A DNA stretch of 64,000 nucleotides, taken from NCBI RefSeq assembly GCF_023156505.1, contig NZ_JALNMJ010000015.1:62001-126000 (forward strand), given 5' to 3'. Position 1 is the first letter of the stretch; every line of letters begins with the position of its first letter. Of the stretch, positions 1-64,000 are shown piece after piece. The translations under genes and the position numbers were made by a program. Origin of the DNA: Roseibium sediminicola (GTDB lineage Bacteria > Pseudomonadota > Alphaproteobacteria > Rhizobiales > Stappiaceae). Below the pieces are notes generated by a model. That model saw nothing but the letters and a program-made list of their open reading frames with translations. It made no database searches and was not told the origin of the DNA.

Positions 1-755
1 CCTTCGGAGCGCAGCTTCTGGCTGAGCTTGCCGATGGTGGTGGTCTTGCCGGTGCCGTTGACGCCGACCATCAGAACCACATGAGGCTTGTGCCCGGCTG
101 CAAGATCGAGCGGTTTCGCCACCGGCTCCAGAACCTTCTCGACCTCTTCCGACAGGATCGCGCGGACTTCCTCCGGCGAGATTTCCTTGTCGTAGCGCCC
201 GTCCGACAAGCGCTCGGTGATCGCCATCGCGGTGTCGACGCCAAGATCGGCCTGGATGAGAATGTCCTCCAGCTCCTCCAGCATGGAGGCATCCAGCTTG
301 CGCTTGGTGAAGATCGAGGAAATACCCTCGGTCAGAGAGGCGGAGGAACGGGACAGGCCGTTTTTCAGGCGCTGGAACCAGGACTGTTTCGGCTCTTCTT
401 GTGCCGGTTCCGGCTCCGCCGGGGGTTCGATCACCGGATCGGACTCGGCCTCCAGCGACACATCCGTCGGCAGGATCTCCGCGGCGGGCGGCACAGGCGA
501 TGGCACGGAGGACATGGTCTGGCCCAGACCCTGTGCCGCGTCGAGCTGCATGGGGCGGGGCGGCTCGTTCATGGAGGCGACGGGCTGCACTTCCATTTCA
601 ACGTCGACACTCGGGTCGTCCGTTTGAACCTCTTCGGAAGCGGATTCCTCCGCGACCGTTTCAGAAGTTGTTTCCGGGGCCGGCTCCGCCTGGCTTTCAG
701 CCGTCTCCTTGCCGCCGAAGAGCCGTCCCAGGAAGCCGCGCTTTTTCTCGCTCAT
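1..755 (-). CDS. ftsY: Signal recognition particle receptor FtsY (N-terminal part, cut by window start)
   Basis: FtsY is the membrane-associated GTPase that receives SRP-bound ribosomes and delivers them to SecYEG. About 251 residues are visible. The start is ATG at 755 (MSEKKRGFLGRLFGGKE), preceded by AAGGCGGGTTC. Residues 1 to about 125 form the acidic, proline-rich A domain typical of proteobacterial FtsY. They are followed by the N domain (WFQRLKNGLSRSS, then LEELEDILIQADLGVDTA). The GTPase G1 loop GVNGTGKTTTIGKL lies just inside the window edge. The rest of the G domain lies to the left of the window. It is the last visible gene of a dapF-mtaB-ftsY series, an arrangement common in Rhizobiales, but here a palindromic repeat sits between mtaB and ftsY. 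Confidence 0.96.
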   Translation of the reverse strand, partial: MSEKKRGFLGRLFGGKETAESQAEPAPETTSETVAEESASEEVQTDDPSVDVEMEVQPVASMNEPPRPMQLDAAQGLGQTMSSVPSPVPPAAEILPTDVSLEAESDPVIEPPAEPEPAQEEPKQSWFQRLKNGLSRSSASLTEGISSIFTKRKLDASMLEELEDILIQADLGVDTAMAITERLSDGRYDKEISPEEVRAILSEEVEKVLEPVAKPLDLAAGHKPHVVLMVGVNGTGKTTTIGKLSQKLRSE

Positions 756-820
756 GAACCCGCCTTAAAAATCTGTCCGCCATTGGGTCTCCCCGCCACC
801 GGCGAGACCACAACCCCATG

Positions 821-927
821 CGTCATCCTGAGGAAGCGCGTGAGCGCTGTCTCGAAGGATAGGCCGCTTGCTCCGAGTATGCCGCCTGTCCTTCGAGACG
901 GACCTTTTGGTCCTCTCCAGGATGACG
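821..927. repeat. Dispersed palindromic element, copy 1 (mtaB-ftsY intergenic)
   Basis: This is a 107-bp imperfect palindrome. The outer arms begin CGTCATCCTGAGGA and end in AGGATGACG. Inner arms TCTCGAAGGAT and TCCTTCGAGACG pair around a central spacer. The same architecture and near-identical arms recur at 21372-21475. It fills most of the gap between mtaB and ftsY. No coding frame in it looks real. It resembles REP/BIME-type intergenic repeats. Whether it acts as a terminator, an mRNA stabiliser or a passive repeat cannot be told from the sequence. Confidence 0.8.
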
Positions 928-1003
928 GCGTTTGTCTGTTTGCAGCTCAGTCCGACGCCTTTCATAGGGCAAGCTGCCAAAAAGCGACACCGAAAACGGC
1001 CGC

Positions 1004-2272
1004 TCAGGCCGCGCTGGAAAGAGCTTCGCCCAGAAGATGGCGCCCGGTATGGCCGATAATTCTGGTTTCGACAATCTCTCCGGCCGCGCCACCATTCAGT
1101 TCGACCTGGGTGAACTGCTCGGTCCGGCCAAGGCCGTCCTTTTCGATCAGCACTGGCTGTATGCCGCCGACTTCCGCCGCCAGATGCCGCGCGAGCGCTT
1201 CCTCACCCTTCGCCCGCAGCCGCGCGCCGCGTTCCTTGACGATCTGACGCGGCAATTGCGGCATGCGCGCCGCCGGTGTGCCGGGTCGCGGCGAAAACGG
1301 GAAGACATGCAGATGGGTCAGGCCGCACTCGTCGACGATCTTCAGCGAATTTTCGAACATCTCTTCGGTTTCCGTCGGGAAGCCTGCGATGATATCGGCG
1401 CCGAAGACCACATCCGGGCGCATGCGCCGGACCTCGTCGCAGAAGCGGATCGTGTCGGCGCGCAAGTGCCGCCGCTTCATCCGCTTCAGGATCATGTCGT
1501 CGCCGGCCTGCAGCGACAGGTGGAAATGCGGCATCAGCCGCTTGTCCTCGGCAATCACCCGCATCAGGTCGTCATCGGCTTCGATGCTGTCGATGGAGGA
1601 CAGGCGCAGGCGCTTCAGCTCCGGCACCATTTTAAGGATCTTGGCCGTCAACGTGCCGAGTTTCGGCGCACCGGGCAGATCGGCGCCATAGGACGTGATG
1701 TCGACACCGGTCAGCACGATTTCATTGTATCCGTTGCCGACCAGGCGCTTGATCTGGTCGGTGACCACGCCCATCGGCACGGAACGGGAATTGCCGCGGC
1801 CATAGGGAATGATGCAGAAGGTGCAGCGGTGGTCGCAGCCGTTCTGGACCTGAACGAAGGCGCGGGCGCGGCCCGTCAGACCATCGATCAGGTGGCCGGC
1901 GGTCTCCTCGACACTCATGATGTCGTTGACACGCACCTTTTCCGTTTCCGCAATGCCGAAGGCGGCGACATCAGAATAGGACTTGCGCTCCAGCTTCTCG
2001 GTGTTGCCGAGCACCAGATCGACCTCCTCCATGGAGGAGAAGGTCTCGGCTTCGGTCTGGGCGGCGCAACCGGTGACGATCACCCGTGCGTCCGGATTGT
2101 CGCGCTTGGCCTTGCGCACCGCCTGGCGCGCCTGGCGCACCGCCTCGTTGGTGACCGCGCAGGTGTTGATCAGGATGGCATCCTTCAGGCCCGCGGCCTC
2201 CGCTTCGCGCTTCATCACCTCCGACTCGTAGGAATTGAGCCGGCAGCCGAAAGTTACGACATCAACGCTCAT
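1004..2272 (-). CDS. mtaB: tRNA t6A37 C2-methylthiotransferase MtaB
   Basis: This radical-SAM enzyme converts t6A37 to ms2t6A37 in ANN-decoding tRNAs. The 422-residue protein has the methylthiotransferase N-terminal domain with its three cluster cysteines (C10 in [12 protein letters not shown]38 in [10 protein letters not shown]69 in VTGCAAQTE). The radical-SAM motif CDHRCTFC (C146, C150, C153) binds the second 4Fe-4S cluster. The TFGCRLN start and overall length fit MtaB better than MiaB or RimO. The ATG overlaps the dapF stop by 4 bases (ATGA), so the two genes are translationally coupled. Confidence 0.95.
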
Positions 2273-3180
2273 GACGCGGCTCCGGCCTGCAGCGGCGTGT
2301 CGCCCGCACCGGTCTTGCGCCAGGTCAGCGTGTCGAGATCGATCTCGCCCTCATATTCCACTTCCGTCAGGCCGGTCATCAACACATGACCGTCACTCTC
2401 GCGCCACTCGATGCCGATCGGGCCTCCGGGCAGGTGAATGGTGGTCTTGCGGCCGGTCTTGCCGTCGCGGGCCGCAGCCACACCGACCGCGCAGGCCGCC
2501 GTTCCGCAGGCCAGCGTCAGGCCGACACCGCGTTCCCAGACCTTCACGCGGATCTGGTCCTCATCGAAGACATGAGCCAGCGAGATATTGGCGCATTCGG
2601 GGAAAATCGGATGCGTTTCCAGAAGCGGTCCGATCCGTTCCAGATCGTAGGCCTCAACATCCTTGACCCAGAAGATCGCATGCGGATTGCCCATGTTGAC
2701 CACGGCCGGCGTGTGCAGGATGGGATCGTCGATCGGGCCGATCTGCAATTCAATGGCGCGCGTGTCGGCAAATTCCTCGGCGAGCGGGATCTCGTCCCAC
2801 TGCAAACGCGGCACACCCATATCGACGGTCACGCTGCGCGGCCCGGCGGCATCGAAGGCATGCAGCAGACCGGCGGCGGTCTCGATGGTCACCAGATCCT
2901 TGCCGGCTTCTTCCATCAGCAGACGGCCGATGCAGCGGGTGGCGTTGCCGCAGGCGGACACTTCGCCGCCATTCTGGTTGTGAATGCGCATGAAGGCGTC
3001 GACGCCGAGCGAAGACCGCTCCACGGTGATCATCTGATCGAAGCCGATGCCGTTTTCCCGGTCGCCAAGCGCGGCAATGACGTCCTTGCCCAGGAGCAGC
3101 GGTTTTTCCCGCGCATCCCAGACCACAAAGTCATTGCCGAGGCCGTTCATCTTCAAAAAGGGTCTGGTTTCAGACGCCAT
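2269..3180 (-). CDS. dapF: Diaminopimelate epimerase DapF
   Basis: DapF interconverts LL- and meso-diaminopimelate for lysine and peptidoglycan synthesis in the cytoplasm. The protein has 303 residues. Both catalytic cysteines are present: C77 in SACGNATRC and C225 in [11 protein letters not shown]. The N-terminal [11 protein letters not shown] and the central [11 protein letters not shown] are family signatures. It is the first gene of a dapF-mtaB unit with a 4-bp ATGA overlap. The later DAP-pathway gene lysA is also in this window (58765-60039), but in a separate operon. Confidence 0.96.
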
Positions 3181-3235
3181 GCCGGGTGCACTTCTTGTTG
3201 AGCTTGAGGAAAGGCGTCCGCCATCTTGCGGACAT

Positions 3236-3440
3236 TAGAGCATCGGGCGTTATGTTTGCAGCATTTGACCGGATTTCCTTTGACTGCTGACGAGGCGGGT
3301 TGCGCGCCGTGGTGCTTCCCACCACAAACGCAAGCCAACGACGTCAGCGGGCAAAGGAATCCGGCCCTTCGGGTGATGGAAAGCTGCTCATCGGCAGCGT
3401 TCCATCATCAGGTGCTTCAAACTTAACGCCCGATGCTCTA
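3236..3440. repeat. Large structured palindrome upstream of the amine oxidase
   Basis: Perfect 17-bp outer arms lie at 3236-3252 (TAGAGCATCGGGCGTTA) and 3424-3440. Pairing continues with two mismatches to 3263 and back to 3413. Inside are two further hairpins. One is centred near 3317, with pairs 3269-3282/3352-3364, 3286-3292/3342-3348 and 3309-3314/3320-3325. A smaller one is GATGGAA/TTCCATC with GCTGC/GCAGC near 3375-3410. The whole could fold as a three-way junction of about 205 nt. It lies between dapF and the divergent amine oxidase gene and has no credible coding frame. Confidence 0.75.
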
Positions 3441-3625
3441 GCCCCTATATGGCGGAAATCACCGCAAATTACCAGTGGGGCAGGCTGTTGGATCAGATAT
3501 GCGTAAATGGCGGGAGTGATCCATTGCCACTTCGCTCCGGCAGGGCGAGACGGGCCTCGCTATCCGTACCGCAACCGCGCCGGAATTGAATTCTCATCCG
3601 CTGTCGTCAACGCTCGCCGCCACCT

Positions 3626-3653
3626 TTGACTCAACCGCTAGTAAATGTAGACT
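3626..3653 (+). promoter_or_regulatory. Putative sigma70-type promoter of the amine oxidase gene
   Basis: A -35-like TTGACT at 3626-3631 and a -10-like TAGACT at 3648-3653 are separated by 16 bases. They lie about 60 bases before the start codon at 3716, leaving a leader of roughly 55 nt. This is inferred from sequence resemblance only. Confidence 0.45.
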
Positions 3654-3715
3654 TGGGTAGCAACCGAAGTGACTTAATCCGTTTTTTCCAGTCGGTTGAC
3701 CAGGAGGACCTTATC

Positions 3716-5614
3716 ATGACCTCAGGCGTGTCCAGACGGCGTTTCCTGCAAGGCGCCACGGCTCTCATGGGAGGGGTTGCTGCTCCTCCTTTGCTTTCGG
3801 GGTTCTGGCAGGCAAGGGCGGGTTACCAGACGAGCCGCCCCGATCTTGGACCTGACTTCGGACAAGGTAAGTCGGTCGCGATCCTCGGCGCCGGCGTTGC
3901 CGGTTTGACCTCGGCCTATGTGCTGGCGAATTCCGGTTTCAAGGTCGCCGTCTTCGAGGCGGATGACCGCTATGGCGGGCGCAGCCTGACGGCACGCCCC
4001 TCCAATGAGGAATACAAGGACTGGTGGTTCGCCAAATACAATTCCGAAAAGCTGTTCCCGAAAATGTACGCCGACCGCTATCAGGAACGGTCCGACAGCC
4101 CTGCGCCGCAGGAACAGGTCTGTACCTTCATGGATGATCTCTGGCAGGCCAACAAATACGAAGGCGATCCGGTGGAGCTTTTCCTGAATGCGGGTCCGGG
4201 CCGTATTCCGTCGAACCACTACAATCTCATCGCTCTGTGCCAGGAGATCGGCGTTGCGCTGGAACCCTATTTCTTCCAGTCCATGTCCAATGTTCTTCAG
4301 AGCGAAAAATTCAACGGCGGGCAGCCCGTCGCCATGGGGCAGGTGACCTACAGTCTCTTTTCCGAGATGGCGGAGATGATGGCCAAGGTCAACATGGAGG
4401 CCTGCAAGCTCGGCGGCAACTCGGAAAAACAGATCGCCGAACTGATGCAGATCTTCGGGGATCTGAAACGCACCAACCCCAACGATCCGTGCAATCTGGT
4501 GATCGACGCCATGTCTTCGCGCATCGGTTACAGCGACGTGCCCGGCGGCTGGCGGGATGCGGGCGCGTTACGCGACCGGCTCGGCTTTCAGTCCATTCTC
4601 GATTCCGGCTTCATTGGCGACCCGGCGGCCAATCCGGAACTGTCTCCGGGGTCGTTCCTCTTCAACAGTTACAACATCGACTGGCAGCCAAGCCTGATGC
4701 AGCCTGTCGGTGGCATGGACCGCATCTGGCAGCAGCTGCTTCTGCAGGATGTGCAGGCGGAGTCTCTCAAATATGGCTCGGACGATGTCCAGGGGGAGAC
4801 GCCGAAGGTCGGCGACCTCGTCTTCCTCAACACCGAAGTGACCGAAGTCTACGCGGATTCCGCCCGGACCGTTGTCGGCCTGATGGGAGGCGATCATGGC
4901 CGCGAGTGGAACGACGGCAGGGAAGAGTTCGATTTCTGCATTTCCACCATGGCTCCGTCGCTGTTGAACCGCATATTGGACAAGCAGAACATGCCCGCCG
5001 CGTTTCTCGCCGGGCTTGAGGCCTTCAGCGTGACGGGGCATTGGCCGAACGATCCGACACCCGATCTCTGGACTCCCGCCATCAAGGTCGGCTGGCAGAG
5101 CAGGACCAGGTTCTGGGAAACGGATGACGAGATCTATGGCGGGATTTCCTGGACGGACGATATCATCAGTCAGATCTGGTACCCGTCCGAGGACTTCACT
5201 GCCCACACGGGCGTCCTGACCGGCGCCTATAACCGGGGCACGGAGGCAGTCACCTTCGCCGCCTTCCCCCAGGAGCAGCGGATCGATGCCGCGATCAGCG
5301 GGCTGGGTCTCCTGCATCCAGGCAATGAGAAGGACATCTATGTGGATCGCGGCATGACGATCGCGTGGCAATACATGCCACATCAGGTCGGCGGATGGGC
5401 GTCGGATACGGCGAAGGAAACGCCGGCGGTCTATGAGCAGATCACGACCTTCTCGACCGCCCTTCCGTTCTTCTGCGCCGGGGACACTTGGAGCTACTGG
5501 CCGGGCTGGCAGGAAGGCTCGGTCTCGTCGGCCTATTGCGCCATCTCCGCCATCGCACTCATCATGGACCCGGCCAATCAGGGCTTCGCCGACAAGGCCT
5601 GCAATATCAAGTAG
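3716..5614 (+). CDS. Tat-exported flavin-containing amine oxidase family protein
   Basis: This is an FAD-dependent oxidoreductase of the flavin amine oxidase superfamily (monoamine, polyamine or L-amino acid oxidases). The start ATG at 3716 is chosen for its strong AGGAGG site; a longer open frame from 3626 lacks one. The 632-residue protein opens with a twin-arginine signal (SRRRFLQGA plus a hydrophobic stretch), so it should be exported folded with FAD. The dinucleotide fold VAILGAGVAGLTSAYVL, an acidic ribose-binding residue (VFEADDRYGGR) and the C-terminal FAD motif AGDTWSYWPGWQEGSVSSAY are all present. The substrate cannot be assigned; the tryptophan-monooxygenase/LAAO branch is a possible relative. 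It stands alone, convergent to ypfJ. Confidence 0.85.
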   Translation: MTSGVSRRRFLQGATALMGGVAAPPLLSGFWQARAGYQTSRPDLGPDFGQGKSVAILGAGVAGLTSAYVLANSGFKVAVFEADDRYGGRSLTARPSNEEYKDWWFAKYNSEKLFPKMYADRYQERSDSPAPQEQVCTFMDDLWQANKYEGDPVELFLNAGPGRIPSNHYNLIALCQEIGVALEPYFFQSMSNVLQSEKFNGGQPVAMGQVTYSLFSEMAEMMAKVNMEACKLGGNSEKQIAELMQIFGDLKRTNPNDPCNLVIDAMSSRIGYSDVPGGWRDAGALRDRLGFQSILDSGFIGDPAANPELSPGSFLFNSYNIDWQPSLMQPVGGMDRIWQQLLLQDVQAESLKYGSDDVQGETPKVGDLVFLNTEVTEVYADSARTVVGLMGGDHGREWNDGREEFDFCISTMAPSLLNRILDKQNMPAAFLAGLEAFSVTGHWPNDPTPDLWTPAIKVGWQSRTRFWETDDEIYGGISWTDDIISQIWYPSEDFTAHTGVLTGAYNRGTEAVTFAAFPQEQRIDAAISGLGLLHPGNEKDIYVDRGMTIAWQYMPHQVGGWASDTAKETPAVYEQITTFSTALPFFCAGDTWSYWPGWQEGSVSSAYCAISAIALIMDPANQGFADKACNIK

Positions 5615-5644
5615 GCAGAAAGCGGCCGTGACCTGGTGATCCGC

Positions 5645-5671
5645 GCAGTTCCGTCCGCGCGGCGGAACTGC
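5645..5671. other. Hairpin between the convergent amine oxidase and ypfJ genes
   Basis: GCAGTTCCG (5645-5653) and CGGAACTGC (5663-5671) form a perfect 9-bp stem with a 9-base loop, 31 bp past the amine oxidase stop and 28 bp past the ypfJ stop. There is no T-run on either side, so it may be a weak bidirectional terminator or an mRNA-end structure. Confidence 0.4.
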
Positions 5672-5698
5672 CATGTTCCAGCGTCATCCGTCACCTGA

Positions 5699-6589
5699 CT
5701 ACAAATTCGCAGCGTTAAACGTGTCACAGGCTTCGAGCTGTCCAGCCTGGAAACCCGTCTTGAACCACCTCGCCCGCTGCGCCGACGTGCCGTGGTTGAA
5801 GCTTTCGGGAACCACATAGCCCTGGGACTGGCGCTGCAGCGTATCGTCGCCGATCCGGCTGGCCGCATTCAGCGCCTCGTCGATATCGCCCTCTTCGACA
5901 AAACCGCGCTGGCGCGCGGCATAGTGTGCCCAGATGCCGGCGAAGCAATCGGCCTGCAATTCAACCCGCACGGACAGCGCGTTGCCCTCGGCCTGGCTCA
6001 TGGTGCGCTTGGCCTTGTGGAACTCCGGCAGGATACCGAGCACGTTCTGGATATGGTGGCCGACCTCATGGGCCAGCACATAGGCCTGGGCGAAGTCGCC
6101 TGGCGCGTTCAGCTGCGCGGCCAGCTGCTGGTAGAACGAGAGATCGATATAGAGCTTGCTGTCGGCGCCGCAGTAGAATGGACCGGTCGCCGCACTGGCA
6201 TAGCCGCAGGCGGAGGAAACCGAGCCGGAAAACAAAACCAGCGTCGGCTCCGGATAGGTACCGCCACCGTTCCGGAAAATGTCGCCCCAGGTGTTTTCGG
6301 TGTCCGCCAGGATGACGGAGACGAATTGGGCGGTCTCAGTGTCGGCGGCGCCGGTTTGCCGCTGGCCCTGGGAAGGCGCCGGCTGATAGCCGCCGCCACC
6401 GTCCAGCTGGCCGAGCAGGGTCAGGGGATTGACCCCCGTCAGCCAGGCGATGCCGACCACGACCAGTATGCCGGTGAGGCCGAGGCCTCCGCCAGCACGT
6501 ACCCTACGGCCGCGCGGCACACGCATGCCTCCGCCACGCGAGCGCCTGTCATCGATATTGCTGCTGCCGCGGCGACCTTTCCAGCGCAT
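5699..6589 (-). CDS. ypfJ: YpfJ-family neutral zinc metallopeptidase
   Basis: This 296-residue protein matches the YpfJ family of putative zinc metallopeptidases. The start MRWKGRRGSSNIDDRR is the usual family start and follows GGAAGGACGACGGGT; an upstream in-frame codon at 6637 is not favoured. A basic N-terminus is followed by one membrane helix (about residues 38-50). The bulk is then a domain on the far side of the membrane with the zinc motif HEVGHHIQ (H174, E175, H178) and a cysteine pair near 128-140. The natural substrate is not known. It lies just downstream of the asparaginase gene, with a 26-bp gap. Confidence 0.9.
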   Translation of the reverse strand: MRWKGRRGSSNIDDRRSRGGGMRVPRGRRVRAGGGLGLTGILVVVGIAWLTGVNPLTLLGQLDGGGGYQPAPSQGQRQTGAADTETAQFVSVILADTENTWGDIFRNGGGTYPEPTLVLFSGSVSSACGYASAATGPFYCGADSKLYIDLSFYQQLAAQLNAPGDFAQAYVLAHEVGHHIQNVLGILPEFHKAKRTMSQAEGNALSVRVELQADCFAGIWAHYAARQRGFVEEGDIDEALNAASRIGDDTLQRQSQGYVVPESFNHGTSAQRARWFKTGFQAGQLEACDTFNAANL

Positions 6590-6615
6590 GACCCGTCGTC
6601 CTTCCCTTACTTGCC

Positions 6616-7566
6616 TTAAGGCGTAAACTCTCCGCACAGACAGGTTTCCAGCCGCCGCCTGCGATCCTCCGGATCATCCGCATAGGCCAGTGTGTGCGCA
6701 AGCTTGGCATAAGCCGCCTCCACCGTCATGTCGCGTCCGTCGACAACATCGTGATCCAGCAGGATACGCGCCGCTGCGTAGGTCCCCAGCGCCATGCCGC
6801 CCTCCGGACACTGACTGACGCCGACAACCGGAATCCGCCGCGACTGGGCGATTTCCAGGGCGATCTTCAGCCCTTCCGTGTCCGGCGCAGTGCCGGAACC
6901 GAAGCAACGCAGCACCAGGCCGTCACAGGTTTCGGCCGCATTCTGGAGCAGCGCTGCCGGCATTCCGGGTGCCATGGCCAGGATGCCGATGGCCGGTGCC
7001 CCGACCAGATGCAGGCAGGGTTCACCGGCAACCTGCAGCGGCGGAATGTCGCTCGGATCGGCGTTGAAACCGTCGAAGGCGCGGGAATGGGATTTGCGGA
7101 CCCGGCCGCCATGCAACGTCTTGCCGGCAAACCGCACCCAGACCCCCGGCGTTACCGTTTGAACCAGCTGGAAGGCCTCGACGATGTTGCGCACACCGTC
7201 GGAGCCGTCCACGGTCAACGGCAGCATCGCCCCGGTCAGCACGACGGGAATACGGAGTCCTTCGAGCGCAAAACAGAGGGCTGCGGACGTATAGGCAAGC
7301 GTATCCGTGCCGTGGGTGACGACGACGCCGCGAAACCGGTGCTGGTTTGCGTGAGCAACGCGGGCAATGCGGTTCCAGTCTTCCGGTGTGGCATTGGCAC
7401 TGTCGATGAGCGGCTCCAGAACCTCGATATCGACCCTGGCGGGCAGCCTGCCCTCGGCCTGCAACGCAACCACGACCTCCTCGACGACGCCACGGCGCGG
7501 CGCAAAGCCGCCCTCCGTCTGCGCCATGCCGATGGTGCCGCCGGTGTGAACCAGTAGAATGCTCAT
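6616..7566 (-). CDS. L-asparaginase family amidohydrolase
   Basis: This asparaginase-family enzyme hydrolyses asparagine to aspartate and ammonia. The start MSILLVHTGGTIGM at 7566 is set by GGAGGA just upstream. The frame stays open to 7626, but that extension carries no family sequence. It has 316 residues and no signal peptide, so it is probably the cytoplasmic (type I) form. Both active-site threonine motifs are present: HTGGTIG at the start and VVVTHGTDTLAYTSAAL near residue 85. A role in nitrogen scavenging is inferred. It precedes ypfJ on the same strand. Confidence 0.9.
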   Translation of the reverse strand: MSILLVHTGGTIGMAQTEGGFAPRRGVVEEVVVALQAEGRLPARVDIEVLEPLIDSANATPEDWNRIARVAHANQHRFRGVVVTHGTDTLAYTSAALCFALEGLRIPVVLTGAMLPLTVDGSDGVRNIVEAFQLVQTVTPGVWVRFAGKTLHGGRVRKSHSRAFDGFNADPSDIPPLQVAGEPCLHLVGAPAIGILAMAPGMPAALLQNAAETCDGLVLRCFGSGTAPDTEGLKIALEIAQSRRIPVVGVSQCPEGGMALGTYAAARILLDHDVVDGRDMTVEAAYAKLAHTLAYADDPEDRRRRLETCLCGEFTP

Positions 7567-7782
7567 TTTTCCTCCAGCGCCGGGAACCGGGCCGCAACGG
7601 GCCAGTGTCCGGTTTGCGGGCGTCATATCGGATTTGCCGGCCCTTCGCCATCCCCTGAGGCCGGACCTGCGGTAACAGGAGCCGCATCCCCAAACCTCAC
7701 GGGAATGTGATCCCCGTTACAGCGCCGACCCCGATGCCTCCTTAAGCTCCCGATCATGGGGCAGTAACGAAGGATCTTGCAG

Positions 7783-8268
7783 ATGCCCGACGTAAATGCA
7801 CAGCAGGCACAGCGCCTGATCAGTTTCGCGACAGGACGACTGGGCCGGGTCGAAGGCAATGGCGAGTGCTGGACCCTGGTCAATAACGGCTTTCAGCATG
7901 TCGGCTTCATCAAGCCGGCCTCCACCTATGTCTGGGGCCGCGTGGTTGCCAACCTCTCCGATGCCCAGCCAGGCGACGTCTTCCAGTTCACCCGGTTCGA
8001 GGTCACCAGACGCGTGACCCAGCCCGACGGCAGTTGGGAAGAACAGACCATTTCACGCGGCGCGCCCAGGCATACGGCCATCCTGGAAAGTGTCAGCGGC
8101 AACATGGCGACCTTCCTGGAAAGCAACGTCACCGACGACCAGACCGGCAAACGCAACGCATTCGGCGTCCGCACCGCCACCACCACGGACGACAGCGGTG
8201 TCAGGACAGCGATCACGGTCAGCGGCAGCTTCATCATCTATCGGCCACAGGTCGCGGCAAATCCCTGA
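7783..8268 (+). CDS. Conserved hypothetical protein, possible NlpC/P60- or CHAP-like cysteine peptidase
   Basis: The protein has 161 residues. The start ATG at 7783 follows GAAGGATCTTGCAG; an in-frame TTG two codons earlier is less likely. There is no signal peptide or membrane helix. GNGECWTLVNNGF near residue 30 places a cysteine at the start of a helix. GAPRHTAILESV near residue 105 supplies a histidine on a strand, and PGDVFQF lies between them. This Cys...GD...His order is what one sees in NlpC/P60 and CHAP amidases, so a papain-like fold is plausible, but I do not recognise the exact family. It is divergent from the asparaginase gene. Confidence 0.6.
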   Translation: MPDVNAQQAQRLISFATGRLGRVEGNGECWTLVNNGFQHVGFIKPASTYVWGRVVANLSDAQPGDVFQFTRFEVTRRVTQPDGSWEEQTISRGAPRHTAILESVSGNMATFLESNVTDDQTGKRNAFGVRTATTTDDSGVRTAITVSGSFIIYRPQVAANP

Positions 8269-8304
8269 TCGGGATCTTGCGTGCTCATTATTAGACCTGT
8301 CTGT

Positions 8305-8844
8305 TCAGGCGCGGATCACCATCTCCGCGTCTGCGCCTATTCGGGACAGGATCAGCCGCATATGCTCCGGCGCGACCGCCACGCAGCCTTCGGTCGGACG
8401 ATAGTCCTCCCGGGCAATGTGAAAGAAGATCGCGCTGCCCTTTCCCTTCACGGCCGGCGACAGATTGCAGTCAAGCACCACAGCCACGTCATAGAGCCGG
8501 TCGTCCCGCCACATTTTCTCGTGGCTTGCTGCAAAGGGCAGGGTCACGGGCCGATTGTACAGAGGATGACCCGGGTCATCGCACCAGCCGGCGTCCACGC
8601 TCAAAGGTTCCAGCGGCAGCAGCGTTCGCGGCGGCAGACCCTTGTCCGGGCGGTAATAGACATGGAGCAGCGCAAACCGGCCCGCGGGCGTGGCGCCGTC
8701 GCCTTCCCGCTTGCGCATCTTGATACCCGACCGGCCGAGCGCACACGGAACCGTGATCTCGCCGAGGCGCAGGATGCCCTTTGTCCGGTCGCGGGCCAGC
8801 GCGCGAACCTCTAGCGTATCCTTGGTTTTTTTGGCAATTGCCAT
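8305..8844 (-). CDS. YkuD-type L,D-transpeptidase family protein
   Basis: This 179-residue protein carries the L,D-transpeptidase signature: H142 in FHIAREDYRPTEGCVAV and the catalytic cysteine C154. Family members crosslink peptidoglycan through 3-3 bonds or attach proteins to it. Its N-terminus (MAIAKKTKDTLEVRALARDRTKG) has no signal peptide, unlike classical periplasmic Ldt enzymes. It matches the short YkuD-domain proteins common in Rhizobiales, whose job is not established. The gene is convergent to the peptidase-like gene at 7783-8268, with a 36-bp gap. Confidence 0.85.
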   Translation of the reverse strand: MAIAKKTKDTLEVRALARDRTKGILRLGEITVPCALGRSGIKMRKREGDGATPAGRFALLHVYYRPDKGLPPRTLLPLEPLSVDAGWCDDPGHPLYNRPVTLPFAASHEKMWRDDRLYDVAVVLDCNLSPAVKGKGSAIFFHIAREDYRPTEGCVAVAPEHMRLILSRIGADAEMVIRA

Positions 8845-9039
8845 GATGTGACTGGCTCCGTGCGTCTCTCACCTGCGAAGACGTTGATAAACCAACCCTA
8901 AACGTCGCGTGAAGAAGAATTGACGCAGCGCCGCTTGTAAGGCGAGAATTTCACGCGCACATAGAGGCAACAACGCGCTTGTGTCCTTTGCACAAGAGGA
9001 CGTGATCTGTTTTGAAGCATTTGGCGAGGACCAACGACG

Positions 9040-9723
9040 ATGACCGCCCGCACAATCCTGATTGTCGACGATGATAACGAACTGCGCGAAGCGCTGGTGG
9101 AACAGCTCTCGCTTTACGACGAGTTCGAGACCATCCAGGCGGATTCGGCCACAACCGGCATCGCAATGGCCAAGGAAGAACATGTCGATCTTCTGCTGAT
9201 GGATGTCGGCCTTCCGGATATCGACGGCCGCGAGGCCGTGAAACTTCTGCGCAAGGGCGGCTTCAAGGCGCCGATTATCATGCTGACCGGCCATGATGGC
9301 GACAGCGACACGATCCTGGGCCTCGAGGCGGGCGCCAATGATTATGTCACCAAGCCGTTCAAATTCGCCGTGCTGCTGGCCCGGGTTCGCGCCCATTTGC
9401 GCCAGCACGAACAGAGCGAGGACGCCACCTTCGCCATCGGCCGCTATTCGTTCCGTCCTGCCGCCAAGGTGATGCAGGACGATGCCGGTTCCAAGGTGCG
9501 CCTGACGGAAAAGGAAACCTCGATCCTCAAATTCCTCTACCGCGCCGGCGAAAAACCGGTCACCCGCGATGTGCTGCTGCACGAGGTCTGGGGCTACAAT
9601 TCCGGTGTCACCACCCATACGCTGGAAACCCACATCTACCGCCTGCGGCAGAAAATCGAGCGGGACCCGTCCAATGCGGAGCTTCTTGTCACAGAAGCCG
9701 GTGGATATAAGCTTGTGCCGTAA
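9040..9723 (+). CDS. OmpR/PhoB-family response regulator transcription factor
   Basis: This is a 227-residue two-component response regulator. The receiver domain (1-120) has the acidic pair VDDDNE, the phospho-acceptor D55 in LLLMDVGLPDIDG, the switch threonine in MLTGH and the lysine in VTKPF. The winged-helix DNA-binding domain (about 125-227) includes RLTEKETSILKFLYRAGEKPVTRDVL and the recognition helix HTLETHIYRLRQKIE. No histidine kinase gene is adjacent, so it is an orphan here. It lies 25 bp before a cyclic-nucleotide-binding gene and may be cotranscribed with it. The target genes cannot be read from the sequence. Confidence 0.92.
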   Translation: MTARTILIVDDDNELREALVEQLSLYDEFETIQADSATTGIAMAKEEHVDLLLMDVGLPDIDGREAVKLLRKGGFKAPIIMLTGHDGDSDTILGLEAGANDYVTKPFKFAVLLARVRAHLRQHEQSEDATFAIGRYSFRPAAKVMQDDAGSKVRLTEKETSILKFLYRAGEKPVTRDVLLHEVWGYNSGVTTHTLETHIYRLRQKIERDPSNAELLVTEAGGYKLVP

Positions 9724-9748
9724 CCGCTAATCATCGTAAATCTGGGGC

Positions 9749-10255
9749 ATGAGCCTTGCCCAAGACATTGCGATTCTCAAACAAATCCCGATGCTTTCGG
9801 ACTTCCAGGACGACCAGCTGCGCCTGCTCGCCTTCAGCGCCGAAAGCATGGATTACAGCCGCGGCCAGCGCCTGTTCGATCAGGGCGATCGGGCCGACGG
9901 TGGTCTCGTCATAACCGATGGAACCGTCAGCCTGCAAACCAAGAGCGCCGACGGCTACGAGGAGATCGAGCAAGTCGGCCGGGGCACGCTTCTGGGCGAG
10001 ACCGCTCTTTTGGCGGAAAACAAGCGCCCCTGCCGGGCCGAGGCGGTCGGCGCCGTGCGCATCATCCGCATCCGCCGCGCGCTTTTCAAACGCATGATCC
10101 AGGAATATCCGGAGCTGGCCCAGCGGCTTCTGGACCAGCGCGTCAGCCATTTCCGCTACACGGTCGCGGCGCTGAAACCCATCGGCGAAAAAATGGCTGA
10201 ACTGGAACAGCTCAACGCCGAACGGCGCGTCAAGGACGATAAAAAGCAGTCCTAA
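9749..10255 (+). CDS. Cyclic nucleotide-binding domain protein without DNA-binding domain
   Basis: This 168-residue protein has a single CRP-type nucleotide-binding beta-roll (about residues 10-130), with RGQRLFDQGDRADGGLVITDG and the phosphate-cassette-like GTLLGETALLAENKRPCRAEA. No helix-turn-helix follows; the remaining 35 residues form a charged helix (KMAELEQLNAERRVKDDKK). It is therefore probably a sensor or partner protein rather than a transcription factor. It lies 25 bp downstream of the response regulator gene and may modulate the same pathway. Confidence 0.85.
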   Translation: MSLAQDIAILKQIPMLSDFQDDQLRLLAFSAESMDYSRGQRLFDQGDRADGGLVITDGTVSLQTKSADGYEEIEQVGRGTLLGETALLAENKRPCRAEAVGAVRIIRIRRALFKRMIQEYPELAQRLLDQRVSHFRYTVAALKPIGEKMAELEQLNAERRVKDDKKQS

Positions 10256-10317
10256 GGTTCGGCAGACTTCCGGCCTCCCATCCTTTCATACCAGTGAAAT
10301 TGCTCTCAGGATTCGTC

Positions 10318-10424
10318 ATTGCCGGACTTGATCCGGCAATCCATGCCGATGCTTTGCCTGATCAAAAGTGCGGTTGCGAGGACAGCAAACGGCGTGAACC
10401 ATCCCATGGTCAAGCCATGGGATG
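10318..10424. repeat. Pair of REP-like hairpins downstream of the cyclic-nucleotide-binding gene
   Basis: Hairpin 1 at 10318-10340 has arms ATTGCCGGA and TCCGGCAAT around a CTTGA-type loop. Hairpin 2 at 10400-10424 has arms CATCCCATGG and CCATGGGATG with a loop in the opposite orientation. Two hairpins with related loops in inverted orientation is the layout of BIME-type elements. They lie between two convergent genes (9749-10255 and msrQ) and could protect or end either transcript. Confidence 0.65.
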
Positions 10425-10442
10425 GCGCCGGGGCAAGCGATT

Positions 10443-11315
10443 TCACACCCGCTTCAGCCCCAAACGAGGCCGTACCAGCCCGACGCCCATTTGCACCAGT
10501 GCCGCGACTGCAACACCAAGCCCGGTGAGACCAACCCAGATGGCCGGACGTATTGCGGTTGCCACATCAAAATTCGCGGCAAAAACACGGTCCGCCGGGA
10601 TACCGGTGGCGAGCGCATACCAGGCATATTCAATGCCCGCCGTGCCGGCAGCCGCCAAAACGGCACAGCCCGCCAGAACAATCGGATTGGCCAGATCGAA
10701 CCGTGCCTTGACGGCCAGACGGTAGAGCATCAGCAACAGGAACAGTCCGGACATCAGCGTCGCCTGGGTGACGTCGGATTTCGACTGCAGGAAGAAATGC
10801 ACCAGCGCCAGAATGCCGATGCCGTAGACAAGGCTGTGCAGGCGCTGCCAGCCCCGGCCCAGCCTGCGGATGGCCGCATCGAAGGATGTCGCCCCCAAAA
10901 GCGATAGGCCGAACAGGGCCGTGAAACCGATGGTCAGATAGATCCGTTGCACGATCTCCGAGGCGACCTTCGCCAGGTTCCATTGCTCCTCGGCGGCATA
11001 GAGCCCGAGATGCAACAATGCGTAGGCCAGAACGGAAACCCCGATCATACGCCGCACACCGGCAATCCGGTTCCAGGAGAAAATCCTGCGGATTGGTGTG
11101 ATCGCCAGGGTCAAAAGCAGCAATCGAACGGTCCAGTCGCCGGCGGAATGCAAGGCCGCCTCGTAGGGCTCGGCCAGAACGGGCCCAAAGGCAAGGTCAT
11201 AGAAGATCTTCGCCGCCGGCAGTAGCAGGCCGGCAAAGACAGCCAGCCGTAACCAGGAAAGCTGGCCGCGCCGGTCGGTCCAGGGGGCGTAGCGGGCAAA
11301 ACTGAGAATGTGCAT
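10443..11315 (-). CDS. msrQ: MsrQ (YedZ)-like haem-binding membrane subunit
   Basis: MsrQ is the haem b membrane subunit that passes quinol or flavin electrons to the periplasmic methionine sulfoxide reductase MsrP. From the ATG at 11315 (MHILSFARYAPWTDRRGQLSW) the protein has 290 residues with multiple membrane helices. Candidate haem ligands include the histidine in YALLHLGLYAAEE and those in QRLHSLVYG and LALVHFFLQ. It is longer than the roughly 210 residues of E. coli MsrQ because of extra C-terminal helices. The ribosome-binding site is weak, and an upstream ATG at 11399 cannot be excluded. No msrP gene lies beside it. Confidence 0.85.
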   Translation of the reverse strand: MHILSFARYAPWTDRRGQLSWLRLAVFAGLLLPAAKIFYDLAFGPVLAEPYEAALHSAGDWTVRLLLLTLAITPIRRIFSWNRIAGVRRMIGVSVLAYALLHLGLYAAEEQWNLAKVASEIVQRIYLTIGFTALFGLSLLGATSFDAAIRRLGRGWQRLHSLVYGIGILALVHFFLQSKSDVTQATLMSGLFLLLMLYRLAVKARFDLANPIVLAGCAVLAAAGTAGIEYAWYALATGIPADRVFAANFDVATAIRPAIWVGLTGLGVAVAALVQMGVGLVRPRLGLKRV

Positions 11316-11451
11316 GGCTGCCGCTTTATCAAACTGGGTCTGGAACTTCAGCCAACGACTTTTCAAGCTTGTGTGAACCCCCCGACCGCTTTTCATCACG
11401 TAACTTGTTTGCGGGAACGGTCAGAGGCTTCCTGTCCACCATACCATCAGG

Positions 11452-12243
11452 TTAATCGTCTCCAATATACTTCCGCACTATGCCGTCAATAGTCCCGTCC
11501 GCTTTAAGCTCTTTGATCACTGCGTCGTATCTCGCCGGCAGGCTCTCGATTCCTGGATAGGTCGACGCTTTCACAAAAACATTGTAATAGGGTTTTGATT
11601 TCAGCGGCTTAGCGAGGTAAGACACCTCGTCCAACTGATCATTTTGCTTAAGCTCGTACAACGTGCTCATGGTGTTCAAAGGCACAGCATCGAACCTACC
11701 CGCCACAAGCTTGCCAATTTGAAGATGATTCTGGACATCCACGTCAAATCTCAGTCCGGAGTTCAAGAATTCTTCCGTGTACGAAATGTCGCGCGTAATT
11801 CCTATCAAAAGGCCTTCGAGGTCTGCGAGAGACTCATACTTGATCCTATCTTTGTCTTCTGCTCTGACAAAGAAATTCCAACTGATGTTGACGTAGGATT
11901 CCTTCGGATAGACCAGATACTCTTCCCGTTCCGGGTTTTTCGAGAAGAGCAACAGCATGTCCATGCTGCCATTTCGAGCTTCCCGAAGAATACGCGAATC
12001 CGTCTCAATAAAGTCAACCTTGTAGGAAATATTCAAACGCTCAAAGACTTTATCGATAACCTCGATATCTATTCCTTTAGGAACACCGTTCTCCTCGAAC
12101 TTATGTGGCGCTTGCGGATTGGCGATTACGAGCAGGTCACGCACCTGCGCCTGAGGGCCAGATGAGGGCATCAACCCAGCAAACGCCAATAGGACTGCGA
12201 TCCCGATTTTGAGGTTTCTGATTGTCTTGCCAAATACGATCAT
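11452..12243 (-). CDS. Orphan periplasmic solute-binding protein (family 3)
   Basis: This 263-residue protein resembles the amino-acid-type (SBP_bac_3) periplasmic binding proteins. A Sec signal peptide (IRNLKIGIAVLLAFAGLMPSS, cleavage near PQAQ) is followed by the two-lobe fold: LVIANPQAPHKFEENGVPKGIDIEVIDKVFERL, then LADLEGLLIGITRDISYTE and the C-terminal LKADGTIDGIVRKYIG. No permease or ATPase gene is nearby, so it may work with a distant transporter or as a sensor. Its codon usage is visibly more AT-rich than that of its neighbours, and it borders a gene-poor, repeat-carrying tract. Recent acquisition is therefore possible. Confidence 0.85.
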   Translation of the reverse strand: MIVFGKTIRNLKIGIAVLLAFAGLMPSSGPQAQVRDLLVIANPQAPHKFEENGVPKGIDIEVIDKVFERLNISYKVDFIETDSRILREARNGSMDMLLLFSKNPEREEYLVYPKESYVNISWNFFVRAEDKDRIKYESLADLEGLLIGITRDISYTEEFLNSGLRFDVDVQNHLQIGKLVAGRFDAVPLNTMSTLYELKQNDQLDEVSYLAKPLKSKPYYNVFVKASTYPGIESLPARYDAVIKELKADGTIDGIVRKYIGDD

Positions 12244-12674
12244 CTCGGAAGGTTACCGGGCTTTCGTGTAGAAACCGTTTTCCAGTTAGAATACCTAAAG
12301 CCGGAGTTACTTTGGTAGAGGCGGCATCCGAGGAGAGGCCTGCTGTTATATCCAAACGTGGCAGCAAATGGCGCCGAGCCAAGGGCCTGTCAGACGGGCA
12401 TCCCTTATTGCGCGTATTTACCCGGAAGGAGGAGGCAGTCTGAGTGGAAAGGTAGAGTTGGAAAATCACCAGCCAAGCGGCGTTTGAGTCTATTTGTTGC
12501 CACATGACTATTTAGGCCGTGTGGAAGACTCAAGAAAGCATGCCACATGTTTGGCGTGGCTTGCTTTTGTCAAAACTATGTGAACTGCGGGAATCTGTCA
12601 GGCAGCAGCGCCATCTTATCGATTGGCAGCGCCGTGCGACTTTTGGGTCATTTCAAGGAGCAAGGAGAACGGAC

Positions 12675-12797
12675 ATGCAACGCGGAAATACCCAATGGTC
12701 GCGGAGCCCTTTCGGGGTTGGAGCAGGATCGCCACTGCTGGCGTTGAAAATGCTCGGAAGTGGGTTGCGTTTCCTTGCCTTTTCCGCTTGCTCATGA
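12675..12797 (+). CDS. Possible small 40-residue protein (uncertain)
   Basis: A 40-codon frame begins at ATG 12675 with a well-spaced AAGGAG seven bases upstream (MQRGNTQWSRSPFGVGAG). The product is rich in serine, glycine and leucine and has a mildly hydrophobic C-terminal half. The same stretch is open in other frames and on the opposite strand, so coding is not proved. It could be a repeat-derived open frame within the gene-poor tract. I do not recognise a family. Confidence 0.25.
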   Translation: MQRGNTQWSRSPFGVGAGSPLLALKMLGSGLRFLAFSACS

Positions 12798-12842
12798 AAG
12801 TTCCCGACCCCAACGATGCCGGTCGTGAATTGTGACTGCAGT

Positions 12843-12920
12843 CTAGTGTGGTGAATTTGAAATTCGCCTCATTGTTGCAGCGACCATCGAAGCGAATTTC
12901 AAATTCGAAAACCACACTAG
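12843..12920. repeat. CTAG-bounded hairpin element A
   Basis: This 78-bp palindrome begins and ends with CTAG. The arms CTAGTGTGGT and ACCACACTAG pair, then GAATTTGAAATTCGC pairs with GCGAATTTCAAATTC; a 4-base bulge lies in the right arm and the loop is about 24 bases. It is homologous in inverted orientation to element B, 13 bases downstream, with paired substitutions that keep the stem. Confidence 0.8.
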
Positions 12921-12933
12921 AAACATATGCTTG

Positions 12934-13009
12934 CTAGTCACCCTTTTGAATCTGAAGCTCGTTCCGAGTGTGCCGGGAAATAAGACGAACTTCAGATTCG
13001 GGTGACTAG
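12934..13009. repeat. CTAG-bounded hairpin element B, overlapping the leuD stop codon
   Basis: This 76-bp palindrome also has CTAG at both ends. CTAGTCACCC pairs with GGGTGACTAG, and GAATCTGAAGCTCGT pairs with ACGAACTTCAGATTC (one mismatch). The 4-base bulge TTTT lies in the left arm, the mirror of element A. Its terminal CTAG (13006-13009) contains the TAG stop of leuD, which is on the minus strand, so the hairpin forms the first part of the leuD 3' UTR. Confidence 0.8.
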
Positions 13010-13611
13010 ACCCAGGGGCGGTCGGTGCCCATCTTGCCTTCGAACGTGTCGATCTGCTCCGCCTTGGCCATGGTCAGGCCGATGTCGTCGAGGCCGTTCA
13101 TCAGGCAGTGCTTGCGGAAATGGTCGATCTTGAAGGCGATGTCGCCGCTTTCCAGACCCTGGATCTCCTGGTTTTCCAGATCGATGGTCAGGGTGAAATT
13201 GGAGCCGCGTTCGGCCGCATGCATCAGGGTCTCCAGCTCGTCCTCGGAAACCTGGATCGGCAGGATGCCGTTCTTGAAGCAGTTGTTGTAGAAAATGTCG
13301 GCGAAGCTGGTGGAGATCACGCAGCGGATGCCGAAATCGAGCAGCGCCCAGGGCGCATGTTCACGCGACGAGCCACAGCCGAAATTGTCGCCGGCAATGA
13401 GGATCTTGGCGTCGCGATAAGCGGCCTTGTTCAGGATGAAATCCGGATTCTCCGAACCGTCGTCATTGGTCCGCATTTCATGAAACAGCGCGGTGCCGAG
13501 GCCGGTGCGCTTGATCGTCTTCAGAAACTGCTTCGGAATGATCATGTCCGTGTCGATGTTGACGATCGGCAACGGCGCCGCGACACCGGTCAGGGTTTCG
13601 AATTTTTCCAT
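13006..13611 (-). CDS. leuD: 3-isopropylmalate dehydratase small subunit LeuD
   Basis: LeuD pairs with LeuC to isomerise 2- to 3-isopropylmalate in leucine synthesis. The protein has 201 residues. The start [31 protein letters not shown] at 13611 follows GGGAGAA; a longer frame to 13665 overlaps argC and is rejected. The family motif [17 protein letters not shown] is present near residue 75. leuC is not in the window. The stop codon TAG lies inside a palindromic element. It is 22 bp downstream of argC, an unusual partner. Confidence 0.95.
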
Positions 13612-13633
13612 TTTATTCTCCCGAAAGGATGGC

Positions 13634-14584
13634 TCAAGCCGCGAGGCTTGTGGTCTGGTCGACACCCAGCATCAGATTGAGGTTCTGAACGGCCGCCCCG
13701 GAGGCACCCTTGCCCAGGTTGTCATAGACGGCGAGGATCACGGCCTGGGCGCGCGCATCGTTTGCAAAGACGTGCAGGCGCAGCGTGTTGGTGTCGTTGA
13801 GGGCTTGCGGATCGAGACTGTCGGCGCGCTCCAGCGCTTCCAGCGGCGCGACCTCGACAAAGCCGTTGGCGCTTGCCGCGAAGTGGTCGGCGAGGGCCGT
13901 ATGGATCTGCTCACCCGTCGGCACGGAGGCAAGACCGGCCAGGTTCAGCGGCACGGCGGTGAGCATGCCCTTGTAGTAGTTGCCGACAGACGGCGTGAAC
14001 AGGGGTGCCGCGTCCAGCAGCGCGTATTCGGTCATTTCAGGCAGATGCTTGTGGTTGAAGCCGAGCGCATAGGGGGCGAACTCGTTGGCCGAGGGGCCGG
14101 CCGCCTCGTAATCGGCGATCATGCCCTTGCCGCCGCCGGAATAACCGGAAATGCCGTGATAGGTGAAGTTGAATCCGGCCGGCAGAAGCTCGGCAGTGAT
14201 CAGCGGACGCAGCGCTGCGATCAGGCCTTGCGGCCAGCAGCCCGGATTGGCGACCCGCATGGCGGCGGCAATGATGTCGCTCTGGTCCGCGTCCATTTCG
14301 GCAAAGCCGTAGGCCCAGCCTTCGGCGACGCGGTGCGCGCTGGAAGCGTCGATCACCCGCGTGGTGTCGTTCTCGATCAGGGCCACGCTTTCCTTGGCCG
14401 CCGCGTCGGGCAGGCACAGGATGGCGACATCCGCCTTGTTGAGATAGTCGGCCCGGGCCGCCGGATCCTTGCGGCTTTCCTCCGGAATGGAGATCAGTTC
14501 CAGGTCGCGGCGCATGGCGAGGCGCTCGCGGATCTGCAGACCCGTCGTACCGGCTTCACCATCGATAAATACGCGCGCGACCAT
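13634..14584 (-). CDS. argC: N-acetyl-gamma-glutamyl-phosphate reductase, short type
   Basis: ArgC reduces N-acetylglutamyl phosphate with NADPH in arginine synthesis. At 316 residues it belongs to the short (type 2) ArgC group. The start [22 protein letters not shown] at 14584 follows GGAGAGGAG. The dinucleotide-binding GEAGTTG loop and the catalytic C116 in NPGCWPQG are visible, as is a conserved [10 protein letters not shown] segment near residue 150. It is followed closely by leuD, probably on one transcript. argH is in the same window but distant. Confidence 0.95.
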
Positions 14585-14714
14585 GGCCCGCTCCTCTCCT
14601 TCTGATAAGTCGGAAGCGTCATACACCCAAACGGCACCCTTGTCACCGCCGTGTCATGCGCCAAGAGCTCAACGGGCTCTTGAGTGATCCTCATCATTCG
14701 CGAAGGGTTTGCGC

Positions 14715-15284
14715 TCACTTGAGAAGTTTGGTGATGCAGCCGCCGACACCGATCAGATCGCCGATCACTGGGCCGGTCGCGATCGAAAAGGAATCGTAGT
14801 CGATGGCATTTCCACTTTCCGAAAAATCGTCCCGTCTAAGGGCATTTCGGACCATGCGCTCCAGAGCGCCGCTCGCCCTTGAATAGGCCACCACCAGATC
14901 CCTGCTGCTGGCATCGGTGATCTCGATGCCCTGACGCCGCAGAAAATTCTGCAGATAGCGAAATTCGGGCTCCCGAAGCCGACTGAGGTCCACATCGCCG
15001 AAAGAGTCGTGATTTTCTAGCATTTGCGCAATCACGGCATTGGCGTTGGTAATCTCGGCCTCAACCGCTTCCAACGTTTTTTCGGCTTCCGCAAGCTCGC
15101 CCTCTTCGGCCAGGGCCAGTGTTTTGGTGAGGCTTTGCATCGTCTGAACGAGCGATTGCGCCGCCTTGAGAGATTCCACGGCGGCATCGGTGTTGCTGCC
15201 GATATTGAACACCGGATAAGCGCCCACCGGCATCATCTGCAAGGCAAACAGGGACAGGATCAGCAGCCTAAGGACACCAGCCAT
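14715..15284 (-). CDS. Hypothetical secreted protein
   Basis: I do not recognise this 189-residue protein. It has an N-terminal signal sequence (LRLLILSLFALQMMPVGAYP). A helical, glutamate- and alanine-rich middle (about residues 35-95) looks coiled-coil-like. The C-terminal part ends IGDLIGVGGCITKLLK. The start overlaps the end of the upstream gene (15268-15768) by 17 bases, so the two are almost certainly cotranscribed and probably act together in the envelope. Confidence 0.6.
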   Translation of the reverse strand: MAGVLRLLILSLFALQMMPVGAYPVFNIGSNTDAAVESLKAAQSLVQTMQSLTKTLALAEEGELAEAEKTLEAVEAEITNANAVIAQMLENHDSFGDVDLSRLREPEFRYLQNFLRRQGIEITDASSRDLVVAYSRASGALERMVRNALRRDDFSESGNAIDYDSFSIATGPVIGDLIGVGGCITKLLK

Positions 15285-15768
15285 TTTTCATCTCCGTGAA
15301 CTTGGTCGCGGTGACAGGATTTTTCAGCGCCGCTTCCCAATAGGACTTGATGATCCCGCTCTTGGTACCGAGGATGCCGCAGAAATCCTGCCCGAATTCG
15401 TCATAGACACCCGCAGGCAGTGCCGATCTCTTGCCCAACTCGAAGACATCGGAATAGAAGCTGAAGATCATTCCGACCGAGACAAGAGCCTGCCGCATGT
15501 CGGTCTCGGACGCGTCGCCGGGCGTCGGGGCGAACAGCAGTTTCTGCAGGGCCGGGTCGTTGAAGACAGACGACACGATTTTCCGCGCATCGGTCTGGAT
15601 CATGTAGGCATTTCCGTTTTCAAGCGTGCGCTGCGCCCGCGCGATCTGTTCCGAGGAATTGCCGAGCTGAATGATCGTGACAATGAATCCGATCGCGACA
15701 CCCGCGGCGCCGAAGATGGCGCTGCAGGTGAGGATTTCCTTTTCCCGTCTGACAAGAAAATTCGGCAT
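15268..15768 (-). CDS. Hypothetical membrane-anchored protein
   Basis: I do not recognise this 166-residue protein. One N-terminal membrane helix (ILTCSAIFGAAGVAIGFIVTIIQLG, residues about 12-36) is followed by a soluble helical domain of about 125 residues. Features include NAYMIQTDARKIVSSVFNDPALQKLLF, a central MIFSFYSDVFELGKRSALPAGVYDEF and a C-terminal MKNGWCP. The layout (one helix, then a domain with a Q-x-ARK... segment) resembles small membrane proteins with a structured extracytoplasmic or cytoplasmic tail. It overlaps the following secreted-protein gene by 17 bases. Confidence 0.6.
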   Translation of the reverse strand: MPNFLVRREKEILTCSAIFGAAGVAIGFIVTIIQLGNSSEQIARAQRTLENGNAYMIQTDARKIVSSVFNDPALQKLLFAPTPGDASETDMRQALVSVGMIFSFYSDVFELGKRSALPAGVYDEFGQDFCGILGTKSGIIKSYWEAALKNPVTATKFTEMKNGWCP

Positions 15769-15809
15769 GACGACCTATGGTAGAGGATATCACACCGTCA
15801 CGACCACGC

Positions 15810-16376
15810 TCAACGCGCCTTTGCGTGGTACTCGTCATTCGGGCGCATGTCGGATGCCGCCGCAACCCGGTTGGACATGTTGAAGAACGCGGCCACGGAG
15901 GCGATGTCCCAGATGTCCCGGTCGGAGAAGCCGGCTTCCCGCAGCGCCTGGCGGTCGCTTTCCAGGATCTCCGCGGGTCTTTCCGTCAGCTTGACGGCAA
16001 AGTCGAGCATTGCCCGCTGCCGGTCGGAAAGATCCGCCACCCGGTAGTTCATTACCATCAATTCGCCGAGCACCGGATCTCCGGACAACTCGCGCACGGC
16101 GGCGCCATGGGCCGTCAGGCAATAAAAACAGCGGTTGACCGCCGATACCGCAACGGCAATCATCTCCCTCTCGAGTTTGCTGAGCCCGCATTCGGCCAGC
16201 ATGAGGTCGTTGTACATGTCGGTGAAGGCACGCAGCTTCGTTTCGTCGAAGGCATAGGCCCGGAGCACATTGGGCACCAGACCCAGTTTCTCCTCGCACA
16301 AGGCGAAATACGCCTGCGTTTTTTCACTTAATGTTTCATTTGAATCGATTTGCAAGGCCGTGACTTTACTTGACAA
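15810..16376 (-). CDS. AhpD-like, peroxidase-related (carboxymuconolactone decarboxylase family) protein
   Basis: This 188-residue protein has the AhpD/CMD fold signature CFYCLTAHG in AVNRCFYCLTAHGAAV. The CxxC pair plus histidine is the redox centre of alkylhydroperoxidase AhpD. It best fits the group called uncharacterised peroxidase-related enzymes. The start is most likely TTG at 16376 (LSSKVTALQIDSNETLS), directly behind GGGAGGAG. The frame is open to 16460, but that stretch has no ribosome-binding site. It is divergent from gdhB, sharing a 107-bp promoter region. A role in peroxide handling is inferred. Confidence 0.85.
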   Translation of the reverse strand: MSSKVTALQIDSNETLSEKTQAYFALCEEKLGLVPNVLRAYAFDETKLRAFTDMYNDLMLAECGLSKLEREMIAVAVSAVNRCFYCLTAHGAAVRELSGDPVLGELMVMNYRVADLSDRQRAMLDFAVKLTERPAEILESDRQALREAGFSDRDIWDIASVAAFFNMSNRVAAASDMRPNDEYHAKAR

Positions 16377-16483
16377 TTTGCTCCTCCCGTCATGAAACCT
16401 TCTATGTCGCTGAAATATGAACTTAAGTCTAAAACCGATGTAGCGACAGAGCCAAACCATACGACCGTCTAGGGGGATGGAAA

Positions 16484-19400
16484 ATGCCGGACAAACACGA
16501 CGTCGAGAAATTGAAACTCATCGACGCGGTCCAAGCCAACTTGAGCCAGAAAGACCCGGCCCTCGCCGAATTCGCCCGCGCCTTTTATGACCGCGGCGCG
16601 GCGGAAGATCTGGTCACCTACACGGCCGACGAACTGATCGGTTTCGTGACGGATGCCTGGCAGGATTTCCAGAACCACGAACTCGGCACCCACAGGGTCA
16701 GCATTTCGGACCCGGCCTTCAAATCCCAGAGCAAGAAGATCAAGGGGTTGAGCGTCATTGAAATCGTCAATGACAACATGCCCTTCCTGGTCGACTCGGT
16801 CATGGACGAACTCCAGGACAGCAAGCTCGAAGTTCACCTGGTGCTGCACCCGATCTACATCGTCGAACGCAGCGAGGACGGCAAGCTGACCTCGTCCATC
16901 GCACGTAAGAAACCGCCGAAGCGCACCGACCGCCAGGAAAGCCTGATCCATATTCACGTGACCCGGATCGATTCCGACGAGGCGCGCGCGGACCTGAAGG
17001 TCCGGCTGGACAAGGTGCTGAACGATGTCCGCTCCGTGGTGTCCGATTTCAAGCCCATGCAGGAACGGCTTGCAGAAGCGATCGACACCTACAAGACCAC
17101 CCAGATCCCGAGCAGCAGCGACGATCTTTGGGAGGCCATTCACTTCCTGGAATGGATGGAAAACGACAACTTCATCTTCCTCGGCATGCGCGAATACACC
17201 TTCGAGGGTGGCGTCGAGGAAGGCGAGCTCTCGCCCCACGAAGGCACCGGCCTCGGCCTCTTGAGCGACCCGGATGTGCGCGTGCTTCGGCGCGGCTCCG
17301 AATTTGTCCAGATCACGCCGGAAATCCGCGAGTTCCTGAAGAAACCGGAACCGCTGATCATCGCCAAGGCCAATGTGAAGAGCACCGTCCACCGGCGCGT
17401 TCACATGGATTATGTCGGCGCCAAGCTCTATGACGACGACGGCAACCTGATCGGTGAACTGCGCATCGTCGGCCTGTTCGCGTCCACCGCCTATACCGAG
17501 CCGACCAGCACGATCCCGTTCCTGCGCCGCAAGGTCGCCAGTGTGCTCGCCCGCGCCGGCTACGGCTCGGAAAGCCACTCGGGTCGCGCGCTGCGCAACG
17601 TCCTGGAAGCCTTTCCGCGGGATGAACTGTTCCAGATCGAGCGCGAACGCCTGTTCGATTTTTCCATCGCCATCCTGCAGCTGGACGAGCGCCCGCGCAT
17701 CCGCGTCTTGTCCCGGCCGGACAAGTTCGACCGTTATGTCTCGATCCTCGTCTTCGTGCCGCGCGACCGCTATTCGACCGAAGTGCGCCTGAATGTCGGC
17801 ACCTATCTTGCCTCCATTTATGAAGGCCGCGTGTCCGCCTGGTATGTGACCTATCCGGAAGGCCCGCTGGCGCGGGTGCATTACATCATCGGCCGCGACA
17901 AGGGCGAAACTCCAACACCCGGGCAGGAGGAACTGGAAGCAGCGGTCGCCGACATGGTGCGAACCTGGTCCGACAGCGTTCGCGACGCCCTGCAACACGA
18001 GTTTGCCCCCGCCCAGGCCCGCAAGCTGGCCGACCGCTACGCCTTGTCCTTCCATGGCGGCTACAAGGAAGTCTACAACGCCCAGTCGGCGCTCTACGAC
18101 ATCGTCAAGCTGGAAACCCTGTCGGACCGCAACGACACCACCATCTCCTTCCATCGGCCGCAAGGCACCAAGGACAACCGGCTGGCCCTCAAGGTCTATC
18201 ACCGCGGCTCGCCGATCCCGCTGTCGGCGCGCGTGCCGATGCTGGAAAACATGGGCTTCCGGGTGATCAACGAGCGGACCTACCGCATCACCCCGGCCGA
18301 CGCGCCGATGTCCTACCTGCATGAAATGACACTGGAAGCGCGAGGCGGCGAGGAGATCGCCTTCACCGACCAGCTGCAGACCCGGCTGGAAAGCATGTTC
18401 ATGGCGGTCTGGACCGACAGGGCCGAGGATGACGGTTACAACCGTCTGGTGCTGACCGCGGATCTCGCGTGGCGCGACATCGCCGTGGTCCGGGCCCTGT
18501 CCAAATACCTGCGCCAGGTCGGCATCCGCTTTTCCGAAGACTACATGTGGTCGACGCTCAACAACTATCCGGCGATCACCGCCAAACTGGTCGAACTGTT
18601 CCACTTGCGCTTCAACCCGGCCGTCACCGAGAAGGACCGCGACCTCGGCACCGAGCGGCTCCAGGGCGAACTGACCGCCAATCTGGAGGAAGTCGCCAGC
18701 CTTGACGACGACCGCATCCTGCGCCGGTTCCAGAACGCCATCGAATCGATCCTGCGCACCAATTTCTACCAGCTTGACGCCAAGGGACAGCCGAAACCGG
18801 TCTTTGCCTTCAAGGTCGACAGCCGCAAGATCGACGACCTGCCGCAGCCGCGCCCGTTCCGCGAGATCTTCGTCTACAGCCCGCGGGTGGAAGGTGTGCA
18901 TCTGCGCTTCGGCATGGTCGCCCGCGGCGGCCTGCGCTGGTCCGACCGGCCGCAGGATTTCCGCACCGAGGTGCTCGGCCTGGTAAAAGCCCAGCAGGTC
19001 AAGAATGCCGTGATCGTTCCGGTCGGCGCCAAGGGCGGCTTCGTGCCCAAGAACCTGCCGCCGATGACCGACCGCGATGCCTGGTTCAAGGAAGGCACCG
19101 AGAGCTACAAGATTTTCATCAACGCGTTGCTCGATGTCACCGACAACCTGGACGAGGACAAGATCGTGCCGCCGGAACAGGTCAACCGCTTCGACGGCGA
19201 CGACCCTTACCTGGTGGTTGCCGCCGACAAGGGCACCGCGACCTTCTCCGACACCGCCAACGGCATTTCCGAAGGCCGCCACTTCTGGCTGGGCGACGCC
19301 TTTGCCTCGGGCGGATCGGCCGGCTACGACCACAAGAAGATGGGCATCACCGCCCGCGGCGCCTGGGAAGCGGTCAAGCGGCATTTCCGCGAGATGAACC

Positions 19401-21295
19401 GCGACATCCAGACCGAGCCCTTCACCGCCGCCGGTGTCGGCGACATGTCCGGCGACGTCTTCGGCAACGGCATGCTGCTGTCGAAGGCCACCAGGCTGGT
19501 CGCCGCCTTCGACCACCGCGATATCTTCATCGATCCGGACCCGGATCCGGCCACGACCTGGGAGGAGCGCAAGCGCCTGTTCGACATGGGCCGCTCGTCC
19601 TGGAAAGACTACAATGAAAGCCTGATTTCCAAGGGTGGTGGGATCTTCTCGCGCCAGCTGAAGTCGATTACGCTGTCGCCGGAAATCCAGGCGCTCCTGA
19701 ACCTGCCCAAACCCAGTGCGCCGCCGCAGGAAGTCATGACGGCCATCCTGAGGATGGATGTCGACCTTCTGTGGTTCGGCGGCATCGGCACCTATATCCG
19801 CGCCACCACCGAGACCGACGCGGATGCCGGCGACCGCGCCAATGACCCGATCCGCATCACCGCGCCGCAGGTCGGCGCCAAGGTGATCGGCGAAGGCGCC
19901 AATCTGGGCCTGACCCAGCTGGCCCGGATCGAGTTCAACAAGAAGGGTGGCCGCTGCAACTCCGACGCGATCGACAATTCCGCCGGGGTCAACTCCTCGG
20001 ACATGGAGGTCAACATCAAGATCGCCCTCGGCGCCGCAGTCAAATCCGGCAAGCTGACGATCGAGCAGCGCAACGTGCTACTCGCCGAAATGACCGACGA
20101 GGTCGCGGAGCTGGTGCTGCGGAACAACTATCTGCAGACCCTGGCGATCTCCATGACCCATCTGCGCGGCATGGAGGATTTCGGCTACCAGGTGCGTATG
20201 ATGCGCCAGCTGGAGCAGGCCGGGCTGCTCGACCGGGTTGTCGAACAGCTGCCGGACGAGGCGACGCTCGACGAAATGCGCAAGGCGGGGCAGTTGATGA
20301 CCCGGGCCGAGCTCGGCGTCTTGCTCGCCTATGCAAAGATCACGCTTTACGATGCGCTTCTGGAAAGCACGGTGCCGGACGACGACTACCTCGCCCGCGA
20401 ACTGTTCCGCTACTTCCCGGACCAGATGGCGGCGATCTATCAGGACGAGATCAACGGCCACCGGCTGCGCCGCGAGATCATCGCCACCATGCTGGCCAAT
20501 TCCATGGTCAACCGGGGCGGGGCGACCTTCCTGACCCGCCTGATCGACCAGACCGGGGCGACGCCGACCGACATCGCCCAAGGCTTCGTCGCCGTGCGCA
20601 ACAGCTACGACCTGACCGATCTCAACACCGAGATCGACGCGCTCGACACGACGATCGACGGCGAGTTGCAGCTGGAACTCTATTCGGAAGTCCAGTCCCT
20701 TCTGCTGGAACGTGTCGTCTGGTTCAAGCGCAACGTCTCCTTCGAACAGGGGCTCTCGGCGGTGGTCGAACGCTTCGGCTCCGGCATTGCCGCCCTGCGC
20801 GGCCGGCTGGAATCGGTCCTGCCGGAAGAACCCGCCGCCCTGCTCAACCAGCGCGCCGCGGACTATGTTGAAAAAGGCGTGCCGGAGGCGCTGGCGAAAC
20901 GCATTGCCTGGCTTCTGGCCGAGAATGCCATTCCGGACATCGTCATCGTTTCCGAGGAAACCGGCGCGGATCTCGACACCGCCGCGACCGCCTATTACCA
21001 GGTCGCCCACAACTTCCAGATCGGCTCCATGCACGAGCGCGCCAATGATCTGGATGTACGCGACTACTACGACGGCCTGGCGCTTGACCGGGCTCGAGCG
21101 ACCCTGTTTGGCGCCCATCGCGCGCTGGCCGTGGAAGCGGTCCGGGACGGCGGCTTCTCCTGCTGGCTGGAAAAACACGAAACCCAGGTGGTGCGCACAA
21201 AACGCGCGGTCACCGAGATCCTTGACGGCGGCCTGAGCGTCTCCAAATTTTCCGTCGCCGCCAGCCTGCTGTCGGAAATCTGCGGCACGGCGTAA
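16484..21295 (+). CDS. gdhB: NAD-specific glutamate dehydrogenase, large 180-kDa type
   Basis: This enzyme oxidatively deaminates glutamate to 2-oxoglutarate, mainly for amino-acid catabolism. The 1603-residue length and layout match the large NAD-GDH class of Pseudomonas and Caulobacter. N-terminal ACT-like regulatory segments run to about residue 700. The catalytic domain (about 780-1250) carries MVARGGLRWSDRPQDFRTEVLGLVKAQQ and PVGAKGGFVPKN, followed by the nucleotide-binding half with VGDMSGDVFGNGMLLS. A long helical C-terminal part ends near LSEICGTA. The start ATG is preceded by AGGGGGATGGAAA. It appears monocistronic. Confidence 0.97.
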   Translation: MPDKHDVEKLKLIDAVQANLSQKDPALAEFARAFYDRGAAEDLVTYTADELIGFVTDAWQDFQNHELGTHRVSISDPAFKSQSKKIKGLSVIEIVNDNMPFLVDSVMDELQDSKLEVHLVLHPIYIVERSEDGKLTSSIARKKPPKRTDRQESLIHIHVTRIDSDEARADLKVRLDKVLNDVRSVVSDFKPMQERLAEAIDTYKTTQIPSSSDDLWEAIHFLEWMENDNFIFLGMREYTFEGGVEEGELSPHEGTGLGLLSDPDVRVLRRGSEFVQITPEIREFLKKPEPLIIAKANVKSTVHRRVHMDYVGAKLYDDDGNLIGELRIVGLFASTAYTEPTSTIPFLRRKVASVLARAGYGSESHSGRALRNVLEAFPRDELFQIERERLFDFSIAILQLDERPRIRVLSRPDKFDRYVSILVFVPRDRYSTEVRLNVGTYLASIYEGRVSAWYVTYPEGPLARVHYIIGRDKGETPTPGQEELEAAVADMVRTWSDSVRDALQHEFAPAQARKLADRYALSFHGGYKEVYNAQSALYDIVKLETLSDRNDTTISFHRPQGTKDNRLALKVYHRGSPIPLSARVPMLENMGFRVINERTYRITPADAPMSYLHEMTLEARGGEEIAFTDQLQTRLESMFMAVWTDRAEDDGYNRLVLTADLAWRDIAVVRALSKYLRQVGIRFSEDYMWSTLNNYPAITAKLVELFHLRFNPAVTEKDRDLGTERLQGELTANLEEVASLDDDRILRRFQNAIESILRTNFYQLDAKGQPKPVFAFKVDSRKIDDLPQPRPFREIFVYSPRVEGVHLRFGMVARGGLRWSDRPQDFRTEVLGLVKAQQVKNAVIVPVGAKGGFVPKNLPPMTDRDAWFKEGTESYKIFINALLDVTDNLDEDKIVPPEQVNRFDGDDPYLVVAADKGTATFSDTANGISEGRHFWLGDAFASGGSAGYDHKKMGITARGAWEAVKRHFREMNRDIQTEPFTAAGVGDMSGDVFGNGMLLSKATRLVAAFDHRDIFIDPDPDPATTWEERKRLFDMGRSSWKDYNESLISKGGGIFSRQLKSITLSPEIQALLNLPKPSAPPQEVMTAILRMDVDLLWFGGIGTYIRATTETDADAGDRANDPIRITAPQVGAKVIGEGANLGLTQLARIEFNKKGGRCNSDAIDNSAGVNSSDMEVNIKIALGAAVKSGKLTIEQRNVLLAEMTDEVAELVLRNNYLQTLAISMTHLRGMEDFGYQVRMMRQLEQAGLLDRVVEQLPDEATLDEMRKAGQLMTRAELGVLLAYAKITLYDALLESTVPDDDYLARELFRYFPDQMAAIYQDEINGHRLRREIIATMLANSMVNRGGATFLTRLIDQTGATPTDIAQGFVAVRNSYDLTDLNTEIDALDTTIDGELQLELYSEVQSLLLERVVWFKRNVSFEQGLSAVVERFGSGIAALRGRLESVLPEEPAALLNQRAADYVEKGVPEALAKRIAWLLAENAIPDIVIVSEETGADLDTAATAYYQVAHNFQIGSMHERANDLDVRDYYDGLALDRARATLFGAHRALAVEAVRDGGFSCWLEKHETQVVRTKRAVTEILDGGLSVSKFSVAASLLSEICGTA

Positions 21296-21371
21296 CGTCG
21301 GCGAGATCGGCAATTGCGGCCGGCGGTCTCCGCCGGTCGTGGATTTAAGGTGGAATCAATTCTACTCTCCT

Positions 21372-21475
21372 CGTCATCCTGAGGAGGCGCAAAGCGCCGT
21401 CTCGAAGGATCGGCGGCAAATTCCAACATATTTAGCCGATCCTTCGAGACGGGCTTCGCCCTCCTCAGGATGACG
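21372..21475. repeat. Dispersed palindromic element, copy 2 (downstream of gdhB)
   Basis: This 104-bp palindrome has outer arms CGTCATCCTGAGGAGG and CCTCCTCAGGATGACG. Inner arms TCTCGAAGGATCGGC and GCCGATCCTTCGAGA surround a short AT-rich loop. It is the second copy of the element at 821-927 and pairs more perfectly than that copy. It occupies the gap between gdhB and the MFS gene. Confidence 0.85.
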
Positions 21476-21542
21476 GTGAACAAGTTGATTGGCTTGGCAG
21501 TTCGGCGCCTTTGCCGCCGCCCCTCCACAAGGATTTTCGAAA

Positions 21543-22922
21543 TTGACTGTCGCTCCCGAGAATCCTCCCACGAAATCCGACCCGCGCGCGGTGCTGTCCT
21601 GGGCCCTGTTCGACTGGGCGGCGCAGCCATTCTTCACGCTGATCACCACCTTCGTTTTTGCGCCCTATTTTGCCTCCACCCTGACGGCGACACCCGCCGA
21701 GGGCCAGGCACTGTGGGGCTATGCCACGGCCGCCGCCGGGCTCGGCATCGCGCTCACCGCCCCCGTGCTTGGCTCCATTGCCGACGCGACCGGCCGCCGC
21801 AAACGCTGGATCTTCGCCTTTTCGATCCCGTTTGTGATCTGCTGCTGGGCGTTCTGGGAAGCGGTTCCCGGCAGCGCGAACGGCATTCTGATCGCGCTCA
21901 CCGCCTTTGCCGTCGGCACGTTCTGCATCGAGGTCGCCACCGTCTTCAACAACGCCATGATGCCGTCCCTGGTGCCACCGGAACGAATCGGCCGCCTGTC
22001 AAGCTTCGGCTGGGCGATGGGCTATGCCAGCGCGCTGATCACGCTGCTGATCACCCTTGGCTTCCTGGCTGGCAGCGCTGACACGGGCAAGACACTCCTG
22101 GGCTTTTCACCGCTGTTCGGCCTCGATCCGGCGACCGGTGAGGGCGACCGTGCGTCCGGGCCGTTTTCGGCGCTCTGGTATCTTGTATTTGCGTTGCCAA
22201 TGTTCCTGTTTGTTCCGGACACGCCGCATCAGGCAAAACTTGGCCCCGCGATCCGCGCCGGCCTGAAAAGCCTGAAGGCCAGCCTTGTCCATGCACGGTC
22301 GAACCGGAACATTTTCGTGTTCCTGCTCGCCAACATGATCTTCAAGGACGGCCTGGTGGCCCTCTTCGCCTTTGGCGGCATCTATGCCGGTGGCCAGCTT
22401 GGCTGGGGCGCCATCGAAATCGGCAGTTTCGGCATCATCCTGACCATCACCGGTACGCTGGGTCTCCTGCTTGGCGGCCCCATGGACGACCGCTTCGGCG
22501 CCAAGCCGGTCATAGTCTTTTCGCTGGTGGTGCTGATGTTCTGCGGGCTCGGCATGATCTCGGTCGACAAGACCACCGTGTTCTTCGTGATCGAGACGGC
22601 GGCGGCCCCGGAGGGCAAGCTCTTTGCCTCGCTGCCGGAGCAGGTGTTCATCGGCCTCGGCGCGATCATCGGAGCGGTCTCCGGCCCCTTGCAGGCCTCC
22701 TGCCGCAGCCTTCTGGTGCGTTTGGCACCTCCCGAGCACATGACCCAGTATTTCGGCCTGCTGGCGCTCTCGGGAAAGGTCACGAGTTTCCTCGCACCGC
22801 TTACGGTCGGCATCGTCACCGGGCTCACCGCCAGCCAGCCGGCCGGCATGTCGGTGATCCTGGTGTTCTTCGGCGTCGGGCTGGTGTTGCTTTTGAAGGT
22901 GCGGGAGCGGGGTGCGGGATGA
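21543..22922 (+). CDS. UMF1-type MFS transporter
   Basis: This 459-residue permease has about twelve membrane helices. It belongs to the UMF1/Atg22-like branch of the major facilitator superfamily, recognised by the N-terminal WALFDWAAQPFFTLITTFVFAPYF. Loop 2-3 carries GSIADATGRRKRW, the MFS motif A, and the equivalent repeat GGPMDDRFGAKPV occurs in the second half. The likely start is TTG at 21543 (LTVAPENPPTKSDPRAVLSW), nine bases after AAGGA; the frame is open from 21489 without a better site. The substrate is unknown. Its TGA overlaps the ATG of the next gene. Confidence 0.85.
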   Translation: MTVAPENPPTKSDPRAVLSWALFDWAAQPFFTLITTFVFAPYFASTLTATPAEGQALWGYATAAAGLGIALTAPVLGSIADATGRRKRWIFAFSIPFVICCWAFWEAVPGSANGILIALTAFAVGTFCIEVATVFNNAMMPSLVPPERIGRLSSFGWAMGYASALITLLITLGFLAGSADTGKTLLGFSPLFGLDPATGEGDRASGPFSALWYLVFALPMFLFVPDTPHQAKLGPAIRAGLKSLKASLVHARSNRNIFVFLLANMIFKDGLVALFAFGGIYAGGQLGWGAIEIGSFGIILTITGTLGLLLGGPMDDRFGAKPVIVFSLVVLMFCGLGMISVDKTTVFFVIETAAAPEGKLFASLPEQVFIGLGAIIGAVSGPLQASCRSLLVRLAPPEHMTQYFGLLALSGKVTSFLAPLTVGIVTGLTASQPAGMSVILVFFGVGLVLLLKVRERGAG

Positions 22923-23308
22923 ATTCTGATTATGTTGGTTTCCCCCGAAACAGGAAGGAAGAACAGCTTTCAGCGCTGCCAATTGTGTTGTTGCTGGATT
23001 ATGCAAACACGGTTTTGAGCAATCCCGAATCGCTCGAAAGACTAAAAACGGGTTGGGATCGCAATATCAGATCTCACTGGACGGATGATCAATTTGCAGA
23101 GCTCGCATGGCTGGAAGAAAAACAAGGCGAACAGTATCTCTCCTCCAAGGGATACGGCGGACTGTACAAACGGCACATGGTCGCACTGGCGATGGTAGAG
23201 AAAGCCATCTTTGAATACCTGAATAACCCTTCGGCAGAATTCGAAACCTTCCTAAGGGAAAGACTTGTAGGATCCCCATATGTCCTAGAGACCTATTCAA
23301 CGGATTAA
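22919..23308 (+). CDS. Hypothetical protein coupled to the MFS gene
   Basis: I do not recognise this 129-residue soluble protein. It is acidic, helix-rich and more AT-rich in codon usage than its neighbours. Segments include LPIVLLLDYANTVLSNPESLERL and GYGGLYKRHMVALAMVEKAIFEYL. The ATG overlaps the permease stop (ATGA), implying translational coupling. It ends in front of a good terminator hairpin at 23343-23370. Confidence 0.6.
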   Translation: MNSDYVGFPRNRKEEQLSALPIVLLLDYANTVLSNPESLERLKTGWDRNIRSHWTDDQFAELAWLEEKQGEQYLSSKGYGGLYKRHMVALAMVEKAIFEYLNNPSAEFETFLRERLVGSPYVLETYSTD

Positions 23309-23342
23309 TGCAGTCACGGTTGGACGGTCTTAAACAAACAAT

Positions 23343-23370
23343 CGCGCCGGCTTTCACCGGCGCGTCTTTC
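23343..23370. terminator. Bidirectional rho-independent terminator
   Basis: A perfect stem CGCGCCGG/CCGGCGCG (23343-23350 and 23357-23364) has a 6-base loop. It is followed by TCTTTC on the plus strand, and on the minus strand by a T-rich stretch (ATTGTTTGTTT). It sits between the convergent gene at 22919-23308 and the chemoreceptor, and can serve both. Confidence 0.85.
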
Positions 23371-23390
23371 ACTTCCGAAAGGACTTTTTG

Positions 23391-25502
23391 TCAGGCGACC
23401 TGGCGGACATTGGCGAGGAAACCTTCGACCTCCTGTTTCAGCCGGTTGGCTTCGGTCTGCAGCACATTGGCGGAGGCCGAGACCTGGCGGGCGGCGTTGC
23501 CGGTGTCGTCGGCCGAGGCCGCCACCTTGACGATGTTCTGGGCAACTTCCTGGGTGCCGTTGGAGGCTTCCTGGATGTTGCGGGCAATCTCGTCCGTTGC
23601 CAGGCCCTGCTGTTCCACAGAACTCTGGATGGAAGAGGAGATCTCGTTCATCTTCTCGATGGTTTCAGAGATGCCCTTGATCGCCTCGACCGAGCCCGCG
23701 GTTTCCGTCTGGACCGACTGGATCTGCAGCGAGATTTCCTCGGTTGCCTTGGCGGTCTGATTGGCGAGTTCCTTCACCTCCGCGGCAACGACCGCAAAGC
23801 CCTTGCCGGCTTCGCCAGCGCGCGCCGCCTCGATGGTGGCATTGAGCGCCAGCAGGTTGGTCTGCTCGGCAATGTCGGTGATCAGCTTGACCACTTCGCT
23901 GATCCGGTTGGCCGCGACCGCAAGCCCCTCGATCTTGTTGTTTGTCGACTGGGCCTGATCCACCGCATGGGAGGCGATTTCAGTCGACTGGGTCATCTGG
24001 CGGGAGATCTCGCCGACGGAGGCCATCAGTTCCTCGGCGGCCGAGGCGACGGTTTCCACGTTGGAGGAGGCTTCCTCGGAAGCGGCTGCCACCGCGGTGC
24101 TCTTGTCGCTGGTGTCGTCGGCGCCGGCCGTCAGTGTGTTGGAGGCGGCGTTCAGGTCTTCCACCTGGGTCATGACGATCTGGGTCAGCTCCGAGATCTG
24201 CCGGTCGAAATTCTGCGACAGCTCGCTGATCCGTTCCGCCCGCGCCAGCTGCTGGCGCTGCGCTTCTTCCTGTTCGGCGGTCAGCGCCTCTGCCTGCTGG
24301 GCTTTTTCGCGGAAGACCTCAAGTGCCTTGCTGATTTCACCGATTTCGTCGGCCCGGTCCGTATCCTGGATCGGCTCGTCGTAACGGCGGTCGATCAGCG
24401 CCTGAATGCTGGAGACGGCGCGTTCCAGCGGACGGCGGACGATCGTGTTGCCGACGACATAGATGGAAAGCGCTACGACAAGAAGCAGAACGACGCCGAC
24501 GCCAATGATCAGGGTGGTGATCTGGGACGATGCCGCGTTCAAGGTGTCGAGCGGCACATTGACCACAACCGCCAGCTTGGCGTCGGTGCCGGTAACATTC
24601 ACCGGCATGACGATGCGATAGACATCGGTGCCGAGCGTGTTGGAATACCCCTGGTATTCAAAGCTTTCGCCCTTCTTGACGGCCGCCAGCAGCTTGTCCT
24701 GTACGGCAAGATCCACTTCCGAGCGACCTTCCGCCCAGGGCTTGCCGAGAACGGCGCCGTCCGGATGCGCGATCCAGACCCCGTTCTGGGACAGAAGATG
24801 CACCGAACCCGTCTCAAGCGGTTTCTGCTTGCCAAGCTCGTCGGACAGGGGCGTCAGCAGGATGTCGCCGCCGGCGACCCCGATCACCTTGCCCTTGTGG
24901 CGGATTGGAACGGAGAAGGACACGCCGGTGACCGTCTTGTTGTCGGCTTCCCAGCTGTATGGCTCGGTCATGTAGTCCTTGCCGGACACATAGGCGCCAT
25001 TGAACCAGAGTTCATCGGTGACGGACATGTCGCCGATGGAAATCTTCTCGATCGGACGATAGGCGAGCGAACCATCCGCCTTGCGGAAGTAATAGGGCTG
25101 CCATTCGCCGCCCTCGGCCCATTTTTCATCGCCCTTGAAGTCGCCATCCTTGCCGTCGAGCTGGTTCTCGGTCACCACGCCCCAGGCACCGGAAAGATCC
25201 TTGTTGTCCTGGGCCAGGTTTTCAACGACGGCGCTCCAGGCGAGCCGGTCAACCGCTTCGGCGTTTTTCATGCCACCAAGCGCACTGGCGAGAGACTGGG
25301 CCGACTTCAGCCCTTTTTCCAGACCGCGCCGGACAAATTCGGCTTGTTCGCTGGCCACCGTCGCGGCCTCCGACTTGGCCAGTTCGCTAGTAATCCCCGA
25401 GGCTTTCCAGCCGATAAAGCTGATGCCGACCACAAGGGCGACCGTCAGAGCCGCCGCGCTGGCCCCGATAAGCTTTGTTGTGACCTTCGCCTTTTTAAAC
25501 AC
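23391..25502 (-). CDS. Methyl-accepting chemotaxis protein with dCache-type sensor
   Basis: This 703-residue chemoreceptor has a first membrane helix at about 11-31. A large periplasmic double-Cache sensor follows (about 40-320; [45 protein letters not shown]). A second helix (about 327-350) leads to HAMP ([16 protein letters not shown]) and then a long signalling coiled coil. The hairpin tip [37 protein letters not shown] binds CheA and CheW. The ligand is likely a small organic molecule such as an amino or organic acid, as in other dCache receptors, but it cannot be assigned. No che genes are adjacent. Confidence 0.95.
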
Positions 25503-25668
25503 CCGAAATCTCCGCAGTTCTCAAGAAAGCGGCAGAAAAACTGCCCCAACCTCGCTCAGATTAGCTGCGGGACGTTAACAAGGTCTTCAAAAGGTGAAGG
25601 ATTTCTAAAGACACCCTGTCAATTTTTACAATTACTTCAAGTTGTTAGCCGGCGCACTTGCAGGCAGG

Positions 25669-25699
25669 GCGTCCCGGTCCATGAGGGACCGCGACGCCT
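25669..25699. terminator. Stem-loop downstream of purH
   Basis: Arms GGCGTCCCGGTCC and GGACCGCGACGCC (one mismatch) surround a short loop about 20 bp past the purH stop. No T-run follows on the purH strand, so it is a weak candidate terminator or an mRNA 3' structure. Confidence 0.35.
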
Positions 25700-25718
25700 T
25701 CACTGCGAAGGTCCAAAG

Positions 25719-27335
25719 TTAGTGCCGGAAGTGACGCATGCCGGTCAGGACCATCGCAAGGCCGGCCTCGTCAGCGGCGGCAATCACGTCGTCGTCGCGC
25801 ATGGAACCGCCCGGCTGGATGACCGCGGTGGCGCCAGCCTCGGCCGCCGACAGCAGACCGTCCGCGAACGGGAAGAAGGCATCGGACGCCACCACGCAGC
25901 CCTTGGTGAGCGGTTCGGAGAGACCGGCGGCTTCGGTCGCGTCCAGCGCCTTGCGCGCGGCGATGCGGGCTGAATCCACCCGGCTCATCTGGCCGGCGCC
26001 GACACCCACCGTGGCACCGTTCCTGGCATAGACGATCGCATTCGACTTGACGTGCTTGGCAACGCGGAAGGCGAATTTCAGATCGGCCAGTTCCTGCTCG
26101 CTCGGCGCGCGTTTGGTAACAACCTTGAGATCCAGATCGTCGACAACACCATTGTCACGCGACTGCACCAGCAGGCCGCCGGCCACGGACTTGACGAACA
26201 GGCCCTTGGCCCGGGCATCGGCGAGACCGCCGGTGACCAGCAGGCGCAGGTTCTTCTTGGCTGCGATGATCTCGCGGGCGGCATCGTCCGCGTCCGGGGC
26301 GATGATCACCTCGGTGAAGATCTTGACGATTTCCTCGGCCGCGGCCGCGTCCAGCGTCTTGTTGAGCGCGACAATGCCGCCAAAGGCCGACACCGGGTCA
26401 CAGCGCAGCGCCAGTTCATATGCCTCTTTCAGGCTGGCGCCTTCCGCAACACCGCAGGGATTGGCGTGTTTGATGATGGCGACGGCGCTGGTGCGCGCCG
26501 GATCGAACTCGCTGACAAGTTCGAAGGCCGCGTCCGTGTCGTTGATGTTGTTGTAGGAGAGCGTCTTGCCCTGGAGCTGGGTCGCGGTGGCAACGCCGGG
26601 ACGGTTTTCCCCGGTCTTGTAGAAGCCTGCCGTCTGATGCGGGTTTTCGCCATAACGCATGACTTCGGCAAGCGCGCCGCCAACGGCCCGGTGCGCCGGC
26701 GTTGCTTCTTCCAGCTGATCCGCCATCCAGTTTGAAACGGCCGCGTCATAGGCCGCCGTGCGGGCAAAGGCCTTCAGCGCCAGCTTCTTGCGCAGGGCGA
26801 CCGGGGCCTGGCCGCCATTGGCGTCAAGTTCGGCGATCACGGCGTCATAATCGGCCGGATCGGTGACCACGGTGACATAGGCATGGTTCTTGGCGGCAGC
26901 GCGGGTCATGGCCGGCCCGCCGATGTCGATGTTTTCAATCCCGGTCGCGTAGTCGGCGCCGGAGGCGACCACGTCCTCGAACGGATAGAGATTGCCGCAG
27001 AAGAGATCGATGCCGGTGATGCCGTGCTCGGCCATGGCGCTCTGGTGATCGGCGTCATCGCGGATTGCGAGCAGACCGCCATGCACATTCGGATGCAAGG
27101 TCTTCACCCGGCCGTCCATGATTTCCGGAAAGCCGGTGACCTCGGAAATGTCCAGAACCTGAAGCCCCGCGTCCTTCAGTGCCTTGTAGGAGCCGCCGGT
27201 CGACACCAGCTCGACGCCCCGGTCGGCGAGTGCCCTGGCAAAGTCGACCAGACCGGTCTTGTCGAAGACCGAAAGAAGCGCGCGCTTGACGGGAACGAGT
27301 TCGGGAACGGGTACGGCTTTGGACACAATGGCCAT
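25719..27335 (-). CDS. purH: Bifunctional AICAR formyltransferase/IMP cyclohydrolase PurH
   Basis: PurH performs the last two steps of IMP synthesis. The 538 residues comprise an N-terminal IMP cyclohydrolase (MGS-like) domain (about 15-150; [33 protein letters not shown]). The AICAR transformylase domain follows, with its conserved [11 protein letters not shown] (the lysine-histidine catalytic pair) near residue 295 and a C-terminal [16 protein letters not shown]. It follows the heparinase-like gene by 95 bp and rsmB, a gene order widespread in Rhizobiales. Cotranscription is likely. Confidence 0.97.
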
Positions 27336-27430
27336 GAATTTGCCTCGCGATTGGGGACGCCTTGGGAGAGTTGGCGTCGCCCTAGCACGCTTTCAGGCAA
27401 ATCGGAAGCTCACGTCGGGGGCAGGCGGTG

Positions 27431-29200
27431 TTATTCCTCCAACGGAAGCTCTTCCAGCTCTTCGATCTCGTCGAAATCGCTGGTGCCGCGCCGGCTGAGC
27501 TTGGCCGTGGCCGTCTTGCGAAGCTGCCAGCTGACGGACGGGGCTTCGTTGAGCAGGCCATTGACCACGATCTGATCCGTCTTTCGGTGGCCATAGACAT
27601 CCGACAGGTAGATGCTTTCTTCCAGCATGACCTCGTTGCCCGGCGCCTCGAACTCCCAGGCCTCACCGTCCCGGCAGACGAGAAGCACGGCCGAGCCGCC
27701 GCGAATGAGCGAACTGCGCAGGCTCGGATGCAAGTGAAACCGGAGTGCGTATTGGTGCTCCGGATCGATCGGCCCGACCGCCCTGAACGTGTCGACGCCG
27801 TCCAGCACCGTACCGTCGGCGGCAAGCCGCAGATCGCGCTCATGCACCACCCGGAATTCGGCGACATACCCGTCATGAGACGCAATCACCCGGCTACCGG
27901 CGGCATCGTCCTCGCGTTCGACCGGGACCTTGGAGGGACCGGAGAGGATCGGCGCACCGAGAATGTGACCGAAGGGCCGGTCCGACAGAAACCGGCAGGA
28001 CGAGGTGTCCTCTATGACGGCCGTGGAATGTGCCGCCGTCGACCGGCTGACCCGGCGCCACAACGGGTTCGATTTCGGCGAAACGCCGCAATTGACGATG
28101 AGCCGGTGTGCTCCGGACGAAAATTCCAGGGCCAGGCAGCCGGCATGGGCATTGCCGGAGACATTCAAGGCCGGGGCAGGGCCCGTGTCGATCAGCACCA
28201 CGGAAGCGCCGCCGGTCAGGCGCTGATAGCCGGAATGGGGCGCATTGCTTGGTGGCGCGCCCCGGGCGTCGTCATAGGCCAGGATCGTCGCGACCAGGTC
28301 GCTCGGGGTCGAGCCCATGCCGTTGAAATGCGCCAGCGTGCCATCGCCATGCCGGAAGAACCTCAAGAGCGGCATCATCCGGTCCACCGACTGAACCATG
28401 GCGGGCGGTACTTCCAGGCCTTGCGAGACGAAGGCCTGGCGGATCGGTAGAAGGTCGGCAAGGATATCGATCAACGCTCTTGGATTGCGCGAGATATGGC
28501 CGCCATCGGGCAGGATCTGGCGGGTCAGCTCCTGATCGAGCCGGCGGATGCTCTGACGGGCAAACCGGCCCTGGCCAGCCATCGAGATACAGGCCGAGGC
28601 AATCGCAAGCGCTCCGTGCAGCCGCTCGACCCCGTCTTCGGTCTCGTTGATCGTCTGGCGCAGAAAGCGCACCTGCCGTGCCAGCGACTTGACGAAACTC
28701 CGGTAGAATTCGTGATCGCCGTCCTGCAGGATGAAGGGCGAGTGGGCCAGCCAGGACAGGATCCGGCGGGTGACCACCTCGGCTTCCCAGCCGATCTCGT
28801 GCCAGCGGCCGGAAAACCGGATCCAGTCCTCCACAAGCGCGCGGGCGTTCTGGCGCGAGATCTGGCTGTCCGAGGCCCTCAGGTCTCGCAGCCAGCCGAA
28901 ACTGTGCAGTTCCCGCTGCCAGTCCTCATGCACCGCCTTCAGTTCAAACGGCGACCGGCCCTGCGTTTCCACCAGATGCCCAGAGAACAGGAACCGTCCG
29001 CCATAGATATCGGCCGCGTTGGTGGCATCGGCCGTGCGCAGGTCCTGCGGCGCGATCAGAAGACGCGCCGGCACGGCCGAAAACGGCTGCATGCGGAACA
29101 GCGGACCGCCATGCATCCATTTCAGGGAGCGTTGCCAAACATGCAGGGCCACAAGACGCCAGATCCGGCTTCTTTCACTCAGGCTTGCGATATTCACCAA
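27431..29200 (-). CDS. Heparinase II/III family protein
   Basis: This 589-residue protein has the two parts of heparinase II/III-like polysaccharide lyases. An N-terminal alpha-helical toroid (about 40-300; LRASDSQISRQNARALVEDWI) precedes a C-terminal beta-sandwich (about 320-580; RLIVNCGVSPKSNPLWRRVSRSTAAHSTAVIEDTSS, with a conserved histidine in STAAHST). No obvious signal peptide is present, which is unusual for a lyase of extracellular glycans. In Rhizobiales this gene regularly sits between rsmB and purH. The substrate is unknown; a role in envelope or capsule polysaccharide metabolism is a guess. Confidence 0.88.
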   Translation of the reverse strand: MVNIASLSERSRIWRLVALHVWQRSLKWMHGGPLFRMQPFSAVPARLLIAPQDLRTADATNAADIYGGRFLFSGHLVETQGRSPFELKAVHEDWQRELHSFGWLRDLRASDSQISRQNARALVEDWIRFSGRWHEIGWEAEVVTRRILSWLAHSPFILQDGDHEFYRSFVKSLARQVRFLRQTINETEDGVERLHGALAIASACISMAGQGRFARQSIRRLDQELTRQILPDGGHISRNPRALIDILADLLPIRQAFVSQGLEVPPAMVQSVDRMMPLLRFFRHGDGTLAHFNGMGSTPSDLVATILAYDDARGAPPSNAPHSGYQRLTGGASVVLIDTGPAPALNVSGNAHAGCLALEFSSGAHRLIVNCGVSPKSNPLWRRVSRSTAAHSTAVIEDTSSCRFLSDRPFGHILGAPILSGPSKVPVEREDDAAGSRVIASHDGYVAEFRVVHERDLRLAADGTVLDGVDTFRAVGPIDPEHQYALRFHLHPSLRSSLIRGGSAVLLVCRDGEAWEFEAPGNEVMLEESIYLSDVYGHRKTDQIVVNGLLNEAPSVSWQLRKTATAKLSRRGTSDFDEIEELEELPLEE

Positions 29201-29326
29201 ACCATCCCCAATACCGATGGTTCATGCGCGTCTATGGGAACTCTCCGGCTTCAAAAATACGGAAACGAACCATTAAGGTTAGCATTTCATTTAAAGAATC
29301 ATTGCAAGTGAAGGGTTTATGCAGCG

Positions 29327-30703
29327 TTAAAGACGCCGGAATCTGGCAGCGAAAAAGCCGTCCATCCCCTTGAAATCGCCGGTGCTTGCCGCATCGTGAC
29401 AGGGCAGGCAGCGCAAATACCCCGTATTTGTGACAAGGTGATCGAGTCCGCCCACCTCACCAGCCACAACCGGCACCAGCTCGACACGGCCGGCCTGGCG
29501 GTCCAGAAAAGCCGTTGCCTGGGCCTCTCCCTCCGCCACTTCAAGCGAACAGGTGCAATAGACGATCAGACCGCCCGGCTTGACCCAGTCGATTACCCGG
29601 TCGAGCAGTTCCAGCTGGATTTCAGTCAGCTTTTCTATGTCATAGGGCTTCTTGATCCAGGGCACGTCCGGATGCCGGCGGATCGTACCGGTGGCGCTGC
29701 AGGGCGCGTCGAGCAGCACCGCATCGAACGGCGCCTCAGGTTCGAACTTTCGAAGATCCGAGACAATGGTGGCCACACTGAAGCCGAGCCGGGTCATGTT
29801 TTCCTCAAGCCGTTTTAACCGGCTCTTGGAGATGTCGACGGCGGTCACATTGGCACCGGCCGCGGCCAGCTGAGCCGTTTTGCCGCCGGGCGCGGCGCAA
29901 AGATCCGCGACGCTCTGGCCGGCAATATCGCCGAGCAGCCGCGCGGGCAGGGCTGCGGCGGCGTCCTGGACCCACCAGCTGCCATCGCCATAGCCTTCGA
30001 GCGCGTCGACCGCGCCTTTTTTCAGGAGCCGGACACTGCCGCCGCCGACGACGACACCCTCAAGCTTGCGGGCCCAAGCTTCCGGATCCTCTTTTACCGT
30101 GAGATCGAGCGCTGCCTCGGAGCGGTGGGCCTCGGCGATCCGCCTGGCGGTGTCCTCGCCATAGGCTTCGCGCCAGCTCTCCAGCATCCAGTCCGGCGTG
30201 TTCAGGAGGATCGGGTCGAGATCTCCGATGAGCTCGTCGCGCTCCCGCCCGAGCCGGCGCAGCACCCCGTTGACCAGTCCCTTGTACGGCCTTGCCCGCC
30301 GGTCGAGACCGGCATGATCGACGGCCAACGACACGGCGGCGCGGTCGGGAATGTCGAGATACAGCATCTGGGCGATGGCGACATGCAGGATATCAAGCAC
30401 GCGGCCGGTCTTTTCCGGGATCGGCCGATCGAGCAACCGCTCGAGAATTTCGGCGATTTCGCCGCGATGGCGCAGGGCGGCGCCGACGATAGCCCGCACA
30501 AGCGCTCGATCGTTCCCGGCAAGTGCCCGGAACCCGGAATGACCGGAGCCGGCCTCCAGCTCCCCGTCGAGCGGCCGTTTCTTGTAAACCACGTTGCCGA
30601 GAATGTCCGCGGCCACCTTGCGCGCGGCAAAGCCCGGTTTTTCTGACTGTTCCGGTGCCGGTGCGGTGGCGGGTTTCTGCTTGCTGTTCGGCCGTCTGGT
30701 CAC
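29327..30703 (-). CDS. rsmB: 16S rRNA (cytosine-967) C5-methyltransferase RsmB
   Basis: This 458-residue m5C methyltransferase has an N-terminal NusB-like RNA-binding domain (about 30-160; RKVAADILGNVVYKKRPLDGEL). The Rossmann catalytic domain follows, with DLCAAPGGKTAQLAAAGANVTAVD for AdoMet. The catalytic cysteines lie in DAPCSATGT and VYCTCSLEVAE. The start is GTG at 30703 (MTRRPNSKQK). It leads the rsmB-heparinase-purH series and follows htpX after a terminator-like hairpin. Confidence 0.95.
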   Translation of the reverse strand: MTRRPNSKQKPATAPAPEQSEKPGFAARKVAADILGNVVYKKRPLDGELEAGSGHSGFRALAGNDRALVRAIVGAALRHRGEIAEILERLLDRPIPEKTGRVLDILHVAIAQMLYLDIPDRAAVSLAVDHAGLDRRARPYKGLVNGVLRRLGRERDELIGDLDPILLNTPDWMLESWREAYGEDTARRIAEAHRSEAALDLTVKEDPEAWARKLEGVVVGGGSVRLLKKGAVDALEGYGDGSWWVQDAAAALPARLLGDIAGQSVADLCAAPGGKTAQLAAAGANVTAVDISKSRLKRLEENMTRLGFSVATIVSDLRKFEPEAPFDAVLLDAPCSATGTIRRHPDVPWIKKPYDIEKLTEIQLELLDRVIDWVKPGGLIVYCTCSLEVAEGEAQATAFLDRQAGRVELVPVVAGEVGGLDHLVTNTGYLRCLPCHDAASTGDFKGMDGFFAARFRRL

Positions 30704-30750
30704 GGAGCCATTCCAATCCCATCATCGGCCGGTTCGCTCCGGCCGGTCCT

Positions 30751-30789
30751 AAAACCAAGCGCCGCAGTCCGGTCCTCCGGCTGCGGCGC
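30751..30789 (-). terminator. Probable terminator downstream of htpX
   Basis: On the minus strand a stem GCGCCGCAG/CTGCGGCGC (30759-30767 and 30781-30789) is followed by TTGGTTTT. It lies 63 bp past the htpX stop and before the rsmB start at 30703, consistent with separate transcription of the two genes. Confidence 0.6.
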
Positions 30790-30852
30790 AATTTCAGTAT
30801 TCTAAGGCGCACGACGCTTTGAACAAAGCGGTTTTTGTCTTGCCCTGAGCCG

Positions 30853-31821
30853 TCAGCCCCACGGACCCTTCGGGCGGCTTGGCCGGCTGGAGGGCCCAGC
30901 ACCGCTCCAGGGGCCCGCGGCCCGGGAGTCGCGCTGAGCGAAGGAGGCCCGGCCTCCCGAGCTCGGCCCACCGCCATTTCCCAGGCCGGCAGCGGCGAGC
31001 TTGCGCAATTCGTCGATCCGGTTCTGGGTGTTCGGGTGGGTGGAGAACAGATTGTCCATGCGCTCGCCCGACAGCGGGTTCATGATGAACATGTGCGCCG
31101 TCGCCGGGTTGGCTTCCGCATCCGGGTTGTGAATGCGTTCCACGCCGCCGGCGATCTTGGCGAGCGCGGAGGCCAGCCACATCGGTTCGCCGCAGATCTC
31201 AGCGCCCATGCGGTCGGCGGCATATTCGCGGGTCCGCGAAATCGCCATCTGCACCACCATGGCCGCCATCGGCGCGACGATCATCATCAAGAGCACGCCG
31301 ACAAATCCGAGCGGGTTGTTGCGGTTGCCGCCGAAGAAAAACGCGAAATTGGCCAGCATGGAAATCGCACCGGCAATCGTCGCCGTGATCGTCATGATCA
31401 AGGTGTCATGGTTTTTCACATGGGCAAGCTCATGGGCCATGACACCGGCGACCTCTTCCGGGCTCAGCATGTCCAAAAGGCCCGTGGTCGCCGCCACGGC
31501 GGCGTTTTCCGGATTGCGGCCGGTGGCAAAGGCGTTCGGCTGCGGATTGTCGATGATATAGACCTTGGGCATCGGCAGATCGGCGTTTTGCGCAAGCTGC
31601 CGGATCATGCGGTAGAAATCCGGCGCGCTGCGCTCGTCGATCTCGCGCGCATGGTGCATGCGCAGCACCATCTTGTCAGCGTTCCAGTAGCTGAACAGGT
31701 TCATGGCCGCGGCAATGGCAAGGGCAATCATCATGCCCGACTGCCCGCCAATCATGAATCCGATCCCCATGAAAAGAGCGGTCATCGCCGCCAGAAGCAT
31801 TGCTGTGCGAATATAGTTCAT
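30853..31821 (-). CDS. htpX: Membrane zinc metalloprotease HtpX
   Basis: HtpX degrades misfolded membrane proteins from the cytoplasmic side. The 322-residue protein begins with two membrane helices ([26 protein letters not shown] and [16 protein letters not shown]). The zinc motif [10 protein letters not shown] follows near residue 130, with the third zinc ligand in a later glutamate-containing helix ([15 protein letters not shown]). The C-terminal 30 residues form a glycine/serine/proline-rich tail. It is divergent from the SDHAF4-like gene. Confidence 0.96.
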
Positions 31822-31965
31822 CGCCGCGTCTATCCGGTCCTTGTCCTTGACGGTGGGTCGGGCCGATCCGGCCCATGCTCGTCCAAAAGATGGGGAGTGC
31901 TGCCAATCTTGGCAAGATTAGCCTATATAGACTGACAGGAACGTAACCCGAAGCAACCGGAAGCC

Positions 31966-32229
31966 ATGACGGAACAGCAAGACAAAAACACCGCCAACTA
32001 CAGCCAGAGCGATGCGCCCTCGCTCAAGACCGATGTGGCGGAAGCCCCGAAAAAGCGGTTCGAGGACCTGCCGCCGGCCGCCCAGCGCGCGCTCATGGAA
32101 GCCGAGGAGCGCCGCAGGCAAATCGACGAACGCCAGAAAGCCATGCCGGAAGAGGTCAACGGCCGCGGCGGGCTGGAACCGACCCGTTATGATGACTGGG
32201 AAATCAAGGGCCTGACCGTCGACTTCTGA
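31966..32229 (+). CDS. DUF1674 / SDHAF4-like succinate dehydrogenase assembly factor
   Basis: This 87-residue protein carries the C-terminal DUF1674 signature RGGLEPTRYDDWEIKGLTVDF, shared with eukaryotic SDHAF4 (Sdh8). The eukaryotic protein binds flavinylated SdhA during complex II assembly. The N-terminal half is charged and probably disordered (KKRFEDLPPAAQRALMEAEERRRQ). sdh genes are not in the window. Its stop is 10 bases before a TTG-started gene with which it is probably coupled. Confidence 0.85.
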   Translation: MTEQQDKNTANYSQSDAPSLKTDVAEAPKKRFEDLPPAAQRALMEAEERRRQIDERQKAMPEEVNGRGGLEPTRYDDWEIKGLTVDF

Positions 32230-32239
32230 GGAGCCCGCC

Positions 32240-32758
32240 TTGCCCTGTCCGCTGGATGCCGAACTTGCTGTCTGGGACGGCAAGGACACCGCGTTTCTCG
32301 AAGCGCTCTTCCGGAAAAATCATGACAACAGCGATTTTCTGGAAAGCCTGATCATCGCCTGCAACACTCAAAGGCTGCAGCGTGGTGCCACCTGGTTGCT
32401 TAAACAGTATTTCGATCAGAGGGGCACACCCTTGCCGGCGGATTTGTCCCGGGCGCATATCGGGCAATTCGCCGGGATCGAGGACTGGCAGGCGAAACTG
32501 CACGTTCTGCAATATCTGGAACATCTAGACCTGGCCGACGACGCCGAAGCACCGTTATCTGACTTTCTGAACGAGACCCTTCAGTCGGATCAGAAATTCG
32601 TCCGCGCGTGGAGCTATTGGGGACTCGCCGTTCTGGCTCATCGGTTTCCGGATCGCACAAGAAAGACCGGGCAATTGTTGGCAGAAGCACAGACCCGGGA
32701 AACGGCTGCATCCGTCAAGGTCCGCATTCGCAAGGCCTTGGACTTGCTGCCGACCTGA
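32240..32758 (+). CDS. Hypothetical HEAT-like helical protein
   Basis: I do not recognise this 172-residue protein. The start is TTG at 32240, preceded by GAGGAG overlapping the upstream stop region. The sequence is predicted helical throughout (FLEALFRKNHDNSDFLESLIIACN; HVLQYLEHLDLADDAEAPLSDFLNETL; VRAWSYWGLAVLAHRFPDRTRKTGQLLAEA). The helix-pair spacing suggests HEAT-type repeats. Coupled expression with the SDHAF4-like factor hints at a shared assembly role, but this is inference. It ends 2 bp before the convergent esterase gene. Confidence 0.6.
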   Translation: MPCPLDAELAVWDGKDTAFLEALFRKNHDNSDFLESLIIACNTQRLQRGATWLLKQYFDQRGTPLPADLSRAHIGQFAGIEDWQAKLHVLQYLEHLDLADDAEAPLSDFLNETLQSDQKFVRAWSYWGLAVLAHRFPDRTRKTGQLLAEAQTRETAASVKVRIRKALDLLPT

Positions 32759-32760
32759 CC

Positions 32761-33414
32761 TCAGGCCTCAGCCAGCTTGCGCACTTCATCCGCAACCGCT
32801 CTGGCCAAGTCCGCCTGCGGTTCGGCCTCGAAGTGGATCGCATCGATCGGGCTGGCCGAAATCACTGTGCCGGTGTCGAAAAATGCCACGCCATAGTCTT
32901 CCGCCAGATTCCGATAAACACCGGCCAGCCGGCGGGACTGTACTCCGCCATGCGCGTTGGAATAAACGCCCGCATATTCCTTGCCCGTGAAATCGCCCAG
33001 GGGCGGCGGCGCCATCAAAAGGACCTTCGGTGCCCGGCCCTCGACGTCGTCCGTGGCTTGCAGGGCAGCATAAAGGATGCGGCCCATGGCCAGGCCAATC
33101 GCGTCGGCGCTCATGGAAAACCGGTCCTGCAGATCGTTCGATCCGAGCATGATGATCAGGACATCGATGGGCATATGGGTCTTGCGCACACCGGCCAGAT
33201 GCTGGAGCCCGTTCTTGTCGCCGCGGACCGGATCCTCGAACACGGTGGTGCGGCCATTGATGCCTTCCTCAACCACATAATACGCCTCACCCAGCTCCTT
33301 TTGCAGACACCGGGTCCAGCGGATGTCATGGCCGTAACGCGACTTGTCGGCCGGGTTGAAGCCCCAGGTGAGGGAATCGCCGAAACAGACGACGGTCAAA
33401 GGCTGCGGTGTCAA
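32761..33414 (-). CDS. SGNH/GDSL-family hydrolase (arylesterase type)
   Basis: This 217-residue serine esterase has the SGNH blocks in order: S14 in CFGDSLTWG, the glycine in block II (VVEEGINGRTT), GSNDL (block III) and the catalytic pair in SPIDAIHFE near residue 195. It resembles the rhizobial/mycobacterial arylesterase-perhydrolase group, which forms octamers. It has no signal peptide. The start is TTG at 33414, nine bases after AAGGAG; no ATG is available in the right place. The natural substrate is unknown. Confidence 0.88.
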   Translation of the reverse strand: MTPQPLTVVCFGDSLTWGFNPADKSRYGHDIRWTRCLQKELGEAYYVVEEGINGRTTVFEDPVRGDKNGLQHLAGVRKTHMPIDVLIIMLGSNDLQDRFSMSADAIGLAMGRILYAALQATDDVEGRAPKVLLMAPPPLGDFTGKEYAGVYSNAHGGVQSRRLAGVYRNLAEDYGVAFFDTGTVISASPIDAIHFEAEPQADLARAVADEVRKLAEA

Positions 33415-33569
33415 TGGGACTGTCTCCTTGCTGGGCGTCTTCCGCGCGTGTTGAAATCTAATCGAACCGAAGCATTTGTCTAATCGTCTGAGGCCGGAGG
33501 GGATTCACGGACCCTGTCCGCGGCCCGGTCAATAATCCAACCGGGAAAGTCGGCCCCCTGCCCCCTTGG

Positions 33570-33584
33570 TTAATAAGAGATTTA
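33570..33584. promoter_or_regulatory. Imperfect CtrA-like site upstream of the aminotransferase-ftsK operon
   Basis: TTAA-N7-TTTA (33570-33573 and 33581-33584) matches seven of the eight defined bases of the full CtrA consensus TTAA-N7-TTAA. It lies 56 bp before the aminotransferase start codon at 33640. This is weak evidence by itself. Confidence 0.3.
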
Positions 33585-33600
33585 CCAAGGAGACGATAGG

Positions 33601-33639
33601 GTGAACGCAAAGTTATGCGTCACGACTGCCGGATCATAA
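33601..33639 (+). CDS. Possible 12-residue leader peptide abutting the aminotransferase gene
   Basis: A GTG-started frame of 12 codons (MNAKLCVTTAGS) follows AAGGAGACGATAGG. That is the only good ribosome-binding site in this region. Its TAA is immediately followed by the ATG at 33640 (TAAATG), so the downstream start could be reached by termination-reinitiation. The aminotransferase itself lacks a proper Shine-Dalgarno sequence, which supports coupling. An alternative is that AAGGAG serves some unrecognised start of the main gene. Confidence 0.45.
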   Translation: MNAKLCVTTAGS

Positions 33640-34863
33640 ATGATTGCCAGCCCAAAGCCCTATCAACGCGGTGTCTCCCTGCCGAGCTCCAATCCGTTTC
33701 AGCGCCTTGCCGAACTCCTGGAAGGGGAGGCCGCCGGACAGGATCCGATCATCATGACGATCGGCGAGCCGCAGCACGCGATCCCGCCCTTCACGGCGGA
33801 AGTTCTGATGGAGAACATGGCCGGCTTCCGCCGCTATCCGCCGATCAACGGATCGCCGGAATTCCGGCAGGCGATCGCGGCCTGGCTCGACAGACGCTAT
33901 TCGCTTGGTGGAGCCATCGATGAAGAGCATGGCGTCTTGCCGCTGAACGGCTCCCGCGAGGGCCTGTCCTTCGGTGCCATCGCCGCACGTGACCAGCTGG
34001 ACAAGGGCCTTGATCATCCGGCCGTGGTCCTGCCCAACCCGTTTTACCAGACCTACGCCGCCGCCGCACATGTGGCCGACGGCGAAGCGGTGCTGCTCGA
34101 CGCGGTCGCCGGCAACAACTTTCTGCCGGATCTCGACAGTCTCGACGAGGACCTGCTCGAGCGCACCGTTGCCTTCTATGTGGCCTCTCCGACCAATCCG
34201 GAAGGGTATGTCGCCGACATCGCCTATTGGCAACGCCTGATCGGAATGGCCCGCAAGCACCGGTTCATGATCTTCGCCGACGAGTGTTATTCGGAAATCT
34301 ACCGGGACACACCGCCCCCGGGCATTCTGGAAGCCGCGCTGCCGCTCGGCGGCGGCTTCGCCAATATCGTCGTGCTGAATTCACTGTCCAAACGCTCGAA
34401 CCTGGCGGGGCTCCGATGCGGTTTTGCCGCCGGCGATCCGGACTTCCTGAAAAAGTGGGCCAAGTTCCGCGGCCTCGCCGCACCGCAAGTGCCCCTGCCG
34501 GCCCAGGCCGTCGCCGTGCGCGCCTATCAGGACGAGGCCCATGTCATCGAGAACCGGCGCCTCTACAACGAGAAATTCGCCGCCGCCGAACGGATACTGA
34601 GCCCGATCCTCGGCCCGGTAACGCCGGAAGCCGGTTTTTTCCTCTGGCTCGATGTCAGCCGCTGGGGTGACGGGGTCTCGGTCACGAAATCCCTGTGGCG
34701 CGACACCGGGCTGAAGGTCCTGCCGGGCAGTTTCCTCGCCTCCGATCAGTCGGACGGCAGCAATCCGGGGCGGAACTACATCCGCATCAGTCTGGCGGCA
34801 CCGCTGGACCAGGCTGTGGTCGCCCTGACCCGATTGGCCAACTGGATGGGAGAGACGAAATGA
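33640..34863 (+). CDS. PLP-dependent class I/II aminotransferase
   Basis: This 407-residue fold-type I aminotransferase carries the PLP lysine in [16 protein letters not shown] (near residue 251). It also has the aspartate/tyrosine pair in [11 protein letters not shown] and the substrate-carboxylate arginine in RNYIRISLA. It resembles the DapC/aspartate-aminotransferase-like proteins found before ftsK in Rhizobiales. An N-succinyl-DAP aminotransferase role is possible, in line with dapF and lysA here, but not proved. Its stop overlaps the ftsK start by 4 bases (ATGA). Confidence 0.88.
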
Positions 34864-37604
34864 GGCGGGCTAGCACAGTTCGCGGCAATGGCCGCAGGGC
34901 CTCGGTCGATCTTCTGGACACCGAAAGCCCGTTCAAACGGTTTCTCCGCCGCAATCTCGTCGGCGCAGCCGGACTCGGCATCATCGCAATCGCCGCGATG
35001 CTGGCGGCCGCCCTCGCGACCTGGTCGGTCAGCGATCCGAGCCTCAATCATGCCACCGGCGGCCAGGTGCGCAATGCGCTCGGAACGCCCGGCGCCGTGC
35101 TTGCCGATATCCTGATGCAGACCATCGGTCTGGCAACCGCCGTCTTTCTGGTTCCGCTGGTTCTGTGGGGCTGGCGCCTTTTGACCGGCCACGCGCTTGG
35201 TATCGGCCGCCGCCGACTGATCTATTGGCTGATCGGCTCCAGCCTGGCGGCGGGTGCCCTGGCTTCGCTGCCCGTGCCGGAAAGCTGGCCACTGCCGACA
35301 GGTCTTGGAGGGTTCTTCGGCGACACGGTCCACCGCATTCCTGCCCTGATCACCGACAACATGACCAGCGGCGCGGCAACCATCGTCGGCGGCCTCGGCC
35401 TCGGCGTGCCCGCAGTCCTCTGTCTGCTCGCCGCCGCCGGCTGGCTGGGCTCGGTCGGCGCGCCTGCTCCGCACGTCGAACCGGCAGCAACGCCGAAAGG
35501 CCATGGCAAATCGATCGAGGACGACCTTGGTCTCGATGACGACGAGGGCGAGTCCCGCCTGTCCCTGGTGGCAAGTGCCTTTGTCGGCCAGATGGAACAT
35601 TGGGGCCTGCTTGCCGCGGCCCAGCTGCGCCGCGTCACCGGCCTGCGCCGCAGCCATCACCAGGACGACGTGGACTGGGACGAGGAAGAGCACGATACGG
35701 ATTACGAGCCGGAAGACAGCCATCAGGGCAGCCGCCTGAAGGCCTTCCGCAGGGCCCTGACCGGCCGGTTGATGCCGGAAGACGACGACGGCCTTGAGGA
35801 ATTCTACGAGCGCGGCCGTCACGGCGACGATGACGAGGAAGACCCCTATGCCGAGCCGCCCTTCGACGAGGACGGCGAAAGCTTCGCGCCGGACGATCTT
35901 CTGATCGACAAGGGTCCCGTGGCTGGCCGGCCCACCGTGCCCGTCGGCATCGCGGCACCGGAACCCGCGCCTCAAGCCGCACCCACGCCGCAGGCCGGCC
36001 GCGTGATGCCGCAGGCACCGCGGCCGAAACAGAGCAAACGCGCCATCGAGGAGGCCCAGCCGTCCTTCCTGGGCGCGCCGGAGGAATACGAACTGCCGCC
36101 ACTCCGGCTGTTGGCCGAGCCTAAGGCCACCGGCAAGGTGCCGGGCCTTTCCGCGGATGCCCTGGAGCAGAATGCCCGCATTCTGGAAGGGGTGCTGGAG
36201 GATTTCGGCGTGCGCGGCGAGATCATCGAGGTCCGCCCGGGTCCGGTCGTCACCCTTTACGAGCTGGAGCCGGCGCCGGGCATCAAGTCTTCCCGAGTCA
36301 TCGGCCTTGCCGACGACATCGCCCGCTCCATGAGCGCGATTTCCGCTCGTGTCGCCGTGGTCCCGGGCAAGAACGCCATCGGCATCGAATTGCCGAACGC
36401 ACGGCGCGAGACCGTTTACCTGCGTGAACTGCTGGCCGCCCAGGATTTTGAAAAATCCAAGTGCAAGCTGGCGCTGGGGCTTGGAAAGACCATCAACGGC
36501 GAAAGTGTCGTCGAGGATCTGGCGCGCATGCCGCACCTGCTCGTCGCAGGAACGACCGGCTCCGGCAAGTCTGTTGCGATCAACACCATGATCCTGTCGC
36601 TGCTCTACCGGCTGAACCCGGATCAGTGCAAGATGATCATGATCGACCCGAAGATGCTGGAACTGTCGATCTATGACGGCATTCCGCATCTTTTGACACC
36701 GGTGGTGACCGATCCGAAAAAAGCCGTTGTTGCGCTGAAGTGGGCCGTCCGGGAGATGGAGGACCGCTACAAGAAGATGTCCAAGATGGGCGTCCGCAAC
36801 ATCGACGGCTATAACACCCGCATCAAACAGGCGCTGGAAAAGGGCGAGAACTTCACGCGCACCGTCCAGACCGGTTTCGACCGCGACACCGGCCAGCCGA
36901 TCTACGAGGAAGAAAGCCTGCCACTGGAGGCGATGCCCTATATCGTCGTCATCGTCGACGAAATGGCCGACCTGATGATGGTGGCCGGCAAGGACATCGA
37001 GGGCGCGATCCAGCGCCTGGCCCAGATGGCCCGTGCCGCCGGCATCCACCTGATCATGGCCACCCAGCGCCCGTCCGTGGACGTCATCACCGGTACGATC
37101 AAGGCGAACTTCCCGACCCGGATCTCCTTCCAGGTGACCTCGAAGATCGACAGCCGCACGATCCTCGGCGAAATGGGCGCCGAACAGTTGCTCGGCATGG
37201 GCGACATGCTCTACATGGCCGGTGGCGGCCGCATCCAGCGCGTCCACGGACCTTTCGTCTCCGACGACGAGGTCGAGGAAATCGTCAAGCATCTGAAGGT
37301 CCAGGGCACACCGCAATATCTGGAAGCGGTCACCGAGGAAGAGGATGAGAGCGACAGCCCCTATGACGGCGGCGGCGGACTGGCCGGCGGCGACGAAGGC
37401 AACGACCTCTACGACAAGGCGGTCGCCATCGTCCTGCGCGACAAGAAGGCCTCGACCTCCTATGTCCAGCGGCGCCTCTCCATCGGCTACAACCGGGCGG
37501 CCTCCTTGATCGAGCGCATGGAGCAGGAAGGCCTGATCAGTGCCGCCAACCATGCCGGCAAGCGGGAAATTCTGGTTCAGAATGGCGTAGAAGAAGAATT
37601 TTGA
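34860..37604 (+). CDS. ftsK: DNA translocase FtsK
   Basis: FtsK anchors at the septum and pumps DNA during division and chromosome dimer resolution. The ATG at 34860 overlaps the aminotransferase stop; an open frame from 34695 is the shadow of that gene. The 914-residue protein has four N-terminal membrane helices (to about residue 200). An acidic, proline-rich linker follows (about 215-430). The motor domain has Walker [10 protein letters not shown] (near 565) and Walker [14 protein letters not shown] (near 700). The C-terminal gamma winged helix (about 850-914; [31 protein letters not shown]) reads KOPS sites. Confidence 0.97.
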
Positions 37605-37720
37605 TACGCCATTTCCCACGATTTTGTGGAATTATGAACAAGGATGCCAAAGCTTTGCCACACCTGATGCCTAGGTAAGGCGAACGCCCGACGCAACGAA
37701 CAGATTTAGGACATTGCAAC

Positions 37721-38368
37721 ATGCTGAAACGCCTCGCACACCGTCTGAGCAAGCCGTTTGCGGCGGCCGGTCTGGCCGCGGTCCTCACCCTGTCGGCGCT
37801 GCTTCCGGCAGCCGCCCTGACTGATCAGGAAAAGAAGACCCTTCAGGATCTGAACGCCTATTTCAACTCGGTGAAAACCATGCATGGCGACTTCATCCAG
37901 TTCGGTCCGGACGGCAGCCAGTCGGACGGCAAGTTCTACATGGCCCGCCCGGGCAAGGTGCGCTTCTATTACAACAAACCGTCGGTGCTCGACATCGTCG
38001 CCGACGGCAAGTCGGTTTCCGTGCGCGACCGCAAGCTCAACACCCAGGATATCTGGCCGCTGGGCCAGACGCCGCTGCGGTTCCTTCTGTCCGACAACAT
38101 CGACCTGCAGAAGGACACAAACGTCACCAACGTGCTGGTCGAAGAGGATCTGGTCACGGTCACGATCTTCGACAAGACCAAGTTCAACTCCGGCACGCTG
38201 ACGCTGATCTTCGATGCCAAGGACTATGCCCTGAAACAATGGACGGTCACCGACCAGCAGGGCTACGACACTTCCGTCGCGGTCTATAACGTCGTCTCCA
38301 ACGGCCCGACCAATCCGGACCTCTTCAAGATCGACTATCTGGCCAATGCGCAGCAGGACAGACGTTGA
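37721..38368 (+). CDS. lolA: LolA-type outer-membrane lipoprotein carrier
   Basis: LolA ferries lipoproteins through the periplasm from LolCDE to the outer membrane. The 215-residue protein begins with a signal peptide (AAGLAAVLTLSALLPAAALT). The LolA beta-barrel half follows (LQDLNAYFNSVKTMHGDFIQFGPDGSQSDGKFYMARPGKVRFYY). It lies 116 bp downstream of ftsK, the usual Rhizobiales order. Its stop overlaps the TTG start of the next gene. Confidence 0.9.
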   Translation: MLKRLAHRLSKPFAAAGLAAVLTLSALLPAAALTDQEKKTLQDLNAYFNSVKTMHGDFIQFGPDGSQSDGKFYMARPGKVRFYYNKPSVLDIVADGKSVSVRDRKLNTQDIWPLGQTPLRFLLSDNIDLQKDTNVTNVLVEEDLVTVTIFDKTKFNSGTLTLIFDAKDYALKQWTVTDQQGYDTSVAVYNVVSNGPTNPDLFKIDYLANAQQDRR

Positions 38369-39333
38369 CCGGCGTCAACAGCAGCCGCTCAGTTGTCGCT
38401 CAGCTGCTGGAAAACTATTGCGCCGCCAGGGGCCTGCGCCTGACCCTTGGCGACCCGCATGGCCATGCCGGTCATGTCGAGAACCGCGCGGGCAAGCGCT
38501 GGTTCTTCAAGGGCACGCGTTTTGACCTGAATCCTTATGGCGCGGCCGAGGTCGCCAACGACAAGGCCTATACCTGCCGCTTCCTGAGCGAGGCAGGCAT
38601 CGCCGTGCCCAAAAGCCACTTCGTGCCGGCCAAGGACATCCGCACCGGCAAACGCCCGCCCGAGGACGTGCTCGATTTTGCCGAGGACACCGGCTTCCCG
38701 CTTTATGTGAAACCGAATGAGGGCCAGGAAGGCATTGGCGTCATGCGCGTCGACACCTATCACACGCTGCAGAACGCCCTCCATATCCTCGCCAAGAGCC
38801 ACGAGGCCATGCTGGTCCAGGAAGAGATACGCGGCACGGATCTGCGGATCCTTGTGCTCGACGGCGAAGTCTTGTGCGCGTTCGAACGCCACGCACCCGA
38901 AGTCACCGGCGACGGCACCAGCAGCCTTGCCGAACTGGTCGATGCCCACCCGAGCATCGATCCCGGCGACGGCCGCATCGATTTTGAACTCTCCCAACAG
39001 GCGTTGATGCTGGAAAGCGTACCGGAAGCCGGCCGCACCGTCAGCCTTCTGCCGGTCTCGAACCTCTCCTCCGGCGGCACCGCAAAGATCATCACCGCCG
39101 CGCTCGCGCCCGAACTCCACGCCATGGCCCGCCAGGCGGTGAAGACTCTGGGCCTGCGCTATGCCGGCGTCGACCTGATCGTGCCCTTTGTGCAGCGCCC
39201 GGACACCAAAGCCGTGGTGCTGGAAGTCAACGCCGCCCCGGGCCTGGCCAATCTCTACCGCCGCGGCTGGGAAGAAACCGCCGCCGTGAAACAGGTCTAC
39301 GAAAAGGTCTTTGAGGCCACGTTCGGGGAGTGA
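38365..39333 (+). CDS. ATP-grasp domain protein
   Basis: This 322-residue protein is an ATP-grasp ligase related to the cyanophycin-synthetase/GshAB-like fold. Supporting segments are the lysine-bearing strand FPLYVKPNEGQEGIGVMRV, the hinge VQEEIRGTDLRILVLDGEVLCAFERHAP and the metal-binding end VVLEVNAAPGLANLYRRG. The start is TTG at 38365, overlapping the lolA stop (TTGA) with AGGA six bases upstream, so it is translationally coupled to lolA. The substrate is unknown; a carboxylate-amine or amino-acid ligation is expected for the fold. Confidence 0.8.
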   Translation: MTGVNSSRSVVAQLLENYCAARGLRLTLGDPHGHAGHVENRAGKRWFFKGTRFDLNPYGAAEVANDKAYTCRFLSEAGIAVPKSHFVPAKDIRTGKRPPEDVLDFAEDTGFPLYVKPNEGQEGIGVMRVDTYHTLQNALHILAKSHEAMLVQEEIRGTDLRILVLDGEVLCAFERHAPEVTGDGTSSLAELVDAHPSIDPGDGRIDFELSQQALMLESVPEAGRTVSLLPVSNLSSGGTAKIITAALAPELHAMARQAVKTLGLRYAGVDLIVPFVQRPDTKAVVLEVNAAPGLANLYRRGWEETAAVKQVYEKVFEATFGE

Positions 39334-39426
39334 CCGTTAGGATCCGTCCTGGTCGTCGCGGCTCTTTTCGATCAGAGCTTGAGGCCCTCTAATTCCGTAA
39401 TCAAACAGAAAATCAGGGAGACAGCG

Positions 39427-40416
39427 ATGCGCGCGATCACCTATGACCGATTTGGCCCGGCAGAAGAGGTGCTGACACTCGAGGAGCTGCCGACCCAGAG
39501 TGCGGCACCGGGCGAGGTTCTGGTGCGGCTCGCCACTTCCGGCGTCAATCCGTCGGACATTCGCGCGCGCGCCGGCGGCCGGCCGGGTGTGACCGAACCG
39601 CCTTTTCCGAAAATCATCCCCCACAGCGACGGCGCGGGTGTCATCGAGGCGGTCGGCGAGGGCGTTTCCAAAGCCCGGATCGGCGAACGGGTCTGGATCT
39701 GGAACGGCCAGTGGCAGCGCGCCTTCGGTACGGCCGCGGACTATATCGCCCTGCCCGAAGGCCAGGCGGTGAAGTTGCCGGAGGAGACGTCGTTCGAGGA
39801 AGGCGCCGTGCTCGGCATTCCGGGCCTGACGGCGGTGCATGCGGTTCTGGGCGGCGGGCCCGTCGCGGGCAAGACGGTGCTGGTCAGCGGCGGCGCCGGC
39901 ACGGTCGGTCATCTGGCGATCCAGGTGGCGGCGGCCTCCGGCGCCAAGGTGCTGGCAACAGCGCGCGGCGCGGCCGGCCTGCAGGCCGCTCGGGATGCCG
40001 GCGCCGCCCATGTCTTCGACTATGCCGCCGACGATCTGGCGGCGGACATCCTGGAGGCCACCGGCGGCAAGCTGGTCGACCGCATTGTCGAGGTTGAGTT
40101 CGGCAGGAACGCTGAAACAGACACAAAGGTCATCGCCGAGCGTGGCACCATCGCAGCCTATGGGTCGGCCAAGGACATGAGCCCGGTGCTGCCCTTCTAT
40201 CCGATGATGTTCAAGGCCGCCACGCTCGACCTGGTGCTGGTCTATCTGCTCTCTGAGACCGAGCGCCGAAAGGCTGTCGGCAACCTGACGGATCTTCTGG
40301 AGCGCAAGGCCCTCAACTTCCGCGTCTCGCAGGTGCTGGACCTCGCCGACTGCGCCAGGGCTCATGGCATCATCACCGCGGGGGAGCGGGCCGGGTCGGT
40401 TTTGTTGAAGATCTGA
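39427..40416 (+). CDS. Zinc-independent NADPH:quinone oxidoreductase family protein
   Basis: This 329-residue medium-chain dehydrogenase/reductase is of the quinone oxidoreductase (zeta-crystallin) type. The start MRAITYDRFGPAEEVL at 39427 follows GGGAGA; an upstream ATG at 39379 lacks a site. The GroES-like N-terminal half is followed by the NADPH-binding loop VLVSGGAGTVGHLAIQVAAASGAKVLATA. The zinc-ligand cysteines of alcohol dehydrogenases are absent. It is 96 bp upstream of a thiolase gene. Confidence 0.9.
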   Translation: MRAITYDRFGPAEEVLTLEELPTQSAAPGEVLVRLATSGVNPSDIRARAGGRPGVTEPPFPKIIPHSDGAGVIEAVGEGVSKARIGERVWIWNGQWQRAFGTAADYIALPEGQAVKLPEETSFEEGAVLGIPGLTAVHAVLGGGPVAGKTVLVSGGAGTVGHLAIQVAAASGAKVLATARGAAGLQAARDAGAAHVFDYAADDLAADILEATGGKLVDRIVEVEFGRNAETDTKVIAERGTIAAYGSAKDMSPVLPFYPMMFKAATLDLVLVYLLSETERRKAVGNLTDLLERKALNFRVSQVLDLADCARAHGIITAGERAGSVLLKI

Positions 40417-40512
40417 AGCGCCACCGCAAGGGAACCTCACCGTTTTGCCGACTGGAAGTCGCCGGTCAAACGAGGCAAGGTCGGCGGAACACATCTCAAC
40501 GGGGTCGATCCA

Positions 40513-41694
40513 ATGACAGAAATCGTGATTGCAAGTGCCGCGCGCACGGCCGTCGGAAGTTTCGGTGGCGCGCTCAAGGACAGCCCGCCCTGTGATCTGG
40601 CGACCACGGTCGCCAAGGCGGCGATCGAGCGGGCCGGGATCGAGGCAGGCGTGATCGACCAGGCCTTTTTCGGCAATGTCATCCACACCGAGCCGCGCGA
40701 CATGTATCTCTCCCGCGTCGCCTCCCGCCAGGCCGGTGTACCGGATCACGCGCCGGCGCTGACCATGAACCGGCTCTGCGGCAGCGGCTTGCAAGCCATC
40801 GTCTCGGCGGTTCAGGCAATCACCCTTGGCGACGGAGAGATCGCTCTTGCCGGCGGCGCGGAAAACATGAGTCGGGCGGGCTATTCGCTGCCCGGTGCCC
40901 GCTTCGGCCAGAAGATGGGCGACGCGCCGATTGTCGACATGATGACCGGCGCGTTGCACGATCCGTTCGGCATCGGCCATATGGGCGTGACGGCGGAGAA
41001 TGTCGCCGAGGAACACGGCATTTCACGCGAGCGCCAGGACGCCTTCGCGCTGGAAAGCCATCGCCGGGCCAGCGCGGCCACCAAGGCGGGCTTCTTCAAG
41101 GACCAGATCGTGCCGCTGACCCTGGGACGCCCGGGCCGGGAAACCGTCTTCGACACGGACGAACATGTCCGTCATGAAGCGAAGATCGAGGACATGGAAA
41201 AGCTCCGGGCCGTCTTCAAGAAGGACGGCCGGGTCACGGCCGGCAACGCCTCCGGCCTCAATGACGGCGCGGCGGCGCTGGTGCTGATGAGCGCTGACAA
41301 GGCGAAAGCGCATGGCGTCACCCCGCTCGCCCGCATCCGGTCTTATGGCATTGCCGGCGTCGATCCGGCCGTTATGGGCATCGGCCCGGTCCCGGCGATG
41401 CAGATCGCCATGAAGCGCGCCGGGATTGCCGCAGGCGATCTCGATGTGGTCGAATCCAACGAGGCCTTTGCGGCCCAGGCCTGCGCCGTCAACGACCTGC
41501 TTGGCCTCCCGGAGGAAAAGGTCAATCCGAATGGCGGTGCGGTTGCCCTCGGCCACCCGATCGGCGCCACCGGCGCGATTATCATGACCAAGCTGGTTTA
41601 TGAGCTTCAGCGCGGCGGCGGCAGCCTGGGCGCTGCCACCATGTGCATCGGCGGCGGCCAGGGCATCGCGGTGATCGTGGAAACGGTTGGCTGA
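40513..41694 (+). CDS. Acetyl-CoA C-acyltransferase (thiolase)
   Basis: This 393-residue thiolase has all catalytic elements. The nucleophile is C89 in [11 protein letters not shown]. The oxyanion and base motifs are NEAFAAQ and GHPIGATGA. The second cysteine lies in CIGGGQG near the C-terminus. It probably catalyses acetoacetyl-CoA formation or beta-ketoacyl-CoA cleavage; whether it is biosynthetic (PhaA/BktB-like) or degradative is not decided by sequence. A decayed copy of its last residues lies at 42684-42746. Confidence 0.93.
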
Positions 41695-41874
41695 AATACA
41701 GCGGCACCGTGATCCCCATGCCGACGGAACGGGGTCACGGCGCTGATGTCGCACTCTTGAATGCACAATCCCTGCAAACACTCCGCAAGGCTCCTGCAAA
41801 CCTGGACGCCAGGATGAATCGAACTTTTAAACCACGTCCGGCATTCTCCAGTGCGCCATCTCTTGAGCCCGCCC

Positions 41875-42636
41875 ATGAGGCTTTTCCTTCGGCCTCTTTG
41901 TATCTATCTGTGTCTTTGCGCGAGTGCATTTGCCCATGCGCCCTACTATTCCGATGAGATACGCCTTTCCGGGCCGGGCGGTGAAACGCTGAGCCTCAAG
42001 ATCCTCAATGGGGACGGGATAATCGTCGCCGATCCGCAACAGGCCATCATAGTTGACGACACGGGCAGGTTCCTCGCCGGCTCCCCGATCGCCGAAGCGC
42101 TTTCCGCGTTTTGTGCGGCATCTGCCAGAGTTGAGGATTGCGTTGTCTACGACGCGCATTTTGGGATGCTCTATCAACCGCTCCCGTCTCGCTTCGAGCC
42201 GCGTTCTGTCATCGAGAAAGACGGCAAGCCGACCGTCTATCCCGACTATGGAACCGCGGTCTTCGGTTTCTCGGTCCGCAAAGCATCTCCTTGGGAAATC
42301 GCCGGATACGAGCTCCTGAACCTGCGCACGGCCCCTGTGATCACGGCCCTCGCCGTTGCCTGGTGGACCTTGCTGTTCCGGGTCGGGCTTCCGATCCTGA
42401 CCGATGTTCGCGATCTGATTTTGGGTCGAACACCCACCCTGGAATTCGTTTCCGCTCTCAGCATCAGGACTTTCCTGGTTGCCCTGATCCTCTTCTTGAC
42501 CTTCCTGGGATGGATGGTCTCGTTTTATTCTGTTTGGTACCTGGCCTTTTGCGCCGGATCGGGCTGCCTCCTGGCGAACCTGTTGCTCTTCTGGAGACGG
42601 AACCCGCAGGACGGGCACTCGGGAACAGCTTCCTGA
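41875..42636 (+). CDS. Hypothetical membrane protein with signal peptide
   Basis: I do not recognise this 253-residue protein. From the ATG at 41875 it starts with a signal peptide (LRPLCIYLCLCASAFAHA). A periplasmic domain of about 120 residues follows (EIRLSGPGGETLSLKILNGDGI; CVVYDAHFGMLYQPLPSRFEP). Three membrane helices then occur (APVITALAVAWWTLLF; SIRTFLVALILFLTFLGWMVSF; LAFCAGSGCLLANLLLFW). An in-frame GTG at 41851 is an alternative start. It sits between the intact thiolase and a thiolase remnant, so the segment may have arrived by insertion or duplication. Confidence 0.6.
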   Translation: MRLFLRPLCIYLCLCASAFAHAPYYSDEIRLSGPGGETLSLKILNGDGIIVADPQQAIIVDDTGRFLAGSPIAEALSAFCAASARVEDCVVYDAHFGMLYQPLPSRFEPRSVIEKDGKPTVYPDYGTAVFGFSVRKASPWEIAGYELLNLRTAPVITALAVAWWTLLFRVGLPILTDVRDLILGRTPTLEFVSALSIRTFLVALILFLTFLGWMVSFYSVWYLAFCAGSGCLLANLLLFWRRNPQDGHSGTAS

Positions 42637-42683
42637 ATTCGGTCGTAGGCAAAGCAGACTCCCTTTGTGCCCTCGAAACCAAT

Positions 42684-42746
42684 CTCGGCGCTGCCATCAT
42701 GCGCCTCGGCGGTGGCCAGGACATCAAGGTGATTGCGAAGACCGTG
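42684..42746 (+). pseudogene. Decayed C-terminal fragment of a thiolase gene
   Basis: This short stretch reads LGAAIMRLGGGQDIKVIAKTV. It aligns without gaps to [21 protein letters not shown] at the end of the intact thiolase about 1 kb upstream. By hand about 48 of 63 bases match. The catalytic cysteine is replaced by arginine, and no thiolase N-terminal part precedes it. It is best read as a relic of a duplicated or rearranged thiolase gene. Confidence 0.7.
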
Positions 42747-42900
42747 AGAATGGTAGGAGTTTTCGTCACCGACACTCAGATGGTTATTGAAGCCTAACGC
42801 GGCACCTCTCAAATTGCCGTGCATAATTTAAATAAACACCTATAAATACATATTTGTTTTCTATTGCCACAAAAGCAAAATCCGCGATAATTAGAGTATC

Positions 42901-43596
42901 ATGACAAGGCTTTCAACGACCTTATCAGGAATACTACGTATTAAACGCGTTGTATGTCTAATAGCCGGCTGTCTGACAACAACCGGAACAGCCTCGGCCT
43001 ATTGTCCCGGACCCGTCGCCATTGTCGAAGATCTTGCCCTGAATGCGGTTGTCCTGCCTCTGGTGAAGGACCTTTATCGGCAGCTTGGCTGCGAGCTGAC
43101 AACAGCGCCCTATCCGGGCCGGCGGGGTGTCGTCGCCTTCAACGCCCATGACGTCAGCGGGGAACTGTTTCGCCTTCGTATGATAGAGGGGTCGTATGAG
43201 GTCGAATTCGTTCGATCCGGGCAGCCGGTTCTGGAAGCCCAGGAAGCGATCTGGATTCACGGTTCCAGAACACTGAATGCAAACAGCAAGATCGGGTATG
43301 TCATCGGGCGCTGGTGGCAGGAAAACCATGCCCATGCCAATGTCGCGCAACACCGCTACGTCAAATATTCCAATTCGGGGGATCTTTGGCTCGACTATGA
43401 ACGCCATCTCGTGGATGGGTTTCTGGCCAACAACATCCTGGTCGAGACCGTTTTGGAAGAGGGGAAAATCTCGGACAAACCGGTGCTGGCCCATCTGATC
43501 CGGACGTCACAGATGTACCACTACCTCGGCATCGAATTCACGCCCTTCATGTCCGATTTTTCGGACCTTCTCAAAGATCAAGCGCTTACACAGTAA
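42901..43596 (+). CDS. Periplasmic solute-binding-like protein, unknown
   Basis: This 231-residue protein starts with a probable signal peptide (IKRVVCLIAGCLTTTGTASA). Its body resembles family-3-type periplasmic binding folds only loosely: LALNAVVLPLVKDLYRQLGCELTTAPYPGRRGVVAFNAHDVSGELFRLRMIEG, then a helical C-terminal half with LVETVLEEGKISDKPVLAHLIRTSQMYHYLGIEF. It may be a degenerate binding protein or sensor domain. The start ATG has no clear ribosome-binding site and lies in AT-rich DNA, so leaderless initiation is possible. No transport genes are adjacent. Confidence 0.6.
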   Translation: MTRLSTTLSGILRIKRVVCLIAGCLTTTGTASAYCPGPVAIVEDLALNAVVLPLVKDLYRQLGCELTTAPYPGRRGVVAFNAHDVSGELFRLRMIEGSYEVEFVRSGQPVLEAQEAIWIHGSRTLNANSKIGYVIGRWWQENHAHANVAQHRYVKYSNSGDLWLDYERHLVDGFLANNILVETVLEEGKISDKPVLAHLIRTSQMYHYLGIEFTPFMSDFSDLLKDQALTQ

Positions 43597-43669
43597 TTGA
43601 CAAGACGATTGAGGCAGTCGAGCGCCAGCACTGGCCGGCACCCGAGATGATCGCATATGTCTTCGCTGC

Positions 43670-43876
43670 TCAATAATCGCCGAGCTTGATCTCCCGCGAA
43701 TATTCCGCGCCTTCGACGTCCTTGGTCACCGCTTGGCCGCAGATGGTGGCGCCTCTTGTGGCGTCATAGGTGAGGGAAGGCGAGCCGGCGAGCTGCCAGC
43801 CCTTGTTGAGGGCCTGGGTGACCCGATGGCAGAACTCGCTGTCGTCGACGCCGGTGATGAAGCGGTAGAGTTTCAT
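43670..43876 (-). CDS. DUF1737 domain protein
   Basis: This 68-residue protein has the DUF1737 pattern: MKLYRFITGVDDSEFCHRVTQALNKGWQLAGSPSLTYD. Its function is unknown. The gene lies 18 bp downstream of the CitE-like lyase gene and is probably in the same transcript. Confidence 0.8.
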   Translation of the reverse strand: MKLYRFITGVDDSEFCHRVTQALNKGWQLAGSPSLTYDATRGATICGQAVTKDVEGAEYSREIKLGDY

Positions 43877-43894
43877 GATGGTCTCGCTAATGAA

Positions 43895-44779
43895 TCAGGT
43901 TCGGGCCGCGATGGCGTCGGCGATGGCGATCACCCGCTTGCCCATCTCCGCATGTAGCCGCTCCACCATCTTGCCGTCCACCTGGATCGCACCCTTTTGC
44001 GCATTTTCCGGCTTGTCGAATTCTGCATTGATGAGCCGCGCCCAGGCTATCTCGTCCTCGGACGGGCTGAAGGCGGCATGGCACGGGCCGATCTGCTTCG
44101 GATGGATCAGCGTCTTGCCGTCCATGCCCATGTCGACGCCCTGCGCACATTCCGCGGCGAATCCGTCTTCGTCCTGAAAGGCATTGTAGACGCCGTCGAG
44201 AATATCAATGCCACCCAGACGCGCCGCGGCGACACAGGTCATCAGCCAGGGCATCATTGCCGCCCGGCCGGGCGTCAGCCGGGCGCGGGTTTCCTTGGAA
44301 AGATCGTTGGTGCCCATGACAAAACAGGAAAGACGCACGGCCGGGTCCTTGCCGCAAGCGCCGATGGCGCCGGCATTGAGCATGGCTTCCGGCGTTTCCA
44401 TCATCGCCCAGAGCCTGACCTTGTCGGAAGCACCCAGAACGGAGAGCTTGTGCGCAATCAGCTGCAGATCGGCGGGCGTGTTGACCTTGGGCACCAGGAT
44501 CGCGTCCGGGTCGGCCTTGACCGCGGCCGCCAGATCCTCCTCGCCCCAGGGCGTGTCCGAGCCGTTGACACGGATGACGACCTCTCGTTCGCCGTAACCG
44601 CCGGCCGAGACCGCGGCAACGATCTGCTCGCGGGCCAGCTGCTTGGCGTCGGGGGCGACCGCGTCTTCCAGGTCGAGCAACAGGCAGTCGACATCCAGGG
44701 TTTTGGCCTTCTCCAGAGCGCGCTGGTTGGAACCGGGCATATAGAGGGCGGAACGGCGGGGTCTGAGCGGTGACGTCAT
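43895..44779 (-). CDS. CitE-like CoA ester lyase (HpcH/HpaI aldolase family)
   Basis: This 294-residue lyase belongs to the CitE/malyl-CoA lyase family. Present are the start motif RRSALYMPGSNQRALEKAKTL, the magnesium-site LLLDLEDAVAPDAK and the substrate-arginine strand VVIRVNG. IHPKQIGPCHAAFSPS near residue 230 is typical of malyl-CoA or citramalyl-CoA lyases and (3S)-malyl-CoA thioesterases. The exact substrate cannot be set from sequence. It probably acts in C2/C5 dicarboxylate-CoA metabolism. It is followed by the DUF1737 gene. Confidence 0.88.
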   Translation of the reverse strand: MTSPLRPRRSALYMPGSNQRALEKAKTLDVDCLLLDLEDAVAPDAKQLAREQIVAAVSAGGYGEREVVIRVNGSDTPWGEEDLAAAVKADPDAILVPKVNTPADLQLIAHKLSVLGASDKVRLWAMMETPEAMLNAGAIGACGKDPAVRLSCFVMGTNDLSKETRARLTPGRAAMMPWLMTCVAAARLGGIDILDGVYNAFQDEDGFAAECAQGVDMGMDGKTLIHPKQIGPCHAAFSPSEDEIAWARLINAEFDKPENAQKGAIQVDGKMVERLHAEMGKRVIAIADAIAART

Positions 44780-44901
44780 GAAACGATCCCTGAAGCTGAC
44801 GGAACGGATTTCCGGTTAACCTAGTGGATCGCGCGGGCCGGGGGAATCCGCCGAAGGGGGAACGGCGGCGGAATTTCCGGCCCCGGGTGACAAGCCTTGC
44901 G

Positions 44902-45117
44902 TCAGGAGATGTGAAACGACCAGCGCAGCGCTGACGGGGAAGTCCGGGTTTCTTCGATTTTCTTTTTCAAAAACAAGCGGATACCGGCATTCATGCCGTT
45001 GGCCGCGGACTTTTCGCGGACCAGGGACAAATACATGCCAAGTCCGGCGAGGACATAGACACAGGCAAACGTGATCATGACCACATCCTGTCCCGATATC
45101 TCGACCCATTCCGGCAT
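44902..45117 (-). CDS. Small single-helix membrane protein, unknown
   Basis: From the ATG at 45117 this is a 71-residue protein (MPEWVEISGQDVVMITFACVYVLAGLGMYLSL). It has one membrane helix (about 12-32) and a basic cytoplasmic tail (IRLFLKKKIEETRTS). GGAG lies six bases before this start; another in-frame ATG at 45129 is possible. Nothing similar is recognised. It follows the DMT transporter gene by 71 bp on the same strand. Confidence 0.5.
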   Translation of the reverse strand: MPEWVEISGQDVVMITFACVYVLAGLGMYLSLVREKSAANGMNAGIRLFLKKKIEETRTSPSALRWSFHIS

Positions 45118-45188
45118 GCCTGGCTCCATTGGCTTAAAGCGACACCGAAAATTTGGCACAAGATCGACGAAAATTGAGACCGTCTGCG

Positions 45189-46103
45189 TCACACTTTGTT
45201 GGTTTGCGCCGCCGCGGCCTTTTTCGCCGGCGATCGGAAGATCATGTCCTTGGCCGCGATCACCGCGCCAAGCGTGATCGCCAGACAGGCGAGACCCACG
45301 GAAAGGGTCAGGGCGCCGAAGCCGAAGGCGATCAGCAGCAGGGTCGACAGCAAAGGCGCGGAATAGGCGGCCGCGCCCAGGACCTGGATATCGCCGCGCT
45401 TGACGCCGATGTCCCAGGTGAAAAAGGCGAGCCCGACCGGGAAGGCGGCCAGGGCCAGCACGGAGGCCCATTCCAGGGGTGCTGCCGGCCACACGGTCTC
45501 CTCCAGCAGCAGGTGGCAGAGCCCCGACAGCAGCGCCGTCATCAGGCAGAACCCGGCGACGGCCTCGGTCGGCACCGCGCCGAGGCGCCGCGACAACACC
45601 GAATAACTGGACCAGAACAGGCAGGAGGCCACCGCCGCGCCATAGCCGAGCATCGAGCCGCCGGCGAAGTCGACGCCTTCACCGCCGGTAATCAGCAGCA
45701 CCGCTCCGGCGAGCCCCAGCACCGTGCCGAGAATGTGATGCAGGCGAAGCTTTTCACCGGGCAGCAGCGCGGAAAACAGTACGATCAGCAGCGGCCAGGT
45801 GTAGTTGATCAGGTTGGCCTCGACGGGCGGCGCGTTGCGGATGGCGGTGAAATAGAAAAAGTGAAAGCCGAACAGGCCGAATGTGCCGAAAGCCCAGACA
45901 CCGAGCGGCTGGCGCAACAACCGGGTGCGGCCGGTCGCCAGCAGCCAGATCAGCGCGACGGAACCGGAAAAGCCGAAGCAGAGCGTGTTCAAAAGAAAGG
46001 GCGGCACATGGCCCGACCCCGCACCGAAGAGGCCAAGTGTGGCCCACATCAGCACCGCGCTCAGTCCGATCCCCGTTGCCTTCAGTCTGCCTGTTTCCGC
46101 CAT
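45189..46103 (-). CDS. EamA/DMT-family transporter
   Basis: This 304-residue permease has ten predicted membrane helices in two EamA repeats (GIGLSAVLMWATLGLFGAG and GSMLGYGAAVASCLFWSSYSVLSRRLG). It resembles YddG-like exporters of aromatic amino acids, but the substrate is not established. The start MAETGRLK at 46103 is preferred over an upstream codon at 46130. The C-terminus is a short charged tail ending AAQTNKV. Confidence 0.85.
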   Translation of the reverse strand: MAETGRLKATGIGLSAVLMWATLGLFGAGSGHVPPFLLNTLCFGFSGSVALIWLLATGRTRLLRQPLGVWAFGTFGLFGFHFFYFTAIRNAPPVEANLINYTWPLLIVLFSALLPGEKLRLHHILGTVLGLAGAVLLITGGEGVDFAGGSMLGYGAAVASCLFWSSYSVLSRRLGAVPTEAVAGFCLMTALLSGLCHLLLEETVWPAAPLEWASVLALAAFPVGLAFFTWDIGVKRGDIQVLGAAAYSAPLLSTLLLIAFGFGALTLSVGLACLAITLGAVIAAKDMIFRSPAKKAAAAQTNKV

Positions 46104-46284
46104 GCCACCCTGCCGTGTGATTTGAACCAACGCTCATGGCACGAATTGACCTTTTGGGAAAGGGCGGGAAAGGCTTGTGCCGTTCATCTCGCAGCGCGCC
46201 ATAATTGATCGTGGTCCTTGAAACCGGATCCGGTTTCGGGACATTGTGAGCGCAACGTCAGTCGATTTGCTTTCCGGAGACTTC

Positions 46285-46746
46285 ATGACAACACTGCAAA
46301 TCAGAGCTCTCGAGCTGGATGATGCCCATAAGCTCTCGCCGCTCATTGCCGAAAATGCCCAGGCCCTCAAGCGCGGCGCGCCGCGCCGGCCCGACGACTA
46401 TTATGCCGAACGCATCCTTGCCGACAAAACCGCCGAAGTGCTCGGCGCGCTGAAGGACGGTGAACTGGTCGGCTTCGCGGTCTATTTTGACCTGCCGGAG
46501 CTGATCACCGGTCTGCGCATCGGCCAGTTGGACGACATCTACGTACATCCGGACCACCGCAACCAGGGCATCGGCCGCAAGATGATCGACACGCTGGTGG
46601 CAGAGGGCAAGACCCGCGGCTGGCTGCATCTGCGCTGGATCGTGCCGGGCAAGAACACACCCTCCGTCGCTCTTTATGAAAAGATCGCCGAGCCGGACCA
46701 CCGCAAGAGCTACATCATTCCGATCGACCGCATCGCCGGCGACTGA
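46285..46746 (+). CDS. GNAT-family N-acetyltransferase
   Basis: This 153-residue GNAT acetyltransferase starts at ATG 46285 (MTTLQIRALELDDAHKLSPLI) after CGGAGA. The acetyl-CoA loop is YVHPDHRNQGIGRKMIDTLVAEGK, with the preceding strand IGQLDDI and the late strand SVALYEKI. The substrate is unknown. It is divergent from the DMT transporter gene. Confidence 0.88.
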   Translation: MTTLQIRALELDDAHKLSPLIAENAQALKRGAPRRPDDYYAERILADKTAEVLGALKDGELVGFAVYFDLPELITGLRIGQLDDIYVHPDHRNQGIGRKMIDTLVAEGKTRGWLHLRWIVPGKNTPSVALYEKIAEPDHRKSYIIPIDRIAGD

Positions 46747-46851
46747 AACAAAGGTGTTTCAAGGCGCTGGCCAGGTTTGAAACATGCGTCGCCCCGGGGA
46801 CCGAACAAGCTCCGGGTCGACGTCGTTAAAGCATGTCGCGTTTGTTCAAGC

Positions 46852-47901
46852 TCAGCTTCCCGCGGCGAAAAGCGGCGGGATGCGGCCGACCGGCAAGAGG
46901 CCGACTTGAACCAGTCCGCGGTTGAGCGTGACCGGGATCTTGATGGTGCGCATACCATCGACCTCCGTTGCCGCCGGCTCCAGGCTTTTGACCATGCCTT
47001 CGATCAACGGATAGGTCTGGTCCTGCGGCGAAAACAGCGGTTTCAGTGTCTCAAGCAATACCTGTGCATTGCCGAGCGCCACTTCGAGCGTTCCGGACAG
47101 CGTACCGTCTCCGGCCAGCACCAGGTCGCCGCTTGCAACCGCGCGGCTCGGCCCGATGGCCGCCTCGGCCAACATCAAACGGAGCGGCAATTCGCCGTCA
47201 TTCGCCAGAACCAGCGTCACAAGATCTGCTCCGGCAAGCAGCGCCATACCATTTGCAACGCGCACATGGCCGCGCAGCCGCACCGTCTCCATAAGGTTTG
47301 GCAATGACTTCAGCGCCAGATTGTCTATGGTGACAAAACCTTCCAGCATGCCGTCGATATCGGGGACCTCGCGCAGGTGAACTTCCGCCTTGTCGGCGGC
47401 AAACTGCCCGGCCGACGCAAGGGAGGCCAGCGAGGCTTCCGGGCTCTCGACCACGGCATCGAGCGCGCTCAAGGCGTTTTCCGACAATCTGACGCTGGCC
47501 CGGGCCGTGTCCCAGGTAACATCGCCGGTAACGCCGGAGACCGGCACGGCCATTGCCGCCGGCGACCGGGCCTCAAAAATCACGTGCCAGGGATTGTAAA
47601 TCAGCGCGACGGCGTTCAACCCGCCAAGGGATCCGGTCGCCCCCCAGCGATCGATCGATTTCATGTCCCGGCAGGCAATTTCATAGCGGAAGGGGTAGCC
47701 GGCGATGCCGAGATCGGAGCAGGTGAGGTCCAGACCCTGTTCCGCCAGCCGCCGCATTTGCAGATCCAGCTGCCCGGCCAGCACCGAGCGGCCATAAAAC
47801 CAGGCGGCCGACCAGCCGGCCACAACGATGACGATCGCGGCGATCAGCAGAATATAGCCCCGCCGGGACGGTTTCGGAGGTTTGGTCTTCGTATCGGACA
47901 C
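46852..47901 (-). CDS. DUF2125 domain protein, membrane-anchored
   Basis: This 349-residue protein belongs to the alphaproteobacterial DUF2125 family. An N-terminal anchor (GYILLIAAIVIVVAGWSAAWFYG) is followed by a large beta-rich extracytoplasmic domain. It includes DLTCSDLGIAGYPFRYEIACRD, with its conserved cysteines, and YNPWHVIFEARSPA. The likely start is GTG at 47901, behind GAGAGAG; the frame remains open further upstream, but that part is antisense to chaC. It is divergent from chaC, a frequent pairing. Function unknown. Confidence 0.85.
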   Translation of the reverse strand: MSDTKTKPPKPSRRGYILLIAAIVIVVAGWSAAWFYGRSVLAGQLDLQMRRLAEQGLDLTCSDLGIAGYPFRYEIACRDMKSIDRWGATGSLGGLNAVALIYNPWHVIFEARSPAAMAVPVSGVTGDVTWDTARASVRLSENALSALDAVVESPEASLASLASAGQFAADKAEVHLREVPDIDGMLEGFVTIDNLALKSLPNLMETVRLRGHVRVANGMALLAGADLVTLVLANDGELPLRLMLAEAAIGPSRAVASGDLVLAGDGTLSGTLEVALGNAQVLLETLKPLFSPQDQTYPLIEGMVKSLEPAATEVDGMRTIKIPVTLNRGLVQVGLLPVGRIPPLFAAGS

Positions 47902-47997
47902 GTGGGCGTGCTCTCTCTGTTTGGACCGGCAAGCGGCATTGAACTGACCGGTGCGGCTTGGTATCTCCGCATCAGCACGAACAAAAGACAGGACGAT

Positions 47998-48528
47998 ATG
48001 AGCGATTTTTGGGTCTTTGGCTACGGCTCTTTGATGTGGAACCCGGGATTTGACTATCTGCGTGCGGAACGGGCACTGCTCCGGGGTGCGCACCGGTCGC
48101 TCTGTGTCTATTCCTGGGTCCATCGCGGCACCGAGGAACGGCCGGGACTGGTCTTTGGTCTCGACAATGGCGGCGCCTGCCGGGGCATGGCCTATCAGGT
48201 CGATGCCGGCATCTGGCCCGATGTCCTGGCTTATCTGCGCGCCCGGGAACAGACCACGATGGTCTACAAGGAACATCACCACCACATCGAGCTCGACAGC
48301 GGCGAAAAGGTCGAGGCCCTGGTCTATATGGTCGATCACGGCCACCGGCAATATGCCGGCGCGCTGCCGCTGGAAGAGCAGCTCGAGATCGTCAGGGGCG
48401 CCGTCGGCAAATCGGGCGAGAACCCCGAATATGTGATCAACACCGCGGCCCATCTCGACGAAATGGGTATCAAGGACAGCGGCCTCGCCTGGCTTTCCGC
48501 CCGGCTGCGGGACCTTCCGGAGGACTGA
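47998..48528 (+). CDS. ChaC-like gamma-glutamylcyclotransferase
   Basis: This 176-residue protein begins with the gamma-glutamylcyclotransferase signature WVFGYGSLMWNPGF at residue 4. It continues with the ChaC features RGTEERPGLVFGLDNGGACRGMAYQV and the candidate catalytic glutamate in LAYLRAREQTTMVY. Family members cleave glutathione into 5-oxoproline and Cys-Gly in the cytosol. AGGACGAT precedes the ATG. It is divergent from the DUF2125 gene. Confidence 0.92.
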   Translation: MSDFWVFGYGSLMWNPGFDYLRAERALLRGAHRSLCVYSWVHRGTEERPGLVFGLDNGGACRGMAYQVDAGIWPDVLAYLRAREQTTMVYKEHHHHIELDSGEKVEALVYMVDHGHRQYAGALPLEEQLEIVRGAVGKSGENPEYVINTAAHLDEMGIKDSGLAWLSARLRDLPED

Positions 48529-48712
48529 GCGCGATTCCTTTGAACGGCATAGGCATATCCGCTTGTTCCCGTTTCCCCCGCGAGGCAGAGGACTCGCATA
48601 TGACCGAGACCTGTCCGCAATCGCTCACACATCCTTTCGTGTGGGGAGAAGGCGCTAAGTTCTGCCACATGTGTTTCCTTGCCAAAGATGTCGGGAATGA
48701 CATAACCCTCGG

Positions 48713-48860
48713 CGTCATCCCGGCCAAGCGGAGCGCGAGCCGGGACCCACTCGCAGATCCCCGTGCCAAAGCGTTGGGTTGTACTACAAAAGTGCCTCCT
48801 CTCATGCTCTCTGCAAACGAGTAGGCCCCGGGTCTCACTTCGTTCGCCCGGGGTGACACC
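48713..48860. repeat. Composite inverted repeat of two GC hairpins
   Basis: Hairpin 1 (48719-48744) has arms CCCGGC and GCCGGG. Hairpin 2 (48826-48853) has arms CCCCGGG and CCCGGGG. They lie in inverted orientation, and the flanks GTCATCCCGG and CCGGGGTGAC also pair, as do segments around ACCCACTCG and CGAGTAGG. This is the layout of REP/BIME-type elements in alphaproteobacteria. Confidence 0.65.
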
Positions 48861-48984
48861 GATATTTGTGGCGTGTCTGCCATATGCGATTGCCCTGCCG
48901 CGCATGGGAGAGAGGGATCCAAGAGGTTTGCGCCGTATTTCATGGATAAGACCTCGAACCGGGCGGCCAGAAACTTCCCCCGAA

Positions 48985-49012
48985 ACAAGAAAGGCCGCGC
49001 TGAAGCGCGGCC
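48985..49012 (-). terminator. Rho-independent terminator of the small secreted protein gene
   Basis: The stem GGCCGCGC/GCGCGGCC (48993-49000 and 49005-49012) has a TGAA loop. It is followed on the minus strand by TTTCTT, 29 bp past the stop at 49041. A T-rich run on the plus side means it could act in both directions. Confidence 0.75.
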
Positions 49013-49040
49013 CTTTCTTTGCTGCTGTGAGGCGGATCAT

Positions 49041-49430
49041 TTACCGGCGCGGTCCGCCTTCCTTGTTGATCGGGCCCGCCGCGGAGGTGCCGTTCCAGTC
49101 GCCGAGGGACGGCAGGATCAACAGATTGGCCGAGGCGTGAGACCGGGTCTGACCACGGACGGAAATCGGCACGTCGCCATTGAGGTCACCATAAGCCTGG
49201 TCGGCGTAATCGGCAGTCGCCGCAGGGCCGTTTACCCGGACCGTCTGGCCGCGCGCAGAATTCAACGCCTTGGCATTGTCCGCCTGCAGCTGACGCACCG
49301 ACACCGGCTCGTTGCCGGACAGGTCACCAAAGGTTTGGCGCGGAAAATCTGCCAGCGCGGTTCCGATCGCCGCTACGGATACGATCCCGGCGGCCAGCAG
49401 GGAGGTGAGGATTTTGCGGGAGGTCTGCAT
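49041..49430 (-). CDS. Small secreted protein, unknown
   Basis: This 129-residue protein starts at ATG 49430, seven bases after GGAG (MQTSRKILTSLLAAGIVSVAAIGTALA signal, cleavage near ALADFP). The mature part is about 100 residues. It contains two related segments, TFGDLSGNEPVSVRQLQ and AYGDLNGDVPISVRGQT, an internal (Y/F)GDL-x-G-x2-P-(I/V)SVR repeat. The end, LPSLGDWNGTSAAGPINKEGGPRR, is polar. The family is not recognised; it is probably periplasmic. Confidence 0.7.
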   Translation of the reverse strand: MQTSRKILTSLLAAGIVSVAAIGTALADFPRQTFGDLSGNEPVSVRQLQADNAKALNSARGQTVRVNGPAATADYADQAYGDLNGDVPISVRGQTRSHASANLLILPSLGDWNGTSAAGPINKEGGPRR

Positions 49431-49960
49431 ATTCAAGCTCCGTGTATTGATTGCTCCCGGTTTTTGCGTTTGTGAGGAGATCACATTGGCTACGACCGGG
49501 CGTTGACGTTTTGACACACCGGATATGGGAAATTTTTTTCAGCAAAAAACACGAATAACCCGCATGTGAAAACATGTTTACTTGGAAACAAGCAATCACA
49601 TAGCCGTGTTACTTAAGTTATCTAAATAATAGTTACAAAATGAAGTATTTTAGAAGACAACCTCGCCTTCATTCCTAGGGTCAGGACCCATTCATTTGAG
49701 TGAAATGGTAGGGATAAATTTGTTCGGATACGAGGCGCAAAGCTGCAGGAAACCGTCCGGTTTCCAAAGATTTGCAACGACGTTGCCGGGCAAATTCACC
49801 CTATCCCGGAGGGACGCAAAAACGGCTTTGATTTGCTGCGTCAAACCGCTCAACCGGGCATGAAGCCCGCTTTTCGCGCTTTTCCTTGCAACTCGTTGCC
49901 GTTTGTTGCGCCATTTCGATCAAATGAATGAGTCCTGACCCTAGGCGGCGGGAGACTGCC
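49431..49960. other. Intergenic region with AT-rich tract and MITE-like element
   Basis: This 530-bp gap has an AT-rich part (about 49540-49670) that may include the promoter of the small secreted protein gene. It is followed by the 272-bp inverted-repeat element at 49674-49945. No supported gene was found. Confidence 0.65.
49674..49945. mobile_element. MITE-like element with 35-bp terminal inverted repeats and CTAG flanks
   Basis: The two ends, 49674-49708 and 49911-49945, are inverted repeats agreeing at 32 of 35 positions; the shared outer part reads CCTAGGGTCAGGAC. CTAG occurs exactly at both borders (49675-49678 and 49941-49944). That would fit a 4-bp target duplication of the IS5-type CTAG (YTAR) preference, leaving a 262-bp element. 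The inside has short hairpins but no transposase frame. It was probably moved by a transposase elsewhere in the genome. It lies between the small secreted gene and plsC, 16 bp past the plsC stop. Confidence 0.7.
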
Positions 49961-50737
49961 CTATCCCTGCCGAGCCTGTCTAAGGGAGTCCACCTGATGG
50001 AGCACAGGCGACGGCCGCGCGGTCTGGCGGGCTTCCTCTATCAGCCGGTCGCTGGCGGTCTCAACCGAGGTCACCATGCGCTCATAAAAATCCTCGGGTG
50101 CAAGACCCGCCTCGATCGGCGGCAGGATTTCCACGATCACGGTGCCTGGATAGACTGTCCAGGAGGAGCGCGGCCAGTAGAGGCCGGCATTGTGCGCGAT
50201 CGGCACCACCGGGCATTTCAGTTCCCGATACAAATGGGCGATGCCGTATTTGTATTTCGGCTCCGCGCCGGCGGGGCGGCGCGTGCCTTCCGGGAAAATC
50301 AGGATCTGGCGTTTTTCGGCAATCGCTTCGCGGGCGGCCTGCATCATCGCCGCCAGCGCCTCGGAGCGCTTGCCCCGGTTGATCGGGATCTGTTTGAACT
50401 TGGCCGTGTACCAGCCGAAAATCGGGATCCAGCGCAATTCCCGCTTCAGGATGAAGGTCGGGCTGGTGAACAGCGGGATCAGGGCCACCGTTTCCCAGGC
50501 GGACTGGTGTTTCATCGCGGCGATAAAACCGCCGTCAGGCAGGTTTTCCCGCCCCCGAACTTCCACCTTGATGCCGGCAAACACCCGCATCAGCAACTGC
50601 AGGATCCTCGACCAGGTCGGCACCACCCACCAGCCCCAGCGCCGCGGCAGCAGCATGACCGGGGCAAACAGGAGCATCAGAACCAGAGTGACGGAATAAA
50701 AAAGGATCTGAAACAGGGTCGAACGCAGAAGAAGCAT
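49961..50737 (-). CDS. plsC: 1-acyl-sn-glycerol-3-phosphate acyltransferase
   Basis: PlsC acylates lysophosphatidic acid to phosphatidic acid in phospholipid synthesis at the inner membrane. The 258-residue protein starts with hydrophobic helices (FQILFYSVTLVLMLLFAPVMLL). It has acyltransferase motif I as KHQSAWETVAL, that is HX4E instead of the usual HX4D. Motif III is FPEGTRR, with a downstream VVPIAHNAG. The role of the E for D change is unclear. It follows ydcF by 55 bp. Confidence 0.93.
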   Translation of the reverse strand: MLLLRSTLFQILFYSVTLVLMLLFAPVMLLPRRWGWWVVPTWSRILQLLMRVFAGIKVEVRGRENLPDGGFIAAMKHQSAWETVALIPLFTSPTFILKRELRWIPIFGWYTAKFKQIPINRGKRSEALAAMMQAAREAIAEKRQILIFPEGTRRPAGAEPKYKYGIAHLYRELKCPVVPIAHNAGLYWPRSSWTVYPGTVIVEILPPIEAGLAPEDFYERMVTSVETASDRLIEEARQTARPSPVLHQVDSLRQARQG

Positions 50738-50792
50738 GGCACCAAACAGGCTGAAGGATATGGACCACCCCGGAAGCGCAAATTGACCGCCG

Positions 50793-51482
50793 TCAGCTCA
50801 CGCTCTTCACGGTAATCCGGAGTCTGGCGAGGATATACTTCACATATTCGCGCATGAGAAGCCGGATCGTGGCCGGTTCCCGGTACCAGGTGTTCAGTTT
50901 CAGATCCTTGGAGAAGACCGGATAGGCAATCAGCTCGACATTCGGCAGAGCACCGGAGAGCTCCGCCTCCGCTCTCGGCAGATGATAGGCGCTGGTGACC
51001 ACCAGAAGGGAGGAAAAGCCGTTCTTGCGGACCCAGCTTGCGGTTTCCGCCGCGTTCCCCGCCGTATTGAGCGCGACCCGGTCGAGATCGACGGTCGATT
51101 TTTCAAGCGGCATGGTGGACGCGGTCACAGCCGCCAGCTGCTTGCGCGTGGTGCCGGGATGAACGCCGGAAATCAGGAGACGGTTGGCGCGGCCCTCTTC
51201 CAGGAGACGCACCGCTTCGCTGACCCGCGCATGCCCGCCGGTCAAAACGACGATGGCGTCCGCATTGGCTGTTTTGGGAACTTCGATGGTGGCGATCTTG
51301 TGGGCGAAGAGCGCGAACTGACCTGCGGCGCCGGCCAGCAGCGCCGTCACGACGGCGACAAAGACAATGCGAAGCCCAAACCGTCTCTTGCGCGCCGGCG
51401 CGGACAGCGTCCCGGCCCGCTCCGTGACGGCCGCAACTCCGTCGTCCAGAGTGGGGTCTATGACTGTGTCAGCATGTGTCAT
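50793..51482 (-). CDS. YdcF-family (DUF218) protein
   Basis: This 229-residue protein has a cytoplasmic basic N-terminus and one membrane helix (FGLRIVFVAVVTALLAGAAGQFALF). The DUF218 domain follows, with ADAIVVLTGGHARVSEAVRLLEEGRANRLLISG, the central NTAGNAAETASWVRKNGFSSLLVVTSAYHLPRA and the late PVFSKDLKLNTWY. Relatives include SanA- and YdcF-like proteins linked to envelope integrity. It lies between ftsX and plsC on the same strand. Confidence 0.88.
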   Translation of the reverse strand: MTHADTVIDPTLDDGVAAVTERAGTLSAPARKRRFGLRIVFVAVVTALLAGAAGQFALFAHKIATIEVPKTANADAIVVLTGGHARVSEAVRLLEEGRANRLLISGVHPGTTRKQLAAVTASTMPLEKSTVDLDRVALNTAGNAAETASWVRKNGFSSLLVVTSAYHLPRAEAELSGALPNVELIAYPVFSKDLKLNTWYREPATIRLLMREYVKYILARLRITVKSVS

Positions 51483-51534
51483 GGCGCGACTATGATAAGT
51501 GATTCGGCCAATTTCGCGGCAAATGGCCAGAAAA

Positions 51535-52584
51535 TCAATCCACTTTCGCCAGATGGGCCTTGACCGCCAGACCCGAGGTGAGCGCTGTCAGAATGGCCAC
51601 CAGGAAGACAACACCGAAGACGCCGAGATACCCCGGCAGGCTGACGGAGATGCCGCCGAACAGCGCCGACATCTGATCGGAACCGGCCTGGCCGGCGCTC
51701 TGCCGGGTCAGCATGTCCAGCACGACGAAGCTCAGGATCGCCGCGACACCGCCGGAAACACCCCCCTTCAGACCCAGCATCAAAAAGTGCCGCTGGAACT
51801 CCCGGGCGATGAAACCGTCCTCCGCGCCGACAAAATGCAACACCGAAACGACGTCCTTGTTGCCGGCCATGGCGGACTGGGTGGCAAAGACGACGCTCAG
51901 CACCATTGAGCCCAGAACCAGGATCATGATCGCGAACCCGCCCGCGACCACAGCGCCGGCCATGGCCGACAGGCGCGAGGTCCAGACCGAATGGTCGTCC
52001 ACGCTGGCACCGGTCACGTTCTGCGACACCACCGACCTCAGCTGGTCAAGGTTGAGCAGCGACGGGTCGTTGACCGTGATCTGGATCAGCCGGGGCACGG
52101 GCAGGCCGTCCAGCTGCAGGCCTTCGCCGAGCCAGGGTTCCAGAAGGGCCTTGGTTTCCGCGTCCGACAACGCCCGAACCGTGTCGATGCCCGGAAATTC
52201 CTGGGCCAGCGCAACCGCCTTGTCGATCTCGCGCAGCATGTCGACGCCCTCGGTCGGCCGGATCTGGATGGTGATTTCACGCACCAGATCGTTCTGCCAG
52301 GCATCGGCGGCATCCCAGACCACCGACACCCCGCCCACGGTCAGGCAGGCGAGAAAGCTCATGATCGCCACCACCAGCGTCAGCGCGCGCCCGGCGACCG
52401 ACTGAGGCGGCACGATCGCGGCAGCGGGCCGCAGCTTGGCGTCGTCGCCCTGAGGTTCTTTCTTGGCCTTCGGCGCGGCCTTGCGCACCGGACGCTTTTT
52501 CCGCTTCGGCCGTTCGGCGCGCTTCGGCGGCTGGACTTCAGCCGTCGAGCGCTTGGTGTTTTCGGTGTCGTCGGACTGGGCCAT
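51535..52584 (-). CDS. ftsX: Cell division protein FtsX
   Basis: FtsX is the membrane subunit of the FtsEX complex that activates septal amidases. The start MAQSDDTENTKRSTAEVQPPKRAERPKRKKR at 52584 is chosen over an upstream codon at 52632, which would overlap ftsE. The 349-residue protein has a long basic, disordered N-terminal tail (about 65 residues). The first membrane helix (LVVAIMSFLACLTVGGVSVVW), a periplasmic domain and three C-terminal helices follow. It lies 16 bp after ftsE. Confidence 0.94.
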   Translation of the reverse strand: MAQSDDTENTKRSTAEVQPPKRAERPKRKKRPVRKAAPKAKKEPQGDDAKLRPAAAIVPPQSVAGRALTLVVAIMSFLACLTVGGVSVVWDAADAWQNDLVREITIQIRPTEGVDMLREIDKAVALAQEFPGIDTVRALSDAETKALLEPWLGEGLQLDGLPVPRLIQITVNDPSLLNLDQLRSVVSQNVTGASVDDHSVWTSRLSAMAGAVVAGGFAIMILVLGSMVLSVVFATQSAMAGNKDVVSVLHFVGAEDGFIAREFQRHFLMLGLKGGVSGGVAAILSFVVLDMLTRQSAGQAGSDQMSALFGGISVSLPGYLGVFGVVFLVAILTALTSGLAVKAHLAKVD

Positions 52585-52600
52585 GGAACTGCTCTGCTGC

Positions 52601-53260
52601 CTAATCGAAAATCGAGACGCGTCCGTCCGCAAGCACCATGCGGCGGGCGTCCACTTGTTCCAGCAGCGCGATATCGTGTGTCGCGATGACGACGGAGGTG
52701 CCGAGTTTGTTCAATTCGATGAACAGACGCAACAGACGGCGGGCGAGCGGCGGGTCTACGTTGCCGGTCGGCTCGTCGGCCAACAGCACTTCCGGACGCG
52801 TGATCAGCGCGCGTGCAATCGCCGCCCGCTGTTTTTCACCGCCTGACAGGACCGGCGGCAGCACATGCATGCGATCGCCGAGCCCAACCCATTTCAGAAG
52901 ATCGATCACGTCGGAGCGGTACTCGGCCTCCTCCTTGCCCACCACACGCAGTGGCAGGGCGACATTTTCATAGGTTGTCAGGTGGTCCAGCAGACGGAAA
53001 TCCTGAAACACCACGCCGATCTTGCGCCTGAGCTTGGGCAATTCGTTTTTTTCAATAACGCTCAGGTCGCGGTTGAACACCTTGATCAGCCCGCGTGTCG
53101 GCTGGAGTGACATGAACAGGAGCCGGATCAGGCTGGTCTTGCCGGCACCGGAGGGGCCGGTCAGGAACTGGAAGGACTGCGGTTCGATCTCAAAGCTGAG
53201 ATCGCGCAGGATTTCCGGGCCCATTCCATATCTCAATCCGACATTTTCAAAGCGGATCAC
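52601..53260 (-). CDS. ftsE: Cell division ATP-binding protein FtsE
   Basis: FtsE is the ABC-type ATPase partner of FtsX. The 219-residue protein has Walker A GPSGAGKTS, the signature LSGGEKQRAAIARAL, Walker B VLLADEPTGNVD and the switch histidine in VVIATHD. It is the first gene of ftsE-ftsX and possibly ydcF-plsC. A perfect CtrA box lies 52 bp upstream (53312-53326), suggesting cell-cycle control. Confidence 0.96.
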   Translation of the reverse strand: MIRFENVGLRYGMGPEILRDLSFEIEPQSFQFLTGPSGAGKTSLIRLLFMSLQPTRGLIKVFNRDLSVIEKNELPKLRRKIGVVFQDFRLLDHLTTYENVALPLRVVGKEEAEYRSDVIDLLKWVGLGDRMHVLPPVLSGGEKQRAAIARALITRPEVLLADEPTGNVDPPLARRLLRLFIELNKLGTSVVIATHDIALLEQVDARRMVLADGRVSIFD

Positions 53261-53311
53261 AAAATCACTCCTGTTGATGGCCCTTCTAGGTCTTCGTCTA
53301 TAGCCTGGCCG

Positions 53312-53326
53312 TTAACGGTGCATTAA
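53312..53326. promoter_or_regulatory. CtrA-binding consensus between ftsE and the zinc-ribbon gene
   Basis: TTAACGGTGCATTAA is an exact TTAA-N7-TTAA match to the CtrA full site. It lies 52 bp upstream of the ftsE start (minus strand) and 136 bp upstream of the zinc-ribbon gene (plus strand), so it could regulate either or both. CtrA occupancy is inferred from the motif. Confidence 0.65.
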
Positions 53327-53462
53327 TCATATAAAGGTCCATTAGAGAGCTGAAAGACCGTCATCCGATTTGCTGGCCTTTGTCCCATATTTCATGCCGG
53401 ATTTCGACCTGTCGGTTCCCTTAAGAACCGTTTGAGCATGCCATGACGAAAGGTCTTCGCGC

Positions 53463-54389
53463 ATGAAGATCAAATGTCCGGACTGCAGTACGTCCTACGA
53501 AATTAAGGCAGAGGCGGTCGGCGCGGAAGGCCGCAGCGTCAAATGCGCCAAATGCGGCAACCGCTGGTTCGTCTCGCCGGAGGACGACGAGGTCGGCGAT
53601 GTCGATTTCAGCGCGGCCGCCGACACCGCCGATGACGATGAGCCCGCAGTCGAGGACGGCACGGACAAGGACGAGGCCGATTGGGCCGCCGACGCTGAAG
53701 ACGACGACACGGCGCCGGACGCCGAAGACGACAGCGAACCCGACGACTTCAAGCCCGAACCGCCCGCTTCCCGTTCGAGCAAGGACGCAGACAAATACGC
53801 CGCGGATCTGGAAGACGATGAACCGGAAGGCAGCGGCACCGACATTGAATCCAGTGCCAAACGTCCAAAAATCATCGTCAATCCCGACAAGTTTCGACGC
53901 AATCACGTCGGCGCGTTGCTGAATTGGTTGTTCCGGCGCAATTACCGGCGGATCGGCGGCATCGCCCTGTTTGGCGCCGCGGTTGCCGTCTGCGCGATTT
54001 TCATCCTCATGCGCGACAATGTGGTCAAGCAGTCGCCCGATCTGGCCAGCCTGTTCCAGATGATCGGCTTTGACGTCAATCTGCGCGGTCTGGAGTTCCG
54101 CAACCTCAGAACCTTCACCGAAGTTGAGGACGGCAAGCGGGTTCTGGTCGTCGAAGGCTCGATCCGCAATCTGCTCCAGGAACGCAACACCGTGCCGGCG
54201 GTGCGCCTGTCGATCCGCAGCGGCGACATGCAGGAAGTTTATGCCTGGACGGTCGAACCGCGCACAAAATCGCTGAACGCACTGGACGAGACCCGGTTCA
54301 GGACGATATTAGCCGACCCGCCAGCAAATGCTTCCGATATCCAGGTTCGTTTTGTCGAGCGCGGCAAACGGCAAATAGTTCTCGAGTGA
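53463..54389 (+). CDS. MJ0042-type zinc-ribbon membrane protein
   Basis: This 308-residue protein starts with an MJ0042 zinc ribbon: KCPDCSTSYEI and KCAKCGNRWF supply four cysteines (C5, C8, C29, C32). A long acidic linker follows (about 40-135, rich in D and E). Then come a basic patch, a membrane helix (IGGIALFGAAVAVCAIFILM) and a C-terminal DUF3426-like beta domain (GLEFRNLRTFTEVEDGKRVLVVEGSIRNLLQ). Such proteins are widespread in alphaproteobacteria with no firm role. The gene is divergent from ftsE and abuts hpt. Confidence 0.85.
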   Translation: MKIKCPDCSTSYEIKAEAVGAEGRSVKCAKCGNRWFVSPEDDEVGDVDFSAAADTADDDEPAVEDGTDKDEADWAADAEDDDTAPDAEDDSEPDDFKPEPPASRSSKDADKYAADLEDDEPEGSGTDIESSAKRPKIIVNPDKFRRNHVGALLNWLFRRNYRRIGGIALFGAAVAVCAIFILMRDNVVKQSPDLASLFQMIGFDVNLRGLEFRNLRTFTEVEDGKRVLVVEGSIRNLLQERNTVPAVRLSIRSGDMQEVYAWTVEPRTKSLNALDETRFRTILADPPANASDIQVRFVERGKRQIVLE

Positions 54390-54391
54390 CC

Positions 54392-54955
54392 ATGACCGCA
54401 CATATCCACACCCTGTTCGACGAAGACGCCATTGCCCAGCGGGTCGGCGCGCTTGCGCATGAAATCGGCGAAGGCCGGCCGCAGAACCTTCTGGTGGTGG
54501 CCGTGCTCAAGGGCAGTTTCATCTTCGCGGCCGATCTGGTGCGCGCCATGCACAGGGCCGGTCTGCAGCCGGAAATGGAGTTCATCCATCTGTCGTCTTA
54601 TGGCGCCGGCACGGAAGGCTCCGACACCATCCGGATTTTGCGCGATGTTGAAAGTGACGTTAACGACCGCGATATTATTTTGGTGGATGATATCCTGGAA
54701 TCCGGCCGCACGCTCGCCTTCGCGCGGGCACGGCTGAAAGACCGGGGCGCCCGGTCGGTCAAGGTTGCCGCCTTGCTCGATAAACCGGAGCGCCGCAAAG
54801 CTGCCATATCTGCCGATTATGTCGGTTTCGCCTGTCCTGATAAGTTTGTCGTCGGATATGGTATGGATATGGGCCACGCTTGGCGGCAGTTGCCCTATAT
54901 TGGATACGTTGCTGCACCGGAGGACGGAGCGGCAGACGGCAACACAGGAGAGTGA
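54392..54955 (+). CDS. hpt: Hypoxanthine phosphoribosyltransferase
   Basis: Hpt salvages hypoxanthine (and guanine) to IMP (GMP) using PRPP. The 187-residue protein has the PRPP-binding motif DIILVDDILESGRTL near residue 95. The purine-contacting segment is VKVAALLDKPERRK. FVVGYGMD near the end is typical of the family. The start ATG at 54392 (MTAHIHTLFDEDA) is used here; an in-frame GTG at 54386 overlapping the previous stop is also possible. It is followed 2 bp later by cpdR. Confidence 0.94.
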   Translation: MTAHIHTLFDEDAIAQRVGALAHEIGEGRPQNLLVVAVLKGSFIFAADLVRAMHRAGLQPEMEFIHLSSYGAGTEGSDTIRILRDVESDVNDRDIILVDDILESGRTLAFARARLKDRGARSVKVAALLDKPERRKAAISADYVGFACPDKFVVGYGMDMGHAWRQLPYIGYVAAPEDGAADGNTGE

Positions 54956-54957
54956 GC

Positions 54958-55353
54958 ATGGCTCGCATTCTTCTTACCGAAGATGATGAAGCTGTCCGCA
55001 GCTTCGTAAAGCGCGCCCTCGAACTGGACGGGCATTCCGTCGAAGCGGTCGAGGATGGCGGCGAAGCGGTGGAATCCCTGTCCCGGGAAGAGGGTGCCTT
55101 TGACCTCCTGTTGACGGATATCAAGATGCCGGTCATGGACGGCATTGCGCTGGCGCTTCACACAGCGCGCGATTACCCTGACATGCCGATCCTGATAATG
55201 ACCGGCTTTGCCGATCAACGTGAACGGGCCAACGGTCTGGAATCCCTGGTGCATGACATCATCACCAAACCGTTTTCGCTGGCCGACATCCGCAAGGTGG
55301 TCCGTCAGGCGATTTCCGGCGAAGCGGCCCGGGAAACCCGCCGCTACGCGTGA
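54958..55353 (+). CDS. cpdR: CpdR-like single-domain response regulator
   Basis: CpdR controls ClpXP-dependent proteolysis of cell-cycle factors including CtrA in Caulobacter and related bacteria. The 131-residue protein is a lone receiver: acidic pair LTEDDEAV, phospho-acceptor D54 in LLLTDIKMPVMDG, IMTGFAD and the lysine in IITKPFSL. No output domain follows. The start ATG at 54958 follows CAGGAGAGTGAGC; the frame is open further upstream inside hpt. It lies 2 bp after hpt and ends before a clear terminator. Expression with the zinc-ribbon and hpt genes is likely. Confidence 0.92.
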   Translation: MARILLTEDDEAVRSFVKRALELDGHSVEAVEDGGEAVESLSREEGAFDLLLTDIKMPVMDGIALALHTARDYPDMPILIMTGFADQRERANGLESLVHDIITKPFSLADIRKVVRQAISGEAARETRRYA

Positions 55354-55383
55354 CGGCGCCGGTCATTCCTGACTACCGATCGA

Positions 55384-55408
55384 AACCCCGCTTTGGCGGG
55401 GTTTTTGA
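55384..55408 (+). terminator. Rho-independent terminator of cpdR
   Basis: AACCCCGC-TTTG-GCGGGGTTTTTG: a stem of seven G/C-rich pairs is followed by TTTTT. It lies about 30 bp past the cpdR stop and ends the zinc-ribbon-hpt-cpdR unit. Confidence 0.9.
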
Positions 55409-55514
55409 TTGAGGCGTCAGGAGGACAGGGGGGAGGCCGAGGCCTACAAGCGTCACGAACCCGTTGCTGATGGAAAAACACTTCACCGGGGGACCACCCG
55501 AGGGGAGCGGACAA

Positions 55515-55847
55515 TCACCGTTGCCACGCGCCGACAGCATCGACAAGCGCATCAATCTGAGTTGCGGTCAGTCTTTCCTGGCCGGCCTGACCATTCTTTC
55601 TTGCTATGAAATTGACAGCAGCATATCTGGAGCCGCCCCGCTCATGGATGCCCCTGACGTGTTCGGTAAAAAACCGTTCCCAAAAGACACGGGACTTCAA
55701 TTTTAGCGCCTGGATTTCTCTGTCATCGCTTAATCCGGAATGCCTTCTCAGGATAGAATTGATCGTTTCGTCAGGCAGACCCATGGTGTCCGCACGCTCA
55801 ACAAACGCGAGAGGCGTTTCATTCTCGAAGGGTTCATTGTTCTGCAT
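55515..55847 (-). CDS. Hypothetical small helical protein
   Basis: I do not recognise this 110-residue protein. The start ATG at 55847 gives MQNNEPFENETPLAFVERADTMGLPDETINSILRRHSGLSDDREIQALKLKSRVFWERFF. The C-terminal half has RGIHERGGSRYAAVNFIARKNGQAGQERLTATQIDALVDAVG. It is soluble, and the recurrent short helices could be HTH-like, but no DNA-binding family is recognised. An in-frame TTG seven codons upstream has a better-placed AAGG. Convergent to cpdR. Confidence 0.5.
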   Translation of the reverse strand: MQNNEPFENETPLAFVERADTMGLPDETINSILRRHSGLSDDREIQALKLKSRVFWERFFTEHVRGIHERGGSRYAAVNFIARKNGQAGQERLTATQIDALVDAVGAWQR

Positions 55848-55925
55848 CGACGCGATACTTGCACACAAGATTGCCTTGTGAAAAGTACTGGTTAAGGAAC
55901 CGGGGCAGGCCGCCCCGGATGCAAG

Positions 55926-55947
55926 AGACCCCGCCAAGGCGGGGTCT
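55926..55947 (-). terminator. Hairpin downstream of the TIGR02302 gene
   Basis: AGACCCCGCC-AA-GGCGGGGTCT is a perfect 10-bp stem with a 2-base loop, about 110 bp past the TIGR02302 stop on the minus strand. It is followed by only a weak pyrimidine run (CTTGCAT). It may end that operon or simply be a palindrome. Confidence 0.5.
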
Positions 55948-56058
55948 GTTGACAGTGTCGGACCTTTTCAGACAAACCCCGGCGCGCAGGTCCCAGATCT
56001 CCACTTTGCTGCGTGCGGGACGTACGAAATAGAGGTTTGTCTCCAAATTCCACTCGTA

Positions 56059-58626
56059 TCAATACCGCTTCAGCAACCGCTCCAGATAGTCCAGCTCCAG
56101 TTTCGGCCTGGACGGGTCTGAGAAGCGCCGGCGCAGCTCTTCCAGGATGCGGCGCGCCCGTTGGACGTCAATCTCGTCAGGGATCTGCACCCGGTTGTTG
56201 AAATCGGGACCTTCCGTGCGCCGCGGCCGGCCAAGGGGATCCTCGTCCAGCGGCGAGGGGCCTTGCGGCGCACCCGCGCCTTCGCCCTGACCCATCATCT
56301 GTTCGGTGAGGCCCTGAGCGCCCCGGCGCAGGGCATCCAGCGCGTTGCCCTGCTGGCCGAGCGCCTGCTGGCCCTGGCCTTCGCCCAGAGACTGCTGCGC
56401 ATCGCCCATGCTGTCACCGGCTTCGCCAAGGGCCTGGTTCTGGCCCATGCCGTTCTGGTTCAGCTGGTCCATCAGCTCCTGCAGCTGCTGGGCCAGGTCG
56501 CCCTGGCCCTGTTGCAGCTGTTCCAGCATCTGTTCCAGCTGTTCCTGGGTCATTTGCTGTCCCTGGCCCTGCTGTTGCTGCTGTTGCTGACCACGCTGCT
56601 GCTGGTCCTGATTGTATTTGTGCGTTTCATCCATCAGCTGCTGCTGCTTTTGGATCATCTCACCCAGCTGGTTGAGCATCTCCATCATTTCGCTGCTCAT
56701 GCCGTTGGGCATCATCTGGGGCCGTCCGGCCTGCAGGTTCTCCAGCATCTGCTGCATCTGGGCCAGCAGCTCACGCGCAGCATCGCGCGAGCCGGTGCGC
56801 GCCAGTTCCTCGATCCGGTCCAGCATGTCGCTTAAGTCCTGCTGGTTGAGCGTCTGCTGATTGCCGTCGAACGGCTGCATGGCCTGCGGGTTCTGGCGCA
56901 TCTGTTCGGCGAGCGCCTGCATGTATTCGTTCAGCGCTTCGCGCAGCTGCTGGGTCAGTTTGGCGATCTCCTCGTCGCTTGCACCTTCCTCCAGCGCCTT
57001 GCGCAGGGCTTCCTGGGCATCGCGCAGCTTGCGTTCGGCCGCCGACAGGTCGCCGTCCTCGATCGACAGGGCCAGATCCCACAGCAGCGGCAGCAGGTCT
57101 TTCAGCTCCTCGTCCGTCTGCGCCTGGATCAGCTCGCCATAGGCAAAGCGCATGCCCAGATAGTTGCGCGGTTTGAAGTTGAAATGGTGCGGCGCCAGCA
57201 TCAGGGCATCGAAGGCAATGATCACCTGGTCCTGGTTCTGGGCATCGAGCGCCAGATTGCGGCGCTGTTCGGCCACGGCCCGCGCCAGCGGCTTGCTGAA
57301 GCGCCGCTGCGGCAGCGTGATCCGATAGGCCGGCGATACGCCCTCCTGCCCAGCCTGGTCACGCGCTGTCAGCAGCAGATCGACCTCCGAGCCGGCCCAG
57401 GGATGGGAGGTCAGGTCCCGGATCGTTTCGGCGGTCTTGGCCGTGCCCGCGCGCGGCGGCAGCGACAACGGAAATTGCGGCGCCTCCACCAGTGGCCGGG
57501 GCACGCGCCTGCCGTGATCGGGATTGGGCAGGGGCACGATCCGCGCCTCGGCCGCCACCACGCCATAATCGTCCTTCACGAGATAGGAAAATTTGAGCGC
57601 GCCGCTGAGCTGTTCTTCCGGATCGTCGGTCAGACGGATCTCCGGCGCATCGTCCGGTCTCACCGCGAACACGTAGCTGAGCAGGCGTTCCTCGCCGTTT
57701 TTCACTTCAACAATGCCGGTTGTCTCCAGCTTCAGGCGGCGCTCCACCGGCAACAGCTTGGCCAGCTCCGGATCGGCGGTTTCCGCCGTTTCCTCTGGAG
57801 CGATCAGTTGCGGTTCCTGATCGTCCGGCCCTGCGAAGGTTACGGCAAGGCCCGGCGCTCCCTGGCTTCGGACCACCAGGACGGCGCCTTCCGGTACCGA
57901 GATCGGTGCGCCGGGATCCCGCAATTGAGCGCTTTCGCCGGTCAGGTAGATCGGCGGCTCGCTGGTATAGAGCGGCGGGGTGACCCAGGCATCGAGGCGG
58001 CTCGGCGCTTCGACGGTCGTGAACGGGTTCTGGAAGGCCGAAACGAGCCGGCCGAGCCGGTCGCCGCCGGCGGTGGAAAAGCCGATCACCAGCAGGCAGG
58101 CCGCCAGCACGCGCAGGGCCCAGGGATCGCGGCGGAAGGCCTGCGGATCCGGAGCCTTGGAGCGGATCGCGGCCACGGTTTCGGCGGTCCGGCGCTGGTG
58201 CAGGGCCCAGATGGCCTGGCTGTCGGGATTCCCGGTACCGATGGAGAGTTCGTCTTCGAGCGCGGTCAGCGGGCGGTGCTCAAACCCGGAGGCTTTTTCA
58301 ACCCGGCCGAGGGCGTCTTCCCGAGACGGCCAGCGCAGCGACAGCAAATCCCTGGCCGCATAAAGGGCAAGACCGGCAAAGACCAGAACACCCAAAGGTC
58401 CGGCCCAGGCCGGCAGGACCAGCCACAGTCCGAGCCAGGACACGCCGACAAACAGACCGATCACGACAAGAACGGGCAGCACCGCGCGCCAGAGACGTTC
58501 CACAAACAGCGCCCAGCGGCTCTGCCGCACCAGCCGGTCGAGGCGCGCCTTGATGAAGGCCCGCCAGCCATAAGGCTCGGGACGCTGCGTTTGAATGGGG
58601 TCTCGGTCGCTGTCAGTTGGGCTCAA
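56059..58626 (-). CDS. TIGR02302 / DUF4175 membrane protein with glutamine-rich coiled coil
   Basis: This 855-residue protein is a TIGR02302 (DUF4175) family member found across alphaproteobacteria; its function is not known. Two adjacent membrane helices (about 47-95) and a third (about 170-185) precede an extracytoplasmic beta-domain (about 200-450; SEPPIYLTGESAQL, DDAPEIRLTDDPEEQLSGALKF). A long coiled-coil part then occurs, including a glutamine run (RGQQQQQQQGQGQQMTQEQLEQ) and repeated LxQLxQGQG units. The C-terminus is basic (FSDPSRPKLELDYLERLLKRY). The start is TTG at 58626, following GGAGGCGTCC. It lies 138 bp downstream of lysA. Confidence 0.9.
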   Translation of the reverse strand: MSPTDSDRDPIQTQRPEPYGWRAFIKARLDRLVRQSRWALFVERLWRAVLPVLVVIGLFVGVSWLGLWLVLPAWAGPLGVLVFAGLALYAARDLLSLRWPSREDALGRVEKASGFEHRPLTALEDELSIGTGNPDSQAIWALHQRRTAETVAAIRSKAPDPQAFRRDPWALRVLAACLLVIGFSTAGGDRLGRLVSAFQNPFTTVEAPSRLDAWVTPPLYTSEPPIYLTGESAQLRDPGAPISVPEGAVLVVRSQGAPGLAVTFAGPDDQEPQLIAPEETAETADPELAKLLPVERRLKLETTGIVEVKNGEERLLSYVFAVRPDDAPEIRLTDDPEEQLSGALKFSYLVKDDYGVVAAEARIVPLPNPDHGRRVPRPLVEAPQFPLSLPPRAGTAKTAETIRDLTSHPWAGSEVDLLLTARDQAGQEGVSPAYRITLPQRRFSKPLARAVAEQRRNLALDAQNQDQVIIAFDALMLAPHHFNFKPRNYLGMRFAYGELIQAQTDEELKDLLPLLWDLALSIEDGDLSAAERKLRDAQEALRKALEEGASDEEIAKLTQQLREALNEYMQALAEQMRQNPQAMQPFDGNQQTLNQQDLSDMLDRIEELARTGSRDAARELLAQMQQMLENLQAGRPQMMPNGMSSEMMEMLNQLGEMIQKQQQLMDETHKYNQDQQQRGQQQQQQQGQGQQMTQEQLEQMLEQLQQGQGDLAQQLQELMDQLNQNGMGQNQALGEAGDSMGDAQQSLGEGQGQQALGQQGNALDALRRGAQGLTEQMMGQGEGAGAPQGPSPLDEDPLGRPRRTEGPDFNNRVQIPDEIDVQRARRILEELRRRFSDPSRPKLELDYLERLLKRY

Positions 58627-58764
58627 GGACGCCTCCGGTTATCGTCCCGAGAGCTGCCGGTTTGTGCCGGAAACGCAGCCCGCAGGACCTGCCACCCTCT
58701 CTAAGGTGAGGCAAAGGAGGCTTTCCGGCAACCTGTCGGATCAACTAATTGCCGGAAGATTGTG

Positions 58765-60039
58765 TCACGAACCGTTGAGCCAGTCCGGGATCCGGTCGAG
58801 GCCGATCAGTTCCTCATAGCTGGTCCGGGGCCGAATAACCGCGAATTGGTCAGCATTTACGAGCACTTCCGGCACCAGAAGGCGTGAATTGTAGGTGCAG
58901 GACTGCACCGCGCCATAGGCTCCCGCGGAATAGACCGCCAGCATGTCGCCGGCATTTACCCTGGGCATATCCCGGTTCTGGGCCAGAAAATCGCCTGTCT
59001 CGCAGACCGGACCGACAATATCGGCTTTGATTCGCGCAGCACCCGCATCGGGCTCCTGCACGGGGCGAACCTCGTGATAGGCCTCGTAAAGGGTCGGACG
59101 GATGAGGTCGTTCATTGCGCCGTCGACGATCACGAATGTCTTGTCGGCGCCTTCCTTCACATAGATGACTTCGGTGACCAGGATCCCGGCGTTACCGGCG
59201 ATCATCCGGCCTGGCTCGAACATCACCTTGCAGTCCAGCTCGCGGACATGCTTCTTGACGACTTCGGCATAGGCGTCCGGATGGGGCGGCGGGTTGTTGT
59301 CGGTGACATAGGGGATGCCCAGACCGCCACCGAGATCGACGTGGTCGATGCTGTGTCCCTGTGACCTCAGATCCGTGATCAGGTCGCCCAGGCGCGAGAA
59401 GGCGTTGTCGAACGGTTCCAGCTCGGTGATCTGCGAGCCGATATGCATGTCGATGCCCGTGACCTTGATGCCCGGCAGCGCGGCCGCTTCCGCATAGACT
59501 TCCCGTGCACGCTGCCAGGGAATGCCGAACTTGTTCTCGGCCTTGCCGGTGGCGATCTTGGCGTGGGTCTTGGCGTCGACATCCGGATTGATGCGCATCG
59601 ACACACGGGCAGTCTTGCCCATGCGGCTCGCCACCCGCGACAGCTGGCGCAGTTCCGGCTCGGATTCCACGTTGAAGCACAGAATATCTTCTTCCAGCGC
59701 ATAGGCCTGTTCGGCTTCGGTCTTGCCGACGCCGGAAAAGACGATCCTGTCGGCCGGCACGCCGGCGGCGCGGGCCCGGCGCAATTCGCCTTCCGAGACG
59801 ACGTCCATGCCGGCGCCCAGCTGTGCCAGCGTCTTCAGCACCGCCTGGTTTGAATTCGCCTTCATGGCGTAGCAGACCAGTGACGGAATGTCGTCAAAGG
59901 CGGAAGAAAACACCTGGAAGTGACGTGTCAGCGTGGCCGTCGAATAGCAGTAGAACGGCGTGCCAACAGCCCGCGCGATCTCTTCAACCGGCACATCTTC
60001 GGCGTGGAGCGCGCCGTTTTTATAATCGAAATGATGCAA
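58765..60039 (-). CDS. lysA: Diaminopimelate decarboxylase LysA
   Basis: LysA decarboxylates meso-DAP to lysine, the last step of the pathway. The 424-residue fold-type III PLP enzyme has the PLP lysine in CYAMKANSNQAVL (near residue 60). It also has the glycine-rich HVDLGGGLGIPY, the EPGRMIAGNAG stretch and the C-terminal catalytic cysteine in VGPVCETGDFLAQ. It is 54 bp downstream of lptM in the argH-lptM-lysA-TIGR02302 series typical of Rhizobiales. Confidence 0.97.
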   Translation of the reverse strand: MHHFDYKNGALHAEDVPVEEIARAVGTPFYCYSTATLTRHFQVFSSAFDDIPSLVCYAMKANSNQAVLKTLAQLGAGMDVVSEGELRRARAAGVPADRIVFSGVGKTEAEQAYALEEDILCFNVESEPELRQLSRVASRMGKTARVSMRINPDVDAKTHAKIATGKAENKFGIPWQRAREVYAEAAALPGIKVTGIDMHIGSQITELEPFDNAFSRLGDLITDLRSQGHSIDHVDLGGGLGIPYVTDNNPPPHPDAYAEVVKKHVRELDCKVMFEPGRMIAGNAGILVTEVIYVKEGADKTFVIVDGAMNDLIRPTLYEAYHEVRPVQEPDAGAARIKADIVGPVCETGDFLAQNRDMPRVNAGDMLAVYSAGAYGAVQSCTYNSRLLVPEVLVNADQFAVIRPRTSYEELIGLDRIPDWLNGS

Positions 60040-60093
60040 GGACTGCCCTCGTGCGGCTAGGGCGCGGTGTCTTCGGTGACCGGCGCCGGATCC

Positions 60094-60306
60094 TTATCGG
60101 ATCAGAAAATCCAGAAAGAACGGCTCATCGTTTTTCGGCGCAGGCTCGGCCGGCGCGGCGGCAACGGCCGGGTCGACGGCGGCACCGGCTTGCGGCGCTG
60201 CCGCGCCCGGATCGTCCAGGCCGCCCTTGCGGCCGCATCCCGCCAGGGTCACGCTCAGGCAAAGGCCGAGCAAAGCCAGGGTTTTGAGCCGGGGTGTCAT
60301 CGCCAT
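60094..60306 (-). CDS. lptM: LptM-like small outer-membrane lipoprotein
   Basis: This 70-residue lipoprotein has the lipobox LSVTLAGC followed by GRKGGLDDP, the signature of the LptM (YifL) family that helps LptD oxidation and assembly in E. coli. The mature part is alanine/proline rich and ends PFFLDFLIR. The start is ATG at 60306 behind AAGGGC; a second ATG two codons later is equally possible. It sits between argH and lysA, as in E. coli-like and alphaproteobacterial loci. Confidence 0.85.
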   Translation of the reverse strand: MAMTPRLKTLALLGLCLSVTLAGCGRKGGLDDPGAAAPQAGAAVDPAVAAAPAEPAPKNDEPFFLDFLIR

Positions 60307-60413
60307 TCTGCCCTTTTGAACCGGTTGGCCCGCGCTCTGGAAAACGCGGGCAGCTTCTCGTGTGCTTGCGCCAGTCACTCTCCTCGCATGTGACGGCGCA
60401 TTCGGCAAGGGCT

Positions 60414-61799
60414 TCAGGCCCTTGCCAGCTCTTTCTGCCAGCGGCGCGCCTGTTTGCGGACATTGACCGGTGAAGTCCCGCCATAGCTGACGCGGCTGCG
60501 CACCGACTTGTCGACCGACAGGACCTGGAAGATTTCCTCGGTGATTTTCGGCTCAATCGCCTGCATCTCTTCCAGAGACACCTTGTGCAGCTCGATGTTC
60601 TTCTCCACGGCGAGCGCGACAATGCGGCCCGTGACGTGATGCGCGTCGCGGAACGGCAGCCCCAGCACCCGCACCAGCCAGTCGGCCAGGTCCGTTGCCG
60701 TGGAATAGCCCGAACCGGCGGCTTTTTTCATGGCTTTCACCACCGGTTCCAGATCGCGCATCATGCCGGTCATCGCGGCCAGCGCCAGGGACACGCTGGC
60801 CAGTCCGTCAAAGGCCTGTTCCTTGTCTTCCTGCATGTCCTTGGAATAGGCCAGTGGCAAGCCCTTCATCATCACCAGCAGCGCCTGCAGGGAGCCGTAG
60901 ATGCGTCCGGACTTGGCGCGCACCAGCTCGGCGGCGTCCGGGTTTTTCTTCTGCGGCATGATCGACGAGCCGGTCGAGAACTTGTCGGACAGCTTGACGA
61001 AGCCGAACTGCGCCGAACACCAGATCACGATTTCCTCGGCAAGGCGCGAGAGATGCATCGCGGTCAGCGAGGCCGCGGCCAGGGCTTCGATGACAAAGTC
61101 CCGGTCCGACACCGCATCGAGCGAATTGGCCGCCGGCCGGTCAAAACCAAGAGCCTTGGCCGTAATGTGCCGGTCGATCGGAAAGGACGTTCCGGCGAGC
61201 GCAGCGGCGCCGAGCGGGCATTCGTTCATGCGCTTGCGCGCGTCCCGCACCCGTCCGCGGTCCCGGCCGAACATCTCCACATAGGCCAGCAGATGATGGC
61301 CGAATGTGACCGGTTGGGCCGATTGCAGGTGCGTAAAGCCGGGCATGACCACCGAAGCATGGGTCTCCGCCTTTTCGGCAAGCACCTGCATCAGCTCGCT
61401 CAGCTGTGCGTCCAGCGTGTCCAGCGTGTCGCGCACCCAGAGGCGGAAATCGGTGGCCACCTGATCGTTGCGCGAGCGCGCGGTGTGCAGGCGGCCGGCG
61501 GCCGGACCGATCAGCTCGGCCAGCCGCGCCTCGATATTCATGTGAATGTCTTCGAGCGCGCGAGAGAAGGTGAAGGTGCCGCCTTCGATCTCTGACAGGA
61601 TTGTGTCTAGACCTTGAACGATCTTGTCGGCATCGTCCCGCGTCACAATGTCTTTTTCCGCGAGCATGCGCACATGGGCTTTCGAGCCGTCGATGTCCTG
61701 CCTATATAGCTTCCGGTCGTAGTCGATGGAGGCGTTGATCTCCTCCATGATGGCGTCCGGTCCCTCGGCGAACCGGCCTCCCCACATGCGATTGCTCAT
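60414..61799 (-). CDS. argH: Argininosuccinate lyase ArgH
   Basis: ArgH splits argininosuccinate into arginine and fumarate, the last step of arginine synthesis. The 461-residue protein starts at ATG 61799 ([22 protein letters not shown]) after AAGGGACAGGAC; the frame upstream to 61865 belongs to the intergenic region. The fumarase/aspartase superfamily signature [12 protein letters not shown] is near residue 280. It is divergent from tlpA and heads the argH-lptM-lysA series. Confidence 0.97.
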
Positions 61800-61840
61800 G
61801 TCCTGTCCCTTAGAAGGCGCCCCGGATGGGGTGTGAACGA

Positions 61841-62503
61841 ATGACCAAGCCAACCGAACCCGCAAAAGCCTCCAGACGCGGACTTTATGCCGCCGGGCTC
61901 GCCGGTGCAGTGGCCGCCGTAGCGGCTCTATACGTGATCGTTGGTCCGAATGGCAACATCACCGGCGTGCAAAGCTGTTCGGCGGCGCTTGACCTGGCCA
62001 AGTCCGCCAGGCCCTTTGCCACCGGCGAAGTGGCCGCCTTCCTGCCGGCGAGCCAGCCGCTCGACCTTCAGCATCTGGCTTTCCAGGGCGAAGACGGCAT
62101 GCAGGTTTCGCTGGCCGATTTCAAGGACAAGACGGTCCTGCTCAATCTGTGGGCGACCTGGTGCGCACCCTGCCGCAAGGAAATGCCGGCGCTGGACGAG
62201 TTGCAGGCCGAGATGGGCAGTGACGATTTCGAGGTGGTGGCGGTCAATCTCGACCGGGGCGGACCGGAGAAGCCCAAGACGTTCCTGTCCGAGATCGGCG
62301 TCAGCAAGCTGGGCTTTTATCAGGACAGCTCAAACAAGCTGCTGCAGGATTTGAGGAAAGTCGCCCGCGCAACCGGGTTGCCGACCACGATCCTGGTCAG
62401 CCCGCAGGGTTGCGAGATCGGAACCATGTACGGCCCCGCCGAATGGGCATCCGGCGAGGCCAAGGCACTTATTCAGTCCGTGATGAAACCCTCCGGCGCC
62501 TGA
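61841..62503 (+). CDS. tlpA: TlpA-family membrane-anchored thioredoxin
   Basis: This 220-residue protein has an N-terminal anchor ([22 protein letters not shown]) and a periplasmic thioredoxin domain with the WCAPC active site in [19 protein letters not shown]. The cis-proline loop is [15 protein letters not shown], and a TlpA-type cysteine precedes the domain (GVQSCSAA). Such proteins reduce cytochrome oxidase assembly factors or apocytochromes. The start ATG at 61841 follows GGGGTG; an in-frame ATG at 61826 is an alternative. It is divergent from argH, the usual neighbour. Confidence 0.92.
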
Positions 62504-62520
62504 CGGCGCTTGAGAATTCC

Positions 62521-62733
62521 TCAAACCGTGATGTCGACAGCGTTGCCGAGACCCGGGATCTGACGCTGTTCGCGGCGATCCTCTTCCTGGGTCGCCTGGG
62601 CTTCTTCCAGACGCTCCGCGACCTGGCGCTCCTGATCGTTCTGGTCCTTGACCGCGTTTGCGGCCAATTCGTTTCGAACGCTTGCGGCGCTGTAAGCGGC
62701 CGAGGAGGAGCTGCTGTCGGATACACTCGCCAT
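62521..62733 (-). CDS. Small protein with GLG-x2-VDI C-terminal tail, first of three
   Basis: This 70-residue protein (MASVSDSSSSSAAYSAASVRNELAANAVKDQNDQ) has a serine/alanine-rich start, a charged helical middle and the tail IPGLGNAVDITV. The start follows AAGGGAG. The tail matches those of the genes at 62803-63063 (DGLGTQVNILA) and 63365-63568 (PGLGGTVDVTA), so the three appear related in their last ten residues. Function unknown; a link to motility is suggested by the third member. Confidence 0.65.
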   Translation of the reverse strand: MASVSDSSSSSAAYSAASVRNELAANAVKDQNDQERQVAERLEEAQATQEEDRREQRQIPGLGNAVDITV

Positions 62734-62802
62734 TGCCGGTACTCCCTTGGCGTGGTGATGGGGTTATGCCTGTTGCCGGGTCTTTTCCGGTCATCCCTGG
62801 TT

Positions 62803-63063
62803 CTAGGCCAGGATGTTGACCTGTGTTCCCAGTCCGTCTTCCAGGCTGCGCGTTTCGGCGCGATTTTCCAGTTGGTCAGCTTGCCGGCTCAGAAACTCCG
62901 CCCGGTTCGTGCTGAATTCTGCCTGACGCTGCACGGTCACAGCGGCAGCTTCAGACCGTTTCGCTTTCACCGCCTCGGCTTGCTCCGCGACCTGTTCGGT
63001 CCGCGGTGTCGCCAAGTTCGGCTGAAACGCCTGACTTGATCCATATCCTATTGCTTCAGGCAT
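62803..63063 (-). CDS. Small protein with GLG-x2-VNI C-terminal tail, second of three
   Basis: This 86-residue protein is highly charged and helical (QVAEQAEAVKAKRSEAAAVTVQRQAEFSTNRAEFLSRQADQLENRAETRSL), probably a coiled coil, ending DGLGTQVNILA. The start is set at ATG 63063 (MPEAIGYGSSQ); the frame is open to 63141 without a site. It lies 69 bp upstream of the first member, on the same strand. Confidence 0.6.
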   Translation of the reverse strand: MPEAIGYGSSQAFQPNLATPRTEQVAEQAEAVKAKRSEAAAVTVQRQAEFSTNRAEFLSRQADQLENRAETRSLEDGLGTQVNILA

Positions 63064-63364
63064 CGTCGTTCCAATCCTTGGATACGATATTGCGACTACA
63101 TCCTGAGACAAATAGCTGAATTTAAAGGTAAACCCCATCACTTACCTTTAGGCAAAGTGAGTCGAATACTGATCTGAAATTGAGAATTTTCTTAAAATTT
63201 TATCTATTTGCATCCAACGCATTGAAGGAACACGGGTTCGCACTTTGTAACGGGCAATGCGGCTCCACCTCAACCGGACCGGCACCACGTTCCCAAGACA
63301 TCAAAAAACCGCCCGAAAGGTTCGAGCGGTCGCACGATGTTAAGAAATGGAGATGGGGAAGCGC
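63064..63364. other. AT-rich intergenic region
   Basis: This 301-bp stretch between two small genes is visibly more AT-rich than its surroundings (for example around 63180-63220). It carries the terminator at 63303-63331. I see no gene or repeat in it; it probably holds the promoter of the gene at 62803-63063. Confidence 0.5.
63303..63331 (-). terminator. Rho-independent terminator of the YjfB-like gene
   Basis: On the minus strand a stem (ACCGC/GCGGT plus CGAA/TTCG) is followed by TTTTTTG. It lies 34 bp past the stop at 63365, so the YjfB-like gene is probably transcribed separately from the two small genes further along. Confidence 0.75.
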
Positions 63365-63568
63365 TTAGGCCGTCACGTCAACAGTGCCGCCAAGACCCGG
63401 CGCGGGAGCTGCCTGGGCCGATTGCAGATTTTCGGCGCCCTGCTGCAGCAGCGCCACCAGATTGGCGTCCTGCTGGGCGGCCATTTTCAGCATTTTGGAT
63501 TGCAGGGCCTGGGCCGTCTGGGCCTGAGACTGTGCAACGAATGTATTGGCAATGCCAACGCTGTCCAT
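63365..63568 (-). CDS. YjfB-like putative motility protein
   Basis: This 67-residue protein (MDSVGIANTFVAQSQAQTAQALQSKMLKMAAQQDANLVALLQQGAENLQSAQAAPAPGLGGTVDVTA) has the layout of the YjfB family of putative motility proteins. These start with a short M-D-(I/S)-x-(A/G) opening and a Q-rich helix, and end P-x-L-G-x2-(I/V)-D-(V/I). GAGGAG lies six bases before the ATG. A perfect CtrA box is 41 bp upstream (63609-63623), and CtrA drives flagellar genes in many alphaproteobacteria. The role is inferred. Confidence 0.7.
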   Translation of the reverse strand: MDSVGIANTFVAQSQAQTAQALQSKMLKMAAQQDANLVALLQQGAENLQSAQAAPAPGLGGTVDVTA

Positions 63569-63608
63569 CTGGAACTCCTCGATTCCACCGCACCCTACCC
63601 GCCCGCCC

Positions 63609-63623
63609 TTAAACAGGCGTTAA
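63609..63623. promoter_or_regulatory. CtrA-binding consensus upstream of the YjfB-like gene
   Basis: TTAAACAGGCGTTAA is an exact TTAA-N7-TTAA match. It ends 14 bp before the ligase stop codon and lies 41 bp upstream of the YjfB-like start on the minus strand, a typical promoter position. Binding by CtrA is inferred from the motif. Confidence 0.65.
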
Positions 63624-63637
63624 CACCTTGCGTCCGG

Positions 63638-64000
63638 TCAGTCGCCCGACTGTTGCCGCAAGGCCGCCCGGCGGACTTTGCCGGATGCGGTGCGCGGCAG
63701 GCTGTCGAGCACCCGATAGACCTTCGGCCGCTTGTATTCAGCAAGGTTCGAGGCGGCATGCGCCGCCAGACGGTCAGCGCTGAAACCGGCCGGATCGCTT
63801 GGAACCACAAAGGCCGTGATCAGGCTGATGCCGTCCCGCGACGGCACCGCCGTTACCGCAACCTCCTGTACCTGGGGGTCGGCGGACAGCACCCGCTCCA
63901 CTTCTTCCGGCGCCACCCGGTAGCCGAAGGCATTCATCAGGTCGTCGGCGCGGCCCTCGTACCAATAGTACCCGTCCTGGTCGGCCCGGGCCCGGTCGCC
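63638..64000 (-). CDS. C-terminal part of an AMP-dependent acyl-CoA synthetase (cut by window end)
   Basis: The visible 120 residues are the C-terminal lid domain of an ANL-family adenylating enzyme. They start inside the hinge region (YYWYEGRADDLMNAFGYRVAPEEVERVLSADPQVQEVAVTAVP). The domain ends with the catalytic lysine motif LDSLPRTASGKVRRAALRQQ. The substrate-binding N-terminal domain lies beyond position 64000, so the acyl substrate cannot be judged. It resembles benzoate- or medium-chain acyl-CoA ligases. Confidence 0.88.
   Translation of the reverse strand, partial: GDRARADQDGYYWYEGRADDLMNAFGYRVAPEEVERVLSADPQVQEVAVTAVPSRDGISLITAFVVPSDPAGFSADRLAAHAASNLAEYKRPKVYRVLDSLPRTASGKVRRAALRQQSGD

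Follow-up and report, generated by a model that had tools for sequence, protein, structure and literature searches.

A conserved trio of small genes with a common C-terminal tail, one of them related to YjfB, lies behind predicted control sites of flagellar type in Roseibium sediminicola

Near one end of a 64,000-nucleotide stretch of Roseibium sediminicola DNA (the window) lie three very small genes, here P1, P2 and P3, whose products finish in one and the same pattern of residues, and the locus raises the question of whether these are real genes and, if so, what a tail common to three such short proteins is for. One of the three resembles YjfB, a protein of Bacillus subtilis that also occurs in 32 of 299 sampled genomes of the phylum and is named 'putative motility protein'. 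In the accessible part of a recent report (PMC11607428, 2024) YjfB is called an uncharacterized small protein of flagellar superoperons that also carry sigma-28. The trio locus provides three handles on YjfB, namely a fixed end suited to peptide experiments, a CtrA-type promoter site and a sister unit with a hook-operon element, and through it a vague family label becomes a testable proposal. The reading to which we lean, with somewhat better than even confidence, is that the trio consists of accessory proteins of the flagellum, made as two units, which dock through a peptide common to their C-termini. As the initial annotation had described, the three tiny open reading frames with their related tails are all on the minus strand:

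63365..63568, minus strand: P3, 67 aa, ends PGLGGTVDVTA; divergent PF14070/YjfB relative, predicted to be its own transcription unit
63307..63331, minus strand: predicted intrinsic terminator directly 3' of P3; 11-pair stem, then a T run
62803..63063, minus strand: P2, 86 aa from a conserved ATG, charged body, ends DGLGTQVNILA
62521..62733, minus strand: P1, 70 aa; Ser-rich start, charged helix, end RQIPGLGNAVDITV

The order of transcription is P3-P2-P1, so that P3 is the first gene of the array; the C-terminal end of P1 is IPGLGNAVDITV, and the P2 frame has an alternative opening at a GTG (63141). P1-P3 are real genes, since relatives across the genus have alignable starts for all three (the start codons of the relatives were picked partly on their Shine-Dalgarno score) and the pN/pS values within the genus are well below 1 in both tail and body. 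These values were 0.18 for the tail and 0.37 for the body of P1 (n=19), 0.48 and 0.50 for P2 (n=18), and 0.39 and 0.34 for P3 (n=19). All three genes are thus under purifying selection within the genus, and the tail is clearly better conserved than the body in P1 only. No Rfam match above the gathering score, which would have pointed to an RNA gene, was observed in 62300-64000; a phage origin was not supported by PHROG, where the lowest E-value was 0.045; and a search of solved structures with all three profiles returned weak matches without flagellar meaning (best E 0.018). The predicted models of P3 and P1, which are of low confidence (mean pLDDT 62 and 69, respectively), show one helix and, after it, a tail without structure. 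The terminator behind P3 is strong (-24.9 kcal/mol over a 56-base stretch, z -5.6, with equal stability in 0 of 200 shuffles), and P2-P1 are therefore probably a second unit, in which P1, separated by a gap of 69 bp, is probably co-transcribed with P2.

The three proteins end with the pattern G-x-x-[VILFM]-[DN]-x-x-[AVIL]-end. Six-frame translation gave 1,337 ORFs with a minimum length of 40 aa, 525 from the window and 317 and 495 from two stretches (40 and 60 kb) of flagellar DNA in this genome. The pattern was present in exactly P1, P2 and P3, and their common tail is not chance. Unconserved tails in orthologues had been named as a refutation of the initial idea; the pattern was kept by all fetched relatives of P1 (27/27), P2 (24/24) and P3 (30/30), where the P1 and P3 sets contain a few single-copy genes from sister genera. 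The P1 set omits two single-copy loci (L005 and L006, which are L086 and L078 in the P3 set) and the weak L032, and still includes the weak, single-copy-like L030 and L031; the P2 set omits the weak L057; and the P3 set comprises 30 fetched loci of the 45 matching genomes, five of them single-copy. That such a tail is also seen in the YjfB family was borne out as well, because it stood at the C-terminus of 29/29 fetched PF14070 matches from the phylum (L137-L165, from the 32 genomes with a match and with P3 itself excluded), a count that is partly circular since the PF14070 model itself covers the tail. The tail has a fixed distance to the carboxyl end and alternating hydrophobic residues. A tail of fixed length that is predicted to be disordered, lies at the C-terminus and alternates in this manner would suit a strand-type docking on a partner; an export signal in this position would, to our knowledge, be unusual.

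We then compared the proteins with PF14070 (YjfB_motility). P3 was aligned with the whole model (1-57 of 57; E 1.1e-5) at 25.8 bits, and at 24.7 bits in the genome search. This is below the curated cut-off of 27 bits, and P3 is therefore a divergent relative and not a formal member of the family, so that its earlier description as YjfB-like is correct, though weak by Pfam. P3 has the length, the MD-type start and the C-terminal G-x-x-[VIL]-[DN]-x-x-[AV] of that family, and PF14070 matches, like the relatives of P3, occur in FliF-bearing genomes. The present case differs from the family as described in that P3 remains just under the cut-off, P1 and P2 escape detection by Pfam search (for P1, no PF14070 match at E<=10), and the genes form a three-gene array with two predicted control systems, of which no other case was found in the accessible literature.

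In order to compare the bodies, the last ten residues were removed and profile searches were scored against shuffled controls, with the 95% level of the shuffles as the limit. The PF14070 body profile gave scores above this level with P3 (24/24) and P1 (20/25; median 8.7 bits, which is weak), and with 3/24 of the P2 bodies. The same was observed with the profile of seven single-copy genes, which had been chosen by P1 or P3 searches including the tail: it exceeded the level in 24/24 P3, 20/25 P1 (median 19.8 bits; shuffles about 0) and 1/24 P2 bodies. In the reverse searches on PF14070, the P3 profile exceeded the level in 18/29 and the P1 profile in 8/29. P1 and P3 are probably paralogues, linked via the single-copy genes. 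Because of this linkage of their bodies, we reject for P1 and P3 the idea of an independent tag set on all three proteins; for P2 such a tag may still apply. P2 would be a paralogue that has diverged to an extreme degree or else another protein ending in the same way. The initial annotation had placed the tail on otherwise different bodies; it is instead how YjfB-family proteins characteristically end, and the claim of differing bodies stands for P2, which has no convincing relation to the others, and fails for P1, whose body is YjfB-related too.

These comparisons bear directly on plain paralogy, the alternative that survives best, to which we give a real if minority chance. According to it the three genes are tandem YjfB duplicates, the tail is their slowest-changing remnant without a shared partner, and P2 has diverged past recognition. 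The scores of the P1 bodies with both the single-copy and the PF14070 profiles agree with this, as do the weak matches (E 0.002 to 0.04) that P3 queries including the tail gave in four genomes to orthologues of P1 or P2, and the existence of two tandem P3-like matches in each of two other genomes. However, the P2 body hardly rises over shuffles whichever other set it is compared with (0 to 17% above the 95% level), its own profile finding 1 to 4 bodies per set, and the direct comparison of P1 with P3 is also weak (P1 profile on P3, 4/24; P3 profile on P1, 7/25). With hhalign, after cutting the last twelve residues, the P3 bodies matched those of P1 and P2 at E 0.05 to 0.33, and the P1-P2 bodies were weakly alike (E 5.8e-4 and 0.011 in the two directions), which is a weak hint. 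Furthermore, paralogy alone leaves unexplained that the last ten residues are fixed while the bodies change. We keep as the preferred reading that of accessory proteins with a common docking end, in which P1 and P3 would derive from one YjfB-type ancestor and P2 would have the same end joined to a body whose origin cannot be traced.

When the genome collection was scanned with the P1 alignment, 32 loci were obtained, of which 29 are under the names Roseibium, Labrenzia, Stappia or Pannonibacter and 3 under broader alphaproteobacterial names. Among 61 genomes of the family, at E<=0.1 and with weak matches counted, the queries matched in 31 (P1), 25 (P2) and 45 genomes (P3), and the last figure takes in single-copy relatives as well as weak matches. 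Genus g103 (16 genomes) gave no P1-P3 match better than E 0.015. The order P3-P2-P1, on one strand and within 1.5 kb, was conserved in 23 of the 25 genomes with a clear P1, a set that omits G041, G081, G205, G211, G231 and G246 as single-copy or weak P1 matches; the exceptions are G208, in which P3 is ~20 kb off, and G235, in which P2 was unmatched and P1 and P3 are on separate contigs. In 10 neighbourhoods the array was followed by a tlpA-like gene and by genes that we take to be argH-like and lysA-like (10/10), and was preceded on the opposite side by an AMP-ligase gene (8/10), the tlpA-like and AMP-ligase labels resting on Pfam. Most of the counts given here rest on related genomes.

The genome has two flagellar clusters, L132 on contig C25 and L135/L136 on contig C12. 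The second contains flgE-flgK, assigned by NCBIfam, and an OmpR/PhoB-type regulator gene that we take to be Rem/FtcR-like; the neighbours of fliF in the first, as judged by eye from the starts of their ORFs, are presumably FliG-, FlbD- and SciP-like. The upstream regions of the trio contain predicted control sites of flagellar type. The first such site lies before P3:

63609..63623, minus strand: predicted CtrA box TTAA-N7-TTAA, 41-55 bp upstream of the P3 start codon

The full CtrA site is TTAA-N7-TTAA in the accessible part of PMC6180460. A full box was observed upstream of P3 in 21 of 30 loci, with 0.02 expected from dinucleotide shuffles. When one mismatch was allowed, 29 of 30 had a box (1.55 expected). 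Upstream of P1 (0/27) and of P2 (0/24), full boxes were absent. In 498 kb of relatives (32 loci), 24 full boxes were counted, and P3 begins within 120 bp downstream of 22 of these; the 498 kb come largely from the same genomes as the upstream set, and P3 was placed in all but 3 of the 32 loci. By base composition, 0.12 full boxes would be expected across the whole window. A second full box is present in it at 53312-53326, between the gene of an FtsE-like ABC ATPase (52601-53260, minus strand) and a zinc-ribbon gene (53463-54389, plus strand). In the first flagellar cluster a full box also precedes the fliF ORF, 18 bp before its first possible start, and the same contig has a further one before an acetyltransferase ORF; the 60 kb examined of the second cluster contain no such box. 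P3 is thus a candidate member of the CtrA regulon, with a conserved full site near its start to which CtrA would bind. In this respect P3 resembles the CtrA-controlled flagellar promoters of alphaproteobacteria, as these appear in the accessible part of PMC6180460, and the fliF of its own genome; it differs in that the target is a YjfB-type gene and the site is a predicted one. Among the P3-type matches in other members of the class, 1/9 loci had a full box nearby. This is G286 (L127, L148), from another alphaproteobacterial family, in which a PF14070 gene over the cut-off has the predicted full box just upstream and which is a separate case of the P3 arrangement.

The second site precedes P2:

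63193..63202, minus strand: palindromic element TAAAATTTTA, 130-139 bp upstream of the P2 ATG

Upstream of P2 in the relatives, the best match to TAAAATTTTA, scored without a shuffle control, was exact in 11/24 and had at most two mismatches in 24/24, at -124 to -158. A matrix was built from these sites, with the lowest training score (19.3) as threshold, and in 216 kb of the own genome (the window, contig C25 and 100 kb of C12) it had two matches only, the one at P2 and one in the second flagellar system, 117 bp ahead of flgE (L135:10083-10092, on contig C12), the latter being independent of the training. The flgE set comprised 29 of 30 loci (the partial L217 was omitted) from 35 genomes; outside g103, 15 of the 18 genomes have the element before flgE at -107 to -125, and in g103 3/11 reached the threshold, two of these at -106. 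Before the Rem/FtcR-like regulator gene it was reached in 7/21 (21 of 30 loci from 37 genomes, g103 omitted), and the own genome is not among these seven.

Six genomes with the trio (G207, G226, G232, G241, G244 and G251) have, at the thresholds used, neither the flgE of the second system nor the Rem/FtcR-like regulator, and they retain the P2 element with 0, 1, 0, 0, 2 and 2 mismatches, respectively. The element is therefore not simply the box of that regulator, which is weakened as the factor acting on it. A role of P2-P1 in the second flagellum only is likewise weakened. In addition, the FtcR motif TGTGGGCA, as given in the accessible part of PMC9456535, differs from the P2 element.

The co-occurrence with flagellar genes, which had been suggested as a check, turned out as expected for a motility family: every genome in which YjfB-type genes were found also has FliF. 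A search for P3-type genes (alignment A2, E<=0.01) was positive in 10/289 alphaproteobacterial genomes, with FliF in 10/10 of these and in 175/289 overall; at most 21 candidates were scored per genome, so that absences are soft. PF14070 matches (E<=0.001) were found in 32/299 genomes of the phylum, 24 of them over the cut-off, with FliF in 32/32 and in 247/299 overall. The hypergeometric P values, with relatedness ignored, are 0.006 for the class and 0.0015 for the phylum; the genome lists were matched by eye, and two genomes are among the matches of both samples. Inside the family this co-occurrence is uninformative as evidence, since 61/61 genomes have FliF. The converse fails: the genus g103, although without the trio at the level given above, has FliF in 16/16 genomes, and P1-P3 are therefore not essential flagellar parts. 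The controls E. coli, Caulobacter and Thermotoga have FliF and no PF14070; at the loose E<=1, two controls besides B. subtilis match PF14070, under the cut-off. The YjfB of the flagellar superoperons, beside sigma-28 and FapA in the accessible part of PMC11607428, is like the present proteins a small protein tied to flagellar genes, but the trio sits outside flagellar operons and its P3 lies behind a predicted CtrA box. Elsewhere in the phylum, 0/10 ORFs flanking PF14070 matches had a flagellar Pfam match and 4 had no match at all; one long ORF, chosen by length, was taken from each of 10 of the 29 loci, and these may not all be genes.

The predicted control sites of fliF type and flgE type add a link to motility that the initial annotation did not have, and the case for a regulatory connection to flagellar genes, as far as the sequence can indicate it, is a good one. 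An unlikely alternative is that the trio encodes CtrA-regulon proteins of the cell cycle or of a surface lifestyle, without a direct flagellar role. CtrA regulates more than flagella, as far as the accessible portion of its literature tells, full boxes in the own genome also stand beside the ftsE-like, zinc-ribbon and acetyltransferase genes, and this alternative would agree both with the position of the trio outside flagellar operons and with the FliF-bearing g103; on the other hand, YjfB-type matches are confined to FliF-bearing genomes, and a second control element is common to P2 and flgE. It is improbable that the C-terminal tail marks the three proteins for degradation and thereby sets when in the cell cycle they disappear: the tail is short and predicted to be disordered, with small hydrophobic residues at its end, and genes timed by CtrA often make short-lived proteins, but its conserved core, with G, V/I and D/N, lies 3-8 residues from the end, known degradation tags follow a simple end rule, and the tail is retained in distant families of the phylum.

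The shared tail, the synteny and the flagellar-type control sites together argue that P1-P3 are probably unexplored accessory parts of the swimming apparatus. In the mechanism that we propose, the three proteins would be built on the YjfB plan, i.e., a helix with a disordered C-terminal peptide. P3 alone would stand behind a CtrA box, as does the fliF of the CtrA-type flagellum, and P2-P1 would stand behind the palindromic element that also precedes the flgE-flgK hook operon of the second flagellar system; CtrA and a second factor would bind these sites. Accessory proteins would then be made at two stages of flagellar assembly, P3 under control of the fliF type and P2-P1 under that of the flgE type. 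The tail would most likely dock all three, successively or competitively, on one partner, either in the flagellum or in the export machinery, with an effect on motility. The initial interpretation is favored in part, by the conservation of the tail and the co-occurrence with FliF; the docking that it suggested would suit the properties of the peptide. Going further, we consider it possible, albeit doubtful, that the YjfB tail is a transferable docking peptide for a receptor of the flagellar apparatus, which has been placed on unrelated small helical proteins such as P2 and, through different flagellar promoters, lets successive proteins share one site. If so, YjfB-tailed proteins would be timed by promoters of the CtrA/fliF type and of the hook-operon type, and would occupy the same site in turn during assembly.

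The arrangement of the trio is real and conserved, in a family that is known but has yet to be explained. It is new to the literature searched, within whose reach most subscription papers did not fall, and this agrees with the earlier remark that no such trio had been described. Finally, G260 (L121, L131) and G374 (L122, L129), from the alphaproteobacterial family f60, have the two tandem P3-like matches mentioned above ~0.1 kb apart in each genome, and tandem arrays of YjfB type may therefore have arisen repeatedly.
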